Positions 1 through 64,000 of a DNA stretch of 64,000 nucleotides are shown here, one piece after another. Numbering within the stretch: position 1 is the stretch's first letter; the number at the start of each line of letters is the position of its first letter. Below the pieces are notes generated by a model. That model was not told where the DNA came from, did not search any database, and was given only the letters and a program-made list of their open reading frames with translations. Origin of the DNA: Heliocidaris erythrogramma (Eukaryota > Echinodermata > Echinoidea > Camarodonta > Echinometridae); NCBI GenBank assembly GCA_025617745.1, contig CM046870.1, forward strand, positions 11,776,330 through 11,840,329, in the 5' to 3' direction. A program made the translations under genes and the position numbers.

Positions 1-61
1 CAATCAGATTCAAGGATTTCAGTAGCTTCTAACAATTATTGTAACTTGCTATTGATAACAG

Positions 62-83
62 GTTTTATAAGACGGGGCCCTGG
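62..83. repeat. End of a GGGCCCCGTCTTATAA-type MITE
   Basis: The bases match, in reverse, the terminal inverted repeat of the hairpin MITE at 19609-19768 (CTGGGCCCCGTCTTATAA). Only one end is seen here, so this is a partial or decayed copy. The rest of 1-600 shows no gene. Confidence 0.4.
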
Positions 84-602
84 TGAAGTCGGCGTGGGTT
101 GCATAAACGAATAGAGGGTACATAGGTTCGAAAGGTTGCTTTAAATAATTCTTTATGCCGCACTGACTATCTTTTATGTCTATTTGCAAACTGAATTTTT
201 ATTATTTTATTAAACCTTACTAAGAACCTTGCAAGTTAGTATCAAACTAGAAAAGTGTTTGGTTGCCAATAGAGACTTGACTGCTGTGCTCTTGGGTAGG
301 ATAGGCTTGGTGGAATGGGAAGATTATGGAGACTTTAGACAGTATAATCTGTCAGAGTAATTTCCATAGAGCACAGGTTTTACTTGCCAAACTAATAAAA
401 GCCACTGATAGATGCCCTTTATTTAAAAGAACATGTGTAGGGTTTGAATAAATGATTTAGGAATCCCAGCTATAGTCCCGCTTTTCTCCACATTCTTCTT
501 TATTTTGATATCATTCGGTCTTGTTCTCTTCGGGTTTTTTTCTTTCTCCTTATATAGCGCCCGTTTCTTTTAGTTTTTCTTTATTTTTCTTTATTTTCCT
601 TC

Positions 603-605
<3 letters not shown>

Positions 606-640
<35 letters not shown>
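606..640. repeat. (TA)n microsatellite
   Basis: Uninterrupted TA dinucleotide run. The short open frames crossing it on both strands (polytyrosine/isoleucine peptides) are repeat artefacts. Confidence 0.95.
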
Positions 641-642
<2 letters not shown>

Positions 643-687
643 AACAATTGGTTCACACTGTTTAACATGGTGGGGCAACAAAATAGG

Positions 688-1084
688 TACACCTGCAGAC
701 GTAGCTGTTGGCGCCACGCTTTTAATAAGCTTTCGGGCACTTATCCCTTCTTCGGATCTACATGAGTAGGACAGAAACAGCAATAAGGATAACTGAGATA
801 TTTGAACGCATATATATATATATTCTGTGCTACTCATGTAGATCCGAAGAAGGGCTAAGCAGGGGCGGATACAGGATTTTCAGAAAGGGGGGGGGGCGCA
901 CACTGAGGAACCCTCCGTTTGACGAAGCCAAACGGCCATCTAGGGGGTCCGGGGGCATACTTTGTCAGACAAAACGGGGGGGGGGGGGGGCGCACGCCCT
1001 TTGCGCCGCCTCTGGATCCGCGCCTGCTAAGTGCCCGAAAGCTTATTAAAAGCGTGGTACCAACAGCTACGTCTGCAGGTGTAC
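688..1084. mobile_element. Foldback hairpin element with a nested MITE
   Basis: Bases 688-770 reappear as the reverse complement in 829-1084, starting GTACACCTGCAGACGTAGCT, so the locus folds into one long hairpin with a short AT-rich loop. The right arm is split by a 167-bp insertion (860-1026); removing it restores pairing. No target duplication was recognised at the outer ends and there is no coding capacity. Confidence 0.75.
860..1026. mobile_element. hAT-like MITE nested in the foldback arm
   Basis: The ends are CAGGGGCGGATAC and GGATCCGCGCCTG, with poly-G inside. It is flanked by CTAAG at 855-859 and 1027-1031, and the sister hairpin arm provides the empty site (one GATAAG/CTAAG copy). 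The flanking duplication is therefore 5 bp. Ends of the CAGGGGCGGATCC type recur at 1926 and 57713. Assignment to hAT rests on the CAG-type ends only. Confidence 0.7.
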
Positions 1085-1313
1085 TTTATTTATTTTCTCT
1101 TTTGTGGTGATGGATGGCATTTATTATATAAATGATGATTTATATAATGTTAGAAAAATTTAGATATTAAGATCATTTTCCTAGCAAAATCTATATCACT
1201 TCTGTGTAATATGTATGTGGCATCCCTAGCTTTCCCAAAATATATGCACTCCTCAATTTTTCAATCGCCAATTTCTGACCATGTCATCCCTCTAATGATT
1301 GGCGATGTATAAC

Positions 1314-1680
1314 GATTAGCTGCCAACTAGTGATTTAGAGGTACTCTACATCAACTCTAAATTTTGAATGAAATTTAGTTGCCAACTAAGCTTAATCAGC
1401 TTTTATAGATACCATTTTGATCTAGTTGCCAACTAGCTTAGACTTAGTAAGCGAAGAAGCTTGACTGGGGAGGAATTTTTAATTTGTAAACAAATCTTTC
1501 GGCATATTACTCCCAGTGTTAAAGATCGTATGCTCGATCTGTAATGAAAACTAGCTTAGACTTAGTTGACAACTAGCGACTATTATGAATATGGCTTGGT
1601 CGCCAACACTTATCAAGGTTTTGTGAATATACTAGTGCCTAGTTGACAACTAGGGAGTATTGTAGTTGGCAACTAGCTTA
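1314..1680. repeat. Cluster of six AGTTGNCAACT palindromes
   Basis: The near-perfect palindrome TAGTTGNCAACTA occurs at about 1316, 1374, 1422, 1562, 1639 and 1662. Several copies are followed by the same GCTTAGACTTAG or GCTTAG tail. Spacing is irregular (about 25-140 bp). No open frame is associated. It could be a degraded minisatellite or a cluster of dimeric-factor sites; the sequence does not decide. Confidence 0.6.
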
Positions 1681-1925
1681 GTATGGAATATGGGGCCTGG
1701 TGTTCATCATCAGTTACATCATCTACAACATCGTCTCCATCATTAAATATTGTCGTCGTCATCATCATCACCATCACCACCATCATCGCCCATTTCCATT
1801 ACTAACATTATGATCCATGTTCCTCTCCCCATCACTATGAACACCACCACCGTCATCACCATCGTAGTCATTATAATCATTACTAACTGACATCGCGATC
1901 TGTTTTCACATTATGATCCATACAT

Positions 1926-2132
1926 CAGGGGCGGACTTAGGGACCCCCTCCCCTGTACAACACAAACAAAACAAAATTACTAATGACCTTCTTCTTTTTT
2001 ATTCTTTTTCTTTTTTGTTTGCTCGTCAGTGATTTTTCGAGTTAGACCCCAAAGCGCTGATGACCCTTTTGTTGTCAGAAAATTTTGTGAATATTGGGCT
2101 TATTCCCTCCCAAAATCCTGGATCCGCCTCTG
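1926..2132. mobile_element. Decayed hAT-like MITE
   Basis: It begins CAGGGGCGGACTTAGG and ends AATCCTGGATCCGCCTCTG, inverted ends of the CAGGGGCGGATCC family. The flanking octamers (CCATACAT, GTATACGT) match at only 5 of 8 positions, so the target duplication has decayed or is absent. Confidence 0.55.
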
Positions 2133-2261
2133 GTATACGTAATCATGTGTAACCATTCCCTCCTCCATTATTACATGTATAATTATTATCATCATAATCA
2201 TCATGGGTATAATTTTCAACGCCGACGACATCATTATGGTTTTTAATATTCTTTGCCAACT

Positions 2262-4082
<1,821 letters not shown>

Positions 4083-4859
4083 CTAGGACTAATTAAAATA
4101 CATCACAATGCAAAGTATTAATATATATATATATATAGCCCCCTCCTTGCGAAAATGAGCCGGTATGATCAAGATCTCTACAACTGTGATTTTCTTATAT
4201 TATTACTTGTGGGGTGGGGGTTGATGAGAGTGCCGCATTTTTGTCGGCAAATTTGGGTGTTACACCCTAAAAATTTTCGGGAAATTTAGGTGTCATTCCA
4301 CCCCCACCCCAATTCAAAAAGTTCTAGCGACGCCCCTGGATTCTTAAGTTATATTAAGAATAACCACATATACAGTCATGGAAAAAATATTAGATCAAGA
4401 ATGGTTACTGATAGTATTATTTTTGTGGTAAGAACGAAATAAAATATCATAAAAGCAAGGTTTAAGTGCTGGAATTTGGCATTCATTCAATGAAATACAA
4501 AGACAAATATTTTTGTATAATTTTGTTTGCATATTATTGTACCCTTATAACAGAAGCTTGGTGTAATATTTTTTCAGGGCTGTATATATAGTTTGTTGGG
4601 ATTATGTTTCAATCATTGGCACTCTAAATAGGGGGTATAAGGAGGGTAAAGTATTTAAATGTTAAATGCCCCCACAGACTGATGGAGGATTTGTATGAAT
4701 TGTTACTTAATTTTTAAAAATATTTTCTACAAAGTTACATTTGATTTTAAAAAAACAGAAAATATATTAGATTGCGAGTAATGTTACGAAGAAGGGTTTC
4801 CAAAACACAACTTTGAAATGTTTTTGTATATAACGTTTAATGTCCGTTTTTGATCTTTT

Positions 4860-5480
4860 TTCTCTTCTTCTGATAATAATATTGATAATAATAATAATAA
4901 TAATTGTAATGATAATAATCATAATAATCATAATAATGCTATTAATAAATTCATTTAATTTCATTATTCTTCATATTAAAAAATATATATATATACACAG
5001 ACTCATATACATTAGTTACACAATTGAAATTTGGAATACATGTACATAGCCATTATAGAAGAATCATAGATAAACAAACATAGAACAATACAGAATAAGT
5101 AACTTAATGTGAATGGGGCTAGAAAAGCCAAGCTTATCGAGTCTAGACCCGGGGCTATTAAATGTTCGGTATTTTTTATATGGCCTGAAAAAACAAAACA
5201 GAACAGAAAACAATAATAGTGGTTTGGAACATAATAGTAACCTATGTATAGACATAAAAAATTAAAAACCTGATAGTTTACTTGGAGTTAATGAGATATT
5301 TTTTTGTATTTTAGCTTAAATTGTCGTAATGATTTAGATTGTTCAATGTTGTCATCTATAGCAGACCATGTAAGGTAACCATGATACTTAACACTTCTCT
5401 GACCAGTAGCAGTCCTGTAATAAATAATATATAATTTATTGGAGTTTCGAGTGTTATAATGATGGCTTCTTGTAAATTGC
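4860..5480 (-). pseudogene. 3' end of a CR1/Jockey-group LINE
   Basis: The minus strand encodes a LINE C-terminal tail: YNTRNSN, GQRSVKYHGYLTW, SLRQFKLKYKK, then a stop at 5288. The motif order (YxTR...GxRSxxYxGxxxWN...FKxxxK) is typical of the region after the reverse transcriptase in CR1/Jockey-like elements. The 3' untranslated part ends in an (ATT)n tail near 4870-4940. It is 5'-truncated near 5480, where a SINE fragment begins. Confidence 0.65.
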
Positions 5481-5544
5481 ACATGGCCGTCACGTCGTGA
5501 CGCTCCTTGCGCTCCCACATTATTACCCCCAGTGACCATGTTGA

Positions 5545-5890
5545 CCCCGGTCATAGATTAGCAGCCAAATACTAAGCTCTCTATAATATCCACCTGGTGG
5601 AGAGTGGCAAAAGTTAATATCTTGCCAAAGGACGTTAGTGCCAGGCTGGGACTCGAACTCTCAACCCTTTGATTGCACTGTAAAAAGACTGTCTGCAATT
5701 TTACAGCAAATCTGGTGTCAGCAGTCGCCATAACTTCTGATGTAAAAATACAGATTAGTTGTAACTTTTTCCTATGACTTTGATGTACAAATAACATTAC
5801 ATTAGCTGTTATGAGTAAATACAGAACTGATCTGTATTTTTTCCCTGTAAAATACAGATATTTTTTACAGTGTGGGAGTCAAGTGGATGA
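5545..5890 (-). mobile_element. tRNA-derived SINE, interrupted
   Basis: The minus strand contains a pol III B-box-like GAGTTCGAGTCCC and the body motif GCAAxxxxTTAAxxTTTGCCACTCTCCACCxGGTG shared with 28270-28545. A 196-bp MITE (5676-5871) splits the head; sequence resembling the rest of the head (GGGAGTCAAGTG on the plus strand) resumes after it. Confidence 0.55.
5676..5871. mobile_element. CACTGTAAAAA MITE inside a SINE
   Basis: The ends are CACTGTAAAAA and TTTTTACAGTG. Comparison with the intact SINE at 28500-28545 suggests a 2-bp (TG) target duplication. It is non-coding. The CACTG ends hint at the CACTA/EnSpm group, but that is only a guess from the termini. Confidence 0.6.
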
Positions 5891-6363
5891 ACCTAGTTTG
5901 ATCAAATGCAAATGAACAATGTCACCGAAAAGATTGTAAAGAAGTGTAAATCCACTTTATGAGAGTGAGTCATATTTGGGATCACTCCATTTGGAGGGGA
6001 ATCCTGGCTTTGGTAGAGTGGAATCCACTCTCAACAGAGTAATTCAACCTCATGGACTTGATTCCACTACAACTGGAGTGAATTAAACTCCAAAGGAAAT
6101 GATCTTTATTAAATGTCACTCATAAGAGTGAATTTGCTCTCCTCTACATTAAGAAAAAAACAATGTAATATGTATTACAATACATTGTGATTTTCCCTAT
6201 AGCCATCCACTGAATGATGTACGAAGCGTTCAGCAATTATCCAAAGATCGAAAACAAAATTTGCTTGTTGGCTTGACATTGAAAGAGAAAATAAAGCAAA
6301 CAACCATATACATGTATATAATACATAGATTAGGAGCAATTAAACAATCGAACTTTTACTTAC

Positions 6364-6410
6364 CGTTAAGCGAATTATTGCCCCGAATTGGGCTGTAAAT
6401 CAATTCATAC
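6364..6410 (-). other. Candidate 5' untranslated exon of amylase copy 1
   Basis: The minus strand has a strong splice donor, TTAACG|GTAAGTAAAAG, with the exon ending at 6364. It lies about 2.4 kb upstream of coding exon 1, which has a good acceptor just before its ATG. The right boundary of this exon is a guess, and no clear TATA box was identified. Confidence 0.25.
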
Positions 6411-6664
6411 TAGATATCACAACTGTGGTAGATACGACCCTACCAACTCAAACAAAATAAGGCGGAAGGATTTTGCAATTAATATCGATTCGAATGTAGT
6501 TCCGACAAGAACGGGTATTTCAAGGTTATCAACTGTGGAGTATTAAGACGTTTCAATACTTCAGGTGAATTAATAATGGCAATTTGCTCATTTGCAAGAG
6601 GCTAGAGGGAACTGTATTTTGTCACATGACGTGCATTGGACCAATTAATTTCGCAGATTCTTTT

Positions 6665-6860
6665 CATGACGGGTATAATAACATCTATAGCGCTGTACTA
6701 TTATCACCCCGGCTACAACCAAGGTACCCTGTAAAGGCGCTCTGTCATTCAAGGAATTTCTGCCTACTACCCACTTCACCTGGGTTGAGAATGGCAAATG
6801 TAGATTAATGACTTTCCCAAAGGACATTACTACCTATCTGGGGAGCATTACCCATAACCT
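6665..6860 (-). mobile_element. SINE fragment (same family as 28270)
   Basis: It shares the body of the 28270-28545 SINE, including CCACTTCACCTGGGTTGAGAATGGCAAATGTAGAT-like sequence read on the plus strand. The tRNA-like head is missing or decayed. The following 6890-7720 contains a poly-G tract and AT-rich DNA without a gene. Confidence 0.45.
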
Positions 6861-7722
6861 TACATTCAGACTCTGTTACCATGGTTACGGGTTACGAATG
6901 ACAAGGGTCTGTACCTGCAAATGGAGGGGGGGGGGGGGGGGGGGGTTGTTACATATCCCTCAACCCTTGTGTTCTTGAGAAAGACCAAGATTTAAAAAAA
7001 AACAATTTTTTTTTTATACATTACAGGATATAAGTTTAATACTGATGGGCTGGCAAAAATAAAGCTTCCATTTCAGCTACATCGCATAATGTTTTAACCA
7101 TAATAATGATAACACGATGAAATCGTCTACCAATATGCTCTTAAGAGAAAACGAAAAAAAAAAGAGGAAAAAAAAATCTTTAACATCTGTCTCACTGACA
7201 TGAACGAGGAGGCACGATTTTGCCTACACTCTCATGTCTCGGCGTCATCAAGATATCATAATTAATTGTTTCATTAAACATTTTGTAATCAATGACATAT
7301 AATTTTGATAATGGTTAACCAGGTTCAGTCTGGCATCACAAGAGGACATCTAATTAAAGGTCCAATTTCAAAGTGCAAACTGAGTCGCAATAAATTCAGC
7401 AACAAAACAAAAAAAACAACAACAAAAGAAAGCTCATGGTATGTTAAAGAGAAATATTCATATAAAAATAGCAACGGCGTTTGCAAAACGGAAAAAACGC
7501 ATTTTCAATTCACAACTCTTTATGGGGGAAAAAATAAGTATATGCTAGGATTCTGTAGGTAAGTTCGTCCTTTTAACTAATTTGGAAACAAATATAGTAT
7601 AGATAAAAATAAGCTTCTTGATATTATACCACAATTTTGTTTTTGTTTATTTTATTTTTTACTACTCGCGAAAATCTGTTCCTACATGGTTTCTATGGAA
7701 CCAAACACGGTGTCCCTGTTAT

Positions 7723-7912
7723 TCACTCTCTCTCTCTCTCTCGCGCGCGCTCTTTCTCTTCGCCCCCCTCCCCCCCCCCCCATTCTCTCTTGCTTTCCCC
7801 TTCCCCTCTCTCTCTCTTTCTCTCCTCTTCCTCTCTGACTCTCTCTCTCTCTCTCTCTTTCTTTCCCCTTCCTCCCCCTCTCTCTCTCTCCTTCCTTCCT
7901 CTGCTCTCTCCA
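7723..7912. repeat. (CT)n-rich microsatellite
   Basis: Long CT/TCTC-rich tract with C runs. The open frames across it (Ser/Leu-rich on plus, Arg/Glu-rich on minus) are artefacts. Confidence 0.9.
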
Positions 7913-7961
7913 TTACGATGTCTTAGTTGTGGCAGTAAGGAGTTTTCGGATGTGTCGACTA

Positions 7962-8221
7962 GAACGCCGTCCTAGATCCTCCCAGCGACAATGGACTGCT
8001 TTGTGTTGACTGCATACAAAGTAGGTGAAGCATGAAGCTAACAATGGGTGAAGCGAGGTTCACGTTTTAGAGCAGACGGCAAAACCATGTTTGACGCGTT
8101 CTCGATCTGACTAGTGGACAAGGGAGAAGCCAGTGGACGGGTGAGCCGTTCTTGCACAAAGCGCGATATGCAGCTAACACAAAGCAGTCTATTGTAGCTG
8201 GGAGGATCTAGGACGGCGTTC
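7962..8221. mobile_element. MITE-like hairpin with about 55-bp inverted ends
   Basis: GAACGCCGTCCTAGATCCTC at 7962 is repeated inverted up to 8221. The pairing extends inward through GACTGCTTTGTGTT and TGCAT with few mismatches. The flanks do not match, so no target duplication is claimed. There is no plausible coding sequence. Confidence 0.7.
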
Positions 8222-8392
8222 AAGTGAACACATGCGAAAGCTCACTATCTGCGCCAGAATAAATGAGATGGTGATATCCTTCGTAGTAATAAAAATCATC
8301 TTTTGAGAGCCAGAAGGGTGTTAACTCAGTGTTGAACGATTTAATGCCCTTTAATAGCTTGCAGCCGAAGATGTATTGCGATAACATTGAGA

Positions 8393-9342
8393 ACAGGGGT
8401 GTCAATCCGGGTTCACGATTGGGGATGGCCGGCGAGGGAGCGAAGCCAGTGGCGTATCTAGGGATTATGGCGCCCGGGGCAAAAAATGAAGTCCCCCCCC
8501 CCCCCCCCCCCCCCCCCCCAGTGCCCAAACTTATCTACGTTAACGAGAGAGTAAACCGACCGAGCGGCAAAGTTTTCAATTTTGAACCCTAAAAAAAACG
8601 CAATTTCTTGTGCATTTTACCCAGGAAATTTTGCAATTGACCACCACAATTCAGCGGTAGAGAAGCTCGAATTTTATACATTGCTAAACGGTTTTCTATT
8701 CACTCACTTCTACAATCGGGAGCAAAACTAACCAAAACCCCAAATAGGCTTATATGAGAAAGAGTCCAGAAATTCAGCAAGGCTACCTAAAGTTGAGAAC
8801 CTTTGCAAATGCTGTTTTATACACTTTATCCTATATTGGGGGCGCAATATTTAGCAGGAGTCAATATGAAACTTACATGATATAGCGAGCAAAGCAATTA
8901 CATCTTTATTTTTTCAAATTTTGAAACGCAAAGCGACAGAGCAGGGGAGGGTGTGGGAAGCGGTATCCCCCTCCCACACTAGGGACTTTTTCAAAAATGT
9001 GTCCATAAAACTTGCATTTCAGAGCGTCTTAAAATGGTTTTTAATGAAAATTGAGAATAACAATGCGAGCGAACGAATTTTCTTCGATATTTCCGCATTG
9101 AAATTATGGATTTTTTTATTTCCTTAATTCTAATCATTAAAGAATGTGATGATATTTCAAGATCAAACATAATGAGATTAGATAATTATTAGTTTTAAGT
9201 TAATGTATCATAATTCATTTTTATTTTATCCAAAAATATTGGGGGGGGGGTGATAACACACGCCATCCCCCACCTCATTTTTTTTTTTTTTGGGGGGGGG
9301 GAATATATACCCCCATCCCCCCGTGATCGACACCCATGATTG
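8393..9342. mobile_element. Composite non-autonomous transposon, copy 1
   Basis: The outer ends form an inverted repeat (GGGGTGTCAATCC at about 8396 and GATCGACACCC near 9326). Inside, at 8447, starts CAGTGGCGTATCTAGGG, the terminus of a hAT-like element preceded by AGCGAAGC. Large parts match the reverse complement of 53770-56510. The opposite hAT end seems deleted here. It contains poly-C/G tracts and no transposase. Confidence 0.6.
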
Positions 9343-9344
9343 AG

Positions 9345-9835
9345 AACACGATGGTTTATTTTGCACACGCGTTACTTATGTGCGAAGCAAAGTCCGACGG
9401 TTGTTTGTTTGTATCTTGACCTAGATAGAGAGTCACTTGTGCTATTGAAATTATCTTGTACGAGACATGCCATGGAATGAAAACGGTTTTCCTAATTTCA
9501 TTAATTAAAAATAGATTTTTCATTTTTTAAAAATGATTTTTTAATTGTATAGCAGTCAACATGAGTCCCCAAGACGGTTGTATGACGCGTGCTCGGGCGA
9601 CATTTTGCTCTCCGGTCAATATCCTTCATTCACTATGCTTACCCTCGTCTAAACACTATAACTAAGGCTAACAATAATCCTAACCCTACACCTAATCCCA
9701 AAACTAAAATAACCCCAAAAAATATTAACCTTATTGTTGACGATATAAAGCCCAGAGCGACTGTCGCCGGATCATTCCCAAGACCCAATAATGACAAAAT
9801 TACTGAATAATGAAATGACCTAATTAATGTAATGT
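9345..9835. other. No gene seen; telomere-like degenerate repeats
   Basis: AT-rich DNA. Around 9660-9730 there is a run of degenerate CTAACCC/CCTAACC-like units (TAATCCTAACCCTACACCTA). It is too irregular to be a telomere array. Open frames across it encode only low-complexity peptides. Confidence 0.5.
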
Positions 9836-11220
9836 TAATCAAACGAAAGCAACACCAAAAAGACATTTCATCGAGGTTACAATGACATCATATATAGTTA
9901 TGCATTTGCATACCTTTTATCGAGGTAAACTTCGCTATCTTATCTAGGAATTTGTTGTCACTGAAAAATACTTTGACACATGATGAAAGTATAATACAAT
10001 TAAGCAAACGAATGATTATGATAATGTCAATATTGAAATGGCGAACGTCGTTTTGTGAAAGGAGAAGATCAAACAACTTGTTATCAAGCCCTCTGATATG
10101 AGATAGATCTCTTTTAATCTATTATGAAAAGTACAATTGCTAATTAATTAACATGTTTGATACAAGTTTAATCTATTATGAAAAAGTACAGTTGCTAATT
10201 AACATGTTTGATACAAGTATAATCCTACAGATAGCAATACGGTATAACCGGCCATTATTAAAGTATTATCGATGTTTTAATTCAATTAATCCGTACTCAT
10301 GGGAGTTCTAAAAGGCCTTGTCTTTTCTGTTTCTTCTCTAAAGGCCCAAAGTATCAAAGTACACTTTAAGCAAACGAAAGAAAAATCAACATGACATTTC
10401 TTTAAGGTTATAATCATTTGAAGAGTAATGCATTAGTTTTGTTATTCAAGTATATACTTTTTGCCGAAGTCAACTTCGCTATCTTATCTGTTTTGTTGTC
10501 ATCGATACATACTTTAAACCATGATGGAAGTATAATCACTCCACATTTTGTGGTGTGGCTCAGTAACTTTTGGTTCAGAGTCCTAAAAAAAAATACCAGA
10601 TGCATGAGTATATAAGAGCGAATATTTCTGCATTGCGACCATTTTGTTGCATGATCATATAATCTGATACCTGGAATTTTCAAAAGAAGTATAAGCTGTA
10701 AATTCCTTAAATTGGCAATACATTGAAACATTTATATCAATGTTTTTTAAAATAAAAATTGGCCATTTGTTCAACTTTTCTAAAAAGCTTCAAACCATGT
10801 ATTTTTTTCAAAGATATTACATTTCATTAGAATCATGTAGGATTGAAAAGAAAAAAAATATTATTGTTGCCAAATTTGAAGAACAAATGTGATCAATTTA
10901 ACCCTTAAATAATTCCTTTCATAAAAGGGTCTAGCAAACGGCCATAATAATATCAATGTTGAAATGGCGAACACCGTTTTGCCAAAAGAAAAATATCAAA
11001 TAATGAATGATCAAGCTCTTTGATAGGACATATATATGTCTTTATCTACTATTAAAAGATATTATATTATTAACCAGTTGTTTATACAAGTATAACCCTA
11101 AAGATACCAATACCAGCCATTATTAAAGTATTCTCAGTGTGGTCATGAGTTATGATTACCAATTGTATTTAACGAACTTTTAAAAAAGCTTGTCTTTTCT
11201 GTTTCTTTCTAAATTTAGCT
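9836..11220. repeat. Degenerate tandem duplication
   Basis: Segments recur in the same order. GAAAGxAAxATxAxxAxGACATTTC, the CTTCGCTATCTTATCT block, CATGATGxAAGTATAAT and the ATGGCGAACxxCGTTTTG block appear near 9850-10330 and again, diverged and partly dispersed, in 10370-11220. A 50-bp unit (TTAATCTATTATGAAAAAGTACA) is also duplicated at 10116-10215. No coding potential was recognised. Confidence 0.55.
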
Positions 11221-14200
11221 TTAAAACTTTATACTTGTATCAGAAGCAATATAAGAAATATTTTTGTTTAAACATGATAAACTATATCATACTGTGAGTG
11301 AAAACTTTTTTCAAACGGGACACAGAAAGGGAGAGAGAAAAAGAGACATGAAATATATGCTTCTGGTGCAATGGTAAAAGGTAGGAAAATATTAGTTCGC
11401 AATAACAGGATTCAAAAGAAGAAACACAAAATGAACTTATTCGAAATAAGGAAGGTGACATGAGTAACTGAATGAAAAGGGGTCTATAACCTATTTTCAA
11501 ACAACGATAACAACTGAATGTTTTCCAAATTCTTATCATAAATACATGTACTTGAACCCTATTAGGGCCTATAAAAACTCTATAATCTGGAGGAATTTTA
11601 TGCTATTATTATCGTATTCGGTTTTCAAATTAAATTGGGCACTGCTGCTCCTGTAGTTTCTCACAGGATAGAGCATAAACAAATATTTTCCAGTTCTATT
11701 TTTATTGAGCAATATTCAATGTGTTCACACTTGGATCATGGAAGTAAATATTGAGACATGCTTAAATCATTACCGTTGCGTTTACCTAGTCAAGGAGGTT
11801 ACAGGCTTGCTAAAAAAGGAAATTCAAACACAAATCTGTCCCGAACTTCACAGAGGTAAATGGCTTGCTATAAAGGTATCTAAACACGAATTTGTCACGA
11901 ACTTCAAATAGATAACTGGCTTGTTAAAAAAGTATTACTTCAAACGCGGCAAGTGTTGATAAGAGTCAGAAACGTTGAGGTAGTTCCTTCGTTCCCTACC
12001 TGTTATTTAGTTTGGTTGTTTGTTGGGTTTTTTAGGTTAAACTAATTTCCGGTGTACATGGGCCTTCATTTCGATGGCCGTTTTACCAGTGCTAAATAAA
12101 GCTTCCAAAGTAGCCGATAAGAAAGTAATTCAACGCAATGTTTGTACATCTTGCATTCACCATTAGTACGATGCCTGTGGCGCTGTCCCAAGTCAGGCAC
12201 ATGATCCCTCTTCTGCATGCCTTTGTACACGAGGGGTCATTTCGAGGGGTCATTTCGTTTGCGTTAATTACCCACGCTACCCAGGGCTACATGTGTATAT
12301 AGGAAATCATTTCACGTCCATGTAATTTAACGCAATGTTTGCACTGTTTATTTTCACACTCTTGGAGAATGATGCCACTCTCACAAGAGAGGGCCAGACA
12401 CGAGGCATTATTTGACGTAGAACTGCGTCGGTGATTGGCGCTGTCTTTGACGCGCCATTTAATATGAACAGGTGAATGCAAAATGAAGAGTGCAAACACC
12501 GCTTCCAGTTACTGACGCATGCACTGATTTTCTTCACAGGCTTGTTTAGCGTACTAAACGCAATTGAAAAGACCTCCTCGTGTGCAACGGGGAGTATTTT
12601 ATTCTTTTATTTATTTATTTCTGATATTTAAATAAGGGTGACACATTTTCACCAATATTGGCGGTCTTCCATAATAATTAATCTTTTATCGACTGAAGGC
12701 CAAGTACTATACATACACATACAACTATTTTGTTAATGATGCATATCTTCACTGTATGCTGAAATGTACATCATACAGTTAAGATTTATATTTCAATTAA
12801 TTATGGATATTACATAAATGCATTCATTACAATCACGCATCTCAACATCATAATGTGAATTATTAAACCCAGCAAATATACGAAAATAATATATACTTTT
12901 TGTATTAATGTCTCACAATTTATTATTTCTAAATACTTAAGAACACAAGTAACTCAGAATATAAACAGATTATTGTCGGATGGTTACATTTTTCTGGATG
13001 AAAAGGGCAAGGTCTCAATGCAATGTACAAAGTTCAAACAAACAAAGGAACCTGTTGACCGATAATGACTGTTCTTTTGTGATAATGCATAATGACCTAA
13101 AATCATCATCTTGGCGAACGTGCAAATACGCACCTCACGAAAGGTATTCTGCTATACATTGGTGGGCAAAATCCACTTTATCGATTTCATAACAACTAAA
13201 AATAGAGAACAATTTCAACATTTATGACAATGTTCCCCCTCCAACACGATAAGTTACTCAGTAATTAGTCTACTCACGCAAGTATTTTCTTTTAATCAAT
13301 AGTTGTTCATAATTTTACTTTTAAGAAATAAAGATTATTTGTATGGTTTGAATTATTTGAATCATGCTACGGAATGAGATCACTAATTTGGGAATAATAA
13401 TCGATTTTATCACGGTTAAAAAACACACCATAAAATGAAAATCAAAACAAACAACGAAATAAAACAAAAATATACAAACTTAAGCACTGGTCAGATATAT
13501 TACATCATGATGGGTTCTACTTGGATAAAAACTGAGTGTAAACCCCTGAATGTTAGGCCTTAAAAGAACAAGACATTTTAAGATTTTATCTTGGCAGCTG
13601 AAAGTGATAGGATTGTTTTTAAGTCGGCAGAGAATGTAAGAAAAGTATTCATGATCTTTATTTATACCATAATGATATAGGAATATGCACACACTGATAC
13701 TAGAGGAGAAATATCAAAGGAATTTTGTACCATTGTAACCACACTTTACAATCTTGCTCCCAAATATGTTTTGTAATCACGTATTTTATAGTTGTTGTTT
13801 TCTAAATAACAAGTTCGTCAAACACAAATTCGATCTTGTTTTCACTGAGTACCTGACGTAACGACAAGTTCATTGGAAGTTATCTAGATCATTAAACAAG
13901 AATGGCTACAAAACGTGATAGCGAGGTACAAAGTTATAAGGGTATGTTTTGAAGACGTTAATAGGTCCAAAGAGTAAAGGAATGCTAGCAGCAAAGTCAA
14001 ATATCATCACGCAAAGAGAGAATGGGACAACAATGAGAGGGGACAATAGGAGGTGGAGGTGGGGGTCAGTGCAAGGATCGTCGGAATGGTAAACACTGCC
14101 TAAATCGGGAAAGAAAGAGAGATAGAGATACTGAGGGATAAAGAGAGAGAGAGAGAGAGAGGGGGGGGGGGGGGAGAAAAGGAGGGAGAGAGCACGCCAA

Positions 14201-14390
14201 GAAGTGGGATAGAGTCAAAGGGAGGGAAAATGGGATAACATTTTTCAGACAATCGAGACTGATGATTTTCGATGTCCAAATTACTTACAAATCCTCTTGT
14301 TTTGTTTGGTAAACTGTAAATACATTATCATGCAGTCGAATCCTTTTGCATAATGCAGTGAATTTTCAAATATTCAGTGACTCTGAATAT
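11221..14390. other. No gene recognised
   Basis: AT-rich intergenic DNA downstream of amylase copy 2. The only structure seen is purine-rich microsatellite around 14110-14200 (GA runs with a G tract) and short diverged repeats near 12120-12540 (AATTxAACGCAATGTTTG occurs twice). Open frames are short with no recognisable motifs. Confidence 0.5.
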
Positions 14391-28265
<13,875 letters not shown>

Positions 28266-28269
28266 AATA

Positions 28270-28545
28270 ATGATAACAAACCGTTATAGCGTATAGCGTA
28301 TATTTCATTATGATAACGTCCCTTTGCGCTTCCAAAGGGTTTGGATATTAATTATCCTGGTTTTAGCTCCGGCAGCCGTAATCAGCGCACAGTGCATTTC
28401 AAGGAATAAATCCTGCCAGGTACCCAGTTAACACCTGGGTGGAGAGTGGCAAATGTGGATCAATGTCTTGCCAAAAGACGATAGCACCGGACAGAGATTC
28501 GAACCCTCAACCCTTGGATTGAGAGCCAAGTGAATCAATCAATCT
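28270..28545 (-). mobile_element. tRNA-derived SINE
   Basis: On the minus strand: an A-box-like TGGCTCTCAATCCAAGGG, a B box GGGTTCGAATCTC, then a body with GGCAAGACATTGATCCACAT and CCACTCTCCACCCAGGTG, and a 3' end with repeated TATAGCGTATAGCG-type sequence. Related fragments lie at 5545-5890 and 6665-6860. Confidence 0.7.
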
Positions 28546-28549
28546 CATT

Positions 28550-29280
28550 TAACTTCAGTGCCAGAAATTAGTTCATTTAGCCGAAAAAGTCGTACTCCAT
28601 TTTGTACTTACGGGCCATATGATATTTTTTTTCTTCTGAACGATGTTAGACTATCTGTACATTTTAGACAAGTCCCTGTCTGTGTATTGATCAAAGACGA
28701 CGCACATTGATTGTATTCCTTCTTATTAGGCACTAGGACAATTATTCAGACTAGCAAACCAAAACAATTTTCTATCTAATTATTTTGTTATGATTATTCC
28801 CTGGCATCTCAAGTGTTGTAGGCTATGTACAGCCCAAGAGACCGACAGCTAGCTAGACTGAGCGCCAACGAGACCCACAGCTCATAGGCTGTCGATTAAT
28901 TTTCCAGTTTCGTGGATCCTGTGAACTATCAACCCCAGATTACAACCCAAATGATAATCATACCGGACAACTACACCCTCTCAAAACACCTGTACATCCC
29001 AGTAGCCCGACAGCCAAAGAGATGGACAACGTCGCTCTGGTGAACTCTCAGAAAAGTTGTTGGAACGCCCACGGGACACGACACTTCGGTCTCATGGGCC
29101 CTAGGTCACGTGGGCCTTCCGACAACTGTTTTTTGAAAGCACAAGAGCCCGACATGGTCGTTCTATTTGGTCATCGGTCTCGTGGGCAGTAGGCCTACTC
29201 TAGCTCCAAAATAAACCAATTTCCTGAACAGCAAGTACGTGGGAGATCACTTGATTAGGGTAGTTTTTGGGGTGGGTTTT
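28550..29280. other. No gene recognised
   Basis: Mixed-composition DNA. CCGACAGCT/GAGACCCACAGC-type short diverged repeats occur between 28830 and 29180. No splice-supported exon or protein motif was seen. Confidence 0.4.
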
Positions 29281-29284
29281 TTGT

Positions 29285-29800
29285 TTCCGGGGGGGGGGGG
29301 CACTTAGTATATAGTGTGCGGTGGGTACGTGCCTCCCAGAAGACCCCCATTTTTACACTCAAATTTCCTTTCCAAAGCATACCATTTTTTTCTTGTTGAG
29401 AAAAATAAGAAAACCGTTCCAAAGCACCGCTTTTTCCCGTCGTTCCGGCCGTTCTGGCCCACCCCGGCTCGTTCGGAGAATAACATTTTTGGTGAGAAGT
29501 TGCAAACGAGTTTCATTCCAATTAAGTGCTTAATTCCCCCGGGCTTTCCCCATTGTTTCCAATCCTGTTCCAATCATCCGCAGGGAACAGTGGGATTTAG
29601 GGGGGCTTGGGGGCACATCCGGCCGGTGCCCCCCTCCCCCACTTGGAAGAAAAATATTGTGCCCCCATTTTAGAAGGAAATCCCCCCCCCCCCCTTCTGA
29701 GCGACTTTTGGAGAGCTGGCGAGACCAAAAAATTACGGGTCTCCCTTTTCCAAAAGTTGACAAACCTGCATTTGTGTGCCCCCTTATACAAAATATGTTG
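29285..29800. repeat. Poly-G/C MITE-like sequence
   Basis: GGGGGCACATCCGGCC and GGAAGAAAAxTATxxxxxxTGTCCCC/TGCCCCC-type blocks recur at 58020-58100, so this is a dispersed repeat. The 119-codon frame here is Pro/Phe-rich with no motif and is not called. Confidence 0.45.
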
Positions 29801-29829
29801 GAGAGGAGGTTGAGAAGGATGCAGAACCA

Positions 29830-31260
29830 GCAACCTTCCTCGCTTGTTCTTGCCTCAGAAGTGCAACCAAGACTTGATCAGTCCTCCTTTATCGTTCTGT
29901 CATGCAACTCGATCATGATAGCACTTCAGTAATAGATGGTTTACGCCCCATGCAAGCAAATAAACCTTTCAGGATGCCGGGTCTCACCTTTGTGATATCG
30001 ACAGCTATAACTATAATTTTAGGCATATATACAGGTCCTCCTGTATGTTTTAATTTTAAAAAGAAATTAATCAAGGTTGGTGAATTGTGCATCAAAATTA
30101 GCACACATTGCCAAACGATGACCGTTCGTTGTGTTAAGGAAACTCTTGTCTCTTTCATTGAAGTACCTTTAAAAGTATACTTTATTGTGATTTATCTTCA
30201 TCGTTAGTGGGACTGGACCTTTATGACCAGATGTAGGCTATGCTTTTCCAATACCTCTGGGATCAGACACTAACCTTCCAAATGCTTATATTAGGTCATA
30301 TAAACAGATTGCTTGTATAGGATGGTGTTTGAACTGAGGAGTTGCAGTTTGAATAATGTACTATAATCAGCATGATCAGTCAGTGAATTATGTGTGCAAC
30401 TTGTTTGATTTCATGTTTGACAGACTTAGTGTTTACACGATTCAAACAGTGGGGTTACCAATAAATGGCATGAAAACATAAGAGGAAGGAGGGCACAAGT
30501 CCATCGAAACATTTTTTTGGTTATTAAGAAGGGAAAAACTAGACATAAGTTGAAAAGAAAAAAATATTTTCATCTTCACGTAATTGATACATGATAACAT
30601 GATAATTTTTTACCTCTCCAACGGTTGTCTTATTTATTGGTATCTTTTGTGTAATTTTCATCAACCATGGACCTACCTCGAAGTAGGTCCATGCATCAAC
30701 TGACGATTTTTATCATTGATCCATAAAAGTGCATGGATATCACTTAATACAAAGAGATGAAAATTCTGTCTCGCAAACTTTTAATACAAAACAATATTTT
30801 TCTTGATCACTGAAAAATGTAATGGATTTGAGTCCTTTTGCCTCTCATTTAGCATGTTTAGTTGGATAAGTTAATTGATTTTGAATGGAAGATGAAAATT
30901 GAACAGCCTTATTGTATAGAGGTATACAGCGAGAAAAAAACCTAATAAAGCAAAAACATTAAAGTTTGATTTAACGATTTAACGATTTAATAATACATGA
31001 TTGCGAACGGCGGCCTATAATTATGGCGGCCTTTCGCGGCTGAAAAGATCAGTGTCAACCATTCTGAATTTGGTGGGGGCGTCAAAAGGACGTTCTCGAG
31101 ACAATTGTGGATTGAAAAAAGGTGACAGAAGTGATCGTAAACATAACACAAATTGTAATTTGAAGTCCTACGTGTTTATCTTAAAAAGGGAAGGTTGACT
31201 TGTGGAATTTTGTGATATGTTTCATACTATATAATATTATTCGTAAAATTGTTTGTCACA
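29830..31260. other. No gene recognised
   Basis: AT-rich DNA with short open frames lacking motifs. A short palindrome, CCATGGACCTACCTCGAAGTAGGTCCATG, shortened here to its half-site ACCTACCTCGAAGTAGGT, is visible at 30668-30695. Confidence 0.4.
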
Positions 31261-31267
31261 TGAACAA

Positions 31268-31695
31268 GTACATGTACATATACCCCCCGGGGGGGGGTAA
31301 ATCTATGTACTCAGATTATAATCGGAGGGGGGTGTGCGGCTGAGAACTCCAGACCCATACCCACATCCAAGGGTCCTTTTGCTGTAAATAGGCACCCATG
31401 TCTAAAAAAAAAAAAATCGCCAAACCTTCAAAAACCGCCACTGGATAAGAGCCGGGATAAGAGAGCCATGTCTAAGGTTTTTTTTTTTTTTTTTGGGGGG
31501 GGGGGGGGGAATGGGACCCATGTCTAAGGATTTCTTTGGGGAAAATGGGACCCATGTCTAAGGATCTTTTTAATGAAAAGGGGACCCATGTCTAAGGATC
31601 TTTCCTCAAAAAGTCACCCTTCCCAGCGGCACATCCCCGTATACCCAATATACGTGAGTACCCCTCCCCCCCCCCCCCCCCCCCCGGGCATATAC
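31268..31695. mobile_element. MITE-like repeat with internal about 40-bp units
   Basis: The ends TATACCCCCC and poly-C GGGCATATACC are roughly inverted. The interior repeats GACCCATGTCTAAGGAT four to five times with variable spacing. Long A, T, G and C homopolymers are present. Non-coding. Confidence 0.5.
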
Positions 31696-31989
31696 CAGGA
31701 CAAACCAATTTTTAATGTGCGTGTGTGTTGTTCTGAAGGCATGGTTGGCTATTTTTTTAATATAGAAATATTGATTCTGATTAAAGAAAAAGACAAAAAA
31801 AGAAAGTAAAACAATGGAAATACATCCTTATGTTTTTCTTTGTGTTGAACTCTGAGTGTTTTAAACGATTTGTTTAAAAGTTGATTTAAATCGCGATTTA
31901 AATCAATAATTTAAATGGATTCATTTAAATTGGCTAACCCTGCCTGAAGGTGATGAAATACATTCAGACATACATGAAAAGGCACACAC

Positions 31990-32480
31990 AGGCATAAACA
32001 CACCGACGCGGGAGGGGGAAAAATCCCCCTCCCTACACCCACCCCTGTTACATAGGCCTACAATGCAGTAGTGCGTCCAAATAAATTGAAAAGCAGTCTG
32101 GGCTTCGGACTAACTTTCCGCTTAAATAAAAGGTGATACGAACCGTTATCTTTATCTCAAATTTTCTATAACACGTCAGAGCTTTCGCGCTTTGCGCTGG
32201 GGGGGGGGGGGGGGGGGGGCTCCACCTCCCTACACCAACCCCTCATACAGTGCAGTATTGCGTCCAAATAACTGAAAAGCAGTCAGAGTATCGAACAATA
32301 ACTTTCCACCTAATAAAATGTTTGCTACGAGCCGTTATCTTTTTCTAAAATTTGCTAAAACGTCAGAGCTTCCTCCCCCTCCCTGCAAACCCCCCCCCCC
32401 CCTCCCCCCGAGCACGTTTTGCGTGCCCATCACCAATTTTGCACGTTTCGCGTGCTCTCAACAGAAATACTGGCTACGCA
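31990..32480. repeat. Two tandem units of about 190 bp
   Basis: CGTCCAAATAAxTGAAAAGCAGTC, AACTTTCCxCxTAA, GAxCCGTTATCTTT and ACGTCAGAGCTT occur in the same order twice here and again at 54545-54800. The units belong to a dispersed transposon family. Confidence 0.65.
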
Positions 32481-32573
32481 GCGGTTGAGACATACACTTT
32501 TACACATACCGCTCTAATAATGTATAATGTATACGGTGATAGGTACAAACGCAAATTTAATTCCGCTTACATC

Positions 32574-32633
32574 AATACACTGCGAGAAAGTTTAGAGTCT
32601 GTCAGTACACTGCGAGAAAGTTTAGAGTCTGTC
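32574..32633. repeat. Two 30-bp direct repeats
   Basis: ACACTGCGAGAAAGTTTAGA followed by GTCTGTC is repeated back to back. Confidence 0.85.
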
Positions 32634-32649
32634 TGCTGATTGGAGTGAG

Positions 32650-34985
32650 GTCATGAAGTAGACAAATATAAACTCATTTGAAATTTACATTAAAATGTTT
32701 ATGAACTTGTACAACGAACGCATTCCTTTACGAAAATGCAATCGACCCAACTCTAAAAAGACACCTAGAATGCCTTTGGTTACGAGGTCGCTATTGGAAC
32801 CCATCAATAAAAAGAATAAACTGTTTTATGAATACATCTCGAAGAGAACAAGACAATCTTGGGAGAAATATAAAAGGTATAAAAATATCCTTACGACACT
32901 CTTGCGCAATGCCAAGAGAGGCTACTAGTACTTTGCGCAATTTCGGTCGACGTTCAATGATATTAAGGGAAAGTGATCAGAAATGTACTTTATAATACAA
33001 GTGTTCAGAAAGGTACTGATATAACTAAGCTTAATTGACATCTCGGGAACTTTCATAGACAATAAAGAAGAGATTTGTGAATCGTTTAATACGTATTTTA
33101 CCAACATTGGTCCGAATTTATCACGAGCAATACCTAGTGTTAATAAATCTTTTCACGAATATTTGGACAGGCCAAATACAAAATAGCCAAAGTAATTCCA
33201 ATATACAAAAAACATGATTCTTCACTTGTCTCAAATTATAGACCCGTGTCTATACTCCCAAGCATTTCCAAAATCTTGGAAAGGCTTGTCTATAATAGAC
33301 TATATAATTTTCTTACCAGAAACAATTTGCTGTACTCGCATCAATATGGTTTCAGAAAATCTCACTCAACAGAATTAGCACTCTTGGAATTATGTGATAA
33401 AGTGTCAAATGCCTTAGCTGAACGTAAACATGTCATTGGTGTATTCATGGACCTCAGCAAGGCTTTTGACACCCTTGACCATTCAATACTTCTACGTAAA
33501 TTGGATCACTATGGTGTAAGAGGTGTGGCAATGCAATGGTTTAAGAACTATTTAGCAAATAGAAAACAATATGTGTATCATGACTCTACCGAATCAGAAT
33601 CATTATCCTTAGAATGCGGCGTCCCACAAGGATCAATCCTTGGTCCGCTGTTGTATTTGATATACGTCAATGATATCCCTAACTCTTCTTATGCACTACA
33701 ATATATATTATTTGCTGATGATACCAATGTATTTTGTTCTCACTCTAATTTACAAAATCTTTTGGAAATAATTAATAACGAACTACCAAAATTGTCAAAA
33801 TGGTTTAAATCAAATAAACTTTCGCTTAATTTGAAGAAAACTAACTTTATGTATTTTCGGAATAGAAATAGCAATAACAATTTAGCAAACCTTGAAATAC
33901 TGCTCAATGGCGAATCATTGCAAAGAGTTGAGAGTACAAAATTTCTGGGTGTCTTTATAAATGAAAATTTGAGATGGAATTACCACGTGAAACACATATC
34001 TCATAAGATTTCACGCAATGTTGGCATACTTTTTAAACTGAAATATTATGTTCCATTGAAAATTTTGTTTATGCTCTATAACTCGTTAATATTACCATAT
34101 ATCTCATACTGTAATATCATATGGGCAAACTCGAAAAATAATATTGAAATTATTCTACTGCTGCAAAAGAAAGCTGTTCGTTTGTGTACCAATTCTTCGT
34201 TCCGCGATCATACTACCCTTTTGTTCTCGACACTTAAAACTCTGAAAGTTGATGATATAAATATTCTACAAACTGGGGTTTTCATGTTCCAGCTAACAAA
34301 CGGGCAGCTACCCCCATATTTCCCTCCACTGTTTAGTCTAAATAGAGACATCCACTCTTATCCCACAAGACAAACTGAACATTTCCATCTAAGAAACCCT
34401 AAAACTACATTAGCCTTGAAATCTATCAGACATAATGGTCCAGATATTTGGAACTCATTTCCTCCTGAAATCAGAAATCTGAAGTCATTAAATGCATTTA
34501 AAACAGCTGTCAGATCCATGTTGTTATGTAAATACTGCAACTGAGACTCCTTCCTTCATCTATTTGTTCATTCAATTATTATGGTCCATGACCTAGCACT
34601 CTAATATTCTGTGTTAATAAACTTGTAAACAAGGTGTATTATCATAGCGTATAGGCTACCAGCCCCTCCCCGTCTTTCTTTTTCTCTCTTCTCCCTTTCT
34701 CTTTCTTTGCAAGTCACTCCCCATATTTGGGGGTTTAAATTCTTCCCTTTTAATTTATTTGTATTACATGTATTTTACAACCGAGGGCTGCAAGCATTTC
34801 AAGCTCTATTGCTTAAGCAGTAGCCCTTCTATATCTCATTTTGTATTATGTTAGTCTCATGTTGTTTTTTTTTGTTTACTCATGTATGATGTTATTATAT
34901 GTTGTATTGATTCATCTGAATGGAATGTAATGTGATATAGAAACCAATAAATTCAATTCAAAATTCAATTCAATTCAATTCAAAG
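32650..34985 (+). mobile_element. 5'-truncated CR1/Jockey-group LINE
   Basis: It starts in the linker between endonuclease and reverse transcriptase (SKRTRQSWEKYKRYKN, 32695-32928) and passes a decayed stretch (32930-33245). The largely open reverse-transcriptase frame is 33246-34544. The 3' end is a tail of repeated AATTCAATTC near 34950-34985. It abuts another LINE fragment. Confidence 0.8.
33246..34544 (+). pseudogene. Reverse transcriptase part of a truncated LINE
   Basis: 432 codons open. RT motifs in order: SKAFDTLDHSILL (motif A), GFRKSHSTE, CGVPQGSILGPLLYLIYVND (motif B), YILFADDTNVF (motif C, FADD), KLSLNLKKTNFM and KFLGV, then the C-terminal tail YPTRQTEHFHLRNPKT to FKTAVRSMLL. All catalytic aspartates are present. 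The endonuclease and ORF1 are missing and the frame just upstream is broken, so it cannot act alone. Confidence 0.85.
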
Positions 34986-37110
34986 TCATTGTTTTTGCTT
35001 CCAACTTATGAATCTGAAATCTTAGATATCATTAAGAATTTAAAAGGGAATAATAGTCCAGGATATGACGACATCAGCAATGACTTGTTAAAGGCAGTTG
35101 CCCATGGAATTGTAAAACCTCTTACACATGACACACACAAAAATAATTTCGCCAGACCTCCAAAATTCGCTCTGTGCAACTTTAGAAGTTGCACGGAGCA
35201 AAGTATTGTCAGTCATGGATAAAAAATAATTTAATTCAATCTCATTGGAAAAGTCTCAAAAGGAGGCATTTTGGTCTGTTAGTTATGATATTTGATAAGG
35301 CACACACATCACACTATAATTTTTCAGTCGATTAAGTCTTTGTGAAATAGGCCCCAGGTATATTAACTTTTATCATTCAGTATCAATAAATGTGCTTCAA
35401 TTTGACTCACTGCATCGTTCAAGGTGAATACTTTTATGAAATGACGCCGACCGTATTTTGAATATTAAGAATTAGTAATAAACTTTAAAGGTATTTAATT
35501 TTCCTTACTAACAGCCCATTCCCGAAATGTCATTCATTTACAGAGTTAGAGCTTTTTCTCTAAAAAAGTGCTCCTAAAATGCGACTTTCGCAAATTATTT
35601 TTTGGAAAAGTCCTTCCCGTGGCAGGGGGATGCCCCCTCCCACACTTTCGCCGCTGGCGCCCCCTATTTCAAATTCCTGGATCCGCCACTGGTTGCATGT
35701 GGTGTCCCGCATGGCTCTTTATTAGGGCCACTACTTTTTATTATTTACATTAAACTTATCCATAAATTTATCTTTCAAATTGTTTGCAAATGATTCAAGT
35801 GTCTTTTACTCGCACAGAAACCCATCATCTCTTTTTAGAGATCATGAATACAGAACTGATTAAAGGGCAATCCTACCTTGGTAATAAGATGATTTGTGCG
35901 AAAGCAGAAAATAAGAAAAACAGGATGGTGAAAGTTTGAAAGAAATCGGACAGGGACTAAGAAAGATATGGATGTTTGAAAAATGAGATCACTACGTCTA
36001 TGCGAATCTCAAATTGGCAATTTGGTGAGTCGATTGTGACATTTTTGTGGACAACTCTCCCGTTTGTCGTACACAAAAATATCATTCATTTGCCGTTTTC
36101 TTCGAGGCGCTTTTACCCTCGGGGCAGTACTCAAATATATGGGAGAAAGCATATTGTTATAGGTCCTCATAAAAGAAAAAGATCCTACATAGTAACACAT
36201 TTTTAAAAAGGTGACATTTTAATCATTTTGTGTGTTGGAGCGAATGGGGGAGTTGTCCACAGCTACATCACATTGACATTACCTATTCGGCCAATTTGAA
36301 ATTCCCATACAGTGATTACAACTTTCAAAAATTCATAACTTTTTTATTTTGTATATCAGATATAAGGAACTGGCTGACAGCAAATAAGTTAAAACTCAAT
36401 GATAGTAAAACTGAATTTTTCATTGTTGCATCACCATACAATTACAAAAAATTGCCAGATTTAACACTGTCAGTTGGTGAAGTTTCTATACATCCATCGG
36501 ACTCAATAAGGAATCTGGGTGACTTTTTTGATGTTAACATGACTATGTCAACACACATTAACAATGTTTGCCGCAGTGTGATTTTTCATTTGAGGAACAT
36601 ATCTAGGATTCGTAAATTTATTGATCAAATTACTTGTCATCATGCTGTAAGGTCACTTAATCTTTCCAGACTAGACTATTGTAATGGGCTTCTTTCCTCT
36701 ATACCAAAATCTCATGTAAACCGTCTACAGCGTCTGCAGAATTGGGCTGCACGTCTTGTTTTTTGAGGTTGGCAGAAGTCATTCTTCCCAACCTTTACTT
36801 CGTTCCCTTCACTGGCTACCCATTCAAAAACGTATCATCTTCAAATTAGTTCTTTATGTTTATAAATCTCTCAATAACCAGGCTCCAGGGTACATATCTG
36901 AATGCTTAACTGTATATACACCTAGTAGAAATCTCAGATCCTCAAATCATAACTTTCAGCTCAGCTACCCAATGACCCGAAATTTGTCAGGTGATAGGAC
37001 TTTCACAGTTACTGCATCGAGGCTATGGAATAATCTCCCCTTGACCATTAGACAGTCAGCATCCATAAAGACCTTTAAAAAAGCTGTGAAATCATATTTA
37101 TTTTAAATCC
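34985..37110 (+). pseudogene. Decayed LINE with MITE insertions
   Basis: Pieces of one ORF2 in order: pre-RT segment SPGYDDISNDLLKA (35000-35110), motif B fragment CGVPHGSLLGPLLFIIYI (35697-35750), RT thumb region WLTANKLKLNDSKTEFF to RLDYCNGLLSSIP (36350-36765), then in another frame LHWLPIQKRIIFKLVLYVYK to FKKAVKSYLF and stop (36756-37106). Motifs A and C are missing. A MITE at about 35861-36345 and a hAT-type end near 35690 interrupt it. Confidence 0.75.
35861..36345. mobile_element. MITE inserted in the decayed LINE
   Basis: It begins TTAAAGGGCAATCCTACCTT. The LINE reading resumes after about 36345. A related end, reversed, occurs at 42275-42300 (AAGGTAGGATTTCCCTTTAA). The right boundary is approximate. 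Confidence 0.5.
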
Positions 37111-37528
37111 GCTATCAAACTTTGTAACAGGTACATTCATTACATTTTGTCTCCATAAAACTGGAAATGGACCATACGTTGTATCTTGCCTACAATGTTC
37201 TCTTTGTTTCTCCGGTAATAAATTAATCCATACTTGTGATTACGACATGATTTGATTGCTATATCTCGCACTAATGAGCCACCGACGAGTTTAGTTATTA
37301 TTCTGGCCGTGTTTTCGTGACATTTTTGATGATTTCTGAAGTATGTGTTATTCGGATTGAGGTACGTTTTTTCAACATAGTCCCATCCAAAGGTTTCAGT
37401 GTTTTGCTGTTGTGTTATATCACCAATCTGAACGCCTTACTGCTTAGTGTACAGTCTACTGCACTCTTCGACTCTACAATTGTTATTATTGTGATTACGT
37501 AACTTCTTTTATACCATCACCACTAATC

Positions 37529-38377
37529 ATGTCTACTGAGGATAAAAGGCATAACCTTCGTTCCAGATCATCATCCAGTTCGGCCTTACCGGTTACACCT
37601 GTAACAGGTAAACGGTCAGTCACACCAGACTCACTTCGATCGACTGGTAAACCACTTAGCACTGCTCAAATCAACCAGATTGATTCTGTTGTCCAGAAGG
37701 CAGTCGCCGCGGCAATGGAAAGAGAGCGTCAGAAATTCAGCGACGACTTTGATCGCCGTGAAGCCCGTCTGCGTGATATCATGGATGAGAAGATTTCATC
37801 TCTTCATGATCTTGAAGTTGCCATCGACTTAAAGCTGATTGATCTACGTAAAATCGAGTCAACGGTAGATTCTAACAAAGTCAAAGTGGATGATCTCTCT
37901 GATCGAATTGATTTAGCTGAGCAATATTCCCGGCGAAACAATATTCGGCTCCTGGGAGTTCCCGTGACTCCTAATGAAAATATAGATGATATCGTATGCG
38001 ATGTCGCGAAACAGATAGGCGTTGAAATCGGCATCAACGACATTGATCGATCACACCGTCTCTTTGCCCGTCAAGCTCGCAATGGTACCAACAGCAACAA
38101 GTCACAGTCCGGAACGCAGATTCCAGGAATTATTGTCAAGTTTGTGTCATACAGGACAAAATTCAAAATGATGAAAAATAGAAGAAACCTGAAAGGGAAA
38201 GGAATAGTGATTGTCGAAGATCTCACTAGGAAAAATCTTGATCTGCAAGTTCAAGCATCCAGACGACCAAATGTCACAGCGACATGGACTTGGGACGGAC
38301 GCGTCTTTGCCATGGTCAAGAGTGAAGATGGACGTATTGCCAAGAAAATCATCAATAGACTATCAGACTTGAAATAG
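37529..38377 (+). CDS. LINE ORF1 protein (RNA-binding chaperone type)
   Basis: 282 residues. Ser/Thr-rich N-terminus, predicted coiled coil about 55-125 (heptad-like DRREARLRDIMDEKISSLHD, DLSDRIDLAEQYSRR). Then an RRM-like core with the L1-ORF1-like YSRRNNIRLLGVP motif, and a C-terminal domain (GIIVKFVSYRTKFKMMKNRR, GIVIVEDLTRKN, ATWTWDGRVFAM). By analogy with L1-type ORF1p it should trimerise and bind the element's RNA. No zinc knuckle is visible. It lies 198 bp upstream of ORF2. Confidence 0.8.
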   Translation: MSTEDKRHNLRSRSSSSSALPVTPVTGKRSVTPDSLRSTGKPLSTAQINQIDSVVQKAVAAAMERERQKFSDDFDRREARLRDIMDEKISSLHDLEVAIDLKLIDLRKIESTVDSNKVKVDDLSDRIDLAEQYSRRNNIRLLGVPVTPNENIDDIVCDVAKQIGVEIGINDIDRSHRLFARQARNGTNSNKSQSGTQIPGIIVKFVSYRTKFKMMKNRRNLKGKGIVIVEDLTRKNLDLQVQASRRPNVTATWTWDGRVFAMVKSEDGRIAKKIINRLSDLK

Positions 38378-38575
38378 ACCATTTTGTATTTTGCCAGACT
38401 ATATATACCTTATTAATTTATGCTTTAGTCACTTGTTGGTACTGGTCATGGCCGCATGCTGGTGAGATTGGATTTATAATTCTTTGCCTATTATTGCTAA
38501 TATATATTTGAATGCAATTTTTATTAATGGCAATTAATTAATTTATGTTTTAATTCGACATGACCACTCAATTAC

Positions 38576-41500
38576 ATGTATGCCCCTTGTGGCATTTCCC
38601 TCCAGATTTGTTATTTTTATATTTTGAATGAACTCGTGGTGGCTACCACAATTTGCACTTCGTTTTTGTACATTGATTTTGTTTTGTCTTTGCTTAATTT
38701 TGTCTGTGTTGGTCGTTGTATAACGTTTTTAAATATGCCTGATGTTGATTTATATAGACAAACAATGCAAAATGATAATTTTCTTCATATATCTGAACTT
38801 TTATCTCCACTTAATGACAATGATGAACATATTTCATATGGTCCCCAACAAAACTGTTTTACGCCAAATGAATTTAATATGTTTCTGCATGAAGAAAAAT
38901 TCAAAAATGATGTACATGAAGGATTTTCTTGTCTACATCTTAATTGCAGAAGCATAAAGAAAAACATTGATAATTTTCTAACCTTTTTACATGATGTAGA
39001 AATAAATTTCTGTGCAATAGGTGTAACTGAGACTTGGCTAAAATTTAACGATCCTTGCTACAACATTGATGGTTATAAATTCATTGGTAACTACCGCCAA
39101 GGTCGCCGGGGTGGGGGTGTAGGAATTTATATCAGAAATGATTTTACTTTTGTACATAGGAGTGATTTAGATATTTTTTCAGAATCTATGGAATGTATTT
39201 TTATTGAAATTAACTTATCTACTAAAAATATAATATTCAGTGTAATTTATCGACCACCGAATTCATCGTTTCCTGACTTTTTAGAATCTCTTACTACGGT
39301 AATAAATAGAATTTCTAAAGAAAATAAATTATTGTATTTTTCTGGTGATTTTAACCTTAATTTACTAAATGCCGATTCTTGCCCACAGGTCAGTGATTTT
39401 TTAGATGTATTCATAACCAGATCAATTTATCCTGTTATTCATTTCCCAACTCGAGTATCTAAACAATCTACCACTTTAATTGACAATATTTTCACAAATA
39501 ATATAAACAATATCTATTCTGGTATTTTTTTAGTTGATATTAGTGACCATTTTCCAGTGTACTGTATTCATAATCATTATATTAACAAACTACATGTAAA
39601 TAATGTATTTATGAAGCGCCAAATAAATGATGAAAACATCCGTAATTTTATTACAAAGTTAGAAAGGACTGAATGGAATAGTGATTGTAATGACCCAAAT
39701 CTTATGTATGATACTTTCTTAAATAGTTTTTCGAATTTGTATTATGAATGTTTTCCTAAGACTAGTGTCAAATGTAAACATCGTAAAGATAAACCATGGT
39801 TCAATAAGGATTTGAGGAAAATGTGCAACAAAAGATATTTGTTATATAAGAAATTTATTAAAAATCCTACTGCATATAGAGAAAGTATATACAAGTCGTA
39901 CCGTAATAAAGTTAATTATAAAATAAAATGTATTAAAAATGAATATTATAGAACATTATTTATCGATGTCAGAAGTAGTCTTAAAAAAACTTGGAATGTC
40001 ATCAATAAAGCAATGGGGAAAGAGAATAAGCAAATAAGAGTTGAGAGTGTAAATGTCAGTAATGAAAAAGTAGTTGGTGATTATGGTATCGCTCAAGCAT
40101 TCAATGATTATTTTGTTCATATAGGTTTATCTCTTTCAAATAAGGTGCAATCAAATACTAGAAATAACGATTTTGTGCAATATTTAAATAAAAGCAATAA
40201 CAGTGCCTTTTTTAATCCCATCACTCCAGGTGAAATTATTAGAATTGTATGTAATTTGGATTGTAATTCTGCTGCAGGTTATGATGAAATTAAGATATCA
40301 GTTATTAAGAAAGCTATACATATCATTTGTTACCCATTGTGCAATATTTTTAATTCCGTTTTAATCAATGGTATTTTCCCTGATAAATTAAAAATAGCAG
40401 CACGTGTTGTTCCAATTTTTAAGAATGGATCAAAGGTAGAATTATCAAATTACAGGCCGATATCTGTCTTGCCAGCATTCTCTAAAATTCTAGAAAAATG
40501 TATATATAATCGTCTTTCTTTTTTTTTAGATAAATATAATATAATGACACCTTCCCAGTATGGATTTCGCTCAGGGCACTCCACATCACATGCCTTAATT
40601 GATTTGGTTTTTAAAGTTACTCACGCTTTTAATTCTCGATTGTTCTTATCTGGTTTATTTTTAGATCTAAGTAAAGCTTTCGATACGCTTGACCACTCTA
40701 TTTTGTTGTTTAAATTAGAAAATTATGGTATTCGTGGCATTCTGTTAAAAATGTTTGAAAGCTATTTAGCAGATCGAAAACAATTTGTTATTGTAAATAA
40801 TACCAAGTCTGAATTAAGAGAAATCAGATGTGGAGTGCCCCAGGGATCTATACTGGGTCCACTTCTTTTTCTTATTTATATGAACGATATATGTAATTCC
40901 TCTAAAAAGTCACAGTTTATTTTATATGCTGATGATACCAGTGTTTTCCTAAGTAATGATGATATCAGTACATTATGTTTAAATTTCAATATTGAATTGC
41001 AAAAAATCAGTAAGTGGCTTTGTTCTAATAAATTGATTTTAAATGTAAAGAAAACACAATGTATCATTTTTACTAATAAGAAACTTGAATATGATTATAT
41101 TAATATTAAAATGAATAATGAAATTATAAAAGTTGTACCATCCCTGAAATTTCTAGGTGTTATCATCGATTCCAAATTAAATTGGCATGAGCATATAAAT
41201 GAGGTCTGTAACAAAGTTTCAAAATGTCTAGGTATATTATATAAATTGAGATTTTTCCCTCGAAACATTTTATTAATGATATACAATGCGATTATAACAC
41301 CACACCTTAATTATTGTAATGTAGCTTGGGCTTCTTCCACAAATTACTCAATGTTAAGATTATTCCGTTTGCAGAAAAAAGCTGTTCGTCTTGTCTTTCA
41401 TGCTAATTTTCTTGCCCATACATCACCTATATTTATTGAATTAAATTTGTTAAATATATATGATCTAAATAATTTTAATATTGCTATTTTAATGTATGTA

Positions 41501-41749
41501 GTAGCTAAAAAATGTGTACCTATACCTCTATTACAAAAATTCAATCTGATCTCTGAAATAACCTCTTATGATATGCGAAATCCGTTTAATTTTTATTTAC
41601 CTCTTTTTAAAACAAACGCTGGTATAAATTCAGTTTTTTATAAAGGACCCAAAATTTGGAATTCTTTATTTGAAGAAATGAAATTAAGTCCTTCATTAAA
41701 TGTTTTTAAAAAGAATTACAAGAAACTACTTTTACAAAACTATGTGTAA
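38576..41749 (+). CDS. LINE ORF2: endonuclease and reverse transcriptase
   Basis: 1057 codons from the first Met. The first about 50 residues are hydrophobic and may be untranslated; Met54 (38735, MPDVDLYRQTMQND) is a likelier start. APE-type endonuclease: HLNCRSIKKN, VTETWL, GGGVGIYIR, VIYRPPNSSF, FSGDFNLNLL and DISDHFPVY. RT: SAAGYDEI, NYRPISVLPAFSKI, QYGFRSGHST, LDLSKAFDTLDH, CGVPQGSILGPLLFLIYMND, ILYADDTSVF, LKFLGV. The C-terminal tail is FYKGPKIWNSLF to FKKNYKKLL. All endonuclease and RT catalytic residues appear present. CR1/Jockey superfamily; the clade is not resolved by eye. Confidence 0.9.
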   Translation: MYAPCGISLQICYFYILNELVVATTICTSFLYIDFVLSLLNFVCVGRCITFLNMPDVDLYRQTMQNDNFLHISELLSPLNDNDEHISYGPQQNCFTPNEFNMFLHEEKFKNDVHEGFSCLHLNCRSIKKNIDNFLTFLHDVEINFCAIGVTETWLKFNDPCYNIDGYKFIGNYRQGRRGGGVGIYIRNDFTFVHRSDLDIFSESMECIFIEINLSTKNIIFSVIYRPPNSSFPDFLESLTTVINRISKENKLLYFSGDFNLNLLNADSCPQVSDFLDVFITRSIYPVIHFPTRVSKQSTTLIDNIFTNNINNIYSGIFLVDISDHFPVYCIHNHYINKLHVNNVFMKRQINDENIRNFITKLERTEWNSDCNDPNLMYDTFLNSFSNLYYECFPKTSVKCKHRKDKPWFNKDLRKMCNKRYLLYKKFIKNPTAYRESIYKSYRNKVNYKIKCIKNEYYRTLFIDVRSSLKKTWNVINKAMGKENKQIRVESVNVSNEKVVGDYGIAQAFNDYFVHIGLSLSNKVQSNTRNNDFVQYLNKSNNSAFFNPITPGEIIRIVCNLDCNSAAGYDEIKISVIKKAIHIICYPLCNIFNSVLINGIFPDKLKIAARVVPIFKNGSKVELSNYRPISVLPAFSKILEKCIYNRLSFFLDKYNIMTPSQYGFRSGHSTSHALIDLVFKVTHAFNSRLFLSGLFLDLSKAFDTLDHSILLFKLENYGIRGILLKMFESYLADRKQFVIVNNTKSELREIRCGVPQGSILGPLLFLIYMNDICNSSKKSQFILYADDTSVFLSNDDISTLCLNFNIELQKISKWLCSNKLILNVKKTQCIIFTNKKLEYDYINIKMNNEIIKVVPSLKFLGVIIDSKLNWHEHINEVCNKVSKCLGILYKLRFFPRNILLMIYNAIITPHLNYCNVAWASSTNYSMLRLFRLQKKAVRLVFHANFLAHTSPIFIELNLLNIYDLNNFNIAILMYVVAKKCVPIPLLQKFNLISEITSYDMRNPFNFYLPLFKTNAGINSVFYKGPKIWNSLFEEMKLSPSLNVFKKNYKKLLLQNYV

Positions 41750-42329
41750 ATTATCTATTTCAGGCTCTTTTATCTTTTATGTTATGTTTGTTTAGGGTTT
41801 GTAAGGTCTTATAAATATTCAATATATTTTATTTTATATATTGCATTATCTAACTTGGTTATAGTTGTTATTTGCTCTCTTTACTCATATTATTTTGTCG
41901 TATGTTACATGGTTTCAATCATTTGTATTTTGGTGGCAGCATATTATAAGACTTTGTTCTTCCAAGCTGTCTCCTCATTCTATTTTACTGTATATTCTTT
42001 ACCTTGTAATTTGTTTTATATTTTTGAATGAAATAAATGAAAGTGAATTGAAAACCACCTGGTAGTTCCCCACATGGACGATTGAAGAGTTTCTGATTTG
42101 TGTGTATATCAAAAAATATAATGTGTTCTATAATTTAAATATTTTGTAAACGCTCCGAGCCTTATGGGAAGGGCGTACTAAATGCTTATTGTATTGTATC
42201 GCTTGTTCGATTTCATTCCAACTTTCACCAATCTGCTTCTCTGATTTTTCCTCTTTCTTTCAAAGCAACTTGCTATTAAGGTAGGATTTCCCTTTAATGT
42301 TATTGAATGGATACATGCAAACAAGTAAT

Positions 42330-43240
42330 CTTTAAATCTCCTTAAAACTAACGATATGCATTTTAGTAACTAACTGCCTGTTCAACTAACTTTTAGCAAT
42401 GTTGATATTGGTAGAGCATCAGTAACCCAATTTCTTGGTCTCCATATTGACTCTAAGGTTAACTGGAAAATGCATGTTAATCACATTTGCAAAATTATAT
42501 CCAGGAATGTAAGTGTAATTTACGGATTAAAGTTCGTATTCCCACCGAATGTACTCCGCATGTTATATTCAGCTTTAACTCTTACTGTGCCAAGGGTTTT
42601 AGCTCTCTTCAAAGTTTTACCAAAATGTGATCAATGCTTACTTTTCAAATCGTCCACTTCATTAACCATCTATCATTTCACAAAATATTATGTACATAAT
42701 TTGTAGGAAATTTATTACCATTTCTTATGATACCAAACATATTACTTTACCCAACTTTATGTATAAGAATTATTGAAAATTACATTTGAGTTTCTTTTCT
42801 GTCCATTATTTTTTGGTTTCTCATTTGTTTACTATTGTTTAATGTTGAAATAAGGTAATATCTTTTTTAAAAATCTGCAATTTTCTCTTGAAATTTCTAT
42901 GGTAGCATATGATTATAATATATTTAGAATACTTGATTTATGCTAAAAATGTTGATATACATTGACCACCATATACCTTCCTGTGGTCGAACAATTGGTG
43001 AATGAAAATGACAAGTCAATCTGTCACATATACGTGCCATCGGCACTGAAAGAGTTAATCTTACCATATCTGAACTATGGTGACTTAGCCTGGGGTAACT
43101 CAGCTAAATTGTAAATGAAAATACTATTGATATAAAAAATAGCAGTAAGAACTATTTCAAATGCGGCTAAGCGTTGACACAAGGATAACCTTTTTTAAGA
43201 ACACAACATTTTGAAAATAGAGGATATTTATAAATATAAT
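42330..43240 (+). pseudogene. RT C-terminal fragment split by a MITE
   Basis: Left part FLGLHIDSKVNWKMHVNHIC to MLYSAL (42430-42578); right part ILPYLNYGDLAWGNSAKL onward (43058-43240). The right part has a stop after SAKL. The reading frame joins exactly when the insertion at 42579-43058 is removed with one TTAA. Confidence 0.75.
42575..43058. mobile_element. piggyBac-like MITE (TTAA target)
   Basis: TTAA at 42575-42578 and 43055-43058 flank a 476-bp AT-rich sequence. The ends read inward as CTCTTACTGTGCCAAGG and CTCTTTCAGTGCCGATGG. Excision with one TTAA restores a reverse-transcriptase reading frame, so the insertion is precise. No transposase. Confidence 0.85.
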
Positions 43241-43780
43241 TTGGGAACCCTTACGTATCAACTGAATTGCACAGAGGGGGGGGGGGGGGGGGGGTCAACC
43301 TAGCTGGAAAGGAAACCAATTTTCATGTGCATGAATGTAAAGATTGCATAGTCCGATATAACGAATTGACCGTCTGGCATGTTCTATGTGGTGGGTGTGG
43401 CCAGGGGAAGGTCACAAAGTGGTAAAAATGAGCTAGATCAGCTGGAAAGGGAACCCTTAGAAACCTATATCAAAAGATTCGCCATAGTCCCAAGGTACAG
43501 GAATGGACAATGCCAGAAGTTTTAAGTGGTGGGGAGTGCTTGCCAGAAGCCCCTAAAGTGCCCCAACCCCCAATATTGAGCTAGATCAGATGGAAAGGAA
43601 ACCCTTAGAAACCTATATCAAAAGATTCGCCATATTCCCAAGATACACAAATGACCACTGCCATACGATTTAAGTGGTGGTGGGTGCCCGCCAGACGCCC
43701 CCAAAGGGGGTCCAAAAATTGAGCTAGCTCAGCTGGAAAGGAAACCCTTAGAAACCTATATCGATTTGCCATATTCCCAA

Positions 43781-43852
43781 GGCTTGTCTCGAAAGGGTGT
43801 GCCCATTCCCGCTCCCATCCCGCTCCCGCAACCCACCCATTCGAGACAAGCC
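43781..43852. mobile_element. Solo 72-bp hairpin module
   Basis: From GGCTTGTCTCGAA to TTCGAGACAAGCC, 72 bp. It matches the outermost right module of the foldback element (17687-17758) at 71 of 72 positions. It sits exactly at the junction between repeat block a and block b. The flanks show no obvious duplication. Confidence 0.85.
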
Positions 43853-44999
43853 CTTGTCGTCTGATCAGCTCCAACTCTTTGTTTCGCGTAACTTCACGAT
43901 GAACTGACAATGGTCTGTTAGAATAATTTATATGTATATTTGAATAATCGGCCTTTCGTTTCAGAAATTTTCAAACCAGATTTAACCAGGTATATTGTAC
44001 GTCACTTTTTACTCTGTTATGGAGTAGTTCAATCCTCATTAAACAATTAGTCGGATTTCTACTCTAATTGTATACTTTATTTGTTCATGTCTTTTATGAG
44101 AATTTAGAGTGCAATTTTAAGACAATTTATCTACTTGCTGAATTAAAACTCAGACTTTGAAACTTTAACGATTTATCTGAATGAATCTTTATTTGTGTAT
44201 CGCCACGTAAGCTATATACTACAATGTTGTGACACATTTTCTGCGGTGAGGTGCGCCTGACAAAGAACAGAAACTGGTTTTCAGGAAGGGAGTTCACTAC
44301 CGCTCAGTAAAGGGATTTCAATTTCCGTTTAAAATCAAACTGACTGCATGGAAGCTCGTTTTGTAGACGCATCTAATGAATTCCAGAATTTAGGTGCAGT
44401 ATAAATAACAGTGTGAAGCTTTAAAAATAGACCCTAAAATGCTGAGAACCTTTTTTTTTTTTGTTCATAGCACCCCCAGTAACAAAATCGATCCCAGGTG
44501 CCTGGTTGTGCAGATGTGATATTTCCCTTCTGCGGCCCCTTATTAATTTTCGTTCGGGTGATTCATTTTCTGCGGTGAGGTGAGGTGATAGTCCGAAGCC
44601 GGGGGGGGGGGGGGGGGGGGGTCAACGTAGCTGGAAAGGAAACCAATTTTCATGTGCATGAATGTAAAGATCGCATAGTCCGATATAACGAATTGACCGT
44701 CTGGCATGTTCCATGTGGTGGGTGTGGCCAGGGGGAGGTCACAAAGTGGTCAAAAAATTGAGCTAGATCAGCTGGAAAGGAAACCCTTAGAAGTCAATAT
44801 CAAAAGATTCGCCATATTCCCAAGGTACATGAATGGACAATGCCAGGCAATATACCTGGTTAAATCTGGTTTGAAAATATCTGAAACGAAAGGCCGATTA
44901 TTTAAATATAATTCTTTATAAATTATTCTAACAGACCATTGTCAGTTCATTGTGAAGTTACGCGAAACAAAGAGTTGGAGCTGATCAGACGACAAGTGT

Positions 45000-46040
45000 C
45001 CATGGCCCATGCTCATGCAGAGTTGTCAAAAGCGTGGCTGAAATCGAAGACTAAGTCCGATCGAGGCTCCTGATGGCATCATGAGAAACACACCATCCAC
45101 GACCAGTGAAGGAAATGCAGACGAAAGTCGACTCACTCGACGTATGGTTAAAAACCACCCTAAACGGCTGTAATATAATTAATAACCAGTAATAAACAAA
45201 ACACTGAAGTGATATACCATCACAATAATTCGTCACAATATCGCGATATCGATAACTAAAACATGCAAAGGGAAAAAACAACAAACAACTTGCATGGAAA
45301 CTCAAGACGGCTACCTGCCAAATGAGACAACCAAAATGGCGGAATTACAAAATGACCGTCTTTCCTTTTTTGCCGAAAGAGGGCATTTTCACTGTGAAAA
45401 AAAATATTACAAATACATAGTAGTACAAGAAATGTGTCTTGCTTTTCAAATGACACGAATCTAAAAATAATACACTCTTTATTTTGAAAAAGAATATACA
45501 AGAATTTTATGATATCCTAACTTTCGGAAATTTTCTTTACAATATGCAGGTACAAAATGTGGTAATCAGTCTAATTTTAGGGGAAATGAACAATCAGTTT
45601 TTAGGTCAAGAATTACTGTTATTTCTGGATATTGTCCCCATCCGCTCCAAAACAGCAGAATTGGCCAAACCAAAATAGGGGAAAACACACTCGTTCTAAC
45701 ACGGCAAGCCGAAAGTCTTCCCTCCACTGGCAGTGGGACTCCCTACCAAAGGGTGACATAACAGGACTTTTTTCAATAACGACTATAAAAATGGCGTCTG
45801 CCCCACTCGCTTTCGCGCACCTTCTTTCCAACACCCAACCTCGCACCCAATAACAAAACTGACCACTCGGGTTAGTAAAAACAACCCCATGACCACGCTT
45901 CATTCATTCTCTTAATTGCCCTAACTTAGCAACGGAGAAGCAGAGGAAAGGGTTGAATGAAAGAAATCAAGATCGCAGTTCACCTGTGCAACAATTTACA
46001 AATTTTGTAGAAAATGGAAAGTGATGCATTGTTCCTAACT
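45000..46040. other. No gene recognised
   Basis: AT-rich to mixed DNA inside the repeat mosaic. Open frames are short and carry no motifs. Confidence 0.4.
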
Positions 46041-46715
46041 CTGCGCCTGAATTACCTGCGAATTTAATCAGTGGTACGCACCTAAATTCATTAGATGCGT
46101 CTAAAAAACGAGCTTCCAGTCAGTTTGATTTAAAAAAAAAATTGAAATCCATTTACTGAGCGGTTATAACTCCCTTCCTAAAAACCACTTTCTGTTCTTT
46201 GTCAGGAGCACCTCACCGCAGAGAATGAATCACCCGAACGAAATTGTTTAATAAGGGGGCGGAGAAGGGAAGTATCACAGTAATGTTGCACAACCAGGCA
46301 CCTGCGAACGATTTTGTTACTGGGGGTACTATGAATAAAAAAAAGGGTGGCTCTCAGCATTTTATGGTCTATTTTTTAAGCTTCACATTGTTAATTATAC
46401 TACACACAAATTCTGGAGTTCATTAGATGCGTCTACAAATCGAGCTTCCATGCAGTCAGTTTGATTTTAATCGAAAACTGATATCCATTTACTGAGTGGT
46501 TATGAACTCCCTTCCTGAAAACCACTTTCTGTTCTTTGTCAGGCGCACCTCACCGCAGAGAAAGAATCACCCGAACGAAATTGTTTAATAAGGGGGCGGA
46601 GAGGGGAAGTATCACAGCTGCACAACCAGGCACCTGGGAACGATTTTGTTACTGGGGGTGCTATGAACTAAAAAAAAAAGGTCCTCAGCATTTTAGGGTC
46701 TATTTTTAAGTCCCC

Positions 46716-49040
46716 CCCCCCAAAAAAAAAAAAAAAGAAAACAAAAAAAACACCACAGTACCCCCTAAAGCACCCCCAGCACCCCCGGCTCCCAGGGGCC
46801 TGCGCACAACCCCCTTTCTAGCTTCGCCCTAGATTAAGTTCCACTTATAAGACATGGTATCATTCAATCACTCACACTATAACATAACCATTATTCTTTG
46901 GTACAGCTTCCACGCTCTCGTGAGACAAGACCATCAGAAATTTCTGCTTCATATTTCCAAGTAACTTCTTGGTATTTCACATTGGATCGTGAAGGTGTGG
47001 AGCTGTAAAAGATACATTTTCACAAGTAAAAGAGAAGGATTGTGGATCCAAATCAGAGATATGGCTGGAACAAATGGCAAGTAGCTTGATCTTGACATAT
47101 CATGACTTTTCTTTTGTCCCAGTGCAAGGACATATCTCATCTTTGGAAGCTCGTTGGTGCCATTTCATATGTACGTTTTTGTACGCATGATAGAAATTTC
47201 GGGTACAAAAAGTGGCCATTTTCAGGGATGTTTGCGAATATTGAAATGATCGCAGTTTGCGAAAAGGAATTATCTCGAAAGAGCAAGAAATTTCCAGAAA
47301 AAAGTGTCATATATTTGAAAAAGGAACCTGCGACTCAAACAACATAAGTCATGTAAGTGCATTTTCGCGAAATAGGGTAGGGCCTATTCTGTGAATAGTT
47401 ACTTGATGTGCCGAAAATAGGGTTATATTTAAGAAGCAAATAAAAGTGCACTTGTTTTTACACAAATGGGGTTATATTTCATGGAAAATATTCTTGAGAG
47501 TATGCAAACTAGTAGGTCATTTTCGACTCCGCTAAAGGTCATAATGTTACACCTTCGAATATGAAATGACACCACCGGACTTGTAAGTATAAAGATTTAG
47601 GACTGATCGGAATCAATCGCAATCATGTCCCCAATCAATCGCAAGTCAAAGCTCTATATAATGATAAAATGATTTGCGATCAATTCAGATCACCAGCACC
47701 TAAGGCGGGCCATGCTCTTTAAAAGCTTGGGGGGGGGGGGGGGGGTTTCTTCATCAAACTCAACTTGATATTGCAACTCTTGTAGACGTACTACGCAGAC
47801 AATTTTTTGATTGATTAGAGAAGTTGCCATCAAATGTGATCAATTTTGAGTCTTCTTAGGATTGGGCCCACATTAATTAGAAAGTTGTCCTGAATTGGTT
47901 GATGAAAGATGTTGAGAAAAAGTGAACAATAACTAAATCAACCGTGAGAGAATTAAAAATATTAAAAAGAAATCTTTAGCTAGCATTGACCGAAAAGCCT
48001 TTGTCAATAATTGATAAATTCTTTTAAAATGTGTACATTAGTTTCATTCTCTTTAAAATGTTGAATGATTTATCGTTCGCTCATCTGTCTGTCTTTCTTG
48101 TCTCTGTCAATATTACTAAATCACTCAAATGACAACGTACATAACTACAAAGGGGGGGGGGGGTTATATTTTCTCTCACTAGAATCGCAAGCCGGGTGGG
48201 GTACCTCCTGCCCTATATAGGTATTAAGATAATCTTTGTAAAATTTGTAGCAGTAGATATATAGTACACCTTTAAATAAACACACAGGCAAATTACATGC
48301 TAAAGGCAGTGGAAAGACGCTTGGCAATGGGTTTGGGCAGAGGGTGACGTATTGCCCTCCCCAACCTGTTAAAACCTTTGCCTCCCCAATGCTACCGCAT
48401 CAGCTTCTGTTCAAAAGTTTATAAAGGCGTATGACATATATTTTTTAATTAAATTGTTTTCCTTTTTCTGTTTTTCCGCCCCCTTACCATGCCTACTGAC
48501 AGACTGAGAGAGTTCTATGTTACTCGTCAAAACTGACTCGTTTTCAGGATGGGAACAAAAATATTTTAGCTGAACCTATAACCCCCGAGTTATCTCATGA
48601 TGACAACTATATATAGAGACTGCTTTTAGCCAGTTTATCTCCTAAGGTAGTTGCCAGAACTTATTAAAGATGTTACTTTTAAATAGAGACAAGGAGGAGA
48701 AGAAGGGATACCCCGATTTTTTTTTTTTTTTATTGTTATCTATTTCATTTATTTATTTTTTGTGTGGGGTCATTATTTATTTCGGTACTATTTTCCCTTG
48801 GATATTAGTAGGTCTGTTTGAAATTAGCATGAACCCCCCCCCCAAAAAAAAAAAAAAAATAAATAAATAACTAAATAAATAGATAAATAAATAAATAAAT
48901 AAATAAAAAACAAAACAAAACAAAAACAAAAACACTAACTAATATAATAAATTTGTATTAAAGTAATAGTAACAACGATCGTCAATAGAAAATTAAGATA
49001 CTAAAGACACATCTGATGGAAATCTAAAATGAAATCATAA
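46716..49040. other. No gene recognised
   Basis: Contains C/A homopolymers (46712-46760), a decayed MITE with ATCAATCGCAA sequence (47595-47690), a poly-G tract (47731-47746) and an (AAAT)n run (48858-48910). This is the 5' flank of the sulfotransferase; no untranslated exon was identified. Confidence 0.4.
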
Positions 49041-49082
49041 CCTCATTTTTTTGTAGATGCTGTACGGGGTTGGGACGGAGAG

Positions 49083-49245
49083 ATGTCCACCCTCCTTGCC
49101 AAGGCTCCGGCGCACGTCGCCAAAGTCTGCTACGAGTACGACAACACAATCATGTCCTTTTTCATGACCAGAAAGTGCATTGATCAGATAAAGAAGTTCA
49201 AACTCCGATCGGATGACGTCTTCATTCTCAGTTATCCAAAGACAG
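49083..49245 (+). CDS. Sulfotransferase exon with PAPS loop start
   Basis: Met at 49083 was chosen (MSTLLAKAPAHVAKVCYEYD). The exon could instead start at 49057 after TTTTTTTGTAG, reading AVRGWDGEM, which would require an upstream exon. It ends ACAG|GTGGGT within PKTG. Confidence 0.75.
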
Positions 49246-49708
49246 GTGGGTAACTTGTAGATCCTCATACACTTTCCCCCGAGTTGGGTACGAGATGAGT
49301 ACGAGTTGGATGCGTAGCTTGGCATAAACTCGTAGAGAACTCGGGAACTCGGCACAAAAACTTTAGTTATGTTTAAAGTGTTTAATATTCTCATAAATTT
49401 TTTTTTTAAATCACAGTTTGTTATAGATCATAATAAACATATCTGTTCCGCTTAACAAAATCTATCACAAAGTTACTTAAGAATAATATCTTTGGATTTC
49501 TAAAAGTAATAGGTGTGAGATTATGTAAACAATCGATAATTCCAACTTGAAATCTTAATATTTATGCCATCTGGATGGATGTTACAATTTTATTGATATA
49601 TTTTAATGTCTGATCTATTTCTCTCTGATTAAGCTTCAGCAGCTTGGAGCAAATTGAAAATTGTATCATCATGACGCACCTTTGTTTCCGTTATTTCCAT
49701 GGTAACAG

Positions 49709-49845
49709 GAACCACGTGGGCTCAGCAGATCATGTTATTGGTGCAGGCTGAAGCTGATCTGTCATTCTTTGAAGGGAGGCACATCTTCAAGTTGGTTCCT
49801 TTCTTGGAAGTTCCTAATATCGGTACTCGGGCAGAACGTGAGGCT
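49709..49845 (+). CDS. Sulfotransferase second exon
   Basis: Acceptor GGTAACAG|GA and donor GCT|GTACGT, 137 nt. TTWAQQIMLLVQAEADLSFF to VPFLEVPNIGTRAEREA. It completes the PKTGTTW PAPS motif. Confidence 0.85.
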
Positions 49846-50064
49846 GTACGTCGTTGATCCACGTTTCTTTAAAGGGGGGGGTGGGTGCTAAAATCTGCAA
49901 ACTTGCTGACAAGCGAAAATCAAACAAGAAAACTAAGGGCAATTTCAATTTCAATCTCCCATTGTGTGCTGCCTATCAAATTCGGATTATGTAATATGTC
50001 AATAGATTGAAAGAGGTTCATCGTGGTGAAGAATAATTGAAGAGAGTTAATCAGTTGTCTCACG

Positions 50065-51351
50065 ATGTGCAAACGTAAACGTATGGGCAGTCCGGTTTCC
50101 GCTGTCATTGCTAATCTCTACATGGAGTCATTTGAGGAACGCGCGCTGGAGATCTGCCCACCCGATTGCGCCCCGAGGGTGTGGAAGCGCTACGTTGATG
50201 ATACTTTCATCATTACCTCCAGATCATCCGCCAATGATCTACTCGAGCACATGAACGCGCAGCAGCCCTCTATCCGTTTTACTATGGAGACAGAAAGGGA
50301 CGAGCACATCGCCTTTCTTGATACCATGGTGCACCGCGACACTGAAGGCCGTTTGACTTCCACCGTATACAGGAAGCCCACGCATACCGATCAGTATTTG
50401 GCTTTTGATTCGCATCATCCGAAGTCCGTCAAGCGCGGGGTAGTGAAGTGTCTCTACGAAAGAGCCTCACGAATCGTGTCCAAACCCCAATGCACAGCGA
50501 TAGAGAAGCAACACGTCTCCTCAGCGCTCATTGACAATGGCTATCCCGAGTCATTTGTGAATCGCGCCTCCCGGAAGAAGCACACAACTCCCGAGGAACC
50601 TAGCCGTTTCAAGTCCACCATTGTTCTCCCGTATGTTGATAACATTGCGCACCTACTCCGCCGGCGCTTGGAAAAGCATGATATTCGCGTTGTGTTTAAG
50701 TCCGACACAACTATTCGCAGCCAGCTGGTCCACCCGAAGGACCCTGTCCTCCCGAATAGGCGCGATGGAGTTGTCTACAAGATCCCATGTTCGACCTGTG
50801 ACAAGGTTTATATTGGCGAGACTGGTAGACCCGTCGGGGAGCGCATGCATGAACATCGCCGGGATGTTCGCCTCGGACGCACTGATAGCTCGGCTGTTGC
50901 TGAGCATGCTTGGACTGCCGAGCACTATCCTGGCTGGGATAATATCAGTTGCGTTGCGCAGGACAAGCATTGGTACACGCGCCGGGTGAAAGAAGCTATT
51001 CAAATCCGATTGCACTCGAATAACATTAACAGGGATAACGGCATTGACATCCCTAACGAATGGCTATCTGCTATTCAGCGCCACGCAGCTAACCGGTTAG
51101 AACCGGCCAAGGATAGCGCGCCCCCCGCCGACACGGCAGGGAACAACGCCGCGCCCGGTGATTGGTCAACGGCAGCGACCAATCACAGCGCCGACACGGC
51201 AGGGAACAATGCCGCGCCCGGTGATTGGTCAACGGCAGCGACCAATCACAGCGCGAGTGGTCCGAGCGTACATCCGGCCGCTCCGGGCTATTTAAGACCC
51301 GCTCAGCGTGATCTCGGCTCATTGTCTATGACTAAGGCTAGCAGTATATAG
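50065..51351 (+). CDS. Penelope-like RT C-terminal part with GIY-YIG endonuclease
   Basis: 428 codons. It starts inside the inverted terminal sequence (MCKRKR) and enters the RT at MGSPVSAVIANLYME, followed by KRYVDDTFII (catalytic YVDD), HIAFLDTMVHR and VYRKPTHTDQYL. GIY-YIG nuclease about 235-320: VVYKIPCSTCDKVYIGETGR, then ERMHEHRRDVR and SAVAEHAW. The C-terminus is Ala-rich with a 21-residue tandem duplication. The N-terminal RT motifs (including the first catalytic Asp) are missing, so the enzyme is probably inactive despite the open frame. GC content and codon use are higher than in surrounding AT-rich DNA. Confidence 0.9.
   Translation: MCKRKRMGSPVSAVIANLYMESFEERALEICPPDCAPRVWKRYVDDTFIITSRSSANDLLEHMNAQQPSIRFTMETERDEHIAFLDTMVHRDTEGRLTSTVYRKPTHTDQYLAFDSHHPKSVKRGVVKCLYERASRIVSKPQCTAIEKQHVSSALIDNGYPESFVNRASRKKHTTPEEPSRFKSTIVLPYVDNIAHLLRRRLEKHDIRVVFKSDTTIRSQLVHPKDPVLPNRRDGVVYKIPCSTCDKVYIGETGRPVGERMHEHRRDVRLGRTDSSAVAEHAWTAEHYPGWDNISCVAQDKHWYTRRVKEAIQIRLHSNNINRDNGIDIPNEWLSAIQRHAANRLEPAKDSAPPADTAGNNAAPGDWSTAATNHSADTAGNNAAPGDWSTAATNHSASGPSVHPAAPGYLRPAQRDLGSLSMTKASSI
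51129..51254. repeat. Two 63-bp units in the Penelope ORF
   Basis: Each encodes ADTAGNNAAPGDWSTAATNHS. The DNA copies are nearly identical and keep the frame. Confidence 0.9.
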
Positions 51352-51483
51352 CAGCCGAAACGTCAGACTACCTACGTTTACGTTTGCACATCGTGAGACA
51401 ACTGATTAACTCTCTTCAATTATGTAATATGTCCTTGTCATTGTCGTAATCGTGTAGGCCTACTTCAGTGACATAGTACTGAA

Positions 51484-51502
51484 CTATGTGAATGAAATCA
51501 GT

Positions 51503-51540
<38 letters not shown>
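51484..51540. repeat. (AT)n microsatellite
   Basis: TA dinucleotide run in sulfotransferase intron 2, just after the Penelope-like insertion. Confidence 0.95.
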
Positions 51541-51544
<4 letters not shown>

Positions 51545-51657
51545 AGTTGCGTCATTTTTTTCTGTACCTGCTTTAAAATAAATATAAGAATTCTTTCTTG
51601 AAATAAGAAAATATATTGAAAGAGAGTGACTGAAATCGATCAAAATTTCTTTCTTAG

Positions 51658-51840
51658 ATCAAGACGGTAGCTGAGTTAAACAAAGTGCCAACATGCGCTG
51701 AAACCGCAGATGCTTTGCCAACCGATGGACCCAGAATACTTAAAACACATGTGATCCCACGATGGCTCCCTGAGGGACTCAAAGAGGACCCCAAGGCCAA
51801 GGTTGTGTATGTGGCTAGGAATCCAAAGGACACGGCCGTT
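51658..51840 (+). CDS. Sulfotransferase third exon, truncated
   Basis: Acceptor TTTCTTAG|ATC. It encodes ILKTHVIPRWLPEGL (catalytic His) and VVYVARNPKDTAV, then runs in frame into LINE sequence (VGPLLFLLYTG) and stops at 51942. Confidence 0.8.
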
Positions 51841-52672
51841 GTCGGCCCTCTGCTGTTTCTTCTTTACACTGGTCCTCTTGCAAAATTCATCACTAGCCAT
51901 CAGGGTGTAAACTCTGTCTCAACGAACGTAAATCAGAACTGATCCACTTTTCATCGCAATTCAGGAGCACGGCGCCTCTACCTGATTTCACAACTGAGGA
52001 GAGTGTACTACAGACTTCCGAATATGTTAGAGACCTCGGCAACACATTGGACAATCACCTTACTCTTCAAGAGCACATAAAAAACGTCTGCAAATCAGCG
52101 TCCTGGGGTATGTATAGAATTGGAAAGTTCGGGAGACTACTCGACAAAGCCTCAAGTGAAAGACTCGTGCCCGCTTCGTCTCCTCCCATTTGGACTATTG
52201 CAACTCCCTCTTTGCCGCCCTCCCTGTTTCTCATTTATCTCCACTCCAGCGTATTCAAAATTCAGCAGCTAGAATGATCACCTTATCTAGGAAACATGAC
52301 CATATATCCCCTATTCTTCACTCACTTCATTGGCTAACGGTCCATGACCGTATTACTTTTAAGATTCTACTTTCTACATACAAAATGTCGCATAATCTTG
52401 CCACCAAATACCTTAAAGACCTAATCTCCCTACGATTCTCCTCTCCTGTCAGACCCCTTCGTTCATCTTCCTCTATGCAATTAATTTACGGCCCATATAC
52501 GAAAACACGATATGGTGACCTTGCCTTTTCACCTATTGCCCCCACCCTCTCGAACAAACTCCCACCCCATATTCAAAATGCCCCATCCGTTATCATGTCC
52601 CTTTTTCGTGCCATATTGAAATTGTGTAGTACCAGGAAATTATTTGTGTAATTGTTATTATTAATTATTATT
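51841..52672 (+). pseudogene. LINE fragment disrupting the sulfotransferase exon
   Basis: It begins in RT motif B (GPLLFLLYTG) and continues with decayed frames to MDYCNSLFAALP, LQRIQNSAARMITLSRK, HSLHWLTVHDRITFKI and LSNKLPPHIQNAPS. Stop at 52651, then an (ATT)-type tail. It is a CR1-group 3' end in the same orientation as the host gene. Confidence 0.8.
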
Positions 52673-53460
52673 ATGCACATGCAAGTGTTGCACGAGTGAT
52701 TGACGCCAATCACGACCGATTGCATGGTCGTGCGAGTGGACGTGAGACCATGCGATCGATTGTGCAATTGAATGAGACCGGTGCGAGTGGTCGTGTGGGT
52801 GTTCGTGCGAGTGGCGTGGGGTATAAAAACCCCTCAACAATTGAAATGTAGTCAGTTTCAAGTTGAACTTCATAATAGTCAAGATACCAAAGAAGAAAGT
52901 TACAAAGAAGGGGAAGTTGTTAGAGGAGGGCCCTGCTGCAGAGGATCATCTCCATAGTCCCCCTATATATACCCCCAAGGAATAGACACATACAGTCTCA
53001 TACAGTCGTGCAATGTTGTAAGCCTCATGGTCTTAGCACAATCGCAACCCACTAGCAAGACTTGTCTCTGTAGGTCGCTAGCGCATGTGCGAGTGTTGCA
53101 CGACCTCCAGCCGACACAATGCGACAATCGAATCGTGCGAACTCTCGCATCAAGTCGTGCAACGTTGTGCAACACTCGTACGACACTCGCACGACTGGTC
53201 GTACGACCTAATGCGAGTTGATCGATCGCATCTGGTCGCGTCTGGATTTTGAGCATGCTCAAAGTTTAAATGCGACCAGTCACGGCGGCCTCGGGTTCGC
53301 GCGACCGCCTGCAACGACTGCGAGTGACCGCAAGACACCAAGTGATCGGTCGTGCAACACCCCGAAAAACTATTGCAGGCGGTCTCAAACTGGTCGCAGA
53401 CCAATTATTGTGAAAGTGGCTTTAGCAGTCGGGTAAAAATAAACCATTAAACCTTTTCAG
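52673..53460. mobile_element. Unclassified transposon piece with TATA box
   Basis: Rich in GTCGTGCGAGTG/GTTGCACGAC motifs on both strands, with many inverted pairs. GGGTATAAAAACCCC at 52809 looks like a promoter. About 60 bp later a basic frame, PKKKVTKKGKLLEEGPAAED, has ATA where an ATG would be expected. The end CTGCTAAAGCCACTTTCACA (reverse complement, near 53430) looks like a terminal repeat. It occupies the place where the missing sulfotransferase exons should be. Confidence 0.45.
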
Positions 53461-53544
53461 TTTGTGTCCCTATTTACCTTGGTGTCCCTGTGCACCACGT
53501 TTAACGGTACTCAATTTATATGCGTACTGTTTTCCTTTTAAAAG

Positions 53545-53728
53545 GACTCGAGGAAAGCCGTTGTTCAGATCGCCGAGTTCATGGGAAAATCTTTACCGGA
53601 TGACGTAATTGACCGTATTGATGATGCTTCCAGTTTCAAATTCATGAAGGAGAATAAGAGCACGAACCCTGACCTCACTTTTGCTAAGGCGATAGACCGC
53701 ACCGAGAACAAGACATTCATGAGGAAAG
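53545..53728 (+). CDS. Sulfotransferase penultimate exon
   Basis: Acceptor TTTTAAAAG|GAC and donor AAAG|GTAAGT, 184 nt. SRKAVVQIAEFMGKSLPDDV to NKTFMRKG. Open and well conserved. Confidence 0.8.
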
Positions 53729-54092
53729 GTAAGTAGTGTTCAGTCATGTGGTGCAGGTCTAGCTCCTTTAGTCCGAATCATCCCCCAATATTTTGGGTTA
53801 AAATAAGATGAGAATTATAATACATTAACTTAAAACTAATAATTATCCAAACTCATTATGTTTGATCTTGAAATAGAAGTAAGGAAATAAGAAATGCCAT
53901 AATTTCAATGCAAAAATATCGAAGAAAATTTGTTCGCTCGCATTGTTATTCTCAATTAAGGGGTTCCCTCCATTGGCGTAGATCCGAGCATTCCTTCATT
54001 TCATCAAAAACCATTTTGGGATGCTCTAAATTGCCAGTTTCGTTGACAGAATTTTGAAAAGGTCCCCCTCCCATACCCTCCCCCACTAGGTC

Positions 54093-54802
54093 GCTTCGCT
54101 CAGTGGCGTATCTAGGGGGGCAGGGGTAGGTGCCCCAGGCGGCAATTGGAGGGGCGCAAAAAACGCAAAGGAGAGAAAGAAAAAAAAGGCGGAAATTAAG
54201 AAATATGCTCCCCCATATCCGCTGGGTAAATGCACTAGAAATCTTGTTTTTGAAGGTTTGAAATGCGAAAATTTTCCAAAGCTCGGTCGCTTTGCTCCCT
54301 CGCATAATTATTTTCTTTCAGGATCTCGTAATTTCACGCCCTCAGTATAGAGTTCTTAAATAGCTGAAAGGGTTCAAAATTTGAAAAAATAAAGATGTAA
54401 TTGCTTTGCTCGCTTTATCATAATAAGTTTCATATGACCCCTGCTCATAGGGGGGCACAACCAAAGGGCACAAAGGGCTCATGCCCCCTATTCATCCCCT
54501 TTAAAAAGCGAGCCGAGCGAAAAAGCGGGGGAAGTGAGAAAGAAAAGCCTAAAAAGGCGCTACGAGCCGTTATCTTTAAATCAATATTTGCTAAAACGTC
54601 CAGGTATTCGCGCTTCGCGAATGGGGGAAGTAGTACATGTAACTTCCTGCACCCATGCCTGTAACATAGAGTGCAGTATATCGCCTCCAAATAATTGAAA
54701 AGCAGTCCGGGTGTTGAGCTAACTTTCCGCCTAAAAAAGGTGCCGAGCCGTTATCTTTCTCTCAAATTTGCTACAAAACGTCAGAGCTTTCACGCTTCGC
54801 GC

Positions 54803-54833
<31 letters not shown>

Positions 54834-56461
54834 CCCCCCCCCGGAGCACGCTTCGCATTCTGACAACCGCTCCACAAAAATGAAATACTGGCTACGCGGT
54901 TGGATCCTTTAAGTCTGCCCCCCCCCCCCCCGTATTGAAAAATCCTGGCTATACCAGTGCTCTTGCTAAATATTGCGCCCCCAATATAGGATAGTGTATA
55001 AAGCAGCATTTGCAACGGTTATTAGCTTTGAATGAAATCTCAATTTCAGGTAGCCTTGCTGAATTTCTCGACTCTTTCTTAGATTGTAGACGTGGGTGAA
55101 TAGAAGATCGTTATCAATCTGTAAAATTCGAGCTTCTTCACCGCTTAATTGCGGTGGTCAATTGAAAAATTTGCGTTTTTTAGGGTAAAAAAAATGAAAA
55201 ATTTGCCGCTCGGTCGCTTTGCTCCCTTGTTCGTACAATAACCTAGATAGGTTTGGGCACTCGGGGGGGGGGGGCGTACTTCATTGTTTGCCCTAGCGCC
55301 ATAATCCCTAGATATGCCACTGCCCTGATAGCAGAAAGTGGTAATAATTACGTGATATTTACGTCGTGGATTCGTCTTTTTTACGTCCTGTAATTACGTC
55401 AATAAGACGACAATTTGCACCAACGCAAGACGTCAAGAGGACGTCTTATTTTGACGTCATCTGTAAACTGTAAAACCTGAAGTGCTGTATATAGCACTTT
55501 TTGAGGGCATGCATAGGGACTGCACTCAGAGTGCTATTGAATGGACACAGCGTGCTATTTCAGCACTTTCACGGGAGCTGGACCGGCTCCTTAAACTGCT
55601 AAACATTCATTAAAAAAAAATGATTGGGCAAGCTTCGAACCAGGGTCCGCTGATCGAGAATTGCTGGCATTACTAACTCACATTGTACGATTTAGAGCAG
55701 ATCATATTGTTACATAGCGAATTTACGACACCACATAGTTCATGTTATCTGATAATCTAAAGATCAGTGAAAAATTAATTGTATTGTTGTTATCACTATT
55801 TTTATTTCATTTTAAATACGTAAATTACAGTTTTTCAATATTTTTAGCTACAGATCTGCTTTAAATTATATTTTGTACACGTTTTGTAGAGACATCATTT
55901 TGAATGATAGCTATGAATGGTAACAGCCAATCACACACTATAGCGCAATTTCGTCACTTCCCGCATAACATGGCGGCGCCCATGTCCGTGCCAGATCGTG
56001 GCAAGTCCATGTTTTAAGATTGAATTTACTCAAATATGGTACATCAGATTTGTGACATGTTTGGATCATTCAAACAAGTACAATTTTAGTTTGTAAACGC
56101 TTGATTACAATGTTTTGACCTTCATTCTCCTTTAGTGTACAAGACGTAGAGATGACGTCAAAATAAGACGTCCTCTTGACGTCTTGCGTTGGTGCCAGTT
56201 GTCGTCTTATTGACGTAATTACAGGACGTAAAAAAGACGAAAACCGCGACGTAAATATCACGTCATTTTTAACACTTTCTTCTATCAGAGAAGAGGAATG
56301 AAGACGTAGAGATGACGTCAAAATAAGACGTCCTCTTGACGTCTTGCGTTGGTGCAAGTTGTCGTCTTATTGACGTAATTACAGGACGTAAAAAAGACGA
56401 AAACCACGACGTAAATATCACGTCATTTTTTAACACTTTCTGCTATCAGGGTGGCTTCGCT
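54093..56461. mobile_element. hAT-like element with 8-bp target duplication
   Basis: The ends are CAGTGGCGTATCTAGGG at 54101 and CCCTAGATATGCCAC at 55306-55320. GCTTCGCT flanks at 54093-54100 and 56454-56461. The right duplication is displaced because another element (55323-56451) inserted two bases from the hAT end. Contains poly-G/C hairpins and 190-bp repeats. Confidence 0.8.
55323..56451. mobile_element. CCCTGATAGCAG inverted-repeat element, copy A
   Basis: Starts CCCTGATAGCAGAAAGTG and ends with its inverse. The flanking TG at 55321-55322 and 56452-56453 is a 2-bp duplication, shown by the empty site at 8440-8450. The right terminal segment of about 175 bp is duplicated in tandem. Inside, on the minus strand, a tRNA-like B box (55629-55640) is followed by T9; the A-box region has a deletion compared with copy B. 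Confidence 0.85.
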
Positions 56462-56836
56462 CCCTCGCCGGTCATCCCCCAATCATAAACACGGATCGAC
56501 ACCCCTGTGTGCATATACTTTACATAATACGCTAAACCTTTATGGATTGAACAACGTGATAATGAGACATAGAACCCCGCATAGAACAAATGAAAATTCA
56601 AGGTCCACTGTAACCCAGATGCAAGGTGATTTCTGTTGATGTGCAGGGATGCATACAACTTGTATTTTGTTATTCAAACATCTAAATCTGTTTCATAGAT
56701 TTAAAAAAAAATCTTAGAATGCTATCTAAACTGTTTACTTGAACTTAATTTGCGGAAATCAAAATGTGAAAATCAACAAACCTTGTTGGATTAATGTAAA
56801 TTTTATTTTCTCCTCTTTGGGCATCTTATCATCTAG

Positions 56837-56946
56837 GAATCGTTGGAGACTGGAAGAGTTACTTCTCAGAAGATCAGAACCGTCGATTTGATCAACTCTA
56901 CCAAGAAAAGATGGCAGGATCGGGACTCGAACTAAGATTCGAATAA
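56837..56946 (+). CDS. Sulfotransferase last exon
   Basis: Acceptor TCATCTAG|GA. IVGDWKSYFSEDQNRRFDQL to LELRFE then TAA. It completes the RKGxxGDWK PAPS-binding motif. A possible AATAAA lies about 200 bp downstream (about 57148). Confidence 0.8.
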
Positions 56947-57159
56947 TCCTTATTGCGAACATCGCTTTCATACCAATCGCTTTAACAGGTTAACTGGGGG
57001 AAGAACTCGAGTATCATTGCGGAGTGAAATCAAAATCTAACTATAGAATGGGGAAGAAATTGTATTGTAACACGGTGTATTTAGTAAGCAGTCAAGAGGC
57101 AATTATTGTAATATAAAAATGTTATCATTACATGTATTAAATCGAAAATAAATGAGTAA

Positions 57160-57500
57160 TTTACCCTACAATGTACAACAGATTGCATTTGTTTGTAGTT
57201 CTCCAATTAAAAGTTGCTCAATCATATATAGTGGAATGGCGAAAGAAGCGAGAAGTATATAGTGGGATGTTGAAAGAAGTGAGAGAGAGTGTGATACAGT
57301 GGGAAACAGTGGTGGGGAAATGAGTGAGAGATAGATGCATATAGTGGAAAATGAGAGAGAACAAAGAGAGAACAAAGAGAGAGAGAGAGAGAGAGAGAGA
57401 ATCAGTGGGAGAAACAGCCAGTGGGAAAATGAGAGAGAGAAAGGCTCATAGACAGTGGGAAAATGATATAGAGAGAGAGATACAGACAGTGGGGAAAATG
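57160..57500. repeat. Degenerate CAGTGGGAAAATGAGAGAG minisatellite
   Basis: Units of about 45-60 bp built from CAGTGGGAAAATGAGAGA and GA runs. Confidence 0.75.
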
Positions 57501-57704
57501 AGAGCGTGTGATGAAAAGTGATAAGATTTGTAGGGCTTCCACTGGCATGTTTAGGTTTCTGATGTGTTTTTTCCCCTGGTAGGTTAAGTAGTTATGCATT
57601 GAACAAAAATGTTAGAACATACATTGAAAATGTATATCTTATGGAACTCGTGCATCTTTTAAAATAATGTTATATGTGCATCTTCACTTATTAAATAAAT
57701 AACA

Positions 57705-57986
57705 ATATATTGCATTGGCGGATCCAAGGGGAGGGGGACACTTCCACCCCGCCCCCCCCCCCCCCCCCTTTGGAAGGAAAGTATGCATTTTGACCATAAA
57801 GGATCCGCCCTTTTAGAACGAAAACCTTTTTTTGTGTGTGTTCTTTTTGTACTAGTCAGATAATTATGGAGGGGAATTGGACCCCCCCCCCCGAACGAAT
57901 TTGGAGGTCTGGCGAATTTTTCGACAACCCCCCCCCCCCCCCCCCCCCATGAGCGACTAAATCCTGGTTCCGCCCCTGATATATTG
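57705..57986. mobile_element. hAT-like MITE with 8-bp target duplication
   Basis: The element is 57713-57978, from CATTGGCGGATCCA to TGGTTCCGCCCCTG, flanked by ATATATTG at 57705-57712 and 57979-57986. Internal poly-C tracts; non-coding. Confidence 0.85.
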
Positions 57987-58002
57987 ACAGGTGTATGTTA
58001 GA

Positions 58003-58140
58003 TCAGTGACGGCTTGGGGGGGGGGGGCACATCCGGCCCATCCCCTCCCCCGGAAGAAAAGTATGCATTAATTGTGTCCCCAGGGAAACTAAACCCCCAT
58101 ACCATCCCCTCCCCCCCCCCCCCCCCCCCCCCCCCACTCG
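58003..58140. repeat. Poly-G/C MITE fragment
   Basis: GGGGGCACATCCGGCCCATCC and GGAAGAAAAGTATGCATTA-type blocks shared with 29600-29690, ending in a long poly-C run. Confidence 0.45.
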
Positions 58141-59940
58141 ACATCGAAGCCGAAATAGAGCCGTTCCCGGAGTCCGATGTGATGTGACTGAAATTCAGGT
58201 GCTATAGTTGTACTTGTGGTTCTAGATTCAGGCGGGATGTGCATTAGCGCCGGCAGCGCGTTTACGTTTTACAACCAAGCCTAGGCAGATTTCGCATTTT
58301 TCATACTAATACGGTTTATTCCGTCAAGACTAATCTGCATGAATATTCATGAAAACGAATTATAGCGATATAATAAAACGAGCAAGAGCATCGAGCAGCT
58401 GTTGTGTGTGGCGCAATCGGATAATCCAGTCCTCTCTTGGTGAAAGAACCTCGGTAGAAGTTTATATTACGAAATTTTCTTTTGCTTATTTAAAAATAAG
58501 GTGACTGAGTAAGAAAATACAAGTCCGATACTTGTAGTCTGTTTCAAAGTCTTCAAAAAGGGGTTTCTGCCTAGGCTTGGTTGCAAAAAAGAAAGACGCG
58601 CGCCGGCAATGGTCTGCAACAATTGTTAAATGACAGTGGTTTTGGCCTTGGTTAGGCCCTCTACATTCAGCTGCAGCAGGGAGATACCAGCCCGTACGGC
58701 ATCCGCAGGTGCCTGCCCTGATGAGGGCACATGCTCCGGGTTGGTTCCAGTCTGTTGCGGCTGTCGATCCATTCGTGTAGACGAGTGGTAATACTAGGTA
58801 TAGCACACTAAAATCTGAACTACTTTGGGGGTGTGCAAAATTGGTCTCATTTCAAAGAGCGTGACAAAATATGAAATTTGGCAAAAATATCATCAAGATT
58901 GGATGAACGGTTCTCGAGATATGATTCTGGAAAGTTTCGGAAATAATCCCGAAAACCTGGCCACAAATGTGTTTTTTCAAACTTTTGCACACCCACAAAA
59001 TCCAAATTACTCACTTAAAACAACTGCAAATTACAGAATCAAGACAACTCTCATTGGTTTATCAAATTTTTATAACAGTAGGTATGTCACTGATCTCAGA
59101 TTTGTACAATAGATCCATGAAAATGCTGTTTTGTTCAAAATTTACACCCGCAACTTAGTAAATTGGCAAAAAATGACTAAGTCAGCTAATTAAATATGCG
59201 TAAAATGAATATCTCCACTTCTAAAAGTAGCACATGGCTGAAATTTGGTATGGTCATTAAGTCTCCCAAGTTGTATCCAAATATTTACTTTTAATGTGAT
59301 TATCTCATTAAATATGCAAATAAAACAGAGAATAGCGCATAAAATCCAAATATGCAAATTAGGTGGATGTTGACGATATTTTTCGGTAAATGCATGTAAT
59401 TGATGGTACATGTTCATACAATTGTTACATGTACAGTATGTAGTTCATGACTCATGAATTTCTTGAGCACACTGTAGCTTTCTCAGAGCCTGATAATAAT
59501 AAATGATGATTACTGATTTTGAAAAAATTGACGTTACAAATTGGCAACTGGCTTAAAAGTTACATGATATATAGAAGCTCAACATCCCACTCCCTTTTTA
59601 GGGGATAGCAGAAAGGCTGTTTATAAGGAGGAGTTTCATCAAGTGTTTCACTCATTGTATAAAAAAAATGGATTAGATAACAAGAAACTACAGACTTTCA
59701 GCTACAAGAGCATAATTATGTTCAAAATTAAAAATTACCGATTTTTAGCGGAGCCAAGCACAGTTTCTTGAAATCAATTCTAGCTATCATAACTCTTCTT
59801 CTGAAGAAGCTATTGAAATTTCTGAACTGCCAACAGGTCAGGGGTCATTTTAGCTATCTTATATGATAATATCAGTCTATTGTGATGAATGAAACACTTG
59901 AGGCTATTCCATTTTCTACAAGGGGTTTTTTCAAAGTGAT
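58141..59940. other. No gene firmly recognised
   Basis: A minus-strand frame at 58486-58806 (106 codons) has a Cys-containing middle (ACALIRAGTCGCRTGWYLPA) after a hydrophobic start, but no splice support or family match. The rest is AT-rich with short motif-less frames. Confidence 0.3.
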
Positions 59941-59943
59941 GCA

Positions 59944-60830
59944 GTGTCAAAATCAGTGTTTACGTTGCGTGTGCTGCACTGTGCGGCAGGCATAGGAAGC
60001 ATGGAATGGACAGCAACCCAGGTGGAAGGTGTGACTATAATTAACGTCTACAAGCGACCCCCAACCAGACTACGAGAAGACTCCATCCCATCATTTGATC
60101 AACCCTGCATGTACGCTGGAGATTTCAATTGCCAGAGCACGACATGGGGTTACCGCACGACTACCCAAGATGGTTCTGCTCTCGAAGACTGGGCATCAGC
60201 CTCTGGTGTCTACCTTCTGTATGACTCAAAGAGCCCGACAGCTCCCACTCTGGCCGATGGAACACAACATCCAACCCTGACCTGGCCTTTGTCAGCCCGA
60301 ATGGCCCGTCCCCACACCGTTCGGTTTTGGACCCTTTCCCCAAGTCACAGCATAGACCATCATTGATCACCCGACTAATCCTGTTGAACCAATCTCTTCC
60401 AGACCTGTAAAATGGTGGAACTTCAGAAAGGCCAACTGGAATCAGTTTAGAGAACTGGTTGAGTCTGGGACAGACTCCGTCCCTCTCCCTACTTCCGGAA
60501 ATCTGGATAAAGCCTACTCGGTCTTCTGCAAACTCCTGATCGACTCTGCCAAGCGTGCTGTCCCTCGTGGACTTCATCGCTGCTACATACCGGAATGGGA
60601 AGAGTGTGATAAATGTTACGATGCATTTATACACTCTGACAGTAATGAAGAGAGGGCCACCTTGGCCACAGAGCTGACAACCTGCCTAATTCATAAGCGA
60701 AGGGAACGCTGGGAAGAAACGGTCCAAAGTATTGATTTCACCCCTTCTAGCAGGTTGGCTTGGATGAACCTTAACCGTCTCACTGGCCGCAGCGTCCGGG
60801 CGTCCTTTGTCAGGTGCAATGTAAAGGTGT
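59944..60830 (+). pseudogene. LINE endonuclease fragment
   Basis: VTIINVYKRPPTRLREDSIP, CMYAGDFNCQSTTWGYR and LEDWASASGVYLLYD are the YxPP and GDFN motifs of an APE-type LINE endonuclease. A frameshift near 60280 separates the next part (NPDLAFVS). Another frame gives the post-endonuclease linker (VKWWNFRKANWNQFRELV to SSRLAWMNLNRLTGRS) and then a stop. No reverse transcriptase follows. The WNQF and AWMNLNRLTGR motifs suggest a family different from the other LINEs here. Confidence 0.75.
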
Positions 60831-62150
60831 AAATCTCCGTCCTAGAATCCCACGTACGCTGCTGAACGAAAACTCCCTAATGTAGTGACAACGTCCGGAG
60901 AACCCTACCTTTTAAATAGAGGTAATTTTCGGCTCGAACACCGGAAGCTGACAAGACGCATGCGCAATAGACCAGACAGAAAATGACTCATCGCGGCAGA
61001 TGGCAGAACACGTGCATGAATCAAAACACGGTCTTGTTTACATATTATGTTGCCTGTTTGGATAAAATCTGAGCTGTCTGGACTTACATGCTAACAGGTG
61101 ACTATGTAATATGGTGTAAAAATGAAGCCCATGGGGGGGGGGGGGGGGGGGGGAGGAAGCACTTCAAAATCATCATGTGCTTCACAAAAGTAAACACATG
61201 CAAGTGACCAGAAATGCCAGACTCGTTTCCCCCATTGACTCAGTGTTAGACTAAAGCGTATGGCCACACGCTTTCGTAAATGGGAGTATTCAGTCACAGA
61301 TATCTTAATAATAGCATTATATATTTGAAAACCTTTCTATGCCTGGCTATTTATTATCCTTCTGAACATCATTTACAAGACAGATATCAAAATTCAACAA
61401 TATATTAAACCAAGCCTCCACAAAGCTACCGAATCCCTTTAAGTATAAAACCTAAGCATTGCAGATACATAATTTCAGTACAGGTACAATATAGATCGCA
61501 TTTCCCGCGTTTGGCTAGAATCTCGCACGCGACCGGTGTGGTGGCAGATCGTGTTACGCGGCAGATCGTGTAACGTTACCAAGTCCGCCGGGCGGATTAT
61601 GTGACGGTACACAATCTGCAGGGCGGATTTGGTACTCTGCTCCGCGAAAGGGCTGGCGGATTTGGTATCATTTGGCGAATATCGTTCCCTTTGAAAGTAT
61701 CGTTGGATAGTCTCATGTAATCAGACCCTAAAAATGTTGATAGTCTCATACAATCAGACCATACATAATTAGATGATAATAATAAGAATTCAGGGCAAGT
61801 GTAATTATTTTTATGAAACAATAAGCCAAATAGAGTCCAATGTGACCAGCGCTTCTACAAGCTTTGCTTTTATGCTGGTCTCTGTTTTCATTCTCGTTTT
61901 CATAAAATTAACCTAATGTAGTCTTCATTGCTGTTACTTTTTTTCTTACAACTCAAATTCTAATGCACTTTATTTTGCTTGTAATGATCTGCACTAAGTT
62001 GTGTTGTGAATTATTTTGTATACTGTTAACTGCACAATACACGTACATGTACTTTGAAAAATGAAAATGTAATGAAATAAAATCTAATTCTGAAATCTGA
62101 AATGTAAAGGTACAGAAAACCATGAAAAGGAATCAGATCTAAGGATTCTA
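60831..62150. other. No gene recognised
   Basis: Mixed DNA with a poly-G tract (61134-61153). GGCAGATCGTGTxACG occurs twice near 61545-61575. 62030-62100 (AATGAAATAAAATCTAATTC, TCTGAAATCTGAAAT) resembles a LINE 3' tail, but no coding part precedes it. Confidence 0.35.
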
Positions 62151-62642
62151 GGACAAAACTACCCCCAGGACACATTACCCCCACCCCCATAAAACGATCA
62201 TTTCCCCAACTACAACCCTGATAGCAGAAAGTGTTAAAAAATGACGTGATATTTACGTCGTGGTTTTTGTCTTTTTTACGTCCTGTAATTACGTCAAAAA
62301 GACGACAACTTGCACCAACGCAAGACGTCAAGAGGACGTCTTATTTTGACGTCATCTCTACGTCTTCATTCCTCTTCCCTGATAGCAGAAAGTGTTAAAA
62401 ATGACGTGATATTTACGTCGCGGTTTTCGTCTTTTTTACGTCCTGTAATTACGTCAATAAGACGACAACTTGCACCAACGCAAGACGTCAAGAGGACGTC
62501 TTATTTTGACGTCATCTCTACGTCTTGTACACTGTAAAAACTAAAGTGCTACTTTTAGGGGCATGTATAGTGACTGCACCTGAAATGCTGTTTATAGCAC
62601 TTGTAGTGTGCTTATTTACCAGCAAAAAAAAATGTGACCGTG

Positions 62643-62702
62643 GCGAGCCTCGAACCAGGTTCCGCTGATTGAGAGGCGCTGACGTTACCGATGGACTAAC
62701 GA
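62643..62702 (-). ncRNA. tRNA-like pol III unit, left arm of element B
   Basis: Minus strand: A-box-like TTAGTCCATCGGTAACG, B box GGTTCGAGGCTC (62645-62656), then T9 (62624-62632) about 12 nt on. The stems pair poorly, so it is not a functional tRNA; a SINE-like or regulatory pol III transcript is possible. Confidence 0.5.
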
Positions 62703-62810
62703 ATACTTCTTGCAATCCAGTTTAGTCATGGGAGTCAAGTAGATAACATGAACTATGTGGTGTCGTAAATTCACTATGTAACAATATGATCTGCTCTAAA
62801 TCGTACAATG

Positions 62811-62873
62811 TGAGTTAGTCTAGCGGTAATGCCAGCAATTCTCGATCAGCGGACCCTGGTTCGAAGCTCGCCC
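62811..62873 (+). ncRNA. tRNA-like pol III unit, right arm of element B
   Basis: Plus strand: A-box-like TTAGTCTAGCGGTAATGCC, B box GGTTCGAAGCT (62859-62869), followed by T8 (62880-62887). The T stem is imperfect (two mismatches), so a true tRNA is unlikely. Confidence 0.5.
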
Positions 62874-63535
62874 AAATCATTTTTTTTAATGAATGTTTAG
62901 CAGTTTAAGGAGCCGGTCCAGCTCTCTGAGTGCAGTCCCTATGCATGCCCTCAAAAAGTGCTATATACAGCACTTCAGTTTTTAAAGTGTACAGATGACG
63001 TCAAAATAAGACGTCCTCTTGACGTCTTGCGTTGGTGCAAGTTGTCGTCTTATTGACGTAATTACAGGACGTAAAAAAGACGAAAACCACGACGTAAATA
63101 TCACGTAATTTTTACCACTTTCTGCTATCAGGGAACTACCCCCTGGAAAACTACCACCCGGACAACTATCCCCCGGACAACTACCACCTGGACATGCACT
63201 ACTCACCTAAGACAATTACCCCAGAACAACTACCCCCGGAAAAGTACCCCCTGGACAACCACCACCAGGACAATTACCCCCAGGACAACTAGGCTACCCC
63301 CGAGGACAACTACCCCCCCCCCCCGGAAAATTACCCCCAGGACAAATGCCCCCCCCCCCCCACCTTCGGGGACAACTACCCCAGAATCAGGGGATAGTTG
63401 TCCTGGGGGTAATTGTCGTTGGGGGGGGGGGGGGGGGGTAGTTGTCCTAGGGCTAGTTGTCCAGGGGGTCATTATCCGGGGGTAGTTGTCCGGGGGTATA
63501 ATTGTCTCAGGGGTAGTTGGCCAGATACGAGATCT

Positions 63536-64000
63536 AAGAAAAGATGTTTCAAGTAAATTAAGGCATTTTAAAAAGAAATGTTGCGTCGTACTTAGAAAGC
63601 AAAAAAGGAGAATAAAATAGAAAAAAATAACGATAACATTTTTGCTTGAAACTTGTCTTCCCCCCCCCCCCCCCCCCCCCCCCCCACAAGATCGTTTAAC
63701 GTGGGCGCGTGCGCTTGTATATTGTATGCATGCTGACTGGCACTCACTGACTGTATGTAGTATTAATTGGTATCTCATGCAGTATCAGGATATGATGAAC
63801 GAGAAGTCATGGAAGTGTCCTTACTTAAATATATAAGTGGTCGGGGGTTCCCTGAAGGAATACCCACAAAACTCAAAAGAAGGATCAAAAGGAAATCTGT
63901 ATCTTTTGATGTGGGGGAAGTGTGAGGAGGAGTCACAGACAGAGACAGAGACAAATTTCTTTATTTCTCAAAATAAGTGTAGTATGTACATGTAATAGAA
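63536..64000. other. No gene recognised
   Basis: AT-rich, with a poly-C run at 63661-63685. Nothing else supported. Confidence 0.4.

Follow-up and report, generated by a model that had tools for sequence, protein, structure and literature searches.

A 918-bp element in the Heliocidaris erythrogramma genome, here called element B, is probably one MITE lodged inside another. Its inner part is a palindromic core that inserts at TA. The surrounding outer MITE and the core have, on this reading, been amplified together as a composite, and the two tRNA-like units in the core arms travel as passenger promoters. Dozens of copies in the genome carry the composite, and the core is also found alone. Element B lies near the right end of the window, the 64 kb stretch of DNA analysed here (C18:11776330-11840329).

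Anatomy of element B

Element B extends from 62216 to 63133 of the window, and nearly all of its 918 bp form one inverted repeat. The dinucleotide AA at 62214-62215 on the left and at 63134-63135 on the right is the target duplication of the outer element. The 161-bp left TIR of the outer MITE is doubled: tandem copy 1, which begins with CCCTGATAG, occupies 62216-62376 and tandem copy 2, rich in ACGTC/GACGT, occupies 62377-62527, both on the plus strand. Because the left TIR occurs twice in tandem, the outer ends are set at 62216 and 63133. The right TIR, which ends in CTATCAGGG, lies at 62992-63133 on the minus strand. The initial annotation had described terminal inverted repeats with 2-bp duplications around the element, and both are present at these outer ends. 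Between the outer TIRs sits the core MITE, a 460 bp palindrome with CACTG...AAGTG ends (62530-62989), delimited with the help of solo copies flanked by TA on both sides. It adjoins the outer sequence at TA on the left (62528-62529) and at TA on the right (62990-62991). The right end of the core reads AAGTG in B and CAGTG in many other copies.

The right TIR of B agrees with its two left TIR copies at 142 and 143 of 150 positions, and with the right TIR of a second composite in the window, copy A, at 143 of 148. Judged by their sequences, the left and right outer TIRs are distinct subtypes. ACGTC/GACGT motifs occur 9-11 times per approximately 150 bp in the outer TIRs, against 0.98 per kb elsewhere, and are possible candidate sites for transposase binding. 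Element B sits in the edge of a minisatellite-like repeat (63134-63530), whose 15-bp ACTACCCCC/GGACA motifs form inverted halves and which also contains extended C and G runs.

The tRNA-like units

Each inner arm of B holds one A-box/B-box unit. The units lie on opposite strands within 62624-62887, point outwards and are closed by T runs, as the initial annotation had it. Box search and copy comparison place them as follows. Unit R, on the plus strand, has its A box TAGTCTAGCGG at 62816-62826, its B box GGTTCGAAGCT at 62858-62868 and a run of eight T at 62880-62887. Unit L, on the minus strand, has its A box TAGTCCATCGG, with one mismatch to the consensus, at 62688-62698, its B box GGTTCGAGGCT at 62646-62656 and a run of nine T at 62624-62632. 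The boxes are spaced 42 bp apart in both units, and the T runs follow 11 and 13 bp past the B box. The B box of both units departs from the consensus at the last base. Only two sites in the 64 kb combine an A box and a B box of at most one mismatch each with at least six T: units R and L. The same test yields 1 match in total over 60 shuffles of the window. For the 441-bp inner stretch a match appears in 1 of 4000 shuffles, and a chance origin of the boxes is rejected on that basis. Aligned with each other, the units match at 61 of 71 positions; being homologous, they count as one event, not two, in this reckoning.

No tRNA is found in the units by ARAGORN at default settings or by Rfam, and neither unit folds better as RNA than its shuffles do. 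A relaxed ARAGORN match (-ps80) that reads unit R as tRNA-Ser(cga) is background, being one of 31 such matches in the window; in the solo-core consensus the units give no tRNA down to -ps75. At E<=10 Rfam lists eight matches, the best of those listed being MIR8007 with 27.6 bits (gathering threshold 195), and all were set aside as palindrome noise. A genuine tRNA gene is rejected, since ARAGORN, Rfam and folding all fail to reveal a cloverleaf. As far as sequence can tell, the units are tRNA-like in their boxes and spacing only.

Several other repeats and coding remnants lie in the window. A SINE-like repeat on the minus strand (28200-28561) combines the B box GGTTCGAATCT with a body that contains CCACTCTCCACCCAGGTGTTAACTGGGTACCTGGC and with a simple A/T-rich end; CCACTCTCCACCCAGGTGTTAACTGGGTACCTGGC resembles what we take to be a known conserved SINE domain. 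The head of this repeat, at 28.5 kb, is the best relaxed ARAGORN match in the window and shows already at -ps90. The window further holds reverse-transcriptase ORFs, an amylase C-terminal domain and a Tc1-like transposase ORF of 218 aa (18250-18906), which is apparently shortened by a G run.

Copies in the genome

The assembly searched comprises 1,064,227,859 bases in 26 contigs. Searching with 62375-63135 yielded 134 candidates; 40 of these were scored, and 39 copies besides B were retrieved. Further searches found 22 and 5 more copies; sequence was retrieved for 22 of 23 further places, one in contig C15 being left out. Seven duplicates of retrieved copies (L003-L009) are excluded from the counts, and one copy (L064) was shifted by hand from core-only to composite since a TIR remnant is present. 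The total sample is 54 composites, A and B included, and 14 cores that lack the outer TIR.

A unit in another copy was scored as retained when it had an A box and a B box of at most one mismatch each and at least four T. In the first set of 41 copies, unit R passes in 36, unit L in 34 and both in 31. In the second set both units pass in 10 of 13 composites (L064 among them). Of the 14 solo cores, 12 pass for R, 6 for L and 6 for both. Over the whole of this similarity-chosen sample, 41 of the 54 composites and 6 of the 14 solo cores thus retain both units. At least four T follow on both sides in 41 of 41 copies, the left value for copy A coming from unrelated sequence. Most copies keep the unit order, the 42-bp spacing and the T runs. 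Conservation of boxes and T runs in other family members, the check proposed at the outset, is mostly borne out, in a sample biased by similarity. Copies were picked by their likeness to a unit-containing query, so the retained fraction is biased upward; for the same reason, and because copy A with no left unit stood outside the list of 40, unit loss is underestimated.

Copy A (55323-56451, minus strand), delimited by sequence comparison and flanked by CA on both sides, is a composite with a tandem left TIR. It keeps a B box and a run of nine T, as first annotated, and its A box has an 8-bp gap. The position of the left unit is taken by approximately 390 bp unlike the left arm of B. This left inner part (55751-56140) begins directly after the CACT end of the core. 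By segment, the right arms of A and B are 97-99% identical (72/73, 64/65, 99/101 and 140/144), whereas the inner arms of B match each other at 37/51, 61/71 and 68/85. The far closer likeness of the A and B right arms implies that the paired state predates these copies and that copy A lost its left unit by later replacement. Beside copy A, at 56905-56975 on the minus strand, a weak A-box/B-box pair is accompanied by TTTT and may be what is left of a tRNA-like sequence.

A probable MITE nested in a MITE

The core that carries the units is a palindromic MITE of approximately 460-500 bp with CACTG...CAGTG ends. Seven of the nine solo cores with both ends measure 460-536 bp, the other two 932 and 1057 bp. 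No ORF of at least 150 aa is present in the core. It is short and non-coding, with TIRs and a constant target duplication, as is typical of a MITE. All 9 solo cores with both ends found have TA on either side, in differing flanking DNA, and all 12 whose left end was found have TA there. Of 49 composites, 47 have TA at the left core junction, 44 at the right one and 42 at both; in 3 of the 49, CA stands in place of the right TA. Core right ends differ between solo copies, several of which have TTTTTAGAGTG, and composites, which have TTTTTACAGTG and TTTTTAAAGTG. The CA junctions and the differing right ends count against the nesting.

The outer duplications are sequence-unspecific, and the TA target of Tc1/mariner elements is found for the core only. 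A 2-bp outer duplication flanks 45 of 48 composites with both ends, or 43 of 46 after copies with shared flanks are merged. Six composites (L047, L048, L049, L059, L064 and L069) stand outside the 48, one or both of their outer ends being missing. Another (L070) is counted as a miss, its left flank perhaps being too short for a tandem end. The merged copies are L021, L038 and L071 (contigs C6 and C19), whose common flanks point to one insertion and later segmental duplication. In an earlier set of 45 composites the duplication is present in 43, with 13 different dinucleotides, and a 3-bp match at the outer flanks occurs in only 3. Like a MITE, the composite has TIRs and a duplication of constant length, here 2 bp. 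These features support the original view of a cut-and-paste type element rather than a plain SINE. The mode of movement first assigned to the element stands; that the unit-bearing palindrome is a separate MITE, nested in the element whose ends had been noted, had not been foreseen.

Outside the boxes, solo cores deviate from their own consensus in 124 of 3945 cells and composites in 366 of 22241. The greater divergence of solo cores fits an older core. Taken with the TA junctions and the existence of solo cores, it makes it most likely that a MITE with TA as its target inserted into another MITE, and that the latter then spread the two together. An empty outer MITE was not found in 201 kb of sequence, where three near-matches are core junctions. 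A search with the outer TIR alone, by a tool that skips very common words, returned nothing. The missing empty form counts against the nesting.

Alternatively, the whole 918-bp element could be one foldback transposon family, its solo cores being decayed copies that have shed the outer TIRs. Almost the entire element is indeed one inverted repeat, the left TIR is in tandem in 25 of 45 composites, and long TIRs with tandem repeats are a foldback feature; TIR copy number varies in Tetris and Galileo as well (PMC4079207, PMC3573991). Decay would leave ragged ends. Solo cores instead end sharply in CACTG and CAGTG, with TA on both sides in every copy with both ends and differing flanks, which makes a single foldback family highly improbable.

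Origin of the unit pair

Homology between the core arms reaches both sides of the units, at matching places. Arm against arm, the solo-core consensus agrees at 64 of 75 positions in the unit, with 1 gap column, at 73 of 90 in the outer arm, with 56 gap columns, and at 23 of 36 in the centre, with 41. Because this homology is not confined to the units, doubling of one unit together with its arm would account for both. The initial annotation had raised a SINE captured twice. That suggestion is disfavoured by the arm homology that flanks the units and by the failure to find a SINE body, tail or flanking duplications, for which reasons a single capture with inversion-duplication of the arm is simpler than a double one.

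There is a minor possibility that the units are captured SINE pieces, a tRNA-derived SINE head having entered the ancestral arm, or both arms separately. The A and B boxes of such a SINE promoter are present at tRNA-type spacing, and MER6 offers a precedent for a SINE-bearing MITE (PMC6887750). Aligned with the SINE-like head at 28.4-28.6 kb, unit L scores slightly better than shuffles, of which 20 of 500 reach its score; for unit R, 101 of 500 do. Several features speak against a SINE head. Around the units no body, 3' tail or variable-length duplications are found, with no flanking repeat of at least 6 bp in the compared stretches. The T run follows 11-13 bp past the B box, at the point where a tRNA gene ends rather than behind a SINE body. 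Separate entry into both arms is disfavoured by the homology that the arms show beyond the units.

Constraint on the boxes

Counts of constraint leave out copy A, as do the diversity counts of the 41-copy survey, and the solo-core consensus leaves out L051 and L066. Among 49 composites, 12 of 1561 cells at constrained box positions depart from the consensus; elsewhere 366 of 22241 do so. The difference has p 0.005 by Fisher's test, 0.05 by circular shift and 0.03 with random sets. The boxes of nine solo cores differ in 7 of 280 cells and the rest in 124 of 3945 (p 0.72). Ten of the 11 box variants in composites are private to single copies; such variants arose after insertion and say little on selection for mobility. 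The evidence that this variation gives for constraint on the boxes is marginal. Lower box variation, together with 1 inter-arm gap column in the unit against 97 outside, leans towards past constraint on the unit and against pure passengers.

These observations bear on whether the units might be working pol III genes. TFIIIC would then bind the boxes, each copy would give two outward RNAs of approximately 80 nt, and selection would keep the units for a benefit to the element, such as more open chromatin, or for a use by the host. The 42-bp spacing of the A and B boxes, at least four T in nearly all examined copies, the lower box variation of composites and the near absence of gaps in the unit favour such genes. 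Opposed to them are the solo-core boxes, which vary like the rest, the mostly private variants of composites and copy A, which moved or persists with a cut A box and without the left unit. The off-consensus last base of both B boxes, the A-box mismatch of unit L and the lack of an RNA fold count in the same direction. Working pol III genes are judged unlikely. The fuller proposal, that both core arms are active pol III genes of the tRNA type and that the family seeds paired divergent promoters, or TFIIIC sites, with RNAs of approximately 80 nt kept by selection, is quite unlikely.

Relation to known elements

MITEs of the Tc1/mariner type are short, palindromic and non-coding, insert at TA and depend on a DDE/D transposase with matching ends. 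The core shares the first four properties and is a putative member. tRNA-derived SINEs have A and B boxes at tRNA-like spacing, a body, a 3' tail and SINE-type duplications. The present units resemble them in boxes and spacing; they lack the body, tail and SINE-type duplications, and movement is by TIRs.

MER6/MER6A is a MITE that carries a V-SINE segment and was spread by DNA transposition (PMC6887750). The likeness lies in a short, non-coding TIR element with SINE-derived sequence. MER6 has a SINE body and tail, no tRNA-related head and 24-bp TIRs, whereas the element described here has a tRNA-like unit only, one per arm, and its carrier is nested in a second MITE. The Drosophila foldback elements Tetris and Galileo share long inverted repeats, tandem TIR doubling and variable TIR copy number (PMC4079207, PMC3573991). 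Tetris makes duplications of 8-10 bp (PMC4079207), unlike the 2 bp of the outer element, which departs from foldback elements in this respect. The accessible portions of the two texts do not mention tRNA-like units: for Tetris neither polymerase III nor tRNA is named, and for Galileo tRNA is named once, with reference to neighbouring genes. No MITE carrying tRNA-like units in both arms came up in searches of the openly licensed PMC literature, which is no proof of absence. Three exact patterns gave no match in viral_contigs, and a search of phages gave none; one pattern matched genome_contigs once, in a bacterial MAG, about as expected by chance for 18 bases.

Proposed history and significance

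The following sequence of events would account for the nested arrangement. (i) One arm with one unit was most likely duplicated in inverted orientation, giving a palindromic core with an outward-pointing pair. (ii) The core arms would then have drifted to approximately 80-85% identity. (iii) A copy of the core probably inserted at a central TA of another palindromic MITE, the one with CCCTGATAG ends and unspecific 2-bp duplications. (iv) The composite, including its form with the doubled left TIR, may have been spread by a putative transposase of the outer element. (v) The units would have been carried along as passenger promoters, which may fire weakly and are presumably not needed for movement.

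The finding is real and well delimited. Its mechanism, nested non-autonomous DNA transposons, is ordinary; its cargo is unusual. The events can be put in order from the solo copies, the junctions of the nested parts and the target duplications. Even if the boxes do not work, the family clearly illustrates how one MITE can be captured by another and the two amplified as one unit. If they do work, a DNA transposon would do what is usually ascribed to SINEs, namely scatter divergent pol III promoters or TFIIIC sites.
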